From: Phycisphaerae bacterium
GTDB lineage: Bacteria > Planctomycetota > Phycisphaerae > Tepidisphaerales > Tepidisphaeraceae
DNA length: 64,000 nt
Assembly: GCA_030448225.1 (NCBI GenBank)
Contig: JAUJNJ010000007.1
Span: 1 to 64,000 of the forward strand
Direction of reading: 5' to 3'
Under the pieces are notes generated by a model. The model was not told the DNA's origin. It saw only the letters and a list, made by a program, of their open reading frames with translations, and made no database searches. The translations under genes were made by a program, and so were the position numbers. Position 1 is the stretch's first letter. Each line of letters begins with the position of its first letter. Below, piece by piece: positions 1 to 64,000 of the stretch.

Positions 1-213
1 AGTAAATCGGACGCGGTCTTGCAGAAGCTGTTGGTCCTTCTTAGAAAGATTACTCATCCGCGAGGGATCGGCGACGAGTTTGCCGTACACCCAGTCGCGT
101 ACCTGCTGGGCCCGGAATGTGGGCCAGCCCCACGCCCGGACGGCGGCGTCGAACTGGGCCGCGTCGAGGGCGAAAAAGTAGAGTTGCGGCGACAGGTCGG
201 GAGCGGACGGCAT
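1..213 (-). CDS. rlmN: 23S rRNA (adenine2503-C2)-methyltransferase RlmN, N-terminal fragment
   Basis: The minus strand reads 71 codons from an ATG at 211-213 to the window edge without a stop. Residues about 28-50 contain FRAQQVRDWVYGKLVADPS followed by MSNLSKKDQQLL. This is the helical N-terminal signature of RlmN (usual form: RAKQ, then W, then a short linker, then MTNLPK). RlmN is a cytoplasmic radical SAM enzyme that methylates A2503 of 23S rRNA and A37 of some tRNAs. The radical-SAM CxxxCxxC core would lie beyond position 1, so it cannot be checked. Cfr/RlmN relatives share this N-terminus, but RlmN is the housekeeping member. Confidence 0.8.
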   Translation of the reverse strand, partial: MPSAPDLSPQLYFFALDAAQFDAAVRAWGWPTFRAQQVRDWVYGKLVADPSRMSNLSKKDQQLLQDRVRFT

Positions 214-530
214 ATGATGTGATACGCTAAAGGGTTGGGTCAGGTTGCGTCGGGCTCGCGGGGATTTGCCGACGACAGGGCGTACGACAGGGCCTACGCG
301 AGGGCACGCAGGACGCCCTGCGCGGCCGGCGGCGACGGCCGAGGCCGACGTGGGCCCCGAAACGCGGCGGGGCGGGCGGCGTTCTGACGCGAGGGGCGTC
401 GCGAAGGGGAGCCCGTCCCGGCCAATCGGCGGGCGAGCGGCCGCCCCATACGTGGTCCCCGGACGGAGTCTGGCGGCCGCGAGAGGTGTTTTGCGGAAAG
501 CGTGGGCCGGAACGTGTTTTACGGAACGCG

Positions 531-619
531 ATTCGCGGGGCATAATTGATTCGCGAGCTATACTTGCTTCGCGAGATTTACTTGAGTCGCGATTTACTTG
601 AGTCGCGAGGCATAACTTG
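531..619. repeat. Degenerate tandem repeat, five units of about 18 bp
   Basis: Five adjacent units (531-548, 549-566, 567-584, 585-600, 601-619) share a pattern near TTCGCGAGNNATACTTG, with lengths of 18, 18, 18, 16 and 19 bp. They lie in the 540-bp gap between divergent rlmN and the sigma-factor gene, about 140 bp before the sigma start. The rest of the gap (214-530) is GC-rich and shows no convincing gene. At about 683-722 a second small direct repeat, GCGGTTGACGGGC, occurs twice just before the sigma gene. The array is too short and lacks spacers, so it is not a CRISPR. It could be a protein-binding array or a slippage product. Confidence 0.75.
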
Positions 620-754
620 AGGCCGCTGGTCAGGTTGAGCCCGCCAATCGGTGTGAGCGTGTCGGTTAACCGGCGGGGGTTGTTCGCGGTTGACGGGCTG
701 AACAGTTTTGGCGGTTGACGGGCGGGACGGTAATTGGTCTGCTGGAGAAGTGCA

Positions 755-1510
755 ATGAACACGTCCACATACAACCAGGGCGGCAACGGCCGCCGGGCGA
801 ACGGTGAGGACGGGGGCGCGGCGATGATGCCGGGCGGCGGGCACGGCACCGGCCAGGGGGAGGGCGCGGCCGCCGGCTCGCTGCACTACCCCCCCGTAGG
901 ACGGATGGACCGCACCGACGAACAACTCCTGTCCGACTACCGCCACGGCGACAAGGCCAGCTTCGGCGACTTGGTGGGGCGTTACCAGCGCGAGTTGTAC
1001 CATTTCCTGGTCAGGTTCCTGGGCAACCGGGCGTCGGCGGAAGATGTGTTCCAGGAGACGTTTTTGCAGGTGCACCAGTCGGCCGAGCAATTCGACCCGC
1101 AGCGGCGGTTCAGGCCGTGGCTGTTCACGATCGCGGCGAACAAGGCGCGCGATTTAATTCGCTCCCAGGCGCGGCGGCCGACCAACCCCTTGCAGGCGTC
1201 GATCAGCCCCGGCGACGAGGAGAGCGGCGAGTTCATCGACCTGATGAAATCGACCACCGCCCTGCCGTCCGATCCGATGGAACGGCAGGAACTCCAGCAG
1301 CAGGTCCAGCAGACCGTGACAGCCATGCCGGAACATCTCCGGGAAATTCTTCTGCTCAGTTATTTCCACCAATTCCCGTATAAACAGATCAGCGAGATCC
1401 TCGATATTCCGCTCGGAACTGTTAAAAGTCGCCTCCACGCGGCGGTCGCGCATTTCGCAGACCGGTGGCGGGCGTCGAACACCAAGCGCCCGGGTGGCGT
1501 AGGCAGTTAA
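755..1510 (+). CDS. ECF-like RNA polymerase sigma factor (sigma-70 family)
   Basis: The protein has 251 residues from the ATG at 755, which is preceded by GGAGAAG at good spacing. An in-frame start 21 bp upstream lacks such a site. After about 45 Gly-rich residues comes region 2 (LVGRYQRELYHFLVRFLGN, then DVFQETFLQVH and FRPWLFTIAANKARDLIR) and, after an acidic linker, region 4 (MPEHLREILLLSYFHQFPY, then a helix-turn-helix ending GTVKSRLHAAVA). Two sigma domains without region 3 are typical of ECF factors. The Gly-rich N-terminal extension is unusual. The small gene 106 bp downstream could be a regulatory partner, but it is not a recognisable anti-sigma factor. The target promoters are unknown. 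Confidence 0.85.
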   Translation: MNTSTYNQGGNGRRANGEDGGAAMMPGGGHGTGQGEGAAAGSLHYPPVGRMDRTDEQLLSDYRHGDKASFGDLVGRYQRELYHFLVRFLGNRASAEDVFQETFLQVHQSAEQFDPQRRFRPWLFTIAANKARDLIRSQARRPTNPLQASISPGDEESGEFIDLMKSTTALPSDPMERQELQQQVQQTVTAMPEHLREILLLSYFHQFPYKQISEILDIPLGTVKSRLHAAVAHFADRWRASNTKRPGGVGS

Positions 1511-1616
1511 AGAGGGATCGAGGGCTCGAGCCGTTGCGTAGGGCGGCGAGCAAGTGATCTTGTTCCGTGGCGGGCTTGTTGACGGGCGGCCCGCGTCGAG
1601 AAGTTGGGGTTCAACC

Positions 1617-1892
1617 ATGAGCGTTAGACTTGGATCGGAAGACCGGCGTGCGATCGATCTGATTCTGGATCAGGGGCAATCGGGCGTGGGGTTCACCGAG
1701 GCGACGGTCGATCAGTCGCGCGTCAGCAGCGCGCACGACGTCCTGAAGATGCTCGACCTGTTCGCCGCCGACGAGCCCGCACCGGACCTGCTGACGCGCA
1801 CGATGCACCGCGTCGGTGCCGAGCCCGCCACCGCCGCCGCGATCTCGGCGTTTGGCCAAACGATCACCGCCGGGCAGCAAGCCCACGCTTAA
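1617..1892 (+). CDS. Small hypothetical protein downstream of the sigma factor
   Basis: This 91-residue protein begins MSVRLGSEDRRAIDLILDQG at the ATG at 1617. It is soluble, has no transmembrane segment or cysteine pair, and matches no family I recognise. The middle (SSAHDVLKMLDLFAADEPAP) is predicted to be helical, and the tail is Ala-rich. An open frame reaches upstream to 1554, but the ATG at 1617 gives the more protein-like N-terminus. It follows the sigma gene by 106 bp on the same strand and is followed by the strong terminator at 2012-2056. Cotranscription with the sigma factor is therefore plausible. A role as its antagonist or cofactor would be a guess. Confidence 0.6.
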   Translation: MSVRLGSEDRRAIDLILDQGQSGVGFTEATVDQSRVSSAHDVLKMLDLFAADEPAPDLLTRTMHRVGAEPATAAAISAFGQTITAGQQAHA

Positions 1893-2011
1893 CGCAGTTG
1901 CGGTGATTCCGCCCACTCGATGGACGGCCCTGCACCGGCCGGCTTCGTGGGCGGTCATACCGACTGAAGCGAGCGGCTTCTAATGAAGCCCTTAAAGATG
2001 AACGAAACGCG

Positions 2012-2056
2012 ACGCGTGAGTCGTGCCGATTGCGGCATGACTCACGCGTTTTTTTT
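2012..2056 (+). terminator. Strong rho-independent terminator ending the sigma-factor unit
   Basis: A 17-bp stem (2012-2028 against 2033-2049) has one G-T-type mismatch and a four-base loop. It is followed by eight T residues on the plus strand (2049-2056), so it acts on plus-strand transcription from the sigma/small-protein unit. The last codons and the TGA of bioF, on the opposite strand, lie inside the right arm. The stem therefore does double duty as coding DNA. Confidence 0.92.
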
Positions 2057-3316
2057 GATCCGCATCACGGCGTCGATCAGGTGGTCTACGTCCTCGTCGG
2101 TGTGCTCGCTCGATAACGTGACTCGCAGGCGACTACCGCCGCGGGGCACGGTCGGCGGGCGGACGGCGAGCACCCAGATCCCCTCGTCTTGAAGAGACGC
2201 CGCCGCGTCGAGGGCGGCTCGTTCGGTGCCGAGGAGGATGGGCACGATCGGCGAACTTTTTTCGCCCGCGGCTCCGATCGCGCCTCGCACGCGCGACGAC
2301 AGGGCCCGCAGCCGCGCCTGCCGCTGCGGTTCGCGTTCCAGCACGTCGAGCGCGGCGATCGCGCCGGCTGCGATGCACGCCGGCAGACTTGTTGAGTAGA
2401 CGTAGGCCCGGCCGCGGTTGACGACGAGATCGCAAAAGTCGCGCGAGCCGCACACCGCCCCGCCGTAGCAGCCGAGGGCTTTGGAGAGCGTGACGATCGT
2501 CGCGTCGACCGCCGGCCCCACCCCGAGTTCCGCCGCCAGCCCCGCGCCGCGTTCGCCGTAGACGCCGCTGCCGTGCGCCTCGTCGAGCAGCAGGAAGAAC
2601 GGCCGCTCCGCCTTCAGGCGGGCGAGGCCGCGGAGGTCGGCGGCGTCGCCGTCCATGCTGAAGATCGATTCGGTGATTACGACTTGCGGCTCGCCTGCCG
2701 GCGTCTCGATGAGCAACCGCCGGAGCTTGTCGAGCCCGTTGTGCGGGAAGACGCGATACGGCAACCCGGTGCCGCGGACGGCGTCGACGATGGAGGCGTG
2801 GACGAGTTTGTCCAGCAGAAACCGGACGCCGCGCCCCATGCCCGCGAGCGACGCGATCGCCTGCACCGCCGCGAGGTTAGCGACGTACCCGCTTCCGAGC
2901 AGCACGGCCGCCTCCGTCTGCTTCCACAGCGCGAGGCGACGCTCGGCCTCGGCATGATGACGGGTGTAACCGCTGATGAGGGCGGACGCGCCGCTGCCCA
3001 CTCCCTCGGTTCCGGCGGCGGACCGGACGGCGGTGATGACGTCGGGGTGGTGGCTGAGGCCGAGGTAGTCGTTCGAGGCGAAGTTGACGAGTCGCCGGCC
3101 GTCGTCGCGCTCGACGTGCGTCGCGTCGACGTGCCGGATCGCCCGGCGGGCGCGGAGGAGGTCCGACGCCCGGAGGCGCTGAAGTTCGTCGCGGATGAGC
3201 GGGGAAAGGTCAGACCCGGCGGACCGGACGGCCGCCGCGTCGGACGAAGGCGGCGCGGTCGCCGGCACGGGGGGCTCGACCGTGCGGTCGTCTGCTACAT
3301 CCGACACCGGCTTCAC
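2042..3316 (-). CDS. bioF: 8-amino-7-oxononanoate synthase
   Basis: This is an intact 424-residue PLP-dependent alpha-oxoamine synthase. It condenses pimeloyl-ACP or -CoA with alanine in biotin synthesis. Family landmarks are NFASNDYLGLSHHP near residue 78, the DEAHGSGVYGERGAG cofactor-pocket motif, and TIVTLSKALGCYGGAV carrying the Schiff-base lysine. The GTG start lies directly after the TAG of the HU gene, implying translational coupling. About 35 low-complexity N-terminal residues precede the fold, so a later start is possible. The 3' end overlaps the plus-strand terminator. The related enzymes 2-amino-3-ketobutyrate ligase and serine palmitoyltransferase share the fold, but BioF fits best. 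No other biotin gene is in the window. Confidence 0.85.
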   Translation of the reverse strand: MKPVSDVADDRTVEPPVPATAPPSSDAAAVRSAGSDLSPLIRDELQRLRASDLLRARRAIRHVDATHVERDDGRRLVNFASNDYLGLSHHPDVITAVRSAAGTEGVGSGASALISGYTRHHAEAERRLALWKQTEAAVLLGSGYVANLAAVQAIASLAGMGRGVRFLLDKLVHASIVDAVRGTGLPYRVFPHNGLDKLRRLLIETPAGEPQVVITESIFSMDGDAADLRGLARLKAERPFFLLLDEAHGSGVYGERGAGLAAELGVGPAVDATIVTLSKALGCYGGAVCGSRDFCDLVVNRGRAYVYSTSLPACIAAGAIAALDVLEREPQRQARLRALSSRVRGAIGAAGEKSSPIVPILLGTERAALDAAASLQDEGIWVLAVRPPTVPRGGSRLRVTLSSEHTDEDVDHLIDAVMRIKKNA

Positions 3317-3742
3317 CTACGCGCCGGTGCCTTCGGTCACGCTCTGCCCCTGGCCGCCGGCGTTCTCATCGTCGGCCTCGTCGCGATCGTCTTCCTCACT
3401 CGCCGCTTCGGACATCTCGTCGATGTCGCCCGCCTCGTCGTCGATGGCGGCGCCGGTCAACTCGCCGAGGCGCTGCTTCATCAGCCGGCCGACCTTGAAC
3501 TTCACGGTGCGCTTCTCGGGGACGGCGACGGGCTCGAGCGTCTTGGGGTTCTGCGCCTTGCGGGCCTTGCGGAGCTTCGTCTCGAACACGCCGAAGTCAC
3601 GGAACTCCAAGCGGTTCCCCCGACCCAGTTCGTTCACGATCTCGTCCAGAAACTGTTGAACGACCTTCTTCACCAGCACCCGCCGACTTCCGGTGCTGTC
3701 GGCAATACGGTCAATCAACTCTTTCTTGGTGATCGTTGCCAT
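3317..3742 (-). CDS. HU/IHF-family DNA-binding protein with acidic C-terminal tail
   Basis: The protein has 141 residues. Residues 1-95 are a normal HU fold (MATITKKELIDRIADSTG, then LEFRDFGVFETKLRKARKAQ, then VPEKRTVKFKVGRLMKQRL). About 45 extra residues follow, rich in Asp and Glu (for example SEEDDRDEADDEN). HU is a nucleoid protein that bends DNA as a dimer. The acidic tail is not part of the standard 90-residue protein and could shield the DNA-binding arms, which is inference. The ATG at 3742 is preceded by GAGGGAG. bioF follows with no gap. Confidence 0.88.
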   Translation of the reverse strand: MATITKKELIDRIADSTGSRRVLVKKVVQQFLDEIVNELGRGNRLEFRDFGVFETKLRKARKAQNPKTLEPVAVPEKRTVKFKVGRLMKQRLGELTGAAIDDEAGDIDEMSEAASEEDDRDEADDENAGGQGQSVTEGTGA

Positions 3743-3924
3743 AGCTCCCTCAAATAACGCTCTAAAACGCGATGGGTAACAGACTTAATCAATATGCCGA
3801 TGGGGAGAGGTAATTGCAACTGGTAAATCGCGTTCTCACAAATGAGTTACGCGCGGCCGTAGAAGCCGGGACGTGCGGTGACGACTCAGCGGCCGCCGGT
3901 AGCGGTGGGTAGGCGGCGTGAGGA

Positions 3925-4323
3925 CTAGCGGTAGCGTACGCCGACCTTCGTGCTGACGGCCCGGCGTTCGTAGCGGTCGCGGAACGAGTTGTCGCTCTGG
4001 CGGTCTTCCCAGCGCAGCGCGTAGTACTCGGCCACGCCCTCGTCGTAACCGAGAAACGCGCTCCGCTCGCGCCCTTCGCGGGACAAATCCAGCGGCTCGC
4101 GGTACGTGTCGTCGTTGGGCAAGTCGAACGCGAGCGTTGAAGCGGCGACGGGTTCGTACGCGTCGCTTACGAAATCGGCCTCGGCTTCCATGTCTACGTC
4201 GGCGGCTAGAGCCGGCGCCGCTTGGAGGTCAACCACCGTCGACCGCTCGGCGCGCGGGGCGGGCGAGTTCGAGGCACAACCGCAGACGACGGCGAGGGCG
4301 CAAACGGCGAGGAGTCGAGACAT
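3925..4323 (-). CDS. Small putative lipoprotein, function unknown
   Basis: This 132-residue protein starts MSRLLAVCALAVVCGCAS, a type II signal peptide with a lipobox-like VVCGC. It should therefore be lipid-anchored outside the cytoplasmic membrane. The mature part is hydrophilic and acidic, with a C-terminal stretch rich in Arg and aromatics (YYALRWEDRQSDNSFRDRYE). I recognise no domain. Upstream of its start (4324-4511) I see no gene or clear promoter. Confidence 0.65.
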   Translation of the reverse strand: MSRLLAVCALAVVCGCASNSPAPRAERSTVVDLQAAPALAADVDMEAEADFVSDAYEPVAASTLAFDLPNDDTYREPLDLSREGRERSAFLGYDEGVAEYYALRWEDRQSDNSFRDRYERRAVSTKVGVRYR

Positions 4324-4511
4324 GTCCTGCCGGGATCACAAAGCGGGTGCCAGACGATAGGTGCGCGGGCGCGACTGCCATTTCGGTGCCGCACGACCGC
4401 TTCGCATCAAGAAGGGCGCACGCCGGTTGTCCCGGATGATGCGTGGCCGCCACAAGGGGCGTGTAGCGCCGCGGCAACGCGCTCGGGTATTCGGTGCGTT
4501 CGATGCTCGCT

Positions 4512-5511
4512 TCAGATCTGAAAGTCCAGCGCGTACTCCGCCCGGCCGTCCGGTTTCGGTCGCCGGTCGCGGTACTTCAGCTTCGGCGGTTCGGCGCTGA
4601 CCTGGTTGAGCGGCGGGACGCTCATCGTGATGAAGACGTTGCCGCCGATCACCGCGCCTTGCCCGATCACCGTGTCGCCGCCGAGGATCGTGGCGCCGGC
4701 GTAGATGGTGACGTTGTCCTCGATCTTCGGGTGCCGCTTGTGGCCGCGGAGGCGCTGGCCGTAGCCGGGCGCGAGCGCGCCGAGCGTCACGCCCTGGTAG
4801 ATCTTGACGTTATCGCCGATCTCGGCCGTCTCGCCGATCACCACGCCGGTGCCGTGGTCGATGAAGAAGCTGCGGCCGAGCCGGGCCGCCGGGGTGGATG
4901 TCGATGCCGGTGAGGCTGTGCGCGTACTCGGTCATGATCCGCGGCAGCAGCGGCACGTCGAGCTTGTAGAACTCGTGCGCGAGGGCGCTGCACCGAAGAT
5001 CGCGAACAGCCCGGGGTAGCAGAAGATCGTCTCGTCGGTGTTCTGGGCGGCGGGGTCGCCGTCGAAGGCGCGGCCTGCACGTCGTCGGCGAGCATCTCGC
5101 GGACGGCGGGATGCGGTCGAAGATCGTCGCCACCACTTCCCGCCGCCCGGCGCGTCGCAGGCGGTGCAGAGCCGCGTCGGTGTCGAGCTGGCCGGGCAGC
5201 TTCTTCTGGTACCGCAGGCAGAGGCGGGTCTGGTCGAACAGCATGTCCGACAGCTCGATCACGAGTCGCTTTGAGCTGAAACGGCAGGTTCTCCGCCGTC
5301 AGCCCCTGCTTGCCGAAGTAGCCGGGGAACATCACCTGCCGCAGCAGCTTGATGCTCTCGACGATCACGTCCCGGCTCGGCAGGATCACCCGGTTGAGGT
5401 GTTGCATCCCCGTCGCCGGCCTTTACGCTCCGGGACGATGGCGTCGACCACCTCCGGCAGCCGGCGGTTGAGTTCGTTGCGGTCGAGTCGCGTTGCGGAT
5501 TCGGTTAGCAC
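4512..5511 (-). CDS. cysE: Serine O-acetyltransferase (frameshifted in this sequence)
   Basis: CysE acetylates serine to O-acetylserine, the acceptor used by cysteine synthase. The C-terminal piece (4844 down to 4512) is a left-handed beta-helix with hexapeptide turns: [20 protein letters not shown], then [20 protein letters not shown]. Upstream pieces in other frames give [44 protein letters not shown] and [14 protein letters not shown], in the right order. At least four single-base shifts are needed. The start is taken as the GTG at 5509-5511. The long helical N-terminal domain is typical of the planctomycete/EpsC-like form. cysH, cysC and cysK lie within 18 kb on the same strand. Confidence 0.82.
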
Positions 5512-5794
5512 GCCCGCTCTCCTGTGTAACGCTCGGTCGAAGCAGTCGGACGCGCTTGGCATCCGCGGGAAATAGGCCGTGATCCGCCGCCGCTCACCTG
5601 CTCCGACGTGAGACGATGACGGGCACGCGGCGGATTCGACAAAGCTCTGCTCTAAGACGGCCGACGGTTGCAGACGGACGGACGAAGGCGAGGCCTGACA
5701 CGGCCGTCGCCGCGCGTAGATCTTACGCGCGGCCCGTACAGGTACACGGCGGGCGGACGATCGGACGGCTGGGTCTGTCACCGTAGTCCATGAT

Positions 5795-7340
5795 ATGCCT
5801 TGCCTGACGGCCCGCAACAATAATGGCCGCCCGCGGTTCAAAGCCAACGACCGGCCGGGGTTACGCCAACGCGAACGGGACAAGACGCGCGAGCTGCCTG
5901 CGATCGGCGTGTCGGGGATGCGGGGGACGATCGGCGGCACGCTCACGCCGGCCGTCGTCACGCGGATGGCGTCGGCGTTCGCCGCGGATGAAGGAGTCGG
6001 GCGGGCCGCCGGCGAACGGCACGCACCCGCGCGTCGTCGTCGGCCGCGACTCGCGCGCCCCAGCGGCTTCTGGGTCCGCGACGCCGCCGCCGCCGCCCTG
6101 CTCGCCAGCGGCATCGAGGTGATCGACCTCGACGTCGTCACCACGCCCGGCGTCGCCATGATGGTGAAGCACACCGCCGCCGACGCCGGCGTGGTCATCA
6201 CCGCGTCGCACAACCTGATCGAGTGGAACGGCATGAAGTTCCTCGGCCGGGCCCAGACCGCGCTCCCCGCCGACGCCGCCCGCGTGAAGCAACTGTACGA
6301 CGAGAACCGGACGGCGTACGTGCCGGTGCAGCAACTCGTCCCGCCGAGCCGCTACGCCGACCCCGTCAGCCCTCCCCCGTGCCGCCGCCACGCCCGCCGC
6401 GGCGAACTTCACGCCGCCGACGCGCAACAGCGAGACGCACGCTGCACGAAGCCGCGTGCTCGACTACGTCGACGTGCTGGGCATCTCCAGCAAGCGATAC
6501 AAGGTCGTGCCGACAGCGTCAACGCGCCGGGTGCGTGCCCGGGCGCGACGCTGCTGAGCAAGCTGGGGTGCCAGATCATCCAGATCAACGGCACGCCCAA
6601 CGGTCTGTTCCCCCACGAGCCCGAGCCGATCGCCAAGAACCTCACCGGCCTGTCCGACGAGGTCCGCCGCCAGAAGGCCGCCGTCGGCTTCGCGCAGGAC
6701 CCCGACGCCGACCGCCTGGCGATCGTCGACGAGCACGGCGTCTACATCGGGGAGGAGTACTCGCTGCTGCTGGCGGCAAAAGCTGTGCTGTCGAAGAAGC
6801 CGGGGATGGTCGTGGCGAATTTGTCGACGAGCCGGATGATCGACGACATCGCGTCGCGCCCAGCACGACGGCCGCGTGATCCGCACGCCCGTCGGCGAGG
6901 CGAACGTGATCCAGGCGATGCTGGCCGGCGGGTCGACGATCGGCGGCGAGGGCAACGGCGCGCCATCGACCCGGCATCGTGCCCGGCCGCGACAGCCTCG
7001 TCGCGATGGCGTACGTCCTGCAACTCATGGCGAGCACCTGGTACGAGCATCAGCGGGCTCGTGGCCGACCTGCCGCGTTACGAGATCGTCAAGACGAAGT
7101 TCGAGTGCCGCCGCGAGGACGCCGAGCGCGCGGTGATGGCGATCAAGCGGCGGTTCGCGTCGGAAAAGGTCGACACGCAGGACGGCATCCGCATCGACCG
7201 GGCTGCCGACCGCACGTGGGTCCACGCCTGCCCGAGCAACACCGAGCCGATCATGCATCATCGCCGAGGCCCCCGACCTATGCTCGCCGAGGAGAAGATC
7301 GCCACGGTGCCGCGTGGTGGACGAAGTGCTCGGAAAGTGA
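5795..7340 (+). CDS. Phosphohexomutase (phosphoglucosamine/phosphomannomutase family, frameshifted)
   Basis: The alpha-D-phosphohexomutase domains appear in order across several frames: IGVSGMRGTIGGTLTP, HPRVVVGRDSR, the phosphoserine loop VVITASHNLIEWNGMKFLG, the metal loop DPDADRLAIVDE, the sugar loop GGEGNGA, and the phosphate-binding end with CPSNTEP. The enzyme interconverts hexose 1- and 6-phosphates through a phosphoserine intermediate. The sequence does not settle whether it is GlmM or a PMM/PGM. Shifts occur near 6000, 6060, 6370-6500, 6860, 6960 and 7040. The end at 7340 restores a C-terminus reading VVDEVLGK. The gene is divergent from cysE, and the 283-bp gap between them (5512-5794) shows nothing else. 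Confidence 0.8.
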
Positions 7341-7380
7341 CCCCACCGCGCGTAGCAGGTTTCACGACTAGGAAAAATTA

Positions 7381-7458
7381 GCCACCGATGGGGCACCGAT
7401 GAACACCGATTGAAGAACCGCCCTTCTCATCGGTGTTCATCGGTGCCCCATCGGCGGC
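7381..7458. repeat. Intergenic inverted repeat, 30-bp arms
   Basis: Arms 7381-7410 and 7429-7458 pair with a single mismatch around an 18-base loop. Each arm is itself built from ACCGATG-type short repeats. It lies just after the phosphohexomutase. There is no T run, so a pure terminator role is not evident. It belongs to a set of unrelated palindromic intergenic elements in this window. Confidence 0.85.
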
Positions 7459-7516
7459 TAAGACTCTCCGACGACAATGCACACGCGCCGCTCGCAATGC
7501 GACGGGTGGCCTTGAT

Positions 7517-8103
7517 CTACCCCTGCGCCACCGGCTCGCCGCGGCCACGGCGGAGGCGGGCGAGGCGGCGGCCGATCCAGATCAGCAAGCCCCCCCCACG
7601 GCGGGGGGGTCTGCGGCCCACAGCCCCGCCCGCCCGCCCCACCCCGTCCCACAGTGGTCAGTGAGGGTGACACCGACCGGGTGCCCCATCGCGCCGGGGG
7701 TGGCGCCGGCGCCGGCGCCCGCGGCGGCGGCCCCCGCCGCCCCGCCCCCCGCCCCCCCGCCGCCGGCGCCGGGGGCGGCGGCCCACTTCACAACCGGGTG
7801 GAGTTGGTCGCCGCCGGGCAGCAGCGCGGCCGTGGCGACCGTGCCGGCGACGACGGCGGCGGGCGAGGCGATCGTGTCGAGCAGGTGGTCGACGACCGGG
7901 ATGTAGTACCCGCCGACCTCCATCGCCGCCGCCACCGACAGCGTGGCGATCGCCGGCCCCGACCCGACCCACTCCATCCCCTCCCCCGGCTTCAGCCAAC
8001 CCGCGGCCGCCCCGAGCGACAGCCCGAGTAGCGGCAGGAACACCCGGAACCCGCAGGCGGCCGCCAGGGCGACGCCGGCGCAGACGGCGAGCAACATGTC
8101 CAT
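7517..8103 (-). CDS. DUF4126-family membrane protein (frameshifted in a G/C run)
   Basis: The ATG at 8103 begins MDMLLAVCAGVALAAACGFRV, the first hydrophobic segment of DUF4126 proteins. The family core follows (FLPLLGLSLG, then YYIPVVDHLLDTIASPAAVV). Further hydrophobic stretches suggest four or five membrane helices. The published-style C-terminus (GLLIWIGRRLARLRRGR, stop at 7517) is found only after a frame change in the homopolymers around 7589-7660. Without that change the frame runs to 7582 with a meaningless tail. The function of the family is unknown. Confidence 0.75.
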
Positions 8104-8184
8104 GCGGAGAAGTCTATCGTGCCGAGCCCGCTGGGAGGTACTGCCGTTCGCGGGCGGACCGCGGTGGTGGTGGTGAAACGGGGG

Positions 8185-8348
8185 ATTGAACCACGGAGAC
8201 ACGGAGACACGGAGGAAGATAGTGAGAGCGAAGATGGAGGATGGAAGATAGAGGATGGAGGAATCGAGCAGATGCGTGTCGCATTTCCTCCACCCTCCAC
8301 CCTCCACCCTCGTCTTCTCCTCCTACCTCCGTGTCTCCGTGGTTCAAT
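8185..8348. repeat. Inverted repeat of the ACCACGGAGACACGGAG type
   Basis: The left arm (8185-8214) and right arm (8326-8348) are reverse complements over about 22 bp and flank roughly 110 bp of purine/pyrimidine-biased filler with GGATGGA and CCTCCACC runs. The right arm overlaps the last codons of the TPR membrane-protein gene. A related half-element sits at 14435-14457. Elements of this type are known informally as scattered extragenic palindromes in planctomycete and other environmental genomes. The family identity is my recollection, not a search. Confidence 0.8.
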
Positions 8349-10224
8349 TCCTTCTAACCCCCGGCGGACGGGCCGTCGCCTCGAGTTGTTGCAGCACCGC
8401 CCGGGCGCGCGGCAGGGACGGGTCGATCGCCAAGGCCGCTTTGAACTCCCGCGCGGCGCGGTTCGTCTGGCCCTGCTGCGCGTACAGGATGCCGAGGTTC
8501 TCGTGGCCGAGGGCGAACGTGGGGTCGGCCCGCAGCGCCTCGGCGACGACCGCCTCGGCCTCGCCGAACCGCTTCGCCTGCGCCAGCGCGATGCCCAGCC
8601 CGTTCATCAGGTGCGGGCGGTTCACCCGCGCGCGCTCCAACGCCTGGCGGAACGCGGCGGCGGCTTCGTCGGGGCGGTTCTGGGCGAGCGCGACGTTCCC
8701 GGCCCACTGGAGCAGTTCCGGGTCGCCCGGCCGGGCGGCGAGGCCGGCGCGACAGGCGGCGAGCGTCGCCTCGGCGTCGCCGCGCTCGCTCGCCTCGAAC
8801 GCCAGCGACCGGTAGGCGACGAGACTGCTGCGGTTGTGGCGGAGCGTGTGCTCGGCGAGCGTGACGGTGTCGCTCCAGTAGCCGCACTGCACGAACGTCA
8901 GCACGGCCAGCGCGAACGCGACGCCGCCGGTCGCGAAGTAGACGGTCTTGCGCCGCCACCGCCCCAGCGCCCACCGCGTCGCGTACGCCGCCACCACGCC
9001 CCCGCCGAGGAGCGAGAGGTAGGCGTATCGGTCGGCGACGGTCGAGTAGACCTGGTAATCGAACGGGATGAGGCCGAACGTCGTCGCGCCGCCGAGCAGG
9101 AACAGGACGACGCCCGCCAGCAGCCACGGCGCCCGCCGCCACGCCACCAGCGCGGCGAGCGAGACGATCGTGACGAGCACCCACCCGTAGCGCAGCGCCC
9201 CGCCCTCCACGACCGACTGCGGCGTACGGCCGTAGTCGGGCACGAGCGGCACCGGCGCGACGAACTTCCGCAGGTAGAAGCTGGCCGAGTCCAGCGCCAC
9301 GAGCACGCGCTGCCCCGGCGTGGGCAGGTAGACCGCGACCGCCGTCTGCACGCTCACGTTGAGCCAGGAGAAGAAGAGCCCGAGGGCGAGCCACAGCCCC
9401 AGCGGCAGCGCGAGCCGCCGCAGCGGCCGGCCGCGGAGCAGCCCGTCGAGCGTGGCGAGGACGAGGGGCATGACGATGACGGTGGGCTTCGTGATCAGCG
9501 CCAGCAGGAACGCAACGGTGCCGACGCCGTAGTGCAGCCACGCCCGGCGCCGCACGTCGCGAGAGATGCTCTGAACGTCCGGCGCGTCCCCACCCGCCGG
9601 CCGAATCGGCGACCCGTCGCCCGCGTCGCCGGCCGCGAGGTCGGAGTAGACGAGGTAGTGCCACGCCGCCCAGAGCGCGAACAGGCCGCTGAGCGGCGTC
9701 TTCATCCCCGACACCCACGCGACCGACTCCACCTGGAGCGGGTGCAGCGCGAACACCGCCGCGCCGACCAGCGCCGGCACGTCGGCCCGCAGCACCCGCC
9801 GGAGCACGAGGAACGCGATCACTGCGGCCCCCGCGTGCGCGAAGACGTTGAACGCGTGGTACGGCGTCGCGTCCCACGACCCGCCGGCGGAGCGGCCGAG
9901 GAACGCGAGCACCCACCACCCGGTCCAGAGCATCGGCGTGTAGAGGTCGGAGTAGGCGAGCGTCCAGAAGCGGCCGAGGGCGGCGAGCGTCGGCGGGTTG
10001 AACTCCGGCCGCTGGACGATCGCCTCCACGTCGTCGAACGCGACGAAGTCGTAGGAAAAGACGCGGGCGAACGCGAGGACGCTGACGACGGCCAGCGCCG
10101 CCGCGAGCCCCGCCGCCCCCGCGCGCGACGCACCGGGCCAGCTCACGGCCCCCGGCACGCCCGCCCCGGCCGGGCCGCGCCGCGCCCGGCCGCGTCTCGT
10201 GCTCCGCTCCTTCTCTCGCTTCAA
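8344..10224 (-). CDS. Polytopic membrane protein with C-terminal TPRs (TMTC/DUF1736-like)
   Basis: This is an intact 626-residue protein. After a basic N-terminus and one hydrophobic helix it has the acidic loop FDDVEAIVQRPEF and the motif HPLQVESVAWVSG. These resemble the TMTC/PMT-like O-mannosyltransferase family. About ten further membrane segments run to residue about 440. From about 470 to 615 there are four tetratricopeptide repeats (AEATLAACRAGLAARPGDPE, then FRQALERARVNRP, then ALAIDPSLPRA). It probably sits in the cytoplasmic membrane with the TPRs exposed, and could transfer sugar from a lipid donor. Activity is inferred. The start is TTG at 10224, preceded by GAGGAG seven bases upstream. 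Confidence 0.8.
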   Translation of the reverse strand: MKREKERSTRRGRARRGPAGAGVPGAVSWPGASRAGAAGLAAALAVVSVLAFARVFSYDFVAFDDVEAIVQRPEFNPPTLAALGRFWTLAYSDLYTPMLWTGWWVLAFLGRSAGGSWDATPYHAFNVFAHAGAAVIAFLVLRRVLRADVPALVGAAVFALHPLQVESVAWVSGMKTPLSGLFALWAAWHYLVYSDLAAGDAGDGSPIRPAGGDAPDVQSISRDVRRRAWLHYGVGTVAFLLALITKPTVIVMPLVLATLDGLLRGRPLRRLALPLGLWLALGLFFSWLNVSVQTAVAVYLPTPGQRVLVALDSASFYLRKFVAPVPLVPDYGRTPQSVVEGGALRYGWVLVTIVSLAALVAWRRAPWLLAGVVLFLLGGATTFGLIPFDYQVYSTVADRYAYLSLLGGGVVAAYATRWALGRWRRKTVYFATGGVAFALAVLTFVQCGYWSDTVTLAEHTLRHNRSSLVAYRSLAFEASERGDAEATLAACRAGLAARPGDPELLQWAGNVALAQNRPDEAAAAFRQALERARVNRPHLMNGLGIALAQAKRFGEAEAVVAEALRADPTFALGHENLGILYAQQGQTNRAAREFKAALAIDPSLPRARAVLQQLEATARPPGVRRN

Positions 10225-10376
10225 ACCGCTTCTCCTCAGGCACGTCCCGGCGTCATCATGCCAGTTGGCGCTCGTCGCTCATGTGCGTATCCGTCTTGAC
10301 CAACAACTCCCTAGTTGCACTTTATTCAGCCGCAAACGCGCACCGGACGGCCACGGAAATTACGATTCACGCTCGT

Positions 10377-13015
10377 TCAGTTGCCCATGATCTTCCGCAC
10401 GGCATCTTCCTTGTGGATCGTGATGCCGAGGCTCACGGCCTTGTCGAACTTCGACCCGGGGTCGGTGCCGACGAACACCGCGTCGGTGTTGGACGAGACG
10501 GAGTCGGAGACCTTCGCCCCGAGCGCCAGCAGTCGCTCCTTCAGCGCCCCGCGCGACGCGGCCTCGAAGCTGCCGGTGATCACGACGGTCTTGCCCGTCC
10601 ACTCCGACGGTTGAATCTTCACCGCCTCGGCCGACAGCGAGACGCCGACGGCTTCCAACTCGCGCAGCACCCGCTCGCCGCGTTCGGAGTGCAGGTAATC
10701 GTAGAGCGACCGCGCGACGGCCCGGCCTTCGAGGAGGCAGTCGACGAGGTCGTCCGTCGAGGCGGCCTCGAGTTCGGCGGTCGTCGAGAAGCACTCCGAC
10801 AACTTCCGCACGCGCGCCTTGCCGAGGCGCGCGCCGCGCGCCAGGCCCTCGTCTCGCTTCACCAAGTACGCCTCGGTCGACGGCTCCGCGGCCGGCGCGG
10901 CAGCGTCGCCGCTGGCGTCGAACAGCGCGGCGTCCGGCTTCTCGTCGTGCAGCGACGCGTAGAGCGCGGCGGCGTACCCGCGTTCCTTGCGCTCCGACTC
11001 GCGCTGCGCGTCCGGGTTCTTCGCCAGAACGGCGGCCAGCTCTTCGAGGCTCGCCGCCTGCAGACGCTTGGCGTCGCCGGCCCATTCCGCGAACGCGCGG
11101 GACGCGGTGCTGCCGACGAGCCGCACGCCCAGCGCCGGCAACACCCGCGCCAAGCCCCGCGACTTCGCCTTCTCGATCGCCTCGATCAGGCTCGCCGCCG
11201 CCTTCTGCCCGAACGAAACCGTCTGCGTCAGCGCGGCCACTTTCGCCGCGTCCAGCGCGGGCAGGTCCGCGAGCGACCGCACGAGGCCGGACGACACGAG
11301 CTGGTCGATCGTCTTCTCGCCGAGCCCCTTGATCTCCAGTTCCGAGGCCACGCGCTTCAACTGCGCCCGCAGGCCGCCCGGCATCGTCTTGTCGACGCCG
11401 TCGACGACCGCCTGCCAACGCGGCTTGGCCGCCGCGATCGCGCCGACGATCTCCGCCGCCTTCTTCTCCCCGACCTGCGTCTCGCGCGTCAGCCCGGCGA
11501 TCTGGTCGGCGCGCAGGCGGAAGATGTCGGCGAAGTCGTTGACGAGGTTGTTGTCGATGAGTTGGTCGATCAGCTTCTCGCCGAGGCCGTCGATGTCCAT
11601 CTGGCTCCGGCCGGCGAACCAGAACAGCCGCTCGCGGAGTTGGGCCGGGCAGTCGAAGTTCGGGCAGTGGATCTGCGGCGCGCCCGCCGGCTGCTGGACC
11701 GGCGTCTTGCAGCTCGGGCACTTCCGCGGCGGCAGCACCTTCTTCGCGCCGGCCGACCGCTTCTCTAGCATCACGCTCACGACGTAGGGGATCACCTCGC
11801 CGGCCCGCTCGATCACGATCGTATCGGACAGGTGCAGGTCGAGCCGGCGGATCTGCTCGATGTTGTGGAGCGTCGCGTGCGTGACGGTGACGCCGCCGAT
11901 GAAGACCGGCTCGAGGTCCCCCACCGGCGTGAGCGTGCCGCCCTTGCCGACCTGCCAGCGCACGTCGTTCAGCACCGTCGGCTGCTGTTCGGTCTCGTAC
12001 TTGTAGGCGATCAGCCAGCGCGGCGCCTTACTCGTGGCGCCGAGGCGATCGCGGTGGGCGAAGGCGTCGACCTTCATCACGATGCCGTCGGTCATGTACG
12101 GCAGCTTCGGGCGCACGCGCTCGAACTCGTGGATCTTCGCGATCGCCTCGTTGACGCTGGCGACCTGGTACACCTCCTTCGGCAGCGGCAGGCCCCAATG
12201 GCGCAAGAGCTGTGTCCACTCCCAGTAGCCTTTGGCGGGCATCGGGTCGACCTGCCCGAGGCCGTGGGCGAGGAAGCCGCAGGCGGCTTGGCGACGATCT
12301 TCGGGTCGAGCCGGCGGAGCGTGCCGGCCGTGAGGTTGCGCGCGGGTTGGCGTAGGGCTCCTCGCCGCCGGCGACGAGTTCCTTGTTGACGCGCTGGAAG
12401 TCGTCGTTGTCCATGTAGACCTCGCCGCGCACCTCCAGAATGCGGGGAGGGGTCAGTGAGTCGGGAATCAGGAGTCAGCGGAGACGCGCGCCGGCCGCCT
12501 CCGACTCCCGACCCCTGTCCCCTGACCCCTGCAACACGAGCGGGATCGACTTGATCGTGCGGGCGTTGACGGTGATGTCGTCGCCGACGTTCCCCGCCCG
12601 CGCGTGGCGGCCAGCACGAGGCGGCCGTTCTCGTAGCGGAGACCGACCGACGCGCGTCGATCTTCGGCTCCAGCACGTACCGCGGCTCGACGTCGCCGCC
12701 CAGCCGCCTTGCGGACGCGGCTCGTCGAACGGCGCGCACCTCGTCCTCGCCGTACGTGTTGTCGATGCTCATCATCGGCACGGCGTGCTTCACCGGCTTC
12801 AGCTGCGCTGCGCCCTCGCCGCCGACGCGCTGGGTGGGCGAGTCTTTCGTGCGCGCGGGGTGGGCCGTCTCGAGGTCGATCAGCTCCTGCATGAGCCGGT
12901 CGTACTCGCGGTCGGACAGTTCCGGCCGGGCCTCGACGTAGTAGAGGTGGTTCGCACGGTCGAGCGTCTTGCGCAGCTCGGCCACCCGCTTGGCGATGTC
13001 GGCAGTCTTGGGCAT
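10377..13015 (-). CDS. ligA: NAD-dependent DNA ligase LigA (frameshifted, with inserted element)
   Basis: LigA seals nicks during replication and repair using NAD. All domains are visible: N-terminal Ia (HLYYVEARPELSDREYDRLM), the adenylation motif with the nucleotide-accepting lysine in LEPKID, the OB fold (VGKGGTLTPVGDLEPV), a four-cysteine zinc finger (CPSCKTPV to CPNFDCPAQLRE), helix-hairpin-helix repeats, and a C-terminal BRCT domain (GKTVVITGSFEAASRG). The ATG at 13015 gives MPKTADIAKRVAELRKTLD. The 3' two-thirds, up to 12242, is one clean frame. The 5' third needs several one-base corrections. Between IKSIPLVL and ILEVRGEVYM about 90 extra bases (12442-12531) are present where other ligases have roughly eight residues. 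Confidence 0.88.
12442..12531. repeat. Palindromic element inside ligA
   Basis: Ninety bases carry imperfect inverted arms (12448-12477 and 12503-12530) made of GGGGTCAG, GTCGGGA and GTCAG heptamer-like units. The composition is the same style as the intergenic element at 18656-18744. In the ligA frame that joins both flanks, the element reads through 18 codons and then meets a TGA. It either interrupts ligA, is passed by another frame, or contains a sequencing error. Confidence 0.7.
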
Positions 13016-13191
13016 GAGTCCTCGGGCGGCGATTATACCGGCGGGCGTGCCGCTTCGCGTGATGGCAGGATGGACGATGACAAGGAACGCGACCCCCACG
13101 CCGCCGGCGTTAATTATCCTGCAGGTGAAAGCGAGCGCTTCGGAGGCCGCAGGGCTGGAGAGATTGCGGCTTCTGAATGGCCCATGTAGGG

Positions 13192-14142
13192 CTATTGCGG
13201 CGCGGGTTGCAGCGACGCGGGGTGGGCGAGGGGGAGGTCTGCGGCGGCGGTGTGGCGGCGACCGCCTGCTGCCAGAGCCAGTCGAGGGCGTCGTCGTACT
13301 GCTGGATCATCTCCCCGTCGAGTTCCGCGTTGTGCTCCGATTCCGGCAGGCGGACGTACTGCTTCGCTGCCCGGCGTAGGCGCGGACACCTTCGCCTGGT
13401 ACTTCAGCGGCACAACGCTGTCGCCCGGTCTCGACGAACACCGCCGGCGCAGCGCAAGCCGGGCGTTGGCGAGGCTGTCGAGTTCCGACGGCACCGACAG
13501 CGCGACCGGCGTGGCGATCAGCCAGAGGTTCCACCAGCCGAAGCCCAGGATCATGTCCGCAGCGGCGGCGGGCTCCAGAGGGTATGCCGGCGACCGCGAT
13601 TGGCCGCCACGTGGAGGGCGGCGGTCGTGCCGAGGCTCTGGCCGCTGAGGAAGATCGGGCGGTCGCCGGCGACCTGCTTCAGCGCGTCGTAGGCGGCGAG
13701 CGTCGCGGGCGGGATCGACTTCAGCCGCCGGGCCAGGGCTTCCGCCGTAGCCGGGGTAGTTCACCGCCCACACCTCGACCGGGCGGCGGCCCCATTCCTC
13801 GGCCACGTAGGCGGCCATCGGCTCGGCGCGACGCGTTGCCGTTGAACTGGAGCACGAACGCGCGAGGTTCGACGCCCGCGGGGGCGCCGGGCGATCGCGC
13901 GGTCCACACCTCGATCGTCCGCCCGCCCGGGGCGGGGATTTCGAGTGCTCGGTGCCGCGACAGCGCAGGGGCTGCGTCGAGGGGAAGAGGATCAGCCGGT
14001 CGCCGCAGCCGCCGAAGGTGAGCATGATCGCGAGGAGGACGTACAACCCGCCGTAGACCGCGACCCGCCGGCAGCGGCTAGGACGCTTGGGTGATCCGCG
14101 GGCGTTACGCGCGTCGCCGGCGTTGGGAGGCGGTTCATCCAT
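13192..14142 (-). CDS. Alpha/beta hydrolase, membrane-anchored (frameshifted)
   Basis: From the ATG at 14142 (MDEPPPNAGDARNARG) a hydrophobic anchor follows (VYGGLYVLLAIMLTFGGCG), with a lipobox-like GGC and then DRLILFPSTQPL. Fragments in shifting frames give VEVWAVNYPGYGGSPGPA and a GQSLGT-type nucleophile elbow around 13640-13660, then MILGFGWWNLWLI. This is the arrangement of the YfhR/ABHD13-type hydrolases. The catalytic serine lies in a badly shifted stretch and cannot be read directly. The substrate is unknown. The gene is minus strand and ends at TAG 13192; 13016-13191 shows nothing. Confidence 0.65.
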   Translation of the reverse strand: MDEPPPNAGDARNARGSPKRPSRCRRVAVYGGLYVLLAIMLTFGGCGDRLILFPSTQPLRCRGTEHSKSPPRAGGRSRCGPRDRPAPPRASNLARSCSSSTATRRAEPMAAYVAEEWGRRPVEVWAVNYPGYGGSPGPAAEVDPARDARRLRRAEAGRRRPPDLPQRPEPRHDRRPPRGGQSRSPAYPLEPAAAADMILGFGWWNLWLIATPVALSVPSELDSLANARLALRRRCSSRPGDSVVPLKYQAKVSAPTPGSEAVRPPAGIGAQRGTRRGDDPAVRRRPRLALAAGGRRHTAAADLPLAHPASLQPAPQ

Positions 14143-14434
14143 CGGACGAGCCTCGATGACAATAGCGCGTTTTGCGCTCAGCGTCGTCGCGGGCACGCGC
14201 TTTCCCGTTCGAGCGTCACTCGCTAGTGCCGCGCGCGCTGCGACGACGAACGTGGGGCTGTCTCGACACCGATCAGTTCGGACCTCCGGCCCTTCGGGCC
14301 GGCGCTAAAAAGCGGGATCTGGTCGCTGCGACTGACGGAGAATCACGGTGCGTCGACACCGCCTGACGCGACATCGAACACCGTCACTACCGAGCTCCGA
14401 ACGCGAGTGCATACGAGGCTGTGGCCTCTCGCGT

Positions 14435-14457
14435 CCTCCGTGCCTCTGTGCCTCCGT
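14435..14457. repeat. Half of a CCTCCGTG-type palindromic element
   Basis: The gap 14143-14492 holds a single CCTCCGTGCCTCTGTGCC run, the complement of the ACGGAGACACGGAG arm at 8185-8214. No facing arm is recognisable nearby. The remaining bases of this 350-bp gap show no gene. Confidence 0.5.
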
Positions 14458-14492
14458 CGTTCTGTTCCGCACCACCGCGCGAATCTCGCCCA

Positions 14493-14958
14493 CTATTCCG
14501 GCTGTCCCTTGCTCAGATCACACACCCACGTCTGCACGGCCGGGGTCCACTCAACGAGTTCGTCGGGCTTGAAGAACAGGCCCAGCTCGCGCGTGGCGGC
14601 CTCGGGGGAGTCGGAGCCGTGGATGAGGTTGAACGAGTTGCTCACGCCGAAGTCGCCGCGGATCGTGCCCGGCTCGGCCTTGGAGCCGAACGCGCCCATC
14701 ATCTTCCGCGAGATCGCGATCGCGTCCTTCCCCGCCAGCGCCCAGCACGACCACCGGCGAGCTCGTCATGAACTTCACCAGCCCGGCGTAAACGGCTTGC
14801 CCTTGTGCGCTCGTAGTGCGTCTCGGCCAGTTGCTGCGCGATCCGCGTGAACTCCAGGCCGACGATCTGAAGCCCTTCTTCTCGAACCGCGTGACGATCT
14901 CGCCGACGAGCCCGCGCTGCACGGCGTCGGGCTTCAGGATGATGAGCGTGCATTCCAT
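14493..14958 (-). CDS. ndk: Nucleoside diphosphate kinase (frameshifted)
   Basis: Ndk moves the gamma phosphate between nucleotides through a phosphohistidine. The ATG at 14958 starts MECTLIILKPDAVQRGLVGE. The middle needs two shifts near 14740-14810 to join FEKKGFQIVGLEFTRI to GLVKFMTSSPVVVL. The C-terminal frame then contains the active-site histidine in NSFNLIHGSDSPEAA and ends at 14493. With the corrections the length is about 155 residues, normal for the family. There is no obvious operon partner. Confidence 0.88.
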
Positions 14959-15172
14959 TCGGTGGGTTCCCTTTCGATCTGATTCGTTGCGGAGAAACCT
15001 GCTGATATCGCTTCGCAGCCGCGGGTCGAAGCACACATGCCCGGCGAAATGAGCGTCCGACCTCAAACGACCGGGGCATTACGCGAAGGCCTTGCGCGAG
15101 CGGCGGGTTATATCAGCGGCCCCGCGGCACGACAACCGAGCGGCGGGAACGCCGGCCCGCCGTGGCGGTAAT

Positions 15173-15634
15173 ATGAACGCCATGAACCCGGATCGCATCC
15201 TCATCCTCGAAGACACCGCGGCCCGCGTGACCGAGATGCGCCCCGTGCTCGCCCGCCTCGTGCCGGGGTGCGAGCCGGTCGTCTTCGACAACGTGCCGGA
15301 CCTCGTCGACTGGCTGCCCGACGGCCTTCCCCGCACTGCCCTGATCTGCCTCGATCACGACCTCGGCCCGAACCACGCCCGCCCCCACGGGCTGTTCGAC
15401 CCGGGCATCGGCCATGACGCCGTCGACTGGCTGCCGTACCCGCCGGTGTGTCCGGTGATCATCCACAGCACGAACACGGTCGCCGTCCCGGGATGCTGCG
15501 CGTCCGCGCGCGAGAGCGGCTGGCCGTGCTCGGCCGTCATGCCGAGCGACGACCTGCGTTGGATCGCAACGGATTGGCGGGCGGAACTGGAGTGGTGGAT
15601 CGCGGGAGATTGGATCAACATCGCCGCGTCGTGA
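15173..15634 (+). CDS. Receiver-like protein (cyclic-phosphate-processing receiver type)
   Basis: About 153 residues begin at the ATG at 15173 (or three codons later at 15182, directly before NPDRILILEDTAARVTEMRP). The core LICLDHDLGP, DPGIGHDAVDWL and CPVIIHSTNT matches the stand-alone receiver-like family named for cyclic-phosphate processing. The family ends with a DDL-x-WI motif, seen here as PSDDLRWIATDW. A short frame wobble near 15485-15510 disturbs the helix before that. No kinase or output partner adjoins it. The function in this context is unknown. Confidence 0.6.
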   Translation: MNAMNPDRILILEDTAARVTEMRPVLARLVPGCEPVVFDNVPDLVDWLPDGLPRTALICLDHDLGPNHARPHGLFDPGIGHDAVDWLPYPPVCPVIIHSTNTVAVPGCCASARESGWPCSAVMPSDDLRWIATDWRAELEWWIAGDWINIAAS

Positions 15635-15710
15635 GCCGCGCGCGTGGTTCTTCAAGAGCGACGGCATCACGACGCCGCGCTCCATCGTGAGGGGGGCGGT
15701 GGTAATCCAC

Positions 15711-15779
15711 GGATGAAGATGAAGGACGAAGGGAGAATCCGATCCCTCCTCGTCATCCTTCATCCTTCCGCCTTCATCC
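15711..15779. repeat. Intergenic inverted repeat of GGATGAAG units
   Basis: The left arm (15711-15734) and right arm (15743-15779) pair imperfectly. Both are built from GATGAAGG and its complement CCTTCATC. The element lies between the convergent receiver-like gene and the protease/TPR gene. Confidence 0.7.
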
Positions 15780-15794
15780 TTCGATCCCAGTCCT

Positions 15795-17490
15795 CTACTC
15801 TAAGCCCCAGCGAAGCTTGATGGTTTGGCCGTTGAGCCGCTGGCTCGCCACGTCGCCGATTGTGCCGTAGGGGTCGAAGCGGTGGGCGTTGTTCCAGTAC
15901 GCGCGGGCACCAACCATGTCGTTCAGGGCGTGCGACGCGTCACCCATGTGGTAATAGGCCAGCGGATTGTCCGCCTCGAGCTCGATCGCACGCTTGAGGA
16001 CGGAGATCGCCATCCGGTGCTTCCCAACTCGATGAGGGTCTCGCCGAACGAGGTGTACGAGGCGGCGTTGTTGGGGTCGAGCTTCAGCGCAGTCTTGAAC
16101 GCCGCCATCGCCTCGGCCTCGCGGCAGCGCACATGCCGTAGATCGTCCCCTTCCAGCAGTACAGCTTCGGCAGGCGGCTGGTCGGCGATCGCCTTGTCGA
16201 CGTAGTCCATCGCGTTGCCCGTGTAGCCGGCGTGCGCGTGATACCGACTGAGGCCCCGCCGCGAGTGCGCGGCGGGTTCAGCTCAGGGGCGCGGCGGTAG
16301 GCGTCGAGGCCCCGGTCGCGCGCCAGCACGGCTTGCAGCGAGTCGCCGAGCCGGCTGTGGGCCTCGGCGAAGTCCGGGCGCAGTTGGACGGCCTTGTCGT
16401 ACGCCTGCGCGGACAACTCGAAATTCCTCAGCCGCGCGTGGACGCAGCCGGCGGTGAACCAGAAGAACGGGTTCTCCTTCTGGGTGACACTCAACGTCTT
16501 GAGCATGGCAGCGGCCTGGCGGATCTGCTCGTCGTCGAGGGCGGCGAACAGGGCGGCGTAGGCGCGGGCGTCGGCCGGGTCGATCGGGCGGGCGGCGGCG
16601 CTGGCGAGCGCCTCGGTCCGGCCGCGGCCGTCGATCAGCCGGCGGACGACGGCAGTGCTGACGGCGAAGTTCAGGTTCTGCCCGCTGCCGAGCGTGGCGG
16701 AGGTGACGCCGACGACCGCCCCGTCCGCCGTCATCAGCGGCCCGCCGCTGGAACCGGGGCTGATCGCCGCGCTCGTCTGGATGACCGCCGGCCCCGCGCC
16801 GGCGTTGCCCGCGAGCAAGCCGCCGATCTGATCGCGGTGGCCGCTGACGAGCCCCTCGCTGAGCGTGTTGGTCAGGCCCTGCGGGTTGCCGATCGCGAAG
16901 ACACGCGTGCCGACCCGCGGCGCCGCGCCCCCCGCCAGCCGCAGCACCGCACGACCGGCGGCACGGACCTTGAGTAGGGCGAGGTCGGCCTTCTCGTCCT
17001 TGGCGACGACGCCCTCGACGAACAGCGTCTGCCCGTCGGCCGTCCGCACGCTGGCGAACGCCGCGCCCTCGATGACGTGGAAGTTGGTGACGAGCAGCCC
17101 GTCGCTGGAGATGAAGAAGCCGGTGCCCTGCGAGACGGGCCGCATCTGCACGTCGCGCACCTCGACCATCACGACCGACGGCGACGCGTGGGCGAATAGT
17201 TGCTCGGCCGTCAGCGACCCCGACGAAGCGGCGGCCGGCGCGAGCTGGTACGACGGCCCGGCCGCCAGGGCACGCACGACGGCGTCGGCGGCGGGACTCG
17301 CGGTCGGACGCAGGATCTTCGGCGCCTGCGCGGACTGCGGCGCCGCCGCCACGGTTTGCGCGGACGGTGTCGCCTCGGCGGCGCGGGCGGCGGCTTTCCG
17401 GTCGGCGTCCATCTGTTTGGCGCCGATCCGGGCCAGCCCGAACAGGACGAGCAGGACGACGCTGCCGCCACCGATACCGCTTCGCTTCAT
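15795..17490 (-). CDS. Trypsin-like serine protease with C-terminal TPRs (frameshifted)
   Basis: The ATG at 17490 opens with a membrane anchor (VVLLVLFGLARIGAKQ) and an Ala/Pro linker. A DegP/trypsin-2 domain follows. The catalytic triad is visible: His in VTNFHVIEGA, Asp in DEKADLALLKV and Ser in AISPGSSGGPLMT. No PDZ domain follows; instead there are four or five TPRs (for example FELSAQAYDKAVQLRPDFAE, then AYYHMGDASHALND). The last 250 residues need two or three frame corrections between 16250 and 16020. It is probably an envelope protease whose TPRs bind partners or substrates. Upstream, 17491-17873 shows no gene. Confidence 0.82.
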
Positions 17491-17873
17491 CGCCGATCCC
17501 CCGCGTGTTCCGGGCCCGTACGCGGGGAAACGGTGCGGACGTCCGCACGGCGACCCGCCGAAACATAATCTTGGCACGCGGCGCAGAGACAGAACGCCCC
17601 GGCAAGTGCGCACGCCCCAGAACTATCGGCGGGTCCGGAGCGCGTGTTTAGGCGGGTGGGAAGGGATGAACGCCAAGGCGCCAAGAACGCCAAAAAGGGC
17701 AACGCCTAGTGGTCAATGCGGCTGAAAGAGGGAGATGGCGCGTCGCCCATCGGCGTTTTCCCCCTCAACCTGAGCAAGACCGTTTGCGTTCGTCAACTTG
17801 GCGTGCTCGGGCGTTCACACCGGGCGGAACAATCCCGACGACGGCCGCGCTGCTACGCCAGTCCGGAAATACT

Positions 17874-18617
17874 TTATAGCTTCGCCGAGTCGAGCGAGTT
17901 GGAGGTGAGGTTGATCCCGCACTCGACCTTCGCGTGGCCGGCCCAGCGGCCGGCGCGGGGGTCTTCGCCGGCGGTGATCGGGCGGGTGCAGCTCATCGGG
18001 TTGCACCCGATCGAGAGGTACCCCTGCTCGAAGAGCGGGTGGTACGGCAGGTCGTGCTTCTTCATGTACGCGTAGATCTCGCGCCCGCCCCAGTTCAGCA
18101 GCGGCGAGACCGCGTGGCAGTTGTACCGCGGCGACCACTCGACGAACGGCACGTTCTGCCGCGTCGACGCCTGGTTCCGCCGGATGCCGCGGAGCCACCC
18201 CTTCGGCGCCAGCTCGCGCATCGCGCGTTCCATCGGCTCGTTCTTGTTCGCGGCGCAGCAGGCGTCGACGTCCTTCCGCCAGGTCGGGTTCTCCTCGCCG
18301 GCCCGGTGGAGGTAGGCGATCGGGTCGTTGCGCGTGCGGTAGGTCCAGACGTTGAGGTCGAAGCGGGCGCGCAGCTGTTCCATGAACGCGTGCGTCTCGG
18401 GGAACAGGTAGCCGGTGTCGACGAAGACGACCTTCACGTCCGGCACGGCCCGCGTCACGAGGTGGATGAGCAAGGCGGATTCGGCGCCGAACGACGAGGT
18501 CATCGCGAGCTCGCCGCCGAACTGCGCCGCGGCCCACGCGATCACCTGCTGCGGGTCGGACCGCTCGAACAGCGGGTTGATCGAGTCGAGGTCGAGTTGT
18601 TCGGCGACGCGGGACAT
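17874..18617 (-). CDS. cysH: Adenylylsulfate/phosphoadenylylsulfate reductase
   Basis: This 247-residue protein begins at the ATG at 18617, preceded by AAGGA. It reduces activated sulfate to sulfite using thioredoxin. The PP-loop substrate site (MTSSFGAESALLIHLV) and the catalytic C-terminal ECGI motif are present. DACCAANK supplies a cysteine pair and SIGCNPMSC a second pair, the signature of the iron-sulfur (APS-type) enzymes. The second pair is spaced C-x4-C instead of the usual C-x2-C. ECGI is followed by N rather than the common H. It lies downstream of a cysC-nuclease-PHP set on the same strand. Confidence 0.88.
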   Translation of the reverse strand: MSRVAEQLDLDSINPLFERSDPQQVIAWAAAQFGGELAMTSSFGAESALLIHLVTRAVPDVKVVFVDTGYLFPETHAFMEQLRARFDLNVWTYRTRNDPIAYLHRAGEENPTWRKDVDACCAANKNEPMERAMRELAPKGWLRGIRRNQASTRQNVPFVEWSPRYNCHAVSPLLNWGGREIYAYMKKHDLPYHPLFEQGYLSIGCNPMSCTRPITAGEDPRAGRWAGHAKVECGINLTSNSLDSAKL

Positions 18618-18655
18618 CGGGTTCCTTGGGAGTCGTCGGGTCAGGGAATCGCAAG

Positions 18656-18744
18656 GGTCAAGGATCAAGAGTCAAGGGTCACAAGCCACGGGCCGGCGAA
18701 GTTCAACGGCAGTTGCATGAGTCTGTGACTCTTGACGCTTGACC
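18656..18744. repeat. Intergenic inverted repeat of GGTCAAG heptamers
   Basis: Arms 18656-18683 and 18724-18744 are imperfect reverse complements built of GTCAAGG/GTCAAGA-like heptamers. They lie between cysH and the PHP gene. The design closely resembles the element lodged in ligA at 12442-12531. Confidence 0.8.
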
Positions 18745-18765
18745 TGTCGGATCATTTCGCCGCGG

Positions 18766-19656
18766 CTACGCGCTCGGCGCTGCCATCCCCGTCTTCCTCG
18801 CCACCAGCGCGTCGAAATACGCCCGCGGCACGCGACGGCCTCGCGCGGTTCCGAGCGGGATGTCCTTCTTGTTCGTCCCGTGGAAATCGCTGCCGCCGGT
18901 CTTCAACAGATTGTAGCGGTCCGCCAAGGCCTCGTACTTCTCGACGAGGGCGGCGTCGTGATCGCTGTGGATGACCTCCAGGCCTTCGAGGCCGAGGTCG
19001 ACGAGGTCCTTCACCACGCGTTCGAGTTGGGCATCGTTCTCCGTGCGGAGTTGGACCGGGTGGGCCAGCACGGGGATGCCGCCGGACGCGCGGATCATCT
19101 CCATTGCCTGCCGCATCGACAGGCGCTCCTTGTCGAAGTAGGCGAGGCCGCCGGGGGCGAGATACTTGTCGAACGCGGCCTTGATCGAGTTCACGTACCC
19201 CTTGCGGAGCAGGATTGACGCGATGTGGGGCCGGCCGATCGGCTTCTTCGAGTCGGCGGCCGTCGCGTGGGCCTCCTGCTCGACCTCCTCCATCGTGATC
19301 GCGACGTTGAGCGACTGGAGCTTGGCGATGATCTTCGGGTTGCGGTCGTCGCGCCCGCCGAGGAGCGTGGTGGTGAGTTCCAGCAGCGTGCGGCTCCGCG
19401 GGTCGACGCCGTAGCCGAGCACGTGCATCGTGCCCGGGTGCGGGTACTCGCAACTGATCTCGATGCCGGCGATGAAGTCGAGGCCGAGGCGCCCCGCCTC
19501 CGCCGCCGCCTCGGCCACCCCGCCGATCGTGTCGTGGTCGGTGAGCGCGAGCGCGGACAGCCCGCTCTCCTTCGCGAGGCGCACCACCTCCGCCGGCGGC
19601 AGCGTGCCGTCGGAGGCGGTGGAATGGCAGTGGAGGTCTACGAAATCACTCATCAT
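18766..19656 (-). CDS. PHP-domain phosphoesterase (TrpH/RNase AM-like)
   Basis: This is an intact 296-residue protein. The metal-binding PHP motifs are complete: DLHCHSTASDGTLPP, ALTDHDTIGG, GIEISCE, PVLAHPVQ and TGGSDFHG. Members of this group act as 3',5'-nucleoside bisphosphate phosphatases and 5'-3' exoribonucleases on RNA ends. One proposed role is removing PAP, the by-product of sulfate activation, which would suit its place next to cysC and cysH. That link is inference. The ATG at 19656 has AGGA upstream and overlaps the preceding gene by 11 bp. Confidence 0.85.
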   Translation of the reverse strand: MMSDFVDLHCHSTASDGTLPPAEVVRLAKESGLSALALTDHDTIGGVAEAAAEAGRLGLDFIAGIEISCEYPHPGTMHVLGYGVDPRSRTLLELTTTLLGGRDDRNPKIIAKLQSLNVAITMEEVEQEAHATAADSKKPIGRPHIASILLRKGYVNSIKAAFDKYLAPGGLAYFDKERLSMRQAMEMIRASGGIPVLAHPVQLRTENDAQLERVVKDLVDLGLEGLEVIHSDHDAALVEKYEALADRYNLLKTGGSDFHGTNKKDIPLGTARGRRVPRAYFDALVARKTGMAAPSA

Positions 19657-20362
19657 TTATTCGATCCTCGCTGCGGTCGGCCTGCTCTGCGTATCCCGGC
19701 TTCTGTGCCCATTGCTCCAAGTGCCGCGCGAACAGCGTCGAGAACTCGTCGTCGAACTGCGCGACGTGCTTCTTCACGTCGGCGAAGCTGATGACTTCCT
19801 CCCCTTCCGCGCCGCCGCTGGGCTGGATGTAGATTCGCCTAAGGACCGGCGGGCAGTCGAGGACTTCCGCCGATGCGAACCACGCGTTCGAGACGGCCCC
19901 GCTTGCCGGTACGCGTACGAGACCCGCCGACGCCAGAAGCTGCAGCAGGTTGGCGTACTTCCGCCGGCTGGCGCTCGCCTTCGCAATAGCGATGACGCCC
20001 TCAATTACCTTCCGCAGCCCGCAGTCGCACGCCAGTCGGAGGTAATCATCCTGCTGATCCCACCGCGAACCTGCATCCGTCTTCAACTCGACGAGATACG
20101 CTTCGCTGCGGTCCTCCGCCAGCAGCAGGTAGTCCGCCTTCACCGATTTCATCCCCTCGCGCTCCTTCCACACGAGCGAGCAGAGAATCGGCAGTTCCGG
20201 AACGATGGTGGGCGACAGCGACCGCCCGACTTTCTCCTCCACGAGGCCCTGCAGGTACAGCGCGAAGAAGGCGTCGGCCCGCCGTTCCAACTGATAGTTC
20301 GGCAGGTGGCGCCACCGGTCGAGGTTCTCGAACAACTTCGCCAGCCGGCTTTGATCGTTCAT
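19646..20362 (-). CDS. Hypothetical protein with a possible PD-(D/E)XK nuclease core
   Basis: This 238-residue soluble protein contains [20 protein letters not shown] followed by [17 protein letters not shown], a short spacer and E-L-K is the pattern of the PD-(D/E)XK fold. It overlaps cysC by 4 bp upstream (ATGA) and the PHP gene by 11 bp downstream, so the three genes are translationally linked. I do not recognise a named family. It could be a metabolic accessory rather than a nuclease. Confidence 0.6.
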
Positions 20363-20985
20363 GTGGCCCCAGGTCGGGTGGTGTATCCGTTCGCATCCAG
20401 GTAGGCCAAGACCTGTCCCGCCGACGCTTCGGCAGAGTTCGTCTCGGTGTCGAGCCGGATCTCCGGCCGCTCGGGCGCCTCGTAAGGGTCGTCGATCCCG
20501 GTGAACCCTCTGATCTCCCCGGCCCGTGCCTTCTTGTACAGCCCCTTCGGGTCGCGGCGTTCGGCCGCTTCGACCGAGGCGTGCACGTACACCTCGACGA
20601 AGTCCCCCGCCGGCATCAGCGCCCGCACGGCGTCGCGGTCGTTGCGGTACGGGCTGATGAAGCTGGCGATGACGATCACGCCGGCGTCGGTGAACAGCTT
20701 GGCCACCTCGCCGATCCGGCGGATGTTCTCCGCCCGGTCCTCGGCGCTGAACCCGAGGTTCTGGTTCAGCCCGTGGCGGACGTTGTCGCCGTCGAGCCGA
20801 TACGCGAGCCGGCCGCGCCCGATCAGCGCCTGCTCGATAAGCACGCCGATCGTGCTCTTGCCGCTCGCCGAAAGCCCGGTGAGCCAGAGCGTGACGCCCC
20901 GCTGTCCGAGGAGACGCTGCCGGTCCTCGCGGGTGACGGCCCCGCCGTGCCAGGTGATGTTTGTCGAGCGACTTTCCTGCATCAT
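20359..20985 (-). CDS. cysC: Adenylylsulfate kinase
   Basis: CysC phosphorylates APS to PAPS. The Walker A motif is [11 protein letters not shown]. The APS-binding segments [20 protein letters not shown] and [15 protein letters not shown] are intact, as is the lid [21 protein letters not shown]. The start is placed at the ATG at 20985 ([15 protein letters not shown]), which matches the family N-terminus. Upstream residues in the frame look non-coding. No ATP sulfurylase gene (cysN/cysD or sat) is in the window. Confidence 0.93.
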
Positions 20986-21038
20986 TGGTCCCGCGGCTTC
21001 TCGACGGCTGTCGCGCTGTCGGTCGCCGACGTGGTGGC

Positions 21039-21368
21039 TCACGAGGGACAATTAAGGAGCTTTCTGCAGCGATCAGCGATCTCCCGCTCAGCGCCCTCTA
21101 GTCGCCGCAGAAGGTCGCCAATCGTATCGAGCGCCGCCGGCCACCGCGTACGTGCGCGGGTGATGAACGCGGCGTTCTCATCCCATCGTCCGTCGTCAAC
21201 GTCCGCGTACCGCGGTTCCTGCAACAGGACTACCGCGATGTTGTTCCGGCTGTCCTCTAACCTGCCCGCTCCGACTTCTCGAGAGATGACAATCGCATTC
21301 ATGCAATGCGCGTCGTCACTCCAGCCAACCGCCCAGTGGCGACGCGGCAGCGATGAACCCGCGGTCAC
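21039..21368 (-). CDS. Hypothetical protein (Ea22-like pattern)
   Basis: This open frame of 109 codons contains [20 protein letters not shown] then [12 protein letters not shown]. That is the repeated pattern (NAxFI-AR-PALL) of small phage-derived Ea22-like proteins often found in bacterial genomes. The likely start is uncertain: the first codon at 21368 or the ATG at 21302. It sits between cysK and cysC and has no evident link to sulfur metabolism. Confidence 0.5.
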
Positions 21369-21425
21369 ATTCGAGTTCCTCGAATTCGTTCTGCGATAAC
21401 GACACGGTTCCTCCGAATGCCCGCG

Positions 21426-22385
21426 TCACTCCTCCTCGAACAGCGGCGTGCTCAGGTAGCGCTCGCCGAAGCTGCACATGATCGTGACGATCAGCTTCCC
21501 CTTGTTCTCCGGGCGCGCGGCGACCTTCGCCGCGGCGGCCATGTTGCCGCCGGAGCTGATGCCGCCGAAGATCCCTTCCTCCTTGGCCAGCCGGCGGCCC
21601 CACTCGAAGGCCTCGTCGTCGCTGACCTGGATCACCTCGTCGACCTGGTCGGTGTGCAGGTTCCCGGGCACGAACCCGGCGCCGATCCCCTGGATCTTGT
21701 GCTTGCCCGGCTTCACCGGCTCGCCCCGCAGCGTCTGCGTGATGACCGGCGACGCGACCGGCTCGACCGCGATCGCCTTGAACTCCGGCTTGCGCGGCTT
21801 GATCACTTCCGACACGCCGGTGAGGCTCCCGCCGGTGCCGACGCCCGACACCATGATGTCGACGCGGCCCTCGGTGTCCTGCCAGATCTCCTCGGCGGTC
21901 GTGCGGCGGTGGATCTCGGGGTTGGCCGGGTTCTGGAACTGCTGGGGCATGTAGCTGTTGGCGTGCTCGGCGAGGATCGACTCGGCCCTGCCGATCGCGC
22001 CGCGCATCCCGTCGGCCGCCGGCGTGAGCACGACCTGCGCCCCCAGCGCCTTGAGGAGCCGGCGGCGCTCGATGCTCATCGACTCGGGCATCGTCAGGAT
22101 CAGCCGGTACCCCTTGGCCGCGCAGACGAACGCCAGCGCGATGCCGGTGTTGCCGCTCGTCGGCTCGACGATGACCGTGTCCTTGTTGATCTTCCCGAGG
22201 CGTTCCCCGGCCTCGATCATCGCCAGGCCGATGCGGTCCTTCACGCTCGCCAGCGGGTTGAAGAACTCGCACTTGGCCAGCACGGTGGCGTGGTCCTTCG
22301 GCACCAGCCGGTTGATGCGCGAGCGGCGTGCCGCCGATCGTCTCGGTGATGTCGTTGAAGATGCGGCCTTGGGGTTTGAGGGCAT
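21426..22385 (-). CDS. cysK: Cysteine synthase A (two compensating frameshifts near the start)
   Basis: CysK makes cysteine from O-acetylserine and sulfide with PLP. The Schiff-base lysine is in [16 protein letters not shown]. The substrate loop [11 protein letters not shown], the PLP phosphate loop [11 protein letters not shown] and the C-terminal [12 protein letters not shown] are all intact. The family N-terminus ([16 protein letters not shown]) is in the adjacent frame between 22370 and 22320, with a one-base shift on each side. The start is the ATG at 22385. CysE at 4.5 kb supplies its acceptor. Confidence 0.92.
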
Positions 22386-22390
22386 GATCG

Positions 22391-22646
22391 TCACTCGTTG
22401 GGTAAGTTGCTGCTTCGAGGAAGCCGCCGATGTCGCCCGCGTAGATGGTGCGAATCGACAAGATCAACGCCGGGTCGACCAATTCCACCTGTCCGGACGG
22501 ATGCTGGTACACGACAGCTTGCGCCCCGCCCGTCCACGTCCGAAAGCTCCGGGTGATGCACGTGCAGTTCCCGACCGTCGGCAAGGATCATGGTGAACGG
22601 CTCGAACAGGCTGCATGAAGAATCGCGCCAACACCGCGGCGGTCAT
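22391..22646 (-). CDS. Small hypothetical protein, paralogue of the next gene (frameshifted)
   Basis: From the ATG at 22646 ([13 protein letters not shown]) the reading changes frame to give [17 protein letters not shown], then again to [20 protein letters not shown] and LILSIRTIY. It ends near the TGA at 22391, about one codon before cysK. The pattern PF-x-PF, then ADGREL, then a beta strand is shared with the neighbour at 22588-22896, so they are paralogues. I know such short proteins from planctomycete genomes but know no function for them. Confidence 0.5.
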
Positions 22647-22896
22647 GCCGCCCCGCTTTCGTATCGGGTTCACCACCGAGGATCGGCCGATCGGCCACGA
22701 ACTGCACCGCCCGGATCTTGCCGACCGTGATGTGTTCCAATCGCTCGAGCGACGAGTGCGTCACGAACCGCTTCGTCGGGGATATCGTCAGGTAACACGC
22801 TTTGTCGACGAGCAGTTCCCGGCCGTCGTCCAACGCCAGGTTGAACGGCCTGAACGGGTCCGCGAGTCGCGCCGCGCGGATTGCCTCGATGTCCAT
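22588..22896 (-). CDS. Small hypothetical protein of the PFRPF-LDDGREL type
   Basis: About 102 residues begin MDIEAIRAARLADPFRPFNL at the ATG at 22896, then ALDDGRELLVDKACYL and ERLEHITVGKIRAVQF. The tail after residue about 75 looks random, and a one-base shift there would end the gene on an ATGA overlap with the paralogue's start at 22646. No domain is recognised. The two paralogues lie between cysK and the JAMM gene. Confidence 0.55.
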   Translation of the reverse strand: MDIEAIRAARLADPFRPFNLALDDGRELLVDKACYLTISPTKRFVTHSSLERLEHITVGKIRAVQFVADRPILGGEPDTKAGRHDRRGVGAILHAACSSRSP

Positions 22897-23057
22897 CGAG
22901 CCTCCCATCTACGTCGTCGTCGTCGTCGCCGCCTGGTCGGCCGCAGAGGACGCGTGCGCGGCCCGGCGGCCATCAGGATCTTAAGCTCGCGCGCCCAACC
23001 GGTACTAGGGCCAACGCGGCGGCACCGGTTCCCGCCGCACGCGTGCCCCGGCTCTGG

Positions 23058-23503
23058 TCACGTTGTGATCAGCTGCGCGTCAAACTGCTCCGTCTGATCG
23101 TTCAGCACCCAACTCGTCATGTCCGCGGGCTCTCCTTGGCGATGGCCACGATCACGTAGCTGTAGAACGGCCACGCGTGGGCGCGGTCGTACTCGCTGGG
23201 GCGGGCGGGGTGGTCGGGGTGGCTGTGGTAGAAGCCGAGCACCACCGCCCCTCGGCCTCGGCGGCCTTCTCGGCCTTCAGTTGCGCGAGCGGGTCGATCG
23301 AGAAGCGGTGGTACTGCTCGTCGGCCTCGAACGCATTCTTCCCCGGCTCCAGCCGCTCGACGATCCGGCGCGCGACGCCGGCGTCGATCACGTCGCGCCC
23401 CGACAAGGATGCCGCAGCACTCGTTCGGGTAGGCGGCCGCGCCTTCGGCTTCAATCTGTCGGCGGAGGTTCGCGGGGAGAGTTATTGCGGGTGGAACGCT
23501 CAT
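23058..23503 (-). CDS. JAMM/M67 metalloprotease, Mec-like (frameshifted)
   Basis: The ATG at 23503 starts MSVPPAITLPANLRRQIEAE and YPNECCGILVG, the usual opening of bacterial JAB/MPN+ proteins. The zinc motif H-x-H-x7-S-x2-D is intact in YHSHPDHPARPSEYD. Two frame changes are needed, near 23400 and near 23120. The second restores a C-terminus reading MTSWVLNDQTEQFDAQLITT. Such enzymes cleave after a C-terminal Gly-Gly; Mycobacterium Mec releases cysteine from the sulfur carrier CysO. Its closeness to cysK and to an E1-like gene fits that role. No CysO/ThiS-like carrier was seen. Confidence 0.78.
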
Positions 23504-23531
23504 CGGTGCGAAAGCCGAAATTTGTAACCGG

Positions 23532-24202
23532 TCACGCCGGCTCAATCTTCTTCAGGGAAACGGACAACTCGTACTCGAAGAGCGAAACGTTGGGGAGCCC
23601 GGAGCACGCGAGGCGGAGATCGTCCGACATCTCCCGACTGATGATGATGCCACGCACCTTCTGGCCAGGTCGGCCTGGTTCTTTTGTATCCAGCCGACGT
23701 AACGCAGCAGTTGGCCCACGACCCGGTCGTAGCCGCGAGAGACCTTCAACTCGATCACGACGTAATCATTCGCCTTGTCGACGGCCAAGATATCGATGTA
23801 CCGCCCGCGCGGGAAACTCCACACCGTTCACGTCCTCGTCCTCGTCCTCGTACAGCTTCAGCCCCGGCTCGACGAGGTGAAGGTTCCCGCGAGATAATCG
23901 CGCAGGTCGTGCTCGTACGCGAACTCGGTTGTAGAGACACCGCCCGCGTCCGTCACGTCGTCAGCGGCGGCGGCAATCGGAGCGGCAGAAGTCTGCTTGG
24001 TGATCGGAGCCGGATCGTTCAACGGGTCGTAGAGCCGGAACCGCCCCGGATCGATCTGAAAGAACACGTCGTCGTCGCCGGGCTTCGGTCGGTAGTGGGT
24101 CCGCGATGGCGCATTGACCGAGAGCCGCAGGAGGTGGGCGTTGATCGTGCCGACCTTGATCTTCAATCCATCGCGCGGGACATGCCCCGGGTGAAACCAT
24201 GT
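23532..24202 (-). CDS. NucS/DUF91-like endonuclease with N-terminal helical domain (frameshifted)
   Basis: The C-terminal part is clear: GRYIDILAVDKANDYVVIEL then KVSRGYDRVVGQLLRYVGWI, with D-x14-E-L-K as the nuclease active-site pattern of NucS/DUF91 proteins. After a shift near 23665 it continues VRGIIISREMSDDLRLACSG and LPNVSLFEYELSVSLKKIEP to TGA 23532. The N-terminal part (KIKVGTINAHLLRLSVNAPS, then PGDDDVFFQIDPGRFRLYDP) looks like a DNA-binding winged-helix-type domain found on modification- or restriction-associated proteins. The exact start is uncertain, because the first 40 bases enter the repeat mosaic. It could be a repair or restriction nuclease. Confidence 0.68.
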
Positions 24203-24813
24203 CCTTCATCCGTGGACTGGCTTCTCGTAGATTGGCCGGGCCTCTCACTCTCGCGTGGATGAAGAAACGCAGCTCACTACGGCAGACGTCCGCCTCGCTG
24301 CTCGACATGCTTCCGACGTACTTCGCCGCCGGTCGATTCGACGAAGCTCCCGCGGCGGAGACCATGTCCTTCATCAACGCGTGGACTGGCTGCGCGTCTG
24401 CCCGGGCACGAGGGCCGTCGCCATGTGCTTCATCCTGGCATCGCGGGCTGACGCACTGGATGGCGGGGTTGAGTTCCTTCAGCCGGCGTGCCCATGATGA
24501 AGAAACGCGACCACTGAGCACGCCAGTTCGCGTCGTTGTTGCCAGACGTCCGCCTCGCTGCTCGACTGTCGCCAGAAGTTCTGCTTTCGCTCGGCGCTTG
24601 GCGTTGCGGGGGAGGGCGAGTCACTTCGTTCGCCGAGTCGCGAAAATACGGTGACGACGACGCCCTTCACGCTGCCGCCGGGGTTGACTCGGCTGGCGAA
24701 GACCTCGACCCGGCGACGCGCATGGCGGCGGACGCGGAGGAGACGCCGACGAGCAAGTTTCCGTTCGTGTTGGCACCGTCAAGTTTCCGTTCGTGTTGGC
24801 AGATCGTCCACCC

Positions 24814-25539
24814 CTAAGCCCCCTCGCGGGCGAGCGCACGATGAGCCGCCCATCGGCGGTGTCGAGGTCTGGCGGATCGTTCAGGCGGCATCGAACTCGG
24901 CACCTGCACCTGACCTCGATGCCGGCGTCCGCCACGTGCGCGTCGTAGATGCCCGGCACGGGCGGCCGTCGCCATGTGCTTCATCAGCGACCTCGAGCGG
25001 CCCGCCGTGGAGCGGACGCCGTCGCCCACGGCTGCATGCTGACGCACTGGATGGCGGCCCGCCGTGTCGCACGTCGGCAGGTCACTCGCGGCGGGCGGAT
25101 CAGCAGCGGCGGGTGACGCCCATGAACCCGCCCTTCGTGCCGCTCGTGCCGAGGCCGGCGACGTCGTTCAGGTGCGTAGCGCGTCTCGACGTTGTCGGTG
25201 CCGTCGTCGACGCGGTCATCCCGGCCACGCCCAGCGACTCGATGTTCGGAATGCACGTGGACGGTCTGTGACGCCGCCGTTCAGACGCTTAGTCGATTCG
25301 TAGCCACGCTTTCGGCAGTTCGTCCTCGTCGAACGACCTGGCGTTGAAGGTTTGTACTGGTCGCGGTCGACGAGGCGCGTTCGGCCGACGCCCGCGTAGG
25401 CGATGCCGGTTGTTCCGCGATCGTGCCGCCGAGCGCGCCCGCGACGTGAGCAGCACGCGGCGTTCGCCGTCGATTCGGTCTTGACCCGCGCCGCCGATCT
25501 GCGGCAAAGGGTCTGGCGGTGGTATCGATCGGCTGACAC
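24814..25539 (-). pseudogene. ThiF/MoeB/HesA-type E1 activating enzyme, badly degraded or mis-sequenced
   Basis: From a GTG at 25539, with GGAGAGG eight bases upstream, the minus strand reads SADRYHRQTL. Then, in changing frames, come LPQIGGAGQDRIDGERRVLL, AGALGGTIAEQ, YAGVGRTRLVDRD, TNLQRQV and DDGTDNVETRY. This order is that of the adenylation domain of ThiF-like E1 enzymes, which adenylate the C-terminal glycine of a sulfur carrier. Possible later matches (LND, and PTCDTAG near 25075) fade into the repeat mosaic. More than six shifts are required, so this is either a decayed gene or a poorly sequenced one. With JAMM and CysK it would complete a carrier-based cysteine pathway. Confidence 0.55.
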
Positions 25540-25713
25540 GCGCGCGACCTCTCCGGCAGTAAGCAGTACGTCTCCGTTCGGGCCCGCGCGCCGGCGTGTT
25601 GCCGCGAGCGGTCGCCGGCCGGCCGACAACCGGAAATCCGCCTAAAACGTTGCGCGGTGACCTTGCGGGCGGGTGCGACGCGGACTATAGTAGCGGCTTC
25701 AGCGAGGAAAAGT

Positions 25714-26100
25714 ATGCCCGTCGACACCGACCAGATCATGCAGGAGGCCGAGGCGGTGAGTTCGAGGTCTGGCGGAGCTCGGCCAGCTCGTCGCCCAGCA
25801 CCCGGCCGTCGCCCGCTACAAGGAGGCGCAGCGGGCGGTCGAGAGCGACCCCGAAGCCGGCCGGATGATGGCCGAGTTCAACCATCAGATGGACGCCTTC
25901 GAGTCACTCGCGGCCGGATGCAGGCGGGGATCAACCCGACCGACGCCCAGCGCCACGCCGGGGATCGAGTCGCTGCAGAACCGCATCGTCTCGCACCTGA
26001 AGATCAAGGCGGCTTTGAAGGCGTCGTCCTCGTCGCAGGTCGAGTTCGTCGACCTGCTCCGCCGGGTCACGCAGACGATCGGGCATTCGGTCTTGCCCGA
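25714..26100 (+). CDS. YlbF/YmcA-family regulator (frameshifted, with insertion)
   Basis: The ATG at 25714 has GAGGAAAAG upstream. It begins MPVDTDQIMQEAE; in the next frames follow LGQLVAQHPAVARYKEAQRA, VESDPEAGRMMAEFNHQMDA, ESLQNRIVSHLKIKAALK and QVEFVDLLRRVTQTIG. This is the all-helical Com_YlbF fold; in Bacillus it supports RNase Y-dependent mRNA processing. About 22 bases with the shared TCGAGGTCTGGCGGA sequence (25761-25775) interrupt the first helix. The 3' end near 26100 runs into another repeat copy and is uncertain. Confidence 0.65.
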
Positions 26101-26321
26101 TCTGCGGCAAAGGGTCTGCCGACATCGCCCGCGCGCCGCCGCGGGCGGCGTCGGTGCGGCGGTGCCGGCGCGCCTCGCGCGGACAACGGCCGATCATGTG
26201 AGGCCGCGGCTCGCGGGGTGCCCGTCGTACCGACCAGATCCCGCAACTCCGCCGCCGGTTCGCCGGGTCGCGCTCGGTTCGGAACATCTCGTCGTCCCGC
26301 AGGATCGAGTCGCTTCGCGCC

Positions 26322-26745
26322 GTGGCCCACTGGCTCCTGAAGACCGACGATCCCGACACCTGCTCAGATCATGGGACGACCTGTCCCGCGACAAGTCCAC
26401 CGTCTGGGACGGCGTCGCCAACGCGCTGGCCCTGAAGCACATCCGCACGATGAAGAAGGTGACACCGCCCTCGTCTACCACACGGGCGACGAGCGGGCGG
26501 CCGTCGGCATCGCCGAGGTGAAGACGAACCCGTACCCCGATCCGGCGGGCGCCGACGAGAAGCTCGTCGTGTTCGACCTGAAGCCGAAGAAGAAGCTGCC
26601 GCGGCCCGTGACGCTCGCCGACATCAAGGCCGACGCGGCGTTCGCCGGCTGGGACTTTCTCCGCATCGGCCGGCTCAGCGTCGTGCCGGTGCCCGAGCCG
26701 GTGTGGGCGCGCATCCTCGAACTCGCGGGTGACAAGAACCGGTAG
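26322..26745 (+). CDS. EVE-domain protein (frameshifted near the start)
   Basis: From a GTG at 26322 the reading is VAHWLLKTD, then after short shifts SWDDLSRDKSTVWDGVANAL, HIRTMKKGDTALVYHTGDER, AAVGIAEVKTNPYPDPAGAD and VARILEL-like ends at 26745. These are the conserved positions of the EVE/ThyN1 fold: the initial HWLLKT, VWDGV and the aromatic cage. EVE domains of the PUA superfamily bind modified bases in RNA or DNA and occur both in housekeeping proteins and in modification-dependent restriction enzymes. Here it stands alone at about 140 residues, the stand-alone form. The 220 bases before it (26101-26321) are unexplained. Confidence 0.82.
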
Positions 26746-26881
26746 CGACGAGAACATCAAATGACGCGGATCGGTGATCCGTTTTAGCCGCCGCTCGCAG
26801 AGCGGGCCTGGATCAGAGACGAGCGAGAGGCAGCCGATCTCGCTCCGGAACCGTCGGCCCGCTTCCCGCAAGGAACCACCC

Positions 26882-27454
26882 ATGACGCGATCGAACCTCG
26901 ACCCGCTCGACCCGCAAATCGCCGCCGCCGCCGACAGTTCGCCCACCGGGCCGCCGACGACCGCGAGGAGATCTACTTCGAAGGCTCGCCCCTGATCCGC
27001 GGCGAGTTGGGGAAGATGATCACCGCCGTCGTGATCGGCCTGGCATTCATCCTGGCGGTCATCTACTGGTACCTGAAGGACCAGACCGACTGGTGGCCTG
27101 GTGGGTGAACCTCACGCTCGTCGTGATCGGGCTGCTCGTGATCCTGATCCCGTTCATCCTGGTCAGGCGGTGCGGTACCGCATCAGCAACTACCGGATCG
27201 ACTACGAGCCGCGGCCTGATGAGCAAGTCGATCGACACGCTCGAACTGTGGCACGTCGACGACATCAAGTTCCACCAGAGCTTCTTCGACCGCATGTTCG
27301 GCGTCGGCGACATCACCGTCATCTCGCACGACGACACCACTCCCTGCTCAAGCTCAACGGCCTCCCCAAGCCCCGCCCGCTGTTCGAGAACCTCAAGCAG
27401 CGCGTGATCGCCGTGAAGCGGCAGCGCGGCGTGATCAAGATGGATGTGGGGTGA
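26882..27454 (+). CDS. Membrane protein with bacterial PH (DUF304/bPH2-like) domain (frameshifted)
   Basis: The ATG at 26882 follows AAGGAACCACCC. After an Asp/Ala-rich start come FEGSPLIRGELGKM, two hydrophobic helices (ITAVVIGLAFILAVIYWYL and LTLVVIGLLVILIPFILV), and then a YdbT-like PH domain: YRISNYRIDYE, SIDTLELWHVDDIKFHQSFF, RMFGVGDITVISHD, ending PRPLFENLKQRVIAVKRQRG. The fold is typical of proteins with two membrane helices and a cytoplasmic PH-like beta sandwich. Four one-base shifts are needed. The function is unknown. Confidence 0.75.
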
Positions 27455-27705
27455 TGGGGTAGAAGCGACGGAGCGACGACGGGACGGAGCAACGAAGGGA
27501 AAAACGGGAATGACGACGCGACGCGCGTTCGGTTTCGCCCCTTCCGTTTAGCCGCCGCTCGAAAGGCGGGCGCTCCAGTGGGACGAGAACTCCAACTCGC
27601 CACTTCCAAAAGCCGTGAAAACTGCTGTCCTCACCAGCAGAGTTTGCCGGTTCACCGGAACGTGGCACGGGGTTAGCATCAAAGCAGGCAAAGGAGATCA
27701 ATCCG

Positions 27706-28054
27706 ATGGCTGAGCAGATGCGACCCGCCTCCCGAGCAGGCGCCCGACCCGTCGAACAATTACGAGCGTTCCCACCCCGGCTGGCGAGGCCGGCATGGGC
27801 CGCCTCGACAACAACAAGTCCACCCCCCAGGACTCCCCGACAAGACCGAGGACGCCGTCAAGAACCGGCACGACGGCTCGCGGCAACTCAACGCCCACGA
27901 CGCGATCAACCAGCGCGGCGGCCCGGCCCCCGAGCAGCCCGACCACTCGATGAAGGACGAGGAACCCCTCGGCTGGGACCAGGCCCCCACCGACATCCAC
28001 GACCCCACGCAACAACGCCACCCCCGCACCGAGGGCAAGGGCGGCACGCCGTGA
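27706..28054 (+). CDS. Small hydrophilic protein of unknown function (frameshifted)
   Basis: From the ATG at 27706 (MAEQMR) the reading passes through PPEQAPDPSNNYERSHPGW and then DNNKST. A clean frame follows from about 27845: KTEDAVKNRHDGSRQLNAHD, QRGGPAPEQPDHSMKDEEPL and HDPTQQRHPRTEGKGGTP, to TGA 28052-28054. The roughly 115 residues are rich in Asp, Asn, Gln, His and Pro and look disordered. No family is recognised. The preceding gap, 27455-27705, shows no gene. Confidence 0.5.
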
Positions 28055-28305
28055 GCCTTTGGTAGGTCAACCAGAGTAAAGCGAAACGTGCCACGGTGCA
28101 TCGAGCCCGTGGCACGTGGTGTTTCGGGACCAAGCGGCCCACGACCGCGACGCCGTGCGGATCACCTCAGCTATAGCGGCGTGGCCACCTCGGGTGGCCA
28201 CGCCAGCTGCACCTACCAACGCGAGAGTCACCACACATGCGGTCGAACTGCCCTCGCGCGTTCCGGTAATAACGGAACACGCACCGCGGCGAACCCCGTA
28301 GCGCC

Positions 28306-28338
28306 CTCGAACGCCGTGGGAGCTTGCTCCCACGGTTC
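28306..28338. repeat. Palindromic element, copy 1 (core CCGTGGGAGCTTGCTCCCAC)
   Basis: A perfect palindrome lies inside 33 bases that recur, reverse-complemented and identical, at 49914-49946. It sits in the 309-bp gap 28055-28363, where I see no gene. A smaller palindrome, GTGGCCACCTCGGGTGGCCAC, lies at about 28181-28201. Confidence 0.9.
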
Positions 28339-28363
28339 CCCCCGTTGACCTTCGCACGATGCG

Positions 28364-29287
28364 CTAAACCGCCTCCGCAAGCCCCGCGGCCGCCAAACCC
28401 GCGAGCTGGCGGTGGCGGAACGCGTCGATGCCGTCCTCGTCGGCGTGGGCGGCGAGGAACGCGTCGAGCAGGTCGAGGTAACACGCCAGCCAACGCGGGT
28501 CGCCGGGGTCCATTTCCGGGTCGCGCAGGTCCCGGCCGGCGTAGCGGCCGCGTAGTTCTGTCACCCCTTCCGGGCGGATGCGGAAGTCCGGCACGAGGTG
28601 CCGGATGGCGGCGTGGGCGGCGCGGTCGTGGTCGGCCAGCGGTTCCGCCACGCCCGCCGGGATCATCCGCAGCCGCTCGCGCAGCAGCGGCTCCGTCAGG
28701 TTCACGCCACGCGTCCGCGGGAGCACCCGCGCGCAGAGTTCGTGATCGGGCGCGACGTGAAACGTCTCATCGAACCGCAGACCGTGCGCGTCCAGCACGC
28801 GGCGGCGGAGCATGACGGTCGGCGCCGCGAACGGCTCACCCAGAAGACACCGCCACCGGATGTTGAGGTCGTCCGGCGTCGCCAGCGACGCCGCCGCGAA
28901 GTCCCCCTCGTCGTCGATCACGATCCGCGACGACCCGAGGATGCCGACGTCGAGGTTCTCCTCGAGGTACGTCACCTGCCGCCCGAGGCGACCGGGCAGG
29001 GCGACGGCAGCGGCGTCCATCCGCGCGACGTACTCGCCGCGCGCCTGGTCGAGCCCGCGGTTGAGCGACCGTGCCGGCCCGACGCGTTCCTCGTTGCGGA
29101 ACAGGCGCAGCCGCCGGTCGCGCAGGCCCATCAGGTAATCGGTGGTGCCGTCGGACGAGGCGTCGTCGTAGATGACGAACTCGAAGTCGGTGAACGTCTG
29201 CGCGAGCACGCTCTCGACCGCCTCCGGGAGGAAGCGCAGCTCGTCGTGCACCGACATCAAAACGCTCACGAGAGGCCGCAACGCCAC
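28364..29287 (-). CDS. Family 2 glycosyltransferase with altered DXD motif
   Basis: This is an intact 307-residue GT-A fold protein: LVSVLMSVHDELRFLPEAVE, SVLAQTFTDFEFVIYDDASS and DGTTDYLMGLRD. The usual metal-binding sequence ARMDADD reads ARMDAAAVALPGRL here, so the second and third acidic positions are Ala. The downstream acceptor-site residues (APTVMLRR, DHELCAR) look conserved. It begins a block of surface-glycan genes on the minus strand. Either the enzyme is impaired or it binds metal differently. Confidence 0.85.
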   Translation of the reverse strand: MALRPLVSVLMSVHDELRFLPEAVESVLAQTFTDFEFVIYDDASSDGTTDYLMGLRDRRLRLFRNEERVGPARSLNRGLDQARGEYVARMDAAAVALPGRLGRQVTYLEENLDVGILGSSRIVIDDEGDFAAASLATPDDLNIRWRCLLGEPFAAPTVMLRRRVLDAHGLRFDETFHVAPDHELCARVLPRTRGVNLTEPLLRERLRMIPAGVAEPLADHDRAAHAAIRHLVPDFRIRPEGVTELRGRYAGRDLRDPEMDPGDPRWLACYLDLLDAFLAAHADEDGIDAFRHRQLAGLAAAGLAEAV

Positions 29288-29608
29288 GCGATCCTCCTCT
29301 CGTCCGTCGTCGTCGTCGTCGAGGCGTCGTCCCGCGTCCCGCCGGCGCGGTCAGCGGCGAAGCAGTTCACGTTCAGTCGGCCCGCTCGCCAGCCGCGTTC
29401 AAAGCCGCGCGGGCGCCGACGTCGCCGGCAACGTTCACCGGACCGGCGCTCCGGGCGAATGAGGACGAACGACCAGGACGCCTGCCGCATGCGTCCTATG
29501 TCGGCATTCAAGCGTCCGGCGTGCCGCAAAATGCGCGTCGCCGCAGCGACACGGGACGGCCGGCATGACGACACGATTTATCGGCCCCGTCGCCCCCCGC
29601 CGGCGCGG

Positions 29609-31289
29609 CTATCGGTCGGCCATGACGAGGTAGCTCTCGCCGACGTGGAGGCGTTCGACGACCACCCTCGGGAAGGCGCGCATCACCGGCCCGACGACCT
29701 CGCTCGGGTCGCTCGGGCCGACGCCCGCCGGGTCGCCGGCGAGCGTGCCGGTGAGGAACAGGTGCCGCGCGCCGAAGTACTCGCGACGCGCGATCGTCGC
29801 GCGCACGTCGGCGGACATGTCGGCGAACGCGAAGTTCGACACCATCAGTTCCCCGGCCGGCGCCGCCTCGCCGAGCAGCGCGGCCGGCAGGAGCGTGACC
29901 TCGCCGGCCTGGGGCAGGAAGTCGGGCTCGTCGGCGAACGTGATCCGGCGCTCGGGCAGCGCGTGGGACAGGAAGTAGTGCTGGACGGCGAGCATCTCCG
30001 CGAGGTCGACGATCGCGTACGCCGCCGTCGGCACCTGCCGCGCGTAAAGCCACGCGAACGCGCCGTACCCGCCGCCCACCTCGACGACCGTCGCCGGCAG
30101 GCGGCCGCCGCACTGCTGGTGGACGCGGTGCAGCGCGTACGCCGCGCCGAGCATCGTCGTGCTGAGCGACGGCAGCACCCCGCTCAGCGGCGGCGACCCC
30201 GCCGCCGGGTCGGCCGTCGTGACGACGAGGCGGCGGCCCATCGCGCTGCCGCCGAGCGCGGCGCGCTCGACGTCCTGCGCCGGGCCCCAACGGCCGCGGG
30301 TGAACAGGTGCCGGCAGGCGGGGTGGCGCAGGAACGCGCCCCAGTCGTCGTGCGACAGGAGGAACTCGCGCAGCTCCCGCCGGGCCCGCGCCCGCTCGGA
30401 GTTCATCGGCGCCGGCCACTGCGCCTCGCGGCGCAGCGCGCGGCGCAGCGCGTCGCGCGCGGCCGCCACCCGGTACGCCTCGACGAACGCCGCCGGGTCC
30501 GGCAGCGCCGGGCCGACCGGCCGGGCGTTGTGGTAGGCGATCACGTTCGCGTAGAACGGTCGCCCGCCGCACCGCGCCCACGCGGCGGGCAGGCCCGCGC
30601 CGTCGAACCGCTCGGCGGCGACGGGGGCGACGCCGTCGCGGACGAACACGTCGAACGTCTCGTAGCCGTGCGAGCGGAGCAGCGAAGCACGCGATCGCCC
30701 GCTGTGGGAACGCCCGGCTGGCCTCGAACATCACCACCGCCGGCGGCACCGCCCGCCGCACCGCCCGGCAGCAGGCCCTTGAGGCGGCAACTCGGCAAGC
30801 TGCACGTCGACCTTCGCGAAACCGACCGGGCCAAGGCCGCCGCGTCGATCAGATCCGCCGCCCGGCGGGCAAGGACCACCGCCGCGTCGACGAACTCCTC
30901 CCGGACACCGCCGTCGTCCACTCCGCTCGAGCGTGCTGACCGGAGTGGAGCGGCCGACGAGCAGTTCGCCCTCGCCGTCGTGGTCGGACGCGGCACGCTT
31001 GTTGACGCTGAGCGTGCCGGCACCGCACGGCCGGCGTCAGGCGCTTGTTCGATCCGGTCGGCCATCTGCGCTGCGGCTCTCGACGGCGAGCACCCGAAAA
31101 GCCCAGGCGATCCAGGGCCTCGGCCACGTCGCGCCGCGGTGCGCGCCGACGTCGGCCGCGTGCTTCCACTGCGGAGGCATCGCGTCGAGCATCGGCCGGA
31201 GGTAATGCACCTCGAGCGTGGCGGCCAGCGGGGTCGTTCACGTCGAGGCAGGGCGTGCTTTCGATTCGTTCGACTTCCAACTCCATCAT
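29609..31289 (-). CDS. FkbM-type methyltransferase joined to a putative sugar O-methyltransferase (frameshifted)
   Basis: The C-terminal 346 residues (from 30649) are clean and contain VVEVGGGYGAFAWLYARQVP, a SAM-binding loop of the putative sugar O-methyltransferase family. Upstream, in several frames, are LEVHYLRPMLDAMPPQWKHA, ADVGAHRGDVAEALDRLGFS, NKRAASD, LIDAAALGPVGFAKVDVQLA and VVMFEASRAFPQRAIACFAA. These are the motifs of an FkbM methyltransferase in order. The last runs into HGYETFDVFVRDG without a stop, so a single chain of about 560 residues is likely. The start is near the ATGs at 31286-31289. Two separate genes remain possible. Confidence 0.65.
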
Positions 31290-31627
31290 CCTCCGTCCGC
31301 GGCGGGGGCCGCATTGAAAAACAACTGCCACGCGACGCGCGGCCCGTCGCGCCGGCGACGGCGCGCGTCGATCGTGGTGTCACTTTGCGCTTCGAGGGTC
31401 ACTTCTACAAAGCGGCGTCATGGCCGTCGACGTGTCACGACTGTTACGGCGATCGAGCCCGGTCGCGGCGGGCGCGGCCGGATCTGCGACGTCGCCTGCT
31501 CCGCGGGCAGACGGCGCGCCGTCCGTCGGAAGGTGGCGTGCGATCGACCGGCACGTGCCGGCGTACGGTGCGGGCGTCGGGCGGCCGCGACTCCCACCGC
31601 ACCGCGGCGGTGGCATCGACGAGGCCG

Positions 31628-32848
31628 CTACATGCCGGGCGCCGGGAATCGTCCGGGGGCCGGCAGGTACCGCGGCTCCCACAGCCGCAGGATCGGGCCG
31701 GCGAAGTGGGCGGCGACGCCGCGGGCGACGTCGTCGACCCGCGCCGGGTTGATGTTGGCGATCACCACGCCGTCCGCGCCGAGCGCGCCGGCGTCGGCGG
31801 GGTCGACGATCGGGAGGCGGCGGTGCATCCCGTCGCGCCGCGGGCTCGGGGTCGACGATCGCCACGATCTCCAGCGCGGCGAGGCGGCAGGGCGCGGTAC
31901 GTCGCGTAGAAGTTCTTGCCGAAGCCCGCCAAGCGCGACGCCGCACCTCGTGGGCCGCCGCCCACGCGCGACCGCCGGCGCCTGCGCGCGGCCAGGCCGA
32001 ACGCCGATCTCGACCGCCGCGTCGCCGAGCGTGCGGCGGCCGACGAGAAGGCTCGCGCTCGGCCCACACCCGCGCCTCGCGCAAGCGCCCGGCGGCGCAT
32101 CCCGGCAGCCGCCGCGCGGCGAACGCGGCGTAGCGGGCGCGCCCAGTCGCGGCGGTACTCGGTCCGCAGGCCGCGCGGCAGGAACCGCTCGACGAGGATC
32201 AGGTGGTGGATGCGCAGGTCCATCCTCGGCGCCAGTTCCGGCGACGCCTCGCCCTGCGCGCCTCGCCGACGCCTCGTCCGCCGCGGCCTCGTGGCGGAAC
32301 GCGACGTCCTCGAACCGCTCGATCCGCTGGCCGGTCGCGAGGATGCGGAAGCTCAGGTCGTACTGCCCGCGTGGCGGTGGAACTCCGGCGAGAACCCGCC
32401 GACCTGCTCGAGCACCGCCTCGGCGGATCACGCCGCGCGCCGCCGAGCAGCACGCCCGGCGCCGGCGCCCGCGCCTCGCCCTCCGGGCCGACCACGCGCC
32501 CGACGACCGCCGCCGTGTTCGCGTGGCGGTCGAGGTTAGGCTGTGCCGCGGCGGGCACGGCCCGGCCGATCGGGTAGCCGTCGTCGTCGATCGCCGCGAC
32601 GTGTTGCCCGGTCGCCACCTTCAGGCCGTGGTTGCGGGCGGGGAGGCCCTCGTCCTCGGGAAGGTGGAGGATGCGCGTGTCGCGGAACGCGGGTGGGCGG
32701 CCTGGGCGCGCCGTCGTCCGACGCGTTGTCGACGACGACGACCTCCCACTGGTGGGCGCGGCAGCAGCGTGTTGTGTTCAGAGGCTCGAGCGTCGCGAGC
32801 AGCGCGTCGCCGCGGCCTGCGCGTGACGATGACGTAACTGAGTCTCAT
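31628..32848 (-). CDS. Family 2 glycosyltransferase with C-terminal nucleotide-sugar-binding-like domain (frameshifted)
   Basis: The ATG at 32848 reads MRLSYVIVTRRRRDALLATL, then WEVVVVDNASDDG, an N-terminal GT2 signature. Later fragments give ATGQHVAAIDDDGYPIG (acidic metal site), QYDLSFRILATGQRIERFED and VERFLPRGLRTEYRRD. The C-terminal 100 residues (GFGKNFYATYRAL, LEIVAIVDPEP and VVIANINPARVDDVARGVAA) look like a Rossmann-type domain absent from most GT2 enzymes. At least six shifts occur. It ends at 31628 with a Pro/Gly tail. The role is likely in polysaccharide or glycoprotein synthesis. Confidence 0.65.
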
Positions 32849-33234
32849 GCCGCTCCTGCCGACGCCCCGCGCCGGCCGTGATGTCTCGCGATCGGTCCCC
32901 CTGACCGGCCGACCGCGGCGTGACGAAATGATGAACGACCGCGCCGCCGCGAGCGCGCGTCGGCTCGGCCGCGCGCGAGGGCAGATAATCGAGCCCCGGG
33001 CGACGTTGCCCGGCCCGGTCCGGGTCCGGCCTCTCCTCGTGGTATCGGGCGACCGGGTCGCGAAAATGCAGTGTTTCGACGCCGCAATTGGGCGCGAGTT
33101 CTGCGGAGTCCACGTCCGATAAAGTTGGAGGGGCGGAGTCGATGTGACCGATACGTCGTTCGGCCGCCGTTGCCGCCGCCGTGCGGCCGCGCGGCCCGTT
33201 CGTCGCTCTGCTCTCACGACTGGACGCGACCGTC

Positions 33235-34785
33235 ATGTCCGCAGCACCCAAGACGCTGACGCTCCCCGCCCTGCTCGACCTCCGCCGCCGCGCGCGGGAG
33301 GCCGGGCGCATGGTCGTGCATTGCCACGGCTGTTTCGACATCGTCCACCCGGGGCACATCCAGCACTTGCAGTTCGCGCGGTCGCTCGGCGACGTGCTGA
33401 TCGTGACGGTCAGCGGCGACTCGCACGTGAACAAGGGCGTGAACCGGCCGCTCATCCCCGACGACCTGCGCGCGTCGAGCCTGGCGGCGCTGGAGTGCGT
33501 CGACTGCGTCTACGTCAACGAGCACCCCACCGCCGTCACGCTCCTGGAGTCGCTGCGGCCGGACGTGTACGTGAAGGGGCGGGAGTACGAGCGGAGCGTC
33601 GACCGCCGCTTCCTCGCCGAGCGCGACGCGGTCACCGCGTACGGCGGGCGCGTCGTGTTCGCCAGCGGCGAGGTCGTCTACTCGTCGACGGCCCTCATCA
33701 ACAGCCTCGCGGATACGGCTCATTTCAACGACGAGAAGGTCTACCGCCTCCGCCAGCGGTACGGGTTGGGCGACGCGCACCTCACGAACCTGCTGCAGCG
33801 CTGGCGCGACTTGCGCGTGGTGGTGGTCGGCGATTACATCCTCGACCGCTACCACTTCTGCGACGCGACCGGCGTGGCTGGCGAGGGGCCGATGATGTCG
33901 CTCCGCAGCTTGCAGGAGCGCGACTACGACGGCGGCGCCGGCGTCGTCGCGCTGCACCTGGCGGGACTGGGGGCGCGGCCGACGCTCGTGTCGGCGTTCG
34001 CGGAGGACGACGAAGAATCGCAACTGGCGCGGATGCGGCTGACGGCCGAGGGCGTGGATCTACAGGCGCTCCCCCACCGCCGGGACGTGATCTCTAAACA
34101 CCGCTACCTCGTCGACGATCAGAAACTGTTCAAGGTCGACCGCGGCGCCGCCGAGCCGTCCGACTCGCACCGCGAGTTGACGTTGGCCCGCCGCATCCTC
34201 GACGCCGCCGACGGCGCCGACGCGGTCGTCTTCGCCGACTACGGCTACGGCCTGATCACCGCCGGCCTGCTCGACCGGATCCTGCCCGAACTCCGCTCGC
34301 GCGTGCCGGTCCTCACCGCGAACGCCAGCGGGAAGCAGAGCAGCCTGCTGCGATTCCGCGACGTGGACCTGCTCTGCCCGACCGAGCGCGGCGTTCGCGA
34401 GACGCGGCGCGATTTTTCCGGCGGACTCGGCGCGGTCGTGTGGGACCTGCTGAACGCGACCGCCGCCCGGCAGGCGATCGTCACGCTCGGCAAGCAGGGC
34501 CTCGTCACGTTCGACCGCGACCCGGCCGACGAGACGGGCCGGCTGCGCAGCGAGTACGTCCCGGCGCTGGCGGGCCGGGCGATCGACCCGCTCGGCTGCG
34601 GCGACGCCCTGCTCGCCACCGCCACCCTCGCGCTCGCCGCCGGCGGCTCTCTCCAGGCCGCCGCCTACCTCGGCTCGGTGGCGGCCGCGGTCGAGGTGCA
34701 GCATCTCGGCAATCACCCCGTCAGCGCCGACGACCTGCTCCGTCAATTGCGGCGCGGCGGCGACGTCGCGACCGTCGCGGCGTGA
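33235..34785 (+). CDS. HldE-like bifunctional enzyme with reversed domain order
   Basis: This is an intact 516-residue protein. Residues 20-150 are a cytidylyltransferase with HGCFDIVHPGHIQHLQFA (the HxGH site). Residues 190-510 are a PfkB-type sugar kinase (VVVGDYILDRYHFCD, DGGAGVVALHLAGLGARPTL, and the anion-hole DPLGCGDALLATATLAL with catalytic Asp). In E. coli HldE the kinase comes first and the transferase last. Both activities serve ADP-heptose synthesis for LPS. The start is the ATG at 33235; a GTG at 33181 is possible. It faces away from the glycosyltransferase cluster, about 386 bp from it. Confidence 0.82.
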   Translation: MSAAPKTLTLPALLDLRRRAREAGRMVVHCHGCFDIVHPGHIQHLQFARSLGDVLIVTVSGDSHVNKGVNRPLIPDDLRASSLAALECVDCVYVNEHPTAVTLLESLRPDVYVKGREYERSVDRRFLAERDAVTAYGGRVVFASGEVVYSSTALINSLADTAHFNDEKVYRLRQRYGLGDAHLTNLLQRWRDLRVVVVGDYILDRYHFCDATGVAGEGPMMSLRSLQERDYDGGAGVVALHLAGLGARPTLVSAFAEDDEESQLARMRLTAEGVDLQALPHRRDVISKHRYLVDDQKLFKVDRGAAEPSDSHRELTLARRILDAADGADAVVFADYGYGLITAGLLDRILPELRSRVPVLTANASGKQSSLLRFRDVDLLCPTERGVRETRRDFSGGLGAVVWDLLNATAARQAIVTLGKQGLVTFDRDPADETGRLRSEYVPALAGRAIDPLGCGDALLATATLALAAGGSLQAAAYLGSVAAAVEVQHLGNHPVSADDLLRQLRRGGDVATVAA

Positions 34786-35105
34786 TCGCCCGACGTTTCG
34801 ATCAATCGCCTCTCCCACACAATCCACACCGCATCACCACGCTGGCCCAGAGCATGCTCGCGCCAGGCCGGATGCGCGCGAGCGATTGGCCCCGTGCCGG
34901 TAAGACAACCGAGCGTCCCGGAGCGACCAGATAGTTGCGACGCCCCGGTCGCCTCGTGGCGCAGCCACAAGCATTTCGCGATGAACTCGCCGCTGCGCGT
35001 CGACCGCGACGCAGGCGGCGCAACTACAGATGCACAAGGGACGTGACGCCACCGGCCGGGTGGTGCGAGCCGCTTCCGCCGGGGCCCCGCGATCCCCGCG
35101 CGCGA

Positions 35106-35153
35106 CGCCGCCCCGTGTTCTTCCGCGGACGCGCGGAGGAACCCGGGGCGGCG
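35106..35153. repeat. GC-rich hairpin with 22-bp arms
   Basis: Arms 35106-35127 and 35132-35153 pair with two mismatches around a four-base loop. No T run follows on either strand. It lies in the 418-bp gap 34786-35203 between the HldE-like gene and DUF3467, where no gene was seen. Confidence 0.75.
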
Positions 35154-35203
35154 TGCGTCACCGTCGCGTAAACGATTCGCGCGGCCGATGGCGGAACTCG
35201 ACG

Positions 35204-35530
35204 TTACTTGCTGCCGGGGCGGGGCCCGGGGGTGGTGGCGATCTCGCCGAACTGCTGCTCGTAGCGCTTGATGAGCTGCTGGAGCGACATCGTCAGCCGC
35301 TTCACGCTCGGGTAGCTCATGATGATCCGTTCGTTCACCTTGAACAGCAGTTGCTGCTGCTGGCCGCCCTGCGGGTTGGGGTTCGCCATGTTGAACCCGA
35401 AGTCGAGCACGACCTCTTCGGCGGTGTGGTGGATGCGGTAGGCGTTGGCGAAGCCGGTGCGCATGTCGCGCTCGTCGAGGACGAGCTGGAGCTGCTGCTG
35501 TTGTTCGGGCGTCTGGATTTCTTCGGACAT
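35204..35530 (-). CDS. DUF3467-domain protein
   Basis: This 108-residue protein runs from the ATG at 35530: FANAYRIHHTAEEVVLDFGF, NMANPNPQGG, VNERIIMSYPSVKRLTMSLQ and QLIKRYEQQFGEI. Both halves match DUF3467, a short family without a known function. The N-terminus is Gln/Glu-rich. The gene is single, divergent from glcD and 161 bp away. Confidence 0.82.
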   Translation of the reverse strand: MSEEIQTPEQQQQLQLVLDERDMRTGFANAYRIHHTAEEVVLDFGFNMANPNPQGGQQQQLLFKVNERIIMSYPSVKRLTMSLQQLIKRYEQQFGEIATTPGPRPGSK

Positions 35531-35691
35531 GTCGTCGGTTCCTTTCCTGAAGTTGAGGGAGTGGTATTGTGGCGAAATACGCCGCGTTGTCCACGGAAAG
35601 CCACGCGCGACGAGGGTCCGCATAACGAACCCGCCCGCCGCGCCGCCCGCGCCGGGGTGACAACGCCCGCCGGCCGCGGAAGAATGGGGCA

Positions 35692-37135
35692 ATGGGAACG
35701 ACGACATCGGTGGTCTCCGCCCTCACCCGCGCGCTGCCGCCCGGCGGCGTGCTGACGGACCCGGCGGGGCTGTTCGTCTACGAGAGCGACGGGTTCACGA
35801 TCGCCAAGGCCCGGCCCGGCGCCGTGGTCTTCCCCACGACGACGGCGGAGGTCGTCGCCGTCATGAAACTGCTCGCCGAGGCGGCGTGCCGACGTCCCCC
35901 GCGGCTCGGGCACGGGCTTGGCCGGCGGGTGCGTGGCGTATCAGGACGGCGTGGTCGTCTCCACGACGCGGATGAGCCGCATCCTGAAGATCGACCTCGA
36001 CAACCGCGTCGCCCACGTGCAGGCCGGCGTCCGCAACACGCAGCTCACCGACGCCGTCTCGCTCCTGCCCGGCGGGGCCGGACTACCACTTCGCCCGACC
36101 CCTCCAGCCAGCGCGCCAGCACGATCGGCGGCAACGCGGCGACCAACGCCGGCGGCATCCACACGCTCAAGGACTTCGTCTCGTCGAACCACGTGCTCGG
36201 GCTGGAGATGGTGTTGCCCGACGGCGAGGTGCTGGAGGTGGGCGGCCGCGACGGGTGCTACGAGGGCGGCGTTCGACCTGCCGGGTCTGATCTGCGGCAG
36301 CGAGGGGACGTTCGGCATCATCACGTCGCTCTGGGTGCGGCTCGTGCCCAAGGCCAACAGCTTCCGCACGGCCGTCGGCATCTTCCCCACCACCGCCGGC
36401 GCGTGCGAGGCCGTCAGCGACGTGATCGCCGCGGGCATGCTGCCGGCCGCGATGGAGATGCTCGACGGGCGGATGGTTCGGGTGATCGAGGACGCGTATC
36501 ACTTCGGCTTCCCGCCCGACGCGCAGTCGCTCGTGCTGACCGAGATCGACGGGATCGAGCCGCTGCTCGACGGGCAGATGAACGACCTCGTCGCGATCTA
36601 CCGCCGCCACGGCGCGACCGGCATCGAGACGTCGGCCGACCCGGCGGCGCGGGCGAAGCTGTGGAAGGCGCGCAAGAGCGCGTTCGGCGCGATCGGCCGG
36701 ATCAGCCCGAGCTACTGCACGCAGGACGCGTGCGTGCCGCGGAGCAAGCTCGCGCCGGTGCTCGAGCGGATCAACGAGATCGGCCGGGAGTTCGGGCTTC
36801 AGATCACCAACGTCTTCCACGCCGGCGACGGCAACGTCCACCCGATCTTCCTCTACGACGACCGCGACGAGGCGCAGGTGCAGAACACGCTGCACGCCGC
36901 CGAGAAGATCCTGCAATACTGCATCGACGTCGGCGGCACGCTCACCGGCGAGCACGGCGTGGGCGTGGAGAAACTCCACCTCATGCCCTACCTCTTCGAC
37001 GAGCCGACGATGAACCAGTTCGCGCGGACGAAACTCGCGTTCGACCCGCACGAGCGGATCAACGCTGGCAAACTCGTGCCGAGCGACAAGTTCACCGTGC
37101 AGTTGATGAAGCCCGGGCGGAAGGTGCCGCAGTAG
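35692..37135 (+). CDS. glcD: FAD-linked oxidase, glycolate oxidase subunit GlcD-like (frameshifted)
   Basis: GlcD-type flavoenzymes oxidise 2-hydroxy acids such as glycolate or lactate. From the ATG at 35692 the FAD_binding_4 domain begins (LFVYESDGFTIAKARPGAVV, FPTTTAEVVAVMKLLAEA). Three shifts between 35890 and 36290 hide the PP-loop, whose pieces GGNAATNAGGIHTLKDFVSS and LICGSEGTFGIITSLWVRL are readable. From 36290 a clean frame gives the C-terminal FAD-oxidase domain, with FHAGDGNVHPIFLYDDRDEA and GTLTGEHGVGVEKLHLMPYL, and a normal end. The last 44 bases overlap the converging M48 gene. Confidence 0.87.
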
Positions 37136-39515
37136 CGGCGGCGGCGGCGCCGTTGGTTGCCGGGGCGTCGTCGGCCGGGGTTTCGCCCTGCGGGGGCGCG
37201 GGGAGCGGGGAGAGGCCGATCGATTCCTCGGCCGCCTCGGCGCGGGAGCAGAGGTCGCCCAGCACGCGGAGGTAGAGCGGGTAGTACGCGTCGACGGCGG
37301 CGTCGGCGGCCTCGTAGACGGCGCCCACCTGCTCCGGCGGCGGGACGGCGGCGACGACGAACCGGGACAGCACGAAGCCGCGCTCCACGTGGGAGTACGG
37401 GTAGGCGACGCCGTGCAGCGCCTGGCGCGCGTCGTCGAGGCCGCGGACGAGCTTGCGCGACCGGGCGATCAACTCGTTGACGAGCGTCTCGGAGTTGTTG
37501 TCCGGCTTCAACTGGCGGAGCAAGGCGCCGAGCGACGCCAGTTGGGCGCGCACCTCCCCGACCGGCCCGGCCGCCCGCCCCAGTGCGGCGAGCGCGGCGA
37601 GGTGCGGGTCGGACTCGCCCGTCGATTCGTCCGCGACGTCGTACGCCCCGCCGCCGCCGGCCAGCCCGCCGGCGAGGTCGTAAGCACCCGCGTCGTCGTC
37701 GGCGGCCGCACCGGCGGTATTGTGACCCGCGGGCGTCGCGGCGCCTGATGCAGGACGCGTCGCGGACGCTCCCGGCCGGTCTAGCAGGAGGGCGAGGCGC
37801 AGCCGCTCGAACTGCGGCGCGAGCGCGTCGCGCAGGCGCGTCGCCGCCGCGTCGCGCCGGGCGGCGGCGCGTTGCTCTTCGGCGCGGAGCGTGTCGTACG
37901 TCCCCTTCGGCACGCCGACGGCGGCGAAGTCGACCTTCGCCCCCGCCGACAGCAGCGACCGCACCGCGACGATCTTGACGAACGAATGATCCGCTTCGAG
38001 AAACGCCGCGGCGACGGGCCGGAGTCCCGCGGCGGCTTCCACGAGTTCGCCGCGGCGCGACAGGATCTGCTCGGCCGCCGCGTCGGGGTCGACGCCGTCG
38101 CCGTCGACGCCCGCGGGGACGAAGAGCGGGCGGACCGGGTGGACGAGCCCTTGGAAGTACCGCCCCACCGACCCGTGCTTCTCCTCCTGCGTCTCCTGGC
38201 TGCCGATCAGATCGCTGCTGCTGACGAGGTTCTCGGCGCGGAGGTTCAGCCCGAGTTCGTCGCGGTAGAACGCGATCGTGGCGTTGCGCGAGAGGAGGCA
38301 GAAGTCGGCGAACAGTTCCGTCGCCGGCTCATCGACGTGGAACAGCCCCGCCGACCCGTCGCGCCGGCTGCTGGCGACGCGCGAGGCGTCGCACGGGTGC
38401 GTGTCGAACCAGCCGGTCTTGGCCGATCCCCCGGCGCGGCGGATCGCGTCGCGGACGGCCGGGGGCATGCTCGTGTCGCGGTGCAGGACGAGCAGCGACA
38501 GGTCGTCGCCGAGGCGCCGCTCCTGCCACGCGGTGCGGAGATCGTCGAACGCGGCGTTCGACGCGACCGACAGGCTGCGGACGCGCTCGCAGGTCTCGGC
38601 GAACGCGTCGCTGCCGGCGACGCGCGTCTCGTAGCGGTCGGCGTCGTACTCCATCTGCCGGAGCATGAACGAGCTGACGCCGTGGCCGATCATCATCAGC
38701 AGCCACAGCACGCGGCGGGTGACCCAGACGCAGGCGCGGGCGAGGCCGACCACGATCGCCGCGCCCCAGTGCCCGCCGCCGTCGGCGCTGCCGGCGAGCC
38801 ACTCGTCCCAGGAGTCGCGCTCGTAGACGACCCGGGCGAACCACGCGTTGATCGTGCGCACGACGAACGTGAGGCGCATCCCGGTGCCCTGCGCGAAGTG
38901 GCCGAACTCGTGCGCGAGCACGCCGGCGAACTGCCGCATCGTGAGGCCCGCCGCCAGCGGCAGGCCGATCGTCAGGACGAGGTCCTTGCGGAGGAACCCG
39001 ACGATCCCCTCGCGGAAGCCGGCCGACGCGTTGACGCGGGTGTCGACCGCGATCCGCGAGGGCTTCGGGGCCCCGACGACGTCGCACAGGCGGTCGACGA
39101 ACGCGAACAGCAGCGGCTCGTCGCTCCGCCCCAGCTCCAGCGGGCGCGTGCCGCGGGCCCGGCGGGCGAAGATCGGCTTCACGAGGAACAGCACGAGGAT
39201 GCCGCCGACGAGCAGCGGCACGAGGTAGATGACGAGCTTCCCCTTGACGTTGCCGCCGCCCTCGAAGATCGCGACGCCGTTGACCGCGTACCAGTACACC
39301 CCGTACGCCGCCGCCGCGACGAGCGCGAGGTAGACCAGCGGCAGCAGGAGCATGGTGACGGCGGCGAGGAACGCGCCGGCGTGGTAGCCGACGCCGACGC
39401 GGACGGGCTTGATGCGCCCGTCGAGCGCGCGGACGAACGCGTGACCGTCCGCCGACGCCGCGACCACGCCCGCCTTGTCGCCGCCAATCGGCGAGGCCAT
39501 TGGAACCGCTGTCAT
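37092..39515 (-). CDS. Large M48-family metallopeptidase with long C-terminal region
   Basis: This is an intact protein of about 807 residues from the ATG at 39515 (a second ATG at 39500 is possible). Two membrane helices (FLAAVTMLLLPLVYLALVAA and LVIYLVPLLVGGILVLFLV) precede a peptidase domain with the HEFGH zinc motif in FAGVLAHEFGHFAQGTGM and a downstream glutamate near MEYDADRYETRVAG. Another hydrophobic helix lies between them. The roughly 400-residue C-terminal half is helical, with a Gly/Ala/Asp-rich linker; it is not in HtpX-type M48 enzymes. It may be a membrane-quality protease. Its end overlaps glcD by 44 bp. Confidence 0.85.
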   Translation of the reverse strand: MTAVPMASPIGGDKAGVVAASADGHAFVRALDGRIKPVRVGVGYHAGAFLAAVTMLLLPLVYLALVAAAAYGVYWYAVNGVAIFEGGGNVKGKLVIYLVPLLVGGILVLFLVKPIFARRARGTRPLELGRSDEPLLFAFVDRLCDVVGAPKPSRIAVDTRVNASAGFREGIVGFLRKDLVLTIGLPLAAGLTMRQFAGVLAHEFGHFAQGTGMRLTFVVRTINAWFARVVYERDSWDEWLAGSADGGGHWGAAIVVGLARACVWVTRRVLWLLMMIGHGVSSFMLRQMEYDADRYETRVAGSDAFAETCERVRSLSVASNAAFDDLRTAWQERRLGDDLSLLVLHRDTSMPPAVRDAIRRAGGSAKTGWFDTHPCDASRVASSRRDGSAGLFHVDEPATELFADFCLLSRNATIAFYRDELGLNLRAENLVSSSDLIGSQETQEEKHGSVGRYFQGLVHPVRPLFVPAGVDGDGVDPDAAAEQILSRRGELVEAAAGLRPVAAAFLEADHSFVKIVAVRSLLSAGAKVDFAAVGVPKGTYDTLRAEEQRAAARRDAAATRLRDALAPQFERLRLALLLDRPGASATRPASGAATPAGHNTAGAAADDDAGAYDLAGGLAGGGGAYDVADESTGESDPHLAALAALGRAAGPVGEVRAQLASLGALLRQLKPDNNSETLVNELIARSRKLVRGLDDARQALHGVAYPYSHVERGFVLSRFVVAAVPPPEQVGAVYEAADAAVDAYYPLYLRVLGDLCSRAEAAEESIGLSPLPAPPQGETPADDAPATNGAAAAATAAPSARASSTAR

Positions 39516-39756
39516 GCGAAGAACCCCCGGGAAGGACGATCGGAAAGGGGCGACGAACAGACGCCGGCGGCAGCTTATCAAACTGCCGTCGACGTTTTCA
39601 ATATCAGAGAAGTCGGGAAAGGCGGGGGTGAGACGGACGACACCGAAGGATGATGCTACCCGCCCGTCGGCCTTTTGCCCCCGCGGGAGAGGGTGAGTGT
39701 CTTTCGGGCCATCCCCAAAACGGCGGTCGTCTCTTAATAGAGCATTTCAACTTCAG

Positions 39757-40046
39757 GTGTAGCGTCCGTGCCGCGCGGACCGTCCTCCCGAGGAGCGACA
39801 GCGACGACCCATCTCGGGCTGGGGCTGTGCGCTCCCCGCCCGAGATCCCTCTGGTCGCTGCCGCTCCCCTCGGGATGACACGCTACACGTGGAGTAGACG
39901 TGCTGTAGCCGTGGGCGGAAGCCCCCGCTTGCTCACGGGACGATCCCATGTGCGTCGGACGTCAGACGTCGGGCATCCGACTTCCAATGACACCGCAAGA
40001 TCCCCTCACCCCCGCCCGCTCCCCCGAGTACTGGGGAGAGGGAGTG
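39757..40046. repeat. Two intergenic hairpin elements in a 661-bp gap
   Basis: A nested structure spans 39757-39888. Outer arms GTGTAGCGT/ACGCTACAC enclose a longer pair around TCCCGAGGAGCGACAGCGAC and an inner CTCGGGCTGGGG/CTCCCCGCCCGAG hairpin. A second element, 40018-40046, is of the TCCCCCGAGTACTGGGGAGA type also seen at 42970-42997 and 49811-49840. I see no gene in the whole gap 39516-40176. Confidence 0.75.
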
Positions 40047-40176
40047 GCGATGTCGCGAACCGGAGTTTCGTCCCAACGAGCAAACCGCTGGCGCGAGCGC
40101 GTGAGGTTGGGTCGTCAGACGCCGGAAACGGTCGGCGCGCCGCGGCCGATGTCGGGCGCGCGCCGCACCGCTCGCG

Positions 40177-42740
40177 TCAGTTCCACGTGATCAGGCCCGG
40201 CTCGAACGGTGAGGCGAGGTCTTCGCCGCCCGGCAGGATACGGATGGCGAAGCCCTGGCGGCCGCTGATCTTGCAGTCGAGGCGGCCGACGAAGAGGTGG
40301 CGGCCGGGGGCCATTTCCTTCGAGTAGTTCATGCCGATCGCGGTCGGTTCCTCGATCTCGCCGCGGGCGCTGATGCGGCCGGCGTAGAGTTGCACCGCCA
40401 CGTCCTTGGGGTCGAGGCCGGGGAGGTCGACGAGCGCTTCGACCTGCATGTTCTCGCCGACCTTGAAGTGGCCGTTGCCGCTCGTGTGGACGCCGACGAT
40501 CTTGATGCCGCCCCACTTGTGGCGCAGCGCGTCCTTCGTGTGCGCCAGCGCGACCGACCGCCGCAACCCGTCGGCCGCGAGGCGGGTGCCGCGGTCGAAC
40601 GCGGGGATGTAGAACGTCTCGGCGTAGTTCTGCACCATGCGGTTGGTGTTGAACGCCGGCGCCAGCTTGCGGATGCAGTTCTTCATCCGCACGATCCACT
40701 CGCGCGGCAGGTTGTCCACGCCGCGGTCGTAGAACAGCGGCAGGATCTGCTTCTCGAGCAGGTCGTACAGCGCCTGGCTCTCGACCTCGTCCTGGTAGTT
40801 CGGGTCGGCGTAGTCCTCGCCGCGGCCGATCGCCCAGCCGACGTCGGGGCCGTACCCCTCGACCCACCACCCGTCGAGGATCGAGCAGTTCAGCACGCCG
40901 TTCGCCGCCGCCTTCATGCCGCTCGTGCCGCTCGCCTCGTAGGGCCGGCGCGGCGTGTTGAGCCACACGTCCACGCCCTGCACGAGGTAGCGGGCGACGT
41001 TCATGTCGTAGTTTTCGAGGAACACCATCCGCCGGCGGATCTGCGGGTTGCTGCGGGCGAAGTTGACGATCGCCTTGATCAGTTCCTTGCCCTCGTGGTC
41101 GGCCGGGTGCGACTTGCCGGCGAACACGAACTGGATCGGCCGCTTCGTGTCCTCGAGCAGCGACTGGAGGCGGCCGACGTCGCGGAGCAGCAGCGCGCCG
41201 CGCTGGTAGGTCGCGAAGCGGCGGGCGAAGCCAATCGTCAGCGCTCGGGGTCGAGGATCTGGTCGGCCGCCGACACCTCGTCGTACGACGCGCGCAGCTT
41301 CATGAGTTGCTCGCGGTGCGTCTGGCGCGCCCAGCTCACCAGCCGCCCGGCCGCGCTCGTGGGCCGCGCAGTTCCTCCTCGGGGATCTGCGAGACGCCGT
41401 CCCACACCTCGTGGTTCGACGGCTCGCCCATCCACTCCTCGCCGAGGTAGCGGTCGAGCGTGTAGGCGATGTCCGGGCTGAGCCACGTGCGGACGTGGAT
41501 GCCGTTGGTGATGTGGCGGATCGGCACCTCGCCCGGCGGCACGTTCGGCCAGACGTTGTGCCACATCCGCCGGCTGACCTGCCCGTGCAGCTTGCTGACG
41601 CCGTTGTAGCTGTCGGCCAGGCGGATCGCGAGCAGCGCCATCGAGAAGCCCTGCTTGCGGTCGGCCACGTTCTCGCGGCCCAACGCCAGGAACCCTCCTC
41701 GTCGAAAGCCGCAGCGCGCCCATGTAGTGCCCGAAGTACTTGACCATCAGCTCCGGCGGGAACATGTCGATCCCCGCCGGCACCGGCGTGTGCGTCGTGA
41801 AGACGTTGGTCGACATCACCTGCTGGCGCCTGGTCGAACGAGAGGTCCCGCCCTTCCAGCAGCGTGCGGATGCGGCCTCCGCCGCCAGGAACGCCGAGTG
41901 CCCTCGTTCATGTGGAAGATCGTGGCTGGCACGTTCATCGCCGCCAGCCGCCTGCACGCCGCCGATGCCGAGCACGAGTTCCTGCTTGATGCGCAGCTCC
42001 GTCCCCGCGCGTAGAGCCGGCTGGTGATGTCGCGGTCGGCCGGCGCGTTCTCCTGGAGGTTCGTGTCGAGCAGGTAGAGCGGATGCCCGACGCTGGCGCG
42101 CCACACCTTGCAGTAGACCGCGTTGTCCGGCAGGTCGACGCGCACCTGCACGGGCGAGCCGTCGGCAGTACGCATCGGCTCGACGGCGAGATTGTAGAAG
42201 TCCAGCTCCGGGTACGCCTCCTGCTGCCACCCGTCGGCCGACAGGTACTGCTGGAAGTACCCGTTGCGGTAGAGCAGCCCGACGCCGACGAGCGGCAGGC
42301 CCAGTTCACTCGCGCTCTTGAGGTGGTCGCCGGCGAGGATGCCCAGGCCGCCGGAGTAGATCGGCAGCGACTCGTGCAGGCCGAACTCGGCGGAGAAGTA
42401 GGCGGTGAGCAGGCCGGCGCGGTCGGGGTAGCTCTCCTGGAACCACCCCTTCCCCTCGATGTGCGCGCGGAACGCGGTGTGCACGCGACTGAGGTGCGCG
42501 AGGTAGCCGTCGTCCTCGGCGGCGGCGGCGAGCTTCGATTGCTCGATCGTGCCGAGCAGCTTCACCGGGTTGTGGTAGACGTCCTCCCACAGTTTGCGGT
42601 CGAGCCGGCGGAACAGTTCGACGGCGTCGGGCTGCCACACCCACCACAGGTTGTTCGCCAGCCGCCAGCAGCGCGAGCGGGCCGGGGATGTCGGGGAAGA
42701 CCTGGAACGTCCGAATCGTGGGTGCGACGCCGTTGCTCAT
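40177..42740 (-). CDS. glgP: Alpha-glucan (glycogen) phosphorylase (frameshifted)
   Basis: It releases glucose 1-phosphate from stored glycogen. The ATG at 42740 starts MSNGVAPTIRTFQVFPDIPG; one shift leads to LTAYFSAEFGLHESLPIYSG, GLGILAGDHLKSASELGLPL and VGVGLLYRNGYFQQYLSADG. The middle (VFTTHTPVPAGIDMFP, then KLHGQVSRRMWHNVWP and ITNGIHVRTWLSPDI) occurs in other frames. The C-terminal frame has the PLP lysine in YEASGTSGMKAAANGVLNCS. About seven shifts lie between 42020 and 41130. The N-terminal and short-form features fit the alpha-glucan phosphorylase subfamily with the DUF3417 N-terminus. Confidence 0.88.
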
Positions 42741-42969
42741 CTGGATCACCTTCTGCTGGATATCTGCGAGAACTTCGCCGCCCCGTCCGGCTCCCGAAGG
42801 GGACTTCATCTACCCGATTCGACCGTCCCTCGCCAGACGGCGCGGGACCCACGACTGCGATGAGGACGAACGGACAACGACGACGACGCGCGGTCCTTCG
42901 GACGTGCGGCTAAACGGGCGGCGATCCCTTCCTCCGAATCTGGCCGCGCCCGCGTCGGGGATGCTTTCC

Positions 42970-42997
42970 TCCCTCTCCCCAGTACGCTGGGGAGGGA
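42970..42997. repeat. Hairpin of the CCCTCTCCCCAGTACGCTGGGGAG type
   Basis: Arms 42970-42980 and 42989-42997 pair closely. Related sequences lie at 40018-40046 and 49811-49840. It is in the gap 42741-43026 between glgP and a hypothetical gene; nothing else was seen there. Confidence 0.7.
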
Positions 42998-43026
42998 AGC
43001 GCCGCCACACCGTCGGATGACGAGCA

Positions 43027-43569
43027 CTACTCTGTCGCCTCGATGCGCTTCACGTAGAACAGCGAGTCGGTCGCCCGCTGGCCGATGAAGTGCAGGCCGA
43101 CCGGGTACTTCAGCTTGCACGCCTTGAAGAACTCGAAGATCCGCTCGCCGTGTTTGAACTGCTTCTCGAGGTTGGCGTTCACGTGGTCTTCCAGGTGCGG
43201 CGGGACGAGTTGCTGGCGGTCGTAATCCCAATTGGGGTCGATCCGTACGAGCAACTGCCCCTCCTCCCAGTCGATCGGGTAGCCGTGGATGTACCCCTCG
43301 CCGGTGCGGGGCGTGTAGAACCAGAAGCAGAGGAAGCGGTCCTTCCAGACGGTGCTGGTCGCGTTGTCCGAGCCGGTGATGAGGCGCGCGTGCGACGTGC
43401 GGATCGCCTGCCCGGCCAACGGCTTGCAGACCCACACCTTGCGGTCCCTGCAATCGTACAGGCCGACGTGGGGGTACTTGCCGTTGAACTTGTCGGTGAC
43501 GAATTTCGTGCTGACGCGCGGGCCGGGCGGCTGGTCCTGCTGCGGCTCGCGCTTCCCGAAACCGAACAT
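43027..43569 (-). CDS. Hypothetical soluble protein, 180 residues
   Basis: This intact protein from the ATG at 43569 begins MFGFGKREPQQDQPPGPRVS. It has conserved-looking aromatic and acidic patches (PHVGLYDCRDRKVWVCKPLA, CFWFYTPRTGEGYIHGYPID, VRIDPNWDYDRQQLVPPHLE). There is no signal peptide and no membrane segment. I recognise no family, though the sharp conservation of aromatic residues suggests a real, possibly planctomycete-specific domain. It is flanked by glgP and the exported amidase gene. Confidence 0.7.
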   Translation of the reverse strand: MFGFGKREPQQDQPPGPRVSTKFVTDKFNGKYPHVGLYDCRDRKVWVCKPLAGQAIRTSHARLITGSDNATSTVWKDRFLCFWFYTPRTGEGYIHGYPIDWEEGQLLVRIDPNWDYDRQQLVPPHLEDHVNANLEKQFKHGERIFEFFKACKLKYPVGLHFIGQRATDSLFYVKRIEATE

Positions 43570-43943
43570 GCCCGGTCGTCCTCACGTCTTGCGCGGTTGC
43601 GAGGCGAGGCGGAAGTGTAGCAGGATCAGCCGGACCTGAACAGCGGCCCCGGCAGGCGACGCCGCGATCCCGCTCGTCCGGTGCGACCGTCGGAGAGAAA
43701 CATCGTCACCGCCGCGCGCGACGCGTGGCGGGCGCCTGCGGTTTCGCCGCGTCGACGCGCGGCCGCGCGATCTCATCGCGATCTCGCAGTGCAGTTCTAT
43801 TCTCTGGCAAATCCGCGCCCGCCCCCGCTATACTGCCGGCGGAGCAGAAAATGCGCACCCCGACCCCGTTGCCCTCACGGGCGACCCGCGGGTCACGGCT
43901 GCGCCGCCTGGGGACCCCGTTTCATTTGTGAGAGCGACGCAGC

Positions 43944-46900
43944 ATGACCCACCGATCCCGCGCCCGCGCGGCCACGCGTCTTTGCCGGTCCGCCGCCGTC
44001 CGCTCGCGGCGGGCCCTCGCCGAGGCGCTGGAACCGCGCCAGATGCTCTCGGCGTCCGCGTTCACCGTCGCCACGACGCCCGACGACCTCGGCGGCCACC
44101 TCGTCGGCTGCAACTGCGGCGCGTGCACGCCTTACGTCGAGTACGACCGGGCGGCCGGCGCATCGCTGCAACAGCAGGACGTCGCCTTCGCCGAACAGCC
44201 GCTGACCAAGACGCGCCGCCAGGCGAAGGTGAGAAGCGCGGCCCCCGCCGCCCTTAAGCCCACCCCGGCGCTGTCGGCGCAGCCGACGGGTGCCCTGTCG
44301 GGCAAGATCGTCTACGTCAACGCCGGCCACGGTTTTGCCTACGACGCCACTGCGGGCGTGTGGCGCACCGGCCGCGGCGAGACCAACGAGATGGTGGAGG
44401 ACTTCGGCAACCAGGACCAGCTTCAGTCGTACGTCGACTACCTGTTCAACGCCGGCGCCACCGTCGTGCCGCTGCGGCCCGTCGGGCACCAGCCCAACGA
44501 GGTCGTGCTCGACAACGACTCGCCCGGCGTCACGTTCTCGGCCGGGTGGAGCAACAGCACCTCCCCGATCTTCTACGGCACCGCCGGCGACGCCGTCCCC
44601 TACCGCTTCGCCACGACCGGCACGACCGAGACGGCCGTCGCCACCTACCGGCCCAACCTGCCGCAGACCGGGTTCTACCCCGTCTACACCTGGGTCCGCG
44701 ACGGCACCGACCGCGCGGCCGACAGCCTGTACCGCGTCAACCACTCCGGCGGCAGCACCGAGGTGAAGATCGACCACCGGCTCGTCGGCGAGGGGTGGGT
44801 CTACCTCGGCTCCTACCACTTCGACGGCGGCACCGGCGGCTCGGTGCAGGTCAGCAACCGCTCGGCGAGCGCGGGCAGCGTCGTCGTCGCCGACGCGATC
44901 CGCTTCGGCAACGGCCGCGGCACGATCAGCCGCGGCGGCGGCACGTCCGGGCAGACGCGCGAGGACGAGGCGTCGCTCTACTGGCTCGAGGCGATGAACG
45001 GCGTCGGCACGACCTTCGGCCAGTTCCGCACGCTGAGCGACGACGAGGGCGCGAACGTCAGCGCCCCGGCCCGCTACGCCGCTTTCATGAACAACGCCCC
45101 GCTCGGGCAGGCGCTGTACCTCGGCTTCCACACCAACGCCGGCGGCGGCACCAGCCGCGGGACGATCGGGCTGTTCAACTCCCCGGAGAACGCCACGCCC
45201 AACCAGCAGCGCTGGGCGTTCCTGACGGCCAAGGAGGTGAACGACGACCTCGTCTCGATCGGCGGGCCGCCGCTGGAGTCGGCCTGGTGGAACCGCACCG
45301 GCAGCGCGCTCACGCTCGACCGGGCCGACATCGACTTCGGCGAGATCAGCGACAACGCGAACAACGACGAGTTCGACGCGACGATCCTCGAGGTCGGCTT
45401 CCACGACAACGCCACCGACGCCGCCCTGCTGCGCGACCCGAAGGTCCGCGACTACGTCGGCCGCGCCACCTACCAGGCGACCGTGCGGTACTTCAACGAG
45501 TTCGGCGCTTCGGGCGGCGGCGCCGCCGCGCCGCTGGCGTTCGCGCCGGCGGCGCCGACGAACGTGCGGGCGACGTCGGCGGCCAACGGCGACGTCACCG
45601 TCGCCTGGGCCGCCCCGGCGAGCACCGCCGCGTCGGGCGGATCGGCAACGGGATACCGCCTCTACGCGTCGCGCAACGGCTACGGCTTCGACGGCGGCAT
45701 CGCGATCGCCGGCGGCGCGACCGCGAGCCACACGATCCCCGCCGCCGCGGCTCGACGGCGCGCGCACTACTTCCGCGTCGTCGCCATAAACGCCGGGGCG
45801 CGTCCCCCGGCTCGCCCGTGGTCGCGCGCGGCGCGCAACGCCGCCGGCGCGCGCGCCGCTGCTGATCGTCAACGGGTTCGACCGCCTCGGCCGCGCGCAG
45901 AACGTGCGACAGTCGGTGCCGCTCGCCGGCGCGCGGCGTCGGTCATCGACCGCGTCCGGCCGCGGCTCGCCAACAGCTTCGACTACGTCGTGCAGGCGGG
46001 CGAGGCCGTCGAGGCGTTCGCCGCCCGCCAGGTCGGCTTCGACACCGCCGACAACGCGGCGATCGTCTCCGGGCAGGTCGCGCTCGGATTACCAGACCGT
46101 CATCTGGATGTCCGGCGAGGAATCGACGGCCGACGAGACGTTCGACGCCGCCGAGCAGTCCCGCGTCTCCGGCTTCCTCGCCGGCGGCGGCCGGCTGTTC
46201 GTGTCGGGCGCGGAGATCGGGTGGATTTGTCGAGCCAGGGCGGCGCGCGGACGACCGCGCGTTCTTCAACAACGCGCTCCGCGCCGCCTACGTGTCGGAC
46301 GACGCCGCCACGTACAACGTCACCGCCCCCGCCGGCGGGTCGATCTTCGCGGGCCTGTCGCCGCTGACGTTCGACAACGGCGAGCAGTTCTACGACGTCG
46401 GCACGCCCGACGTCCTGTCCGCCTCGGCCGGCTCCACCGTCGCCCTCACCTACGCCGGCGGCACCGGCGGCGCGCGGCGGTCCAGCACGCGGACGCCGAC
46501 ACGGGCAGCCGGGTCGTGACGTTCGGCTTCCCGTTCGAGACGATCACGTCGGCCGCAAACCGCTCGGCGGTGATGTCGCGCGTGCTCGACTTCTTCGGCA
46601 CCGGCGTGCCCGCCGGGCGCTGACCGCCATGACGGTGCAGCGCGGCGAGACGCAGCGGTCGATGATCACGTCGCTCTCGCTCGCGTTCGACCGCCCGGTG
46701 ACGCTCGCGCCGCCGCGGTCGAACTGATCCGCCGCGAGGACGGCCTGTCGATCACGCTGCTCACGACCAACCCGTCCGGCGACGGCCGGACGTTCAACCT
46801 CGCCTTCACCGGCGACCGGATCATCGGCGCTTCCGTGCCCGACGGCGCCTACGACTTCACCCTCCGCGCGCCGACGCCCGCGACGCCTACGGCCAGTCGG

Positions 46901-47118
46901 TCACCGGCGGCGACCGCACGCTCTCGTTCCACCGCCTGTTCGGCGACTACAACGGCTTCGGCGGCATCGACAGCACCGACTCGTTCCAGTTCAGCTGCGC
47001 GCTGGGCTCGTTCGCGGGCGACGCGAACTACCGCGCGCGTACTTCGACTACACCGCCGACGGCGACGTCGACCCCGCCGACAGCTTTCAGTTCAAGAAGC
47101 CGCCGGCCGATCGCGTAG
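43944..47118 (+). CDS. Exported N-acetylmuramoyl-L-alanine amidase-like multidomain protein (frameshifted)
   Basis: The N-terminus has the planctomycete LEPR-XLL motif (RRALAEALEPRQMLSA), linked with export. An Amidase_3-like fold follows: VYVNAGHGFAYDA (zinc His), FHTNAGGG and EVGFHDNATD (Glu). It is interrupted by a golvesin/Xly-type domain (GFYPVYTWVRDGTDR, YRVNHSGGSTEVKI, LGSYHFDGGTGGSVQVSNRS). A fibronectin type III-like domain and a 250-residue region with VIWMSGEESTADETF follow. A C-terminal segment with dockerin-like repeats (FGDYNGFGGIDSTDSFQF and DGDVDPADSFQFKK) ends at TAG 47118. The first 1.8 kb is clean; the rest needs several shifts, one producing an apparent stop at 46623. Confidence 0.75.
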
Positions 47119-47153
47119 AGCGTGTTGCGGCTCCTGCTGACGGGCGCTGTCCC

Positions 47154-47234
47154 TGTCATCCTGAGCGCAGCGAAGGATCTCCCCGCAGGTCTCGCCAGAC
47201 CCGCGTGAGATCCTTCGCTGCGCTCAGGATGACA
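47154..47234. repeat. Perfect 27-bp inverted repeat, CATCCTGAGCGCAGCGAAGG type
   Basis: Arms 47154-47180 and 47208-47234 are exact reverse complements around a 27-base loop. It follows the amidase gene end by 35 bases. A half copy lies at 60241-60266. This kind of element is widespread in environmental bacterial genomes; that statement is recollection. No T run follows on either strand. Confidence 0.92.
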
Positions 47235-47375
47235 TCCGCCCTCCCCCGGCGACCCTACGAGGCGCGCAAAACCGCTTCAGTCGGCGCTCGGGCCGCAGCG
47301 GCGGGCGAGGCGCCGTGGCCGGCTGCCCGGCGACGAGCCCCGCGAGCCATCCGCCCGCGGTCACGCGAACGAGGA

Positions 47376-47416
47376 CATAAAGAAGAACGCCCGGCCCCAA
47401 GGGGGACCGGGCGTTC
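47376..47416 (-). terminator. Rho-independent terminator after sppA
   Basis: On the minus strand GAACGCCCGG and CCGGGCGTTC form a strong stem (47385-47394 with 47407-47416) with a GC-rich interior, followed by TTCTTTAT (47376-47384 on the plus strand reads as its complement). It lies 30 bases after the stop of sppA. The plus-strand side lacks a T run. Confidence 0.85.
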
Positions 47417-47445
47417 GCGGTTCGAATTGCTGCGGTCGGACCCGC

Positions 47446-49463
47446 TTATCGCACCGTCACGACGTACGGCGAGATCAGCACGACCGGGCGGTCCTGGAGC
47501 AGTTGGATCATCTGCAACTGCTGCGACAGCGTCCGCCGCGTCACCGGGTCGAGCGCGCGGAGGACCGAGTCCTCGCCGATGCGAACGGTCGGCCGCAGCG
47601 CCGCCACGGCCGCCGCCTCGGGGGCCATCCCGCCCCCGCCGCCGAACGCCGCCGAGCAGGTCGGCGAGCGTCTTGGGGGTCGGCAGGACGCGCGTCGTAC
47701 GCCGGGCTTCACGCCCCCTTCTTAGCGGCGTGGGCGAGCGGCGCCGATGCCGCCGATCTCGTCGACCATGCCCAGGTCCTTCGCCTGCTTGGCGATGAAG
47801 ATCCGGCCGCGGGCGACCTGGTCGATGTCCTTGATCTTGCCGGTGCGGGTCGACATCACGCGCCGCGTGAACTGGTCGTACGTCCCCTTCATCCAGTTCG
47901 TGATGAGCCGCCGCTGGCGGTCGTCGAACGGCTTGTTCGAGCTGAACAGGTCGGCGTTGCGGCCCGCGCTGGAAGGATTCGGTGACGATGCCGAGCTTGT
48001 CGAACAGGTCCTTCAAGACGAACTTCCCGCCGACCACGCCGATCGACCCGATGATCGCCGACGGGTCGGCGAAGATGTGGTCGCCCGCTGCGGCGAGGTA
48101 GTACCCGCCGCTGGCCGCCATGCTGCCGATGCTGACGACCACCGGCTTTTTCGCCGCGCTTGCGGGCGGCCTGCCACATCACCTCGCTCGCCAGCGCGCT
48201 GCCGCCGGGCGAGTCGATGCGGATCACGATCGCCTTCACGTTCGGGTCGCGCGCCGCCTGGCGGAGGCTGCGCGCATGTCGTCCGAGCCGACGCCCGACT
48301 CGGCGAACAGCCCGTCGCCCGCCTCGCCGTCGACGATCACGCCCTCGGCGTAGATCGTGCCGCCACCGTCGGCTTCGCCCTCGGCGGCGTCGTCGTCGGC
48401 CGGGCGCGGACGGGGCGAACATGTTCGACAGCAGCGCCAGCGGGCTCTGCGCCTCGGCGTCGGCGGCCGGGGCCTGCCCGTAGTTCGCCAGCAGGTCGAC
48501 CTCGTTGCCGAGCTCGTCGGCCAGCAGCTTGCGGAGCTGGTCCTGGTGGACGAGGTGGTCGACGAACCCGCGCTCCTTCGCGGCCTTGGCCGAGACGATC
48601 GTGTCGTCGATGAGCTGCTTCACCACCTCGCGCGACAGGTTGCGGTGGTGGGCGATCTCGCCGACGAGCCCCTCGTACATCGACTCGGTCAGCTTGTTCA
48701 ACTCGCCGCGCAGCTCGTCGCTGGCGGCCGTGCGGGTGTACTGCTCGTCGGCGCCCTTGTACTCGCCGACCTGTACGTAGTCCGCCCGCACGCCGACCTT
48801 GTCGAGCAGGCCCTTGGCGAACGTCGCCTCCAGGCCGATGCCCGGGATCATGATCTCGCCCCCCTCGAGCAGGCAGACGTTGGTCGCGCCGCTGGCGACG
48901 GTGTAGGCGACCGTGTCGTAGCTGTCGGCGTAGACGAACGTCTTCTTGCCCGCCTGCCGCAGCGAGACCAGCGCGTCGCGCACCTCCTGGGCCTGCGCGA
49001 GGTTGAGCCCGGACGCCGCGCCGAGGTTCATCAGCACGCCGCGCACGTCCTTGTCGTCGCGGGCGGCGTGGAGGCGCTGCACCCACGCGCGCAGGGTGTA
49101 GGGCGTGGTGTCGGCGAAGAGCGAGAACGCCAGCGGCTTCTCGAGCACCGGCATCGCCGCCATGTCGAAATATGCGACCTTCGTCAGCGCGGCCTTTTGC
49201 GCGCGGGCCTTCTTCATCCGCTCGAAGAGCTGCGCGGGCGTGGGGAAGTCGTTGTCCGACTCCTTCGGCGCGGCGGCGGGGTTCGACGCGGGCTGCGTCT
49301 GCGGCGCGGGCGGCTTCGGCTTCGACGCCGGTTGCGGCGCCTGCTGTTGCTGCGGCGCGGACTTCGGCGGCGCCGACTCCGGCGGCTGCTTCTCCTGCGC
49401 CGCCGCGAACGGGACCAGGGCGAGGGCGAACGCGAGGGGCAGGGCGAGGCGGGTCGGCTTCAT
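47446..49463 (-). CDS. sppA: Signal peptide peptidase SppA, long form (frameshifted)
   Basis: SppA is a membrane-bound serine protease that degrades cleaved signal peptides. The ATG at 49463 has AGGAG upstream and starts with a signal sequence (LALPLAFALALVPFAAAQ) and a long Pro/Gln linker. Two tandem S49 domains follow, as in E. coli. The catalytic lysine is in VQVGEYKGADEQYTR (N-domain), and the serine is in IGSMAASGGYYLAAAGDHIF (C-domain). The N-domain is clean. Shifts lie between 48400 and 47600, including the segment RIDSPGGSALASEVMWQAAR. The C-terminal end VLISPYVVTVR is at 47446. The terminator is just downstream. Confidence 0.9.
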
Positions 49464-49810
49464 CGAACGCTCCTGTGCGGCGAGGTAGGCCGGCCGCGGG
49501 CCGGCGTCGGTCCGGGGCATTCTATAACGATCCGACCCGATTGTTGACCGGACGCGAAAGTTTCGTAGTCGCGGAGCGGCGGCGGAGGAAGCGGACGCGA
49601 CCGACGGCTCGTGAAGCAACTCGACGTCTGAGGGATGACGTCGGGTCCCCGCTCTCCAGTTTCAGCGGAGCGGGAGGGAACGCGGCGAGAGATGGGCGCT
49701 CGATCAGCACCGTTGATCGGCAGCAGCCGGGGAGTGGGCGATGAGAGGGGATCGCGCTGCTGGCGTGCCAAGCGCCGGGGTGCCGGCTGCGAGAGCCCCT
49801 CTCCCCCGCC

Positions 49811-49946
49811 CTCTCCCCAGCGTACTGGGAAGAGGGAGGACGCTTGTCGGCAACCAACGCGTGACGAGCAACCGGGTGCCGCGGGATATTGGGCAGCGAT
49901 CGGGTCGGCGGGAGAACCGTGGGAGCAAGCTCCCACGGCGTTCGAG
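49811..49946. repeat. Palindromic elements in the sppA-GH16 gap (including copy 2 of the 28306 element)
   Basis: 49914-49946 is the exact reverse complement of 28306-28338, containing CCGTGGGAGCAAGCTCCCAC. 49811-49840 is a CTCTCCCCAGCGTACTGGGA hairpin related to 40018-40046 and 42970-42997. No gene was seen in 49464-50014; open frames there are low-complexity. Confidence 0.85.
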
Positions 49947-50014
49947 CGGTACCGCATCCTGAGCCGCGAGGCTCCGGTTAATGGATGTTCACGGGGGCGC
50001 CGCACGCGCGATGC

Positions 50015-50902
50015 TCACTTCGATTCCGCGACCGCTTTCGGCTCGTAGAACCGCACCCAGTCGACGGTCATCTCCGCCGGGAGCTTGCTCTCGTCCACCT
50101 CTTTGGCGCCCCCGAGGTGGGTGGCGATCGACGTGAGCCAGATGTGCTGCTCGTTGTTCTCGAACGTCGCGATCTTGTCGGTCGAGGCGAACTCCTTGCC
50201 GTCGAAGAAGAAGCGGATCTTCGTCGGCGTATACTCGCACCCGAAGACGTGGAAGTCGGCCGACAGGTCCGGCGTCTTGGTGCCCCAGGCGCCGAACTGC
50301 TTGTGCTTCGGCTTCCACTGGTGCAGGTTGGCGGCGAAGCCGGTCTGCTTGACCGAGTCGTGCTCGCAGACGTCGATCTCCTGCGCGGCCGTCGTGGGCA
50401 GCGTGTCGCCGTTGCCGTTGTGGTTCATCATCCAGAACGAGTTGTGCCAGCCCGCCCCCGCCGGGCACTTGAACCGCGCCTCGTAGAAGCCGTGCTTGAA
50501 CGCCCGCTTCGTGATCACGCCCGCGCCGCCGTACTTCATCTCCTTGACGACGCCCGACCGCTTGGGGTCCGGGTCGGCCGTCTTGCGCGCCTCCGGCTTG
50601 TCGAGCTTCGTGAGCCGCAGGCGGAGCATGCCGCCGTTCACCGCGACGTTCTGCGGCAGTTGGACGCTCCAGTGCTTGCTGTCGGTGCGGTGGAACCAGT
50701 AGTCGTTGTTGAGCGCGTCGCCCTCGAACTCGTCGGCCCACGCCAGCGCGTACTGCCCTATCTTGCCGTCGTCGACGAACGGCACGGGTTCCGGCTTGGC
50801 CCCGCTCGGCCGGGCGGCCCCGGGATTGGCCGCGAACGCGGCGGAACACGCGAGCGCGACGGTCGCCACGCAGAAGATCAGCGGACGTTTGACTCGATGC
50901 AT
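50015..50902 (-). CDS. Secreted glycoside hydrolase family 16 protein
   Basis: This is an intact 295-residue protein from the ATG at 50902, with GAGGAG upstream. A signal peptide (LIFCVATVALACSAAFAANP) leads to a GH16 jelly-roll domain. The catalytic glutamates are in AQEIDVCEHD (E-x-D-x-x-E), with nearby WHNSFWMMNHNGNGDTLPTT. GH16 members cut beta-1,3/1,4-glucans, agars, carrageenans or xyloglucan; the substrate cannot be read from the sequence. It lies next to a divergent XylR-like regulator and the oxidoreductase/transporter genes, so a carbohydrate-use role is likely. Confidence 0.88.
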   Translation of the reverse strand: MHRVKRPLIFCVATVALACSAAFAANPGAARPSGAKPEPVPFVDDGKIGQYALAWADEFEGDALNNDYWFHRTDSKHWSVQLPQNVAVNGGMLRLRLTKLDKPEARKTADPDPKRSGVVKEMKYGGAGVITKRAFKHGFYEARFKCPAGAGWHNSFWMMNHNGNGDTLPTTAAQEIDVCEHDSVKQTGFAANLHQWKPKHKQFGAWGTKTPDLSADFHVFGCEYTPTKIRFFFDGKEFASTDKIATFENNEQHIWLTSIATHLGGAKEVDESKLPAEMTVDWVRFYEPKAVAESK

Positions 50903-51043
50903 CGGATCGTCTCCTCGTTTCCTGAACAGGTTCCGTGACGGCGTACCGGGATACTGCCATTGCAGGTCGATCGGTCGCGTGCGGGTGAGGGGCATTGCGA
51001 TTGACTCGAGCGCCGCCCCGTGATCCTACCTCGCCCCACGTGC

Positions 51044-52216
51044 CTACACCGCGCGCATCCGGTTGCGGTACTTCAGCGGCGTGAGGCCCGTGGCGGACTT
51101 AATGACGTGCGCGAGGTACATCGGCGAGCCGAACCCGGACGCCTCGGCGACCTTCGGGATCGGCATCGACGTCTCCGACAGCAGCCGCGTCGCGTGCTGG
51201 AGGCGGACGCGGCGGATCTCACTGGCCGGGCTGCGGCCGAGCACGTCGCTGAACTTCCGCTCGAGCGACCGCCGGGCGACCGGCACCTGCTGGAGGATGT
51301 CGTCGACCTGGATCGCCTCGGTCGCGTGCTCGCGGATGAAGCGGATGGCGGCGGCGAGGTCGGCGTCCTCGACGGCCAGGATGTCGCTCGACTGGCGCGT
51401 CACGACGTGCGTCGGCTTCACGAGCACGGGCTGCCGCGGCGCCCGCCCGCCCGCCATCAGCCGGTCGAGGATGCCGGCGGCCTCGGCGCCGAGCTGGTCG
51501 AGCGGGACGCTGATCCCCGACAGCGGCGGGACGGTCGTCTCGTAGAGCAGGTCGTCGTCGTCGCCGCTGAGGACCGCCACCTCCTCCGGCACCGGCAGCC
51601 GCGCCCACGCGCACGCGTCGAGCACGGCCAGGCCCTGCTGCGCCCAGGTGAGGATCGCGACGGGCTTGGGCAGTTGCGACAGCCACCGCGCCAGGTCCGC
51701 CTGCTGGCGCTTCCACCCGCGCGACGAGCTGTTGCGCGCGCCGAGCTCGAACGACGGGCACGCGTACCCGTGCGCCCCGACGCCGTCGTTCATCGCGCGG
51801 TACTGCCGGCGGACGTGCGCGAACTTCAGCCAGCCGCAGTAGGCGAAGTGGCGGAAGCCCCGGTCGAGCAGGTGCTCGGCGGCCATCCGGCCGGTGGCGG
51901 CGTGGTCGACGGCGACGCGGGGGAGCTCGACGCCCGGCAGGTCGATCGCCGACACGTTCACGATCGGCACGCCGTGCCGCGCGAGCTGCCGCGCCATCGC
52001 CAGGTTCGACACGCGCGCGATCAGCCCCTCGCCGTCCCAGTTGGGCGGCGGGCGCAGGCGCTCGCCCTGCCCGTGGGGCTCGACCCACAGGTGCCAGCCG
52101 TGCTGCCGCGAGTATTTCGCGATGCCCCGCACGAGGCCGCGGCCCCACCCGGTCGACGTGTCGACGAGGACCACGACCCGCGGCGGCGGCTTCGTTCCGG
52201 CGATTCGAGATGCCAT
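51044..52216 (-). CDS. XylR-like transcriptional regulator (LacI-type sensor, AraC DNA-binding domain)
   Basis: This is an intact 390-residue protein from the ATG at 52216. Residues 12-280 form a periplasmic-binding-type sensor (VVVLVDTSTGWGRGLVRGIA, then HLLDRGFRHFAYCG, then EVAVLSGDDDDLLYETTVPP). Residues 290-385 are an AraC-type HTH pair: RSLERKFSDVLGRSPASEIR and IPKVAEASGFGSPMYLAHVI. The arrangement matches XylR of E. coli, which binds a sugar and activates catabolic operons. It is read divergently from the FAD oxidoreductase (gap 323 bp), its likely target. The inducer is unknown. Confidence 0.88.
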   Translation of the reverse strand: MASRIAGTKPPPRVVVLVDTSTGWGRGLVRGIAKYSRQHGWHLWVEPHGQGERLRPPPNWDGEGLIARVSNLAMARQLARHGVPIVNVSAIDLPGVELPRVAVDHAATGRMAAEHLLDRGFRHFAYCGWLKFAHVRRQYRAMNDGVGAHGYACPSFELGARNSSSRGWKRQQADLARWLSQLPKPVAILTWAQQGLAVLDACAWARLPVPEEVAVLSGDDDDLLYETTVPPLSGISVPLDQLGAEAAGILDRLMAGGRAPRQPVLVKPTHVVTRQSSDILAVEDADLAAAIRFIREHATEAIQVDDILQQVPVARRSLERKFSDVLGRSPASEIRRVRLQHATRLLSETSMPIPKVAEASGFGSPMYLAHVIKSATGLTPLKYRNRMRAV

Positions 52217-52539
52217 CGGGCTCCGACTCCGTGCCCGCTAGGTTACCCGCTCGCGCGCCTCCGCACGCGCCCGCCGCAAAAGCTGAATATTTTTGCGCGG
52301 ACGCACCAGCCGTGCCCGGTGCGCCGGCCCGTATAAATTCGGGGGAAGCACGGGGCCGCTGACGACGTTCGCTCCCCCTCCACGACCGACGCCACTGCCC
52401 CGCGGGGTTGCAGGGACTGCGGCGGCGACGACAATGGCCGCCGCCGGGGGTGGCGGTCGCGCCACGCGACCGTCGCCCGACGATCCGTCGCCGCCCGGCG
52501 CCGCCGGCCGAGGCGTTTCGGGGAACCGTCCGTACACCG
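52217..52539. promoter_or_regulatory. Divergent regulatory region of the XylR-like gene and the oxidoreductase
   Basis: In this GC-rich gap there is an unusual AT-rich island. A palindrome, CCCGTATAAATTCGGGG, lies at 52328-52344, and an AAAAGCTGAATATTTTT stretch at 52277-52293. Either may carry a promoter or a regulator-binding site. No gene of its own was seen. The assignment rests on position and composition only. Confidence 0.4.
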
Positions 52540-54825
52540 ATGATCAAAGAACCACCACGGGACCGCCGCACGAGCCGGACCGAGCGCGTCGACGCCGACC
52601 TCGTCGTCGTCGGCGGCGGGCTGGCGGGGGTCTGCTGCGCGATCACGGCGGCCCGCGCGGGCGCGCGGGTCGTGCTGGCGGGGGACCGGCCGGTGCTCGG
52701 GGGCAACGCGTCGAGCGAGGTGCGCCTCTGGGTGCTGGGCGCGACCTCGCACATGGGGAACAACAACCGCTGGGCCCGCGAGGGGGGCGTGATCGACGAG
52801 ATCCTCGTCGAGAACATGTACCGCAACCCCGAGGGCAACGCGCTGATCTTCGACACCGTCCTGCTCGAGAAGGTGACGAGCGAGCCGAACATCCGCCTGC
52901 TGCTGAACACCGTCGCGCACGACCTGGAGAAGTCGGACCCGGACACGATCGCCAGCGTCCGCGCGTTCTGCCCGCAGAACGGCACCGCCTACGAGTTGAC
53001 CGCGCCGCTGTTCTGCGACGCGTCGGGCGACGGCATCGTCGGCTTCCTGGCCGGGGCCGCGTTCCGCATGGGCGCCGAGGCGGCCGGCGAGTTCGACGAG
53101 CGGTTCGCGCCGTCGAAGGAGTACGGCGAATTGCTCGGCCACTCGATCTACTTCTACTCGAAAGACACGGGCAAGCCGGTGCGGTTCGTCCCGCCGAGCT
53201 ACGCGCTGACGGACATCACGAAGATCCCGCGCTTCCGGCAGTTCAACGCGAAGGACTTCGGCTGCAAGCTCTGGTGGCTCGAGTACGGCGGGCGGCTCGA
53301 CACGGTCCACGAGACCGAGACGATCAAGTGGGAATTGTGGAAGGTCGTCTACGGCGCGTGGAACCACATCAAGAACTCCGGCGAGTTCCCCGAGGCGGAG
53401 AACCTCACGCTCGAGTGGGTCGGGCAGATCCCCGGCAAGCGCGAGAGCCGGCGGTTCGAGGGGGACTACGTCCTGAACCAGCGCGACATCGTCGAGCAGC
53501 GCCGCCACGACGACGCCGTGGCGTTCGGCGGGTGGTCGATCGATTTGCACCCGGCCGACGGCGTGTTCAGCGAGAAGCCGGGCTGCAACCAGTGGCACGC
53601 CAAGGGCGTCTACCAGATCCCCTACCGCTGCCTGTACAGCCGCAACGTGCGGAACCTGTTCCTCGCCGGGCGGATCATCAGCGCGTCGCACGTCGCGTTC
53701 GGGTCGAGCCGCGTGATGGCGACCGTCGCCCACGCCGGCCAGGCGGTGGGCATGGCGGCGGCACTCTGCGCCCGCACGGGGGCGCCGCCGGCGTCGCTGT
53801 CGGGCGGGGCGCCGCTGCGGGCGTTGCAGTTGGAACTGCAGCGGTCGGGCCAGCACATCCCGCACGTCGTCCTGCCGGACGCCGACGATCTGGTTGCCAG
53901 TGCTAGGATCACCACGTCGAGCCGGCTGAAGCTCGGCGAGATCCCGCCGGACGGGCCGCCGCTGCCCCTCGCGCAGGCGTGGGCGATGCTCCTGCCGCTG
54001 CCGGCCGGGCCGGTGCCGCGGTTCACGTTCCGCGCCGGGGCGAAGCGGCCGACCGAGCTGCGGTTCGAGCTGCGCACGAGCAGCCGCGTCGGCAACCACA
54101 CGCCGGACGTGACGCTGGCGTCGCGGACGGTGGCGGTGCCCGCGGGCGAGGACCGGCCGGTGGCGGTGCAGTTCGACGCCGCCCTCGACCGCCCGCAGTA
54201 CGCGTTCGTCTGCCTGATGGCGAACGAGGCGGCGAGCGTGCGGTGCAGCGAGCAGCGGATCAGCGGCGTGCTGTCGGTGACGAACAAGTTCAACCCCGCC
54301 GTCGCCAAGGACAGCCGCCAGACGCCGCCGGAGGACATCGGCGTCGAGGCGTTCGAGTTCTGGCCCGCCGAGCGCCGGCCGGGCGGCCGGAACTTCGCGA
54401 TGCGGATCGACCCGCCGCTCGACGGCTTCGGCCCCGACAACGTCCGCAACGGCGTCGCCCGCCCCACCGTCGCCGCCAACGCCTGGGTGGCCGACCCGGC
54501 CGACGCGTCGCCGACCATGTCGTTGAACTGGGATGCGAGCGCCACGGTCGGGCGCATCGAGCTGTCGTTCGACGCCGATTACGACCACCCGGCCGAGTCG
54601 GTGCTGATGGGCCACCCCGAGCGGGTGATGCCGTTCTGCGTGCGCGACTACCAGGTGCGCTGCTGCAACGGGACGGTCCTCGCCGACGTGCGCGGCAACC
54701 ACCAGACGCGCAACACGATCCGCCTCGCCCGGCCGGTGACGACGAACCGGCTGACGATCCACGTGTCGCACCCCGGGCCGAACGTGCCGGCCGCCCTGTT
54801 CGAGATCCGCTGCTATGCGGAGTAG
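52540..54825 (+). CDS. FAD-dependent oxidoreductase with C-terminal sandwich domain
   Basis: This is an intact 761-residue protein from the ATG at 52540. The Rossmann dinucleotide-binding motif is DLVVVGGGLAGVCCAITAAR, followed by LGGNASSEVRLWVLGATSH and GNNNRWAREGGVIDE. Further conserved pieces include FLAGRIISASHVAFGSSRVM. The pattern is of large FAD_oxidored proteins clustered with carbohydrate genes in planctomycetes. The C-terminal 300 residues lack Rossmann motifs and look beta-rich (discoidin-like). No signal peptide is present; the substrate is probably a sugar or uronate derivative, which is inference from context. The MFS gene follows after 99 bp. Confidence 0.85.
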   Translation: MIKEPPRDRRTSRTERVDADLVVVGGGLAGVCCAITAARAGARVVLAGDRPVLGGNASSEVRLWVLGATSHMGNNNRWAREGGVIDEILVENMYRNPEGNALIFDTVLLEKVTSEPNIRLLLNTVAHDLEKSDPDTIASVRAFCPQNGTAYELTAPLFCDASGDGIVGFLAGAAFRMGAEAAGEFDERFAPSKEYGELLGHSIYFYSKDTGKPVRFVPPSYALTDITKIPRFRQFNAKDFGCKLWWLEYGGRLDTVHETETIKWELWKVVYGAWNHIKNSGEFPEAENLTLEWVGQIPGKRESRRFEGDYVLNQRDIVEQRRHDDAVAFGGWSIDLHPADGVFSEKPGCNQWHAKGVYQIPYRCLYSRNVRNLFLAGRIISASHVAFGSSRVMATVAHAGQAVGMAAALCARTGAPPASLSGGAPLRALQLELQRSGQHIPHVVLPDADDLVASARITTSSRLKLGEIPPDGPPLPLAQAWAMLLPLPAGPVPRFTFRAGAKRPTELRFELRTSSRVGNHTPDVTLASRTVAVPAGEDRPVAVQFDAALDRPQYAFVCLMANEAASVRCSEQRISGVLSVTNKFNPAVAKDSRQTPPEDIGVEAFEFWPAERRPGGRNFAMRIDPPLDGFGPDNVRNGVARPTVAANAWVADPADASPTMSLNWDASATVGRIELSFDADYDHPAESVLMGHPERVMPFCVRDYQVRCCNGTVLADVRGNHQTRNTIRLARPVTTNRLTIHVSHPGPNVPAALFEIRCYAE

Positions 54826-54924
54826 CCCGGCGGCGCGGGCGGGCGGCGACAACGTAGAACTCGGCGGCCGCGGCGGCGGGGACGACCGCGCCGCGCGGCC
54901 GTTCACCTCTCGGAGAACCCTCCA

Positions 54925-56559
54925 TTGGCCAGCCCGATCCCCCTCGCGCAAGACGGCGACGTCGCACTCGATCCCGACGGCGGCGGCGCATCGCGCAAGC
55001 CGTCTAGGATGCGCTGGGCGATCGCCGCCATGCTGTTCCTGGCCGCGATCCTCAACTACATCGACCGCCAGACGCTCTCGATCCTGGCGCCGATGATCCA
55101 GCGGGACCTGTCGCTGAACGAGGAGGACTACGCGAGCATCACGAACTACTTCCTGATCGCGTACACCGCGTCGCTGCTCCTGTCCGGCCGGCTCATCGAC
55201 AAGCTGGGGACCCGCCTGAGCATGGCGCTGTTCGTCGGGTGGTGGTCGATCGCCAACGTGCTGACCGGCTTCGCGCGGTCGTTCGCCTCGCTCGGCGCGA
55301 CCCGGTTCCTGCTAGGCCTGGGCGAGGCGGGCAACTGGCCCGGCTCGGCGAAGACGGTCGCGGAATGGTTCCCGGCGAAGGAGCGCGGCCTCGCGATCGG
55401 CATCTACACGATGGGCGCGACGCTCGGCGCAACGATCGCGCCGATCCTCATCACCGCGATCGTCTTCGGCAGCGGCGGGACGGGGGCCGATCCGGCGCGG
55501 CACTGGCAGTGGGCGTTCGTCGCGACCGGGCTGCTCGGCCTCCTGTGGGTGGTGCCGTGGCTGATCATCAGCCGCCCGCGCGCCGGCAACGCGCAGGCCG
55601 TCGAACGCGCCGACGCCGCCGCCGCCGGCGCCGCGTCCGCCACGGTCCCCGAAGCGACGGATGCCGGCGGCTCGGTGTGGCTGGCGGTGCTGCGGCGGTC
55701 GGACGTGTGGGTGCTGATGATCGGCCGGATGCTGACCGACCCGGTCTGGTACTTCTACCAGTTCTGGTTCGCCAAGTACCTGTTCAGCGCCCGCGGCGTG
55801 CCCCAGGAGCAGCTCGGCATCACGTGGGTGATCTTCCTCGCCGCCGACGTCGGCAGCATCGCCGGCGGCCTCGCGTCGGGGCTGCTCATCCGGCGCGGCC
55901 GGGGCGTGGTCGGCGCACGGCTGGCGGTCATGCTGGCCTGCGCGTGCATCGCGCCGCTGTCGCTGTTCGTACACGCCGCGCCGACGGTGGGCCTGTCGCT
56001 GCTGATCGCGATGGCGATCGTGCTGGCGCACCTGTCCTGGCTCGTGAACATCACCGCGCTCGTCGTCGACGTGATCCCCAAGCGCCTCGTCGGCACCGCG
56101 TTCGGCGTGATCGCCGCCGGCAGCGCCGTCGGCGGCATCATGATGAACAAGGCGATCGGCCACTACCTCGAGAGGGCCCAGGTCACGGCTTCGGTCGCGC
56201 CGGCGACACCGGGGACGACGACGACGCCTGCGGCCGGGCAGCCGTCGACGCGGCCGTCGACCGCGGTCGCCGCGGGCTCCGCCACCGCGCCGGTCGTCGC
56301 GGACGTCCCACAGGTGGAGGGGTCGGCCGCCCCGCCGGCCACGGCCCCCGCCGGCGTCGCACCCGCGGCGACGACCAACCCGGCCGCCTCGCCCGCCGCC
56401 GTCGCCGCGACCCCCGGGCAAGTCGCACGGGCGCGCTCGACGTACGGCGCGTGGTTCCTCGTGGCGGCCGTGCTGCACCCGGTCGCGTGGCTCCTGCTCT
56501 ACGCGTGGCACCGCATGCGCGGCGACAGGAATGCCGCCGCCCCTGCGGCCGCGGCCTGA
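54925..56559 (+). CDS. MFS transporter (ACS/ExuT-like) with a low-complexity loop
   Basis: This is a 544-residue protein with a TTG start at 54925 (GGAG upstream). Twelve or so membrane helices start from WAIAAMLFLAAILNYIDRQT, and the family motif LGEAGNWPGSAKTVAEWFPA is intact. It belongs with anion:cation symporters such as the hexuronate transporter ExuT. Between residues about 415 and 495 there is an Ala/Pro/Thr-rich stretch (for example VAPATPGTTTTPAAGQPSTR) just before the last helix, not found in ExuT. Lying 99 bp after the FAD oxidoreductase, it probably imports the same substrate. Confidence 0.87.
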   Translation: MASPIPLAQDGDVALDPDGGGASRKPSRMRWAIAAMLFLAAILNYIDRQTLSILAPMIQRDLSLNEEDYASITNYFLIAYTASLLLSGRLIDKLGTRLSMALFVGWWSIANVLTGFARSFASLGATRFLLGLGEAGNWPGSAKTVAEWFPAKERGLAIGIYTMGATLGATIAPILITAIVFGSGGTGADPARHWQWAFVATGLLGLLWVVPWLIISRPRAGNAQAVERADAAAAGAASATVPEATDAGGSVWLAVLRRSDVWVLMIGRMLTDPVWYFYQFWFAKYLFSARGVPQEQLGITWVIFLAADVGSIAGGLASGLLIRRGRGVVGARLAVMLACACIAPLSLFVHAAPTVGLSLLIAMAIVLAHLSWLVNITALVVDVIPKRLVGTAFGVIAAGSAVGGIMMNKAIGHYLERAQVTASVAPATPGTTTTPAAGQPSTRPSTAVAAGSATAPVVADVPQVEGSAAPPATAPAGVAPAATTNPAASPAAVAATPGQVARARSTYGAWFLVAAVLHPVAWLLLYAWHRMRGDRNAAAPAAAA

Positions 56560-56619
56560 TGCGCGTCGGACGTTTCGTTCGCAATCGGGCGACGCGGTGG
56601 GCACAATGGCGGCCGATCC

Positions 56620-58081
56620 ATGGAGGAGCGGCGCGCCTCATCCCCACTCCCCGAGCCCGACCCGACGGCCGGCCCCGCTCCCGCGCCGGCGAATCGCGCC
56701 GCCCGCCCGTCCCCTGCCGCCGCCGCGGACGACGACGGCACGCTCGCCGACGCGCCGACGCTGGCCGCCGGGGCCGGCAGGGCCGACACGTTCGCGGTGC
56801 CGGCGGCGGGGTACGAGCTCGGGCCGGTCAAGCTGATGAACGAGGTGGGCCGCGGCTCGATGGGGGTGGTGTTCATCGGGTATCACCGCCTGCTCGGGCG
56901 GAGCGTGGCGGTGAAGTTCCTGCGCTTCTCCGCCGCCGAGGCGGCGGTCGCCGCCGCACCGCCGCCCCAGGATGACAGCCCGTTCAGCCGCCGGCTGGCG
57001 AGCGACGAGCGCGAGCGCGGCCGGGCGGGGTGTGGGAGCCGCTTCTTCGGCGAGGCCCCGCCGCGGCGGCCGTGCGGCACCCGAACCTCGCCGAGGTCTA
57101 CCACGCCGACGTCGCGCCGGCAGCGCACGCCCTACATCGTGTTCGAACTCGTCGACGGGCCGACGCTCGGCCACCTGCTCGCCCACGCGGGGCGGCTGGA
57201 GGTGGCGCGGGCGCTGGCGGTGCTCTGCGACGTCGCCGGCGCTGGCCGCGCTGCACGACCACGGGATCGTGCACCGCGACGTCAAGCCGTCCAACGTGCT
57301 GGTCGACCGCGCGGGCCGGGTCGTGGTGACCGACTTCGGCCTGGCCGTGCGACAGGGCCCCGGCGCGCCGAGGCCGGTTCGACGGCAGGCACGCCGGCGT
57401 ACATGGGGCGCCCGAGACGTTCGGCGGCCGGGCGTCGGCGCGGAGCGACGTCTACGCGCTGGCCGTCCTCGCCTGCCAGATGCTCACCGGGCGACTGCCG
57501 TTCGAGGGGTCCTACGCCGACGTGCGGGACAGCACGAGTCGCGCCCGCTGCCGATCGACGACCTCCGCGCCGGCGCGGACGAGGCGCTGATCGAGGTGCT
57601 GGAGCGAGCCGGCCACAAGCAGGCCGTCTTCCGACACAAGAGCGGGCGCGAACTCGTCCGCGCGCAAGGCGCGCGCAGGTGCCGGCGATGGCGGCACGTG
57701 TGGCGGCGGCCCGGCCCGCCCTCGTACGCCTCGTCACCGCCGTAGCAGACGGCGGCGTCGGCAGCGAAGATGGCGGCCCCGGCAGCGCCGCTCGGCGCAG
57801 CGCGTCCGAACCCGCCCCGCCAACGCCCTCGCCGTCGACGACCCCCGCCGCCGGCGCCGCCGCCAGCCGCGGGTTGTCGCCGCAGTACACCGAGACGCTC
57901 GCCCGCACCGCCGCGCTGAAACGCGTCCGGTCCGCGTCGTCATCGACCGACGCTACCTCCCCGCAGCCGGGTCACGTCCCGGCGTCACCCGACGATGTGG
58001 ACGGAGCGGGCGACCCGCAACGCCCTCGTGCTCGCCCTGGTGCTGCTGGTGGCCATCATCCTGATGCTGTGGTTCAGTTGA
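56620..58081 (+). CDS. Transmembrane Ser/Thr protein kinase (frameshifted)
   Basis: After a roughly 60-residue Pro/Ala-rich N-terminus comes a kinase domain: [20 protein letters not shown] with AVKFLRF (glycine loop and Lys), [19 protein letters not shown] (catalytic loop), [12 protein letters not shown] (DFG) and, after shifts, ETFGGRA and [14 protein letters not shown]. The tail restores [20 protein letters not shown], a single C-terminal membrane helix, ending at TGA 58079-58081. About five shifts lie between 56950 and 57680. Its N-terminal location opposite the helix suggests a cytoplasmic kinase anchored at its C-terminus, unlike the usual PknB order. Confidence 0.82.
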
Positions 58082-58158
58082 GGCGGGAGGGCGAACCGAG
58101 CCCGTCGCGTTTCACTCGGGCGGGCGTCGCGAGGCGTGGGAGAAAACCGCCGGGCGCA

Positions 58159-58187
58159 CGAAAAAACCGCCGTAAGCTCCGGCGGTT
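58159..58187 (-). terminator. Rho-independent terminator after the tRNA gene
   Basis: On the minus strand an 8-bp stem, AACCGCCG with CGGCGGTT (58165-58172 and 58180-58187), with a seven-base loop, is followed by a run of T (58159-58166). It starts about eight bases after the 3' end of the tRNA, so it ends the tRNA transcript. Confidence 0.85.
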
Positions 58188-58194
58188 CTTCGAA

Positions 58195-58267
58195 TAGCAG
58201 CGACAGGACTCGAACCTGTGACCCGGGGCTTATGAATCCCCTGCTCTGCCAACTGAGCTACGCTGCC
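58195..58267 (-). tRNA. tRNA with CAT anticodon (elongator Met or Ile2 type)
   Basis: The 73-base cloverleaf has acceptor arms GGCAGCG and CGCTGCT (first pair G-U), D arm GCTC/GAGC, anticodon stem GGGG/CCCC with loop TTCATAA, and T arm ACAGG/CCTGT around TTCGAGT. The anticodon is CAT. The closing pair A31-G39 of the stem is a mismatch. The first pair is G-U rather than an unpaired C, so it is not an initiator tRNA. CCA is not encoded. Whether it is tRNA-Met or tRNA-Ile with a modified C34 cannot be told without identity analysis. Confidence 0.93.
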
Positions 58268-58352
58268 AACTCGGCGTGCAAGATATCAATCTTACGCCGG
58301 TTGGCAAGACAAGTTTGATCCAGCCGGGCCGGCGCGGCGAGATCGGGCGGGG

Positions 58353-60023
58353 TCAGCCGGCGACGCGGAAGACTTCTTCCAGGCTCGTCAGGCCGGACTT
58401 CACCTTTTCCATCCCGTCGCGCGGAGGCTCTTCATGCCGGCCTGCCGCGAGGTCGCGGAGTTCGAGCAGTCCCGCGCCCTGGCTCAGCCGCTCGGTGATC
58501 GCGTCGTCGGGCACGAGCAGTTCGTGCACGCCGATGCGGCCGGCGTAGCCGACGTTGTGGCACTGCGGGCAGCCGCGCGAGCGGTGGAGCGTCGGCAGCG
58601 GCATGCCCCACTTCTCCATGAGCTTGTGGTCGCTCGCGGTGGCCTCGCACGGCTCCTTGCACCCCGGGCACAGCCGGCGGACGAGCGCTGCGACAGCGCG
58701 CCCGCGACGGCGGGCGCCGGCGGCGTACGGCTCGGCGCCCATGTGCAGCAAGCGAGACACCGCCGACGGCGCGTCAGCGCCGCCAGCCCCGCCAGCACGA
58801 GCGCCCCCGACGCGGCCTCGATCGCTAACCGGACGCTGTCCGGGTCGGTCAGTGCCGACACCATCAGCACGTCCGGCCGCTGCCGCAGGATCGTGCGAAT
58901 CGCGGCGGTGGTGCCGGCGGCGGGGTCGATCTGAAGTTGCCGCACGCCCTCGAGCGCGGCGGCGACCGACGTCTCGACCGAGCAGATGTTCAATTCGGCG
59001 GCGTTCAACTCCCGCAGCGCCGAATAGAGAACCGTGTTCTTCCCCGAGCCCGCCGGTCCGGCGACGAGCACGAGGCCGCTCCGCAGCGCGAGCACGCCGC
59101 CACTGCTTGAGCATGTCGTAGCCGAACCCGAGCTTCTCCAGCCGCAGCACGCCCCGCTCCTCGCGGTCGACGCGGATCGTGACGGCTTCCCCGCCGAACG
59201 CCGGGATCGTCGAGACGGCCAGTTCGACCGCGCGGCGATCGATGCGGGCGCGGATCACGCCGTCCTGCGGCACGCGCCGCGCGGGGTCGAGCGCGGCGAG
59301 TTCCTTCAGGCGGGCGATCATCGGCTCGTGCATCGCCAGCGGCGGCCGCATCCGCTCGACGAGCCGGCCGTCGAGGCGGTAGCTGCGCGCGCGCGTCGCC
59401 CGCCGGCTCGACGTAGACGTCGCTGCGCCCTGCTTCACCGCGTGGTAGAGGCAGTAGTTGACGAGCTTCCCGACCGGCGAGCGGTGCCCGTCGGCGCGGG
59501 CGGCGTCGCCCGGCTCGAGCAGCGCGAAGGCGTCGGGGTCCACCTCCTGCGCGACGTCGTCGATGATGAAGACGCCGTCCTCGGGCATGTACGTCTGCAC
59601 GGTCGCGACGATGTCGCGGGCGACCAGCGCCACGACCTGCACCGACAGGCCGGTGACCCGCTCGATCTCCTCGCGCAGGAACAGGTCGGCCGGCTCGGCG
59701 ACGGCGACGGTCAGCACGCCCTCGACGAGGAACAGCGGCAGCACGCAATGTTTCTCGAGGAACGCCTTGGGCAGGACGGCGATCACCTTCGGGTCGGCGA
59801 TGCGCGGGCTGACCCGCGCGAACGGCAGGCCGTACGACTCGGCCAGCGCCTCGGCGACCTGCTCCTCGCTGCACTGGCGCAGCTCGACGAGGATCTCGCC
59901 GAGCAGCTTCTGGTGGCTGCAGCGGCGCTGCTCCTCGAGCGCGCGGTCGAGCTGCGCCGGCTGGAGGAAGCCCCGGCCGAGCAGGAGTTGTCCGAGAGGT
60001 TTTCGCCCGGCCGTGTTCGTCAT
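58353..60023 (-). CDS. GspE/PilB-like secretion ATPase lacking its catalytic motifs
   Basis: Residues 1-155 are a MshEN domain (KPLGQLLLGRGFLQPAQLDR, LGEILVELRQCSEEQVAEAL). The T2SSE domain follows with shifts near 59400, 59100 and 58700. In a clean stretch the Walker A reads VAGPAGSGKNTVLYSAL, with Asn where Thr/Ser is required. The Walker B region reads RPDVLMVSALTDPDSVRLAI, missing the GEIRD glutamate. The Asp box VEDPVE reads VETSVAA, and STLHTND reads AGLAALT. The tetracysteine tail is kept (LCPGCKEPC, GCPQCHNVGYAGRIGVHELL). It may be a non-hydrolysing partner of type IV pilus or type II secretion machinery. No pil/gsp gene adjoins it. Confidence 0.85.
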   Translation of the reverse strand: MTNTAGRKPLGQLLLGRGFLQPAQLDRALEEQRRCSHQKLLGEILVELRQCSEEQVAEALAESYGLPFARVSPRIADPKVIAVLPKAFLEKHCVLPLFLVEGVLTVAVAEPADLFLREEIERVTGLSVQVVALVARDIVATVQTYMPEDGVFIIDDVAQEVDPDAFALLEPGDAARADGHRSPVGKLVNYCLYHAVKQGAATSTSSRRATRARSYRLDGRLVERMRPPLAMHEPMIARLKELAALDPARRVPQDGVIRARIDRRAVELAVSTIPAFGGEAVTIRVDREERGVLRLEKLGFGYDMLKQWRRARAAERPRARRRTGGLGEEHGSLFGAAGVERRRIEHLLGRDVGRRRARGRAATSDRPRRRHHRRDSHDPAAAAGRADGVGTDRPGQRPVSDRGRVGGARAGGAGGADAPSAVSRLLHMGAEPYAAGARRRGRAVAALVRRLCPGCKEPCEATASDHKLMEKWGMPLPTLHRSRGCPQCHNVGYAGRIGVHELLVPDDAITERLSQGAGLLELRDLAAGRHEEPPRDGMEKVKSGLTSLEEVFRVAG

Positions 60024-60240
60024 AACAGGAGTCGCCGCCGTCGGATCCGCCGCCGCCGCCGCGCGTGCGGCGAGCGTCCTACAGTCTGATCGGGCCGGCC
60101 GCCGAGGGGTGTGAGGACGAATCGAAGAATATCTGCCGGCGGTCGGCCCGTATTATCGCACCGTGCGGACCGACGCGTCACGCGGGCGACGGGCGGGGAT
60201 CGTTTTGTTGAGCTTCAACAAGCACGGACACCGCGGGCGG

Positions 60241-60266
60241 TGTCCTCCTGAGCGACGCGAAGGATC
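60241..60266 (+). repeat. Half of the CATCCTGAGCGCAGCGAAGG palindrome; otherwise empty gap
   Basis: CTCCTGAGCGACGCGAAGGA resembles one arm of the element at 47154-47234. No facing arm was found. The gap 60024-60459 otherwise shows no gene or clear promoter, although CGCGGGAGATCCGTCCCCGCGG at 60291-60312 is a weak palindrome. Confidence 0.5.
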
Positions 60267-60459
60267 TCAGGTGGCCCGGGCGAGAACCGCGGGAGATCCG
60301 TCCCCGCGGTCGGGACGCGGGTGCGAAAGCCGCGAATGAACACGATCGCGAACCCGCGCACTTTCGTCCGAAGGTCGAACGGTCGAACGGTGAGCCCGGA
60401 AGCCGGGGACGCGGGCGGCCGATCCGATCAAGAGCGACCCGGCGGGAGGGACGGCGGCC

Positions 60460-60792
60460 CTAGTTCTTCAGCGCGCCGGCGAGGTCGGCGTGGAACTGGA
60501 AGTGCCGCGTGAGGCGGGTGAGTTCGAGCACCTTGCGGCAGTTGCCGTCGAGGTTGGCCAGCGAGAGGCGGCCGCCGGCGCCGTCGCACTTGCGGCGGAG
60601 GTAGAGCAGCGCCTCGAGGCCGGCGCTGTCGACGTACGGGCACTTCTCGAAGTCGACCACCGCGTTCATCGGCAGCGCCGACGCCAGGCGCTCGTCGGCG
60701 AGGGCGCGCAGCGCGGCGGCGTCGTCGCCGGCGAGGTCGCCGTCGAGGCTCAACACCCACGCGCCGTTGTACGCTTCGGATCGGATCGACAT
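60460..60792 (-). CDS. STAS-domain anti-sigma factor antagonist
   Basis: This 110-residue protein from the ATG at 60792 begins MSIRSEAYNGAWVLSLDGDL. The phosphorylatable serine is in VDSAGLEALLYLRRKCDGAG, and the fold ends LTRHFQFHADLAGALKN. Proteins like this bind anti-sigma kinases in partner-switching systems. No serine kinase or phosphatase of that kind is adjacent. It follows the HD-GYP gene by 52 bp on the same strand and ends the signalling operon. Confidence 0.88.
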   Translation of the reverse strand: MSIRSEAYNGAWVLSLDGDLAGDDAAALRALADERLASALPMNAVVDFEKCPYVDSAGLEALLYLRRKCDGAGGRLSLANLDGNCRKVLELTRLTRHFQFHADLAGALKN

Positions 60793-60844
60793 GGTTCGCC
60801 CCTGCTGTCCGGTCACGCCCCCGCCCCCGCACGCATCGTCACCG

Positions 60845-62584
60845 TCACGTCCGCAGCAGTTCCTGCAGGTCGCGGAGCCGCACGGACTTCTGCTGGTGTT
60901 CCCGGAGCAGCTCGCGCAGCTTCTCCGGCCCGAAGCGGAGGAACACCTCGGCGAGGCGCGGGTCGAACTGCGTGCCGGCGCACCGGCGGATCTCGGCCAT
61001 CGCCACCTCGAGCGGCAACCCCTTCCGGTACGTGCGGCTGCTCGTCATCGCGTCGAAGCAGTCGGCGAGGCAGATGATCCGGCCCATGAGCGGGATCGCC
61101 TCGCCCGACAGGCCCGAGGGGTACCCCTTGCCGTCGTAGCGCTCGTGGTGGTGGAGCACGCCGGGGATGATCCCCTGGATCTGCTTCACGTCCTGCAGGA
61201 TCCGCGCGCCGATCGCCGGGTGGCGCTTGATCTGCTCGAACTCCTCGGGCGTCAGCCGCCCCGCCTTCTGCAGCACGGCCTCGGGCACGCCGATCTTGCC
61301 GACGTCGTGTAGCAGCCCGGCCATGTAGATCTGCTCGACGTCGCGGTCGCCGAGGCCCGAGGCCTGGGCGAGGTGGCGGCTGATGAGCGCGACGCGCTCG
61401 CTGTGGCCGCACGTGTAGGCGTCCTTGGCGTCGACCGCGCTGGTGAGGCTGTGGAGCAGGCCCATCATCAGGCCGTGCACGTCCTCGAACAGGCGGGCGT
61501 TCTCGAGGTAGATCGCCGACTCGTTGGCGATGGAGTTCAGGAGCTTGCTGTCGACCGAGTCGAACTCGCCCGCGCCCTTGTCGAGCGCGAACAGGCACCC
61601 GAGCAGCTGCTCCTGGCGCTGGAGCGGGACGGCCAGCAACTGGCGGGCGTGGCCCGCGAGCCAGCCGAACCGCGCGTCGGCGGCGAGGTCGTGGACGAGC
61701 AGCGCGCCGTCGTGATTCGCGAGGGCGGCCATCAGGTCGTCGGCGAGGCACTCGACCTGTTCGGGCGACAGCGCGTGGTCGCCGCACAGTTCCGGCCCGG
61801 CCGCCTGCTGGAGCAGTTCGTCCTTGAGGCCGAAGCCCATCGCGCGCACGCCCATCACCTCCAGCACCTCCACGCACGCCTGGCGGAAGAAGTCGGGGGC
61901 GCGGCGGTTGACCTTCATGCCGCTGCTGATCTGGTAGATCAGGCTCAGCTCTTCGTACGAGTTGGCGAGCTGGTTCGACAGCGAGTCCTGCTCGCGCTCC
62001 ATGCCTTCGAGGCGCACCTGGTCGCGGAGCATGCCCGGCAGGAGCCGGCCCTGCGCGGCGAGGGTGGCGGCGGTGTGGGCCGGCAGGTGCCGGGCCTGCG
62101 CCAAGAGCCAACCGCCGTCGAGCCGGAGCCGGCCGGAGGCGCGGAGCGTGTCCTCGTCGAGCTCGAAAGTCTCGTCGCGGCCGACGAGCAGCAGCGTCCC
62201 GACCGTCTGCTTGCGTTCGACCCACGGCCACGCGCCGGCCACCAGCCCGGGGAGGCGGATCACGTCGTCGGGCGACGGCTGCGCGGCGGGACGGCCCGCG
62301 GCGGCGGCGGCGGAGGCCAAGTGCTGGCGGAGCAGCGGCAGCGCGAATCGGGCGAAGAGCGGGACCGCGTCCGGGTCGTGGAACGCGACCGTGCCGTCCG
62401 GCAGCGCCAGCGCCAGCATCAGCCCCCCCTCCCGCAGCCGGGCCGCCACGCACTCCAGCGCCGCGAGCGGGATCGGCAGCTCGCGCACCCGCTTCGCGTC
62501 GGCGCCGGGCGCGGCCGAATGCGGCGCGGCGATCGTCGCGGCGGCGGGTTGGGCAGTGGGGTTGTGCTTCGACAACAAATTCAT
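60845..62584 (-). CDS. GAF/HD-GYP c-di-GMP phosphodiesterase-like protein
   Basis: This is an intact 579-residue protein from the ATG at 62584. After an N-terminal region without clear motifs comes a GAF-like segment (residues about 215-365, ending LLNSIANESAIYLENARLFE). The HD-GYP domain has CGHSERVALI, AGLLHDVGKIGVPEAVLQKA and the HHHERYDGKGYP motif complete. Such enzymes cleave cyclic di-GMP. The receiver gene upstream overlaps its start by 4 bp, so translation is coupled. It therefore probably works with the response regulator. Confidence 0.92.
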   Translation of the reverse strand: MNLLSKHNPTAQPAAATIAAPHSAAPGADAKRVRELPIPLAALECVAARLREGGLMLALALPDGTVAFHDPDAVPLFARFALPLLRQHLASAAAAAGRPAAQPSPDDVIRLPGLVAGAWPWVERKQTVGTLLLVGRDETFELDEDTLRASGRLRLDGGWLLAQARHLPAHTAATLAAQGRLLPGMLRDQVRLEGMEREQDSLSNQLANSYEELSLIYQISSGMKVNRRAPDFFRQACVEVLEVMGVRAMGFGLKDELLQQAAGPELCGDHALSPEQVECLADDLMAALANHDGALLVHDLAADARFGWLAGHARQLLAVPLQRQEQLLGCLFALDKGAGEFDSVDSKLLNSIANESAIYLENARLFEDVHGLMMGLLHSLTSAVDAKDAYTCGHSERVALISRHLAQASGLGDRDVEQIYMAGLLHDVGKIGVPEAVLQKAGRLTPEEFEQIKRHPAIGARILQDVKQIQGIIPGVLHHHERYDGKGYPSGLSGEAIPLMGRIICLADCFDAMTSSRTYRKGLPLEVAMAEIRRCAGTQFDPRLAEVFLRFGPEKLRELLREHQQKSVRLRDLQELLRT

Positions 62585-62985
62585 GCCACGACCTTGGGGC
62601 GCGTCCCGGCGCCGATCACGTCCTCGACCGCCGACAACAGGTGGCGCGGGCTAAACGGCTTGCTGATCATCTGGAGGATGCCGCTCTGCTCCGTGTCCTG
62701 CGGCTCCAGGTGGTACCCGCGCGCCGTCAGCATGATCGCCGGGATCGGGCGGACCGACGCGTCCTGCTTCAGCTTCCGGCACAGCTCCAGCCCGGACAAC
62801 TGCGGCATGTGGTAGTCGGTGATCAGCAGGTCCGGCTGCTCCTGCACGGCCAGCTCCAGCGCCTCCTGGCCGTCGCGGGCGGTCAGCACGCGGTAGCCGG
62901 CGTTGCGCAGCTTCAGCGACACGACGTTGAGGATGTGCGACTCGTCGTCGGCGACCAGGATGGTTTTCTCGTGTCCGGCGTTCAT
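62581..62985 (-). CDS. Single-domain response regulator (CheY-like)
   Basis: This 134-residue protein from the ATG at 62985 reads KTILVADDESHILNVVSLKL (acidic pocket DD). The phosphoacceptor Asp is in LLITDYHMPQLSGLELC, the conserved Thr in IMLTARGY and the conserved Lys in ISKPFSPRHLL. There is no output domain. It overlaps the HD-GYP start by 4 bp (ATGA) and is 65 bp after the histidine kinase, so the kinase is its likely phosphodonor. The operon probably ties a phosphorelay to c-di-GMP turnover. Confidence 0.94.
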   Translation of the reverse strand: MNAGHEKTILVADDESHILNVVSLKLRNAGYRVLTARDGQEALELAVQEQPDLLITDYHMPQLSGLELCRKLKQDASVRPIPAIMLTARGYHLEPQDTEQSGILQMISKPFSPRHLLSAVEDVIGAGTRPKVVA

Positions 62986-63050
62986 CGTCTCGGCCTCGTT
63001 TCTCGCCCCGCACGCCGACGACGCGCCCGCGTCGTGCCGCGCGGCGGGCA

Positions 63051-64000
63051 CTACTCGCACAGGTCCAGTTCGAACCCGAAGCAACTCCCCTGCCCGACCA
63101 CGCTCTCGACGAACACGTGCCCGTGGTGCACCGTCTCGACGACGTGCTTGACGAGCGACAGGCCCAGGCCCGTGCCCTTCGCCATGTGGTTGTTCGCCTC
63201 GACCCTGTAGAACTTATCGAACACGAACGGGAGGTCCTTAGGCGGAATCCCGACCCCGGTGTCGACGACGCGGGCGACGACCTTCTTGCGCGCCTCGTCG
63301 ACGAGCGTCTCGACCGTGATCCGCCCGCCGGCCGGCGTGTACTTCACCGCGTTGCTCAGCAGGTTCAGCATCGCCTGGTAGAGCATGTCGCGGTCGCCGC
63401 GCGTCTGGTAGAGCACGGCCGTCAGCCGTTCGGACAGCGCGATCTCCTTGCCGGCGGCCTGCGGCGCGATCACCTCCAGGACGTCCTTGGCGATCACGGT
63501 CAGGCTGTGCGGCTGCCGGTCGACCTTCACCAGCCCCGACTCGATCCGCGAGATGCTGAGGATGTTGTCGATCAGCCGCCCGAGGCGGTTCGCCTCGTTT
63601 TGGATCACCTCGTAGAACTCGCGCTTGGTCTTCTCGTCGTCGGCCTCCCCGTCGACCAGCAGCTCGACGTACGCCTTGATGCTCGCCAGCGGCGTGCGCA
63701 GCTCGTGGCTGACGTTGGAGACGAAGTCGTTCTTCATCTCCGAGACTTCCTTCTCGTGCGTCACGTCGTGCATGACCGCGACCACGCCGGCCGCCGCCGG
63801 GTCGTCGCCGAGGCCGGGCATCGTCGAGAGCGTGATCTTCAGCGCGCGGTTGCCGCCCGGCGTCGCCACCTGGTGCTCGACGATCCGCCGGCCCGCGCGG
63901 CCGTTGGCCTGGCGGGTCTCGCGGATCAACTCGATCACGCGCGGGTCGCGGAGCAGCTCGTGCACCGGCGAGCGGTGGGCGCGGCGCAGGTCGAACTGGA
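63051..64000 (-). CDS. Sensor histidine kinase, C-terminal part
   Basis: The coding frame is open to the window edge, so the start lies beyond 64000. A PAS-like end (GVVAVMHDVTHEKEVSEMKN) leads to the H box (SNVSHELRTPLASIKAYVEL) and the N box (LYQAMLNLLSNAVKYTPAGG). G1 and G2 boxes follow (VVDTGVGIPPKDLPFVFDKF and MAKGTGLGLSLVKHVVE). This is a PhoR/WalK-type orthodox kinase. No transmembrane part is visible in this piece. It begins the operon with the receiver, HD-GYP and STAS genes. Confidence 0.93.
   Translation of the reverse strand, partial: QFDLRRAHRSPVHELLRDPRVIELIRETRQANGRAGRRIVEHQVATPGGNRALKITLSTMPGLGDDPAAAGVVAVMHDVTHEKEVSEMKNDFVSNVSHELRTPLASIKAYVELLVDGEADDEKTKREFYEVIQNEANRLGRLIDNILSISRIESGLVKVDRQPHSLTVIAKDVLEVIAPQAAGKEIALSERLTAVLYQTRGDRDMLYQAMLNLLSNAVKYTPAGGRITVETLVDEARKKVVARVVDTGVGIPPKDLPFVFDKFYRVEANNHMAKGTGLGLSLVKHVVETVHHGHVFVESVVGQGSCFGFELDLCE

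Follow-up and report, generated by a model that had tools for sequence, protein, structure and literature searches.

The question raised by this locus is whether a dense patchwork of short paired repeats is a real feature of the organism that carries it. The window, by which we mean the whole stretch of 64,000 nucleotides analysed (contig JAUJNJ010000007.1 of the Phycisphaerae bacterium assembly GCA_030448225.1), had first been described from its letters only. This sequence-only reading reported a mosaic of direct repeats at 24196..26118, in a neighbourhood of JAMM, E1, nuclease and ylbF genes, and offered three causes: repeated strand slippage, a decayed mobile or recombination cassette, and an assembly that had stitched overlapping reads. 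Of these, the present data support the last and speak against the first two.

The exact direct pairs of 13–24 nt described there are present in the window, each within one base of its reported place. The tandem pair of 22 nt has its copies at 24754-24775 and 24780-24801, the copy reported inside ylbF is a 15-mer (25762-25776) whose twin starts at 24862, and the copy in E1 that recurs after ylbF is a 22-mer at 25494-25515 and 26097-26118. Between 24150 and 26330, 17 maximal exact direct pairs of at least 11 nt were found, with 10 of at least 13 nt, whereas 200 dinucleotide shuffles of the same interval gave a mean of 2.5 and a maximum of nine pairs of at least 11 nt. When exact pairs of at least 13 nt lying within 2.5 kb were binned by their first copy, with low-complexity matches dropped, the 2-kb bin from 24000 held 12 of the 40 pairs in the window, and every other bin held three or fewer. 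A short tandem array of 16-18-bp units was also observed, at 530-609.

The arrangement of the pairs follows a regular pattern. Fifteen of the 17 fall in one colinear chain, with spacings of, in order, 165, 169, 238, 260, 551, 591, 900, 840, 822, 704, 612, 603, 545, 503, and 340 bp, so that the spacing rises from 165 at 24196 to a peak of 900 at 24862 and then falls to 340 at 25962. The longest chain was six pairs in the 200 shuffles and 10 pairs in 53 other stretches of the window, against the 15 observed here; in the best three of those 53 (repeat-rich stretches at 28340, 44690, and 30520) the spacing was scattered, without a smooth trend. The two pairs off the chain are 24754/24780 (22 nt, spaced 26 bp) and 24997/25054 (13 nt, spaced 57 bp). 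Simple strand slippage makes adjacent tandem copies, not a spacing that rises to 900 bp and then falls, and only the first of these two pairs, perhaps also the second, looks slippage-like. In six alignments of twin copies, there were 113, 66, 22, 39, 21, and 53 matches, 7, 1, 0, 1, 1, and 1 mismatches, and 100, 42, 5, 12, 1, and 45 gap columns, respectively; the twins thus differ mainly by gaps and by few substitutions, in alignments whose cheap gaps favour gaps over mismatches.

Comparison with relatives, a check that had been proposed together with the original description, was carried out and found uninterrupted genes of the expected length at this locus, the very outcome that had been named there as speaking against a real mosaic. 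A search with the EVE gene led to two Phycisphaerae/Phycisphaerales MAG loci, L001 and L002. The order in L002 is a cysteine synthase, a rhodanese, a JAMM protein, a second cysteine synthase (cysM2, a label of this analysis), and a ThiF-family E1 (Pfam), followed on the opposite strand by YlbF, EVE, and PH-domain genes. The first cysteine synthase was assigned to TIGR01139 (cysK) and the second to the TIGR01136 cysKM subfamily, both above cut-off, and the YlbF orthologue gave the family name Com_YlbF. Among 26 genomes of the taxonomic order searched with E1, 25 had a match at 1e-40, comprising 22 that passed the profile cut (43% identity over >70% of the length) and three with weaker best matches. 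In 20 of the 22 relatives passing this cut, ylbF adjoins E1, and in 10 of the 22 the order JAMM-cysM2-E1-ylbF was found within loci of ~4 kb, the JAMM gene being clipped by the locus edge in two. The EVE protein search covered 298 genomes of the class and matched 40, with a best identity of 73% and no close species among the matches listed; the best identity for the JAMM protein was 62% among the best 120 of 6,143 matches, and a near-identity search of plasmids gave no match.

The genes bordering the disturbed stretch on both sides agree with those of the relatives: the cysteine synthase at 21426-22394 and the JAMM gene on the left, and EVE and PH genes beyond the stretch. The JAMM/Prok-JAB metalloprotease (23067..23485, minus strand, by profile alignment) is single-copy with three frameshifts, and the ORF at 23117-23545 matches Pfam Prok-JAB with E=2.8e-20. 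It is followed by a NucS_C/DUF7669 endonuclease gene (23538..24163, minus strand), identified by its NucS_C match and by ordered profile pieces, whose homologues carry PF01939 and PF24706; the gene is colinear from its end to residue 43, where the scramble begins. On the right, the EVE-domain gene (26319..26727, plus strand) is likewise single-copy, with two frameshifts, with a Pfam EVE match of E=6.8e-22 for the ORF at 26371-26745. Given these shared flanks, one would expect to find the nuclease N-terminus, cysM2, E1, and ylbF in the stretch between them. The gene names JAMM, E1, nuclease, and ylbF had been chosen correctly, and what had been missed was the cysteine synthase between the nuclease and E1.

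Several observations concern the neighbourhood itself. The nuclease gene (23538-24235 in all) lies between JAMM and cysM2 in the window, whereas JAMM directly adjoins cysM2 in 10 relatives; a search for the nuclease in 26 genomes of the taxonomic order returned nothing, a result that shows little, with a 90-aa fragment as the query and no positive control. A Tepidisphaeraceae JAMM protein (P0098) and nuclease (P0143) each come from a 142,886-bp contig, and the two may share one contig elsewhere. A sulfur assimilation cluster occupies 17874-22394, with genes for PAPS reductase (17874-18668), APS kinase (20359-21051), and cysteine synthase (21426-22394), so that JAMM, the cysteine synthases, and E1 stand near the APS kinase and PAPS reductase genes. 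A JAMM protease, a cysteine synthase, and an E1 thus occur together here, and in the order JAMM-cysM2-E1 in 10 of the 22 relatives. Mec+ is a JAMM protein. With its JAMM, cysteine synthases, and E1, the neighbourhood resembles the CysO/CysM/Mec+/MoeZ route of Mycobacterium tuberculosis, whose members have roles in sulfur-carrier cysteine synthesis according to a passage of PMC3227635; in that passage MoeZR has a rhodanese-like domain, whereas the rhodanese of L002 is a separate gene.

To read the disturbed stretch, protein profiles of the relatives were aligned to the window, with jumps between any two profile positions allowed at a cost, and pieces of at least 14 bits were retained (13 for ylbF, one piece of which scored 13.6); both thresholds were set after a first look, and many weaker pieces were dropped ahead of counting. 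On the minus strand of 24196-26118, 20 pieces of at least 14 bits were obtained, of ~7-24 residues each and up to 46 bits, whereas none reached 14 bits on the other strand. Twenty shuffles of the stretch gave zero or one such piece each (five in all, 14-17 bits), which leaves room for chance in one or two of the weakest pieces; a single piece (16.1 bits) came from 14 control strand-stretches elsewhere in the window. In three control relatives (L002, L009, and L012), E1 came back whole, as one piece of 861-889 bits; cysM2 was likewise whole in L009 and L012 (988-1021 bits) and split into two adjacent pieces in L002. Together with five ylbF pieces, 25 pieces of cysM2, E1, and ylbF were placed in 24.2-26.3 kb, and those above threshold cover 129 of 324 cysM2 and 118 of 341 E1 profile columns.

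From left to right, the pieces belong to two threads, one leading and one lagging. Mapping with 120 nuclease homologues placed the nuclease N-terminus twice on the minus strand: in the leading thread at 24192..24235 (residues 12-18, 13.2 bits, and 2-9, 19.1 bits) and in the lagging thread at 24354..24389 (residues 7-19, 27.1 bits). Between these copies, at 24283..24306, lies the C-terminal end of cysM2 in the leading thread (minus strand), placed only by its exact 24-mer twin at 24543-24566. Profile pieces of cysM2, again on the minus strand, then continue with residues 234-224, 211-194, and 163-156 in the leading thread (24401..24540), the C-terminus 323-312 in the lagging thread (24542..24577), and an alternation of 113-100 (leading), 304-288 (lagging), 53-47 (leading), and 282-265 (lagging) at 24581..24756. 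Next come the two 22-nt copies at 24754..24801, an exact pair off the chain that two threads leave unexplained. The interval 24203-24813, in which no gene had been thought readable, therefore contains, on the minus strand, parts of the nuclease N-terminus and fragments of a cysteine synthase.

Further to the right, profile pieces on the minus strand show E1/ThiF residues 322-300 of the leading thread (24837..24896), cysM2 residues 247-224 and 214-206 of the lagging thread (24912..25055), E1 188-174 (leading, 25057..25101), cysM2 199-186 (lagging, 25106..25156), and five gapped pieces of E1 138-4 (leading, 25157..25530). The ylbF (Com_YlbF) pieces, residues 1-107, then follow in order on the plus strand at 25714..26080 in the leading thread, with small foreign inserts; the 15-nt exact twin of 24862-24876 at 25762..25776 belongs to the lagging thread. 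At the end of ylbF, the E1 N-terminus occurs again (residues 18-8, 26090..26121, minus strand, lagging). A probable second partial pass over ylbF (26220..26315, plus strand), suggested by the pairs 25726/26229 and 25962/26302 and by cheap-gap alignments, is where the lagging thread rejoins before EVE. The disturbance originally placed at 24196..26118 is thus present and seems to extend further, from ~24164 to 26315, both ends being estimates.

When the 25 pieces were arranged by native gene order, in L002 coordinates, they formed exactly two rising series that alternate with six descents, which means at least 11 switches between the series; among 100,000 random orders, none needed three or fewer rising series and 48 needed four. 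The leading series begins at cysM2 residue 234, passes through the N-terminal half of cysM2, covers E1 from 322 to 4, and then takes in ylbF; the lagging series consists of cysM2 323-312, 304-288, 282-265, 247-224, 214-206, and 199-186, and its last member is the E1 N-terminus found where ylbF ends. The chain of repeat pairs shows the same two passes independently of any relative. The two copies are in step near 24.18 kb, drift apart, and come back together near 26.32 kb. The two series and the rising and falling spacing therefore indicate that the locus was written twice, out of register, and that the two passes rejoin at both ends. One frameshift is shared by both copies of the E1 N-terminus, so that the two cannot count as entirely independent readings; a systematic error or a common draft could have produced it, and a real copy would show it as well.

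Based on this evidence, the patchwork very probably reflects a local assembly or consensus error over an ordinary locus rather than a true feature of the organism. Two versions of one DNA sequence, both noisy and either reads or a read and a draft, would have been aligned in register at ~24.18 and ~26.32 kb and would have slid out of register between these ends. The consensus would then have taken blocks of a few tens of bases, alternating between the leading and the lagging version; a native piece contributed by both versions would appear as a short repeat pair, and a piece contributed by neither would be lost. Such a misregistered consensus would be expected to give duplicated and lost pieces, few substitutions between twins, and re-registration at both ends. 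We infer that the interleaving arose in software rather than in the DNA, and the exact step just described is proposed on the same footing.

The quality of the contig is consistent with this explanation. Five conserved flanking genes contain 11 frameshifts in 3,121 bp (JAMM 3, EVE 2, PH 4, cysteine synthase 2, and PHP 0), compared with two in the aligned genes and gene pieces of six relatives (21,213 bp); these relatives are themselves part of the profiles and for that reason match them more closely than the window would be expected to. This excess of frameshifts indicates that the contig is an error-rich consensus, and as four of the five flanking genes checked (18796-27448) are affected, gene calls on this contig need care. 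By our reading, several of the EVE and PH frameshift sites break at short runs of G or C, which may recall indel-prone long-read data. A passage of the Homopolish paper (PMC8011154) describes systematic leftovers of polishing as mainly homopolymer indels that shift reading frames. Frameshifts in conserved genes are common to the long-read consensus errors described there and to this contig; the errors of that passage are small indels, whereas here two registers interleave, a pattern for which a brief literature search found no published description among the papers listed. The assembly reading is therefore supported by the two interleaved colinear passes over one locus, the rise and fall of the spacing, the intact orthologues, the missing content, and the frameshift-rich contig.

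Two readings in which the sequence is real deserve weighing, and we regard each as very unlikely. A real tandem duplication, or two diverged copies, later decayed by deletions into paired fragments, would account for the double occurrence of pieces of the same genes and for the direct orientation of the long repeat pairs. Such a duplication predicts copy one wholly before copy two, and therefore one descent instead of the six observed, and a slowly varying spacing instead of 165 to 900 to 340; twins with only 0-7 mismatches in six alignments are also unlike old decay. The other reading, equally improbable to us, is real DNA that arose during replication, either through serial template switching or through slippage repeated many times, back and forth across the 2-kb locus. 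Jumps in both directions could, in principle, interweave copies, and the members of one 22-nt pair are spaced just 26 bp, but at least 11 switches would be required, with both series kept in order and the register restored at the end, and all this in a contig whose flanking conserved genes already show technical-looking frameshifts. It is likewise very unlikely that the interleaved sequence exists in the cell as a bacterial housekeeping locus template-switched into two alternating colinear partial copies that rejoin at their ends.

A decayed mobile element or recombination cassette, which we consider extremely unlikely, would agree with the clustering of short repeats, the lack of an intact gene in 24.2-25.7 kb, and the neighbouring nuclease gene that 10 relatives lack between JAMM and cysM2; the readable pieces, however, come from cysM2, E1, and ylbF, genes of the host itself that keep their customary order and places, a single tRNA gene was found in the window (58194-58268), and the inverted-repeat pairs listed are scattered matches of 12-24 nt. 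The nearest biological likeness is found in the scrambled genes of the ciliate Oxytricha, for which a passage of PMC5940158 describes an odd-even order with pointers; a programmed scrambled gene as in ciliate germline nuclei, in which the repeat pairs would act as pointers for rebuilding, would share the interleaved order and the short sequences present twice, but is extremely unlikely here, since fewer than half of the profile columns of either cysM2 or E1 are recovered (sub-threshold pieces uncounted) and the pieces fail to rebuild the genes, the stretch of ~2,150 bp is shorter than the cysM2-ylbF span of L009 (494-2953), and relatives carry the genes intact.

The preferred explanation, a misregistered consensus over an ordinary locus, probably has no biological import for the organism. 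It carries a caution, in that a consensus of this kind can imitate a repeat-rich recombination cassette, and a pair spacing that rises and falls along a colinear chain over pieces of conserved genes may offer a rapid way to spot artefacts of this sort when contigs are noisy.
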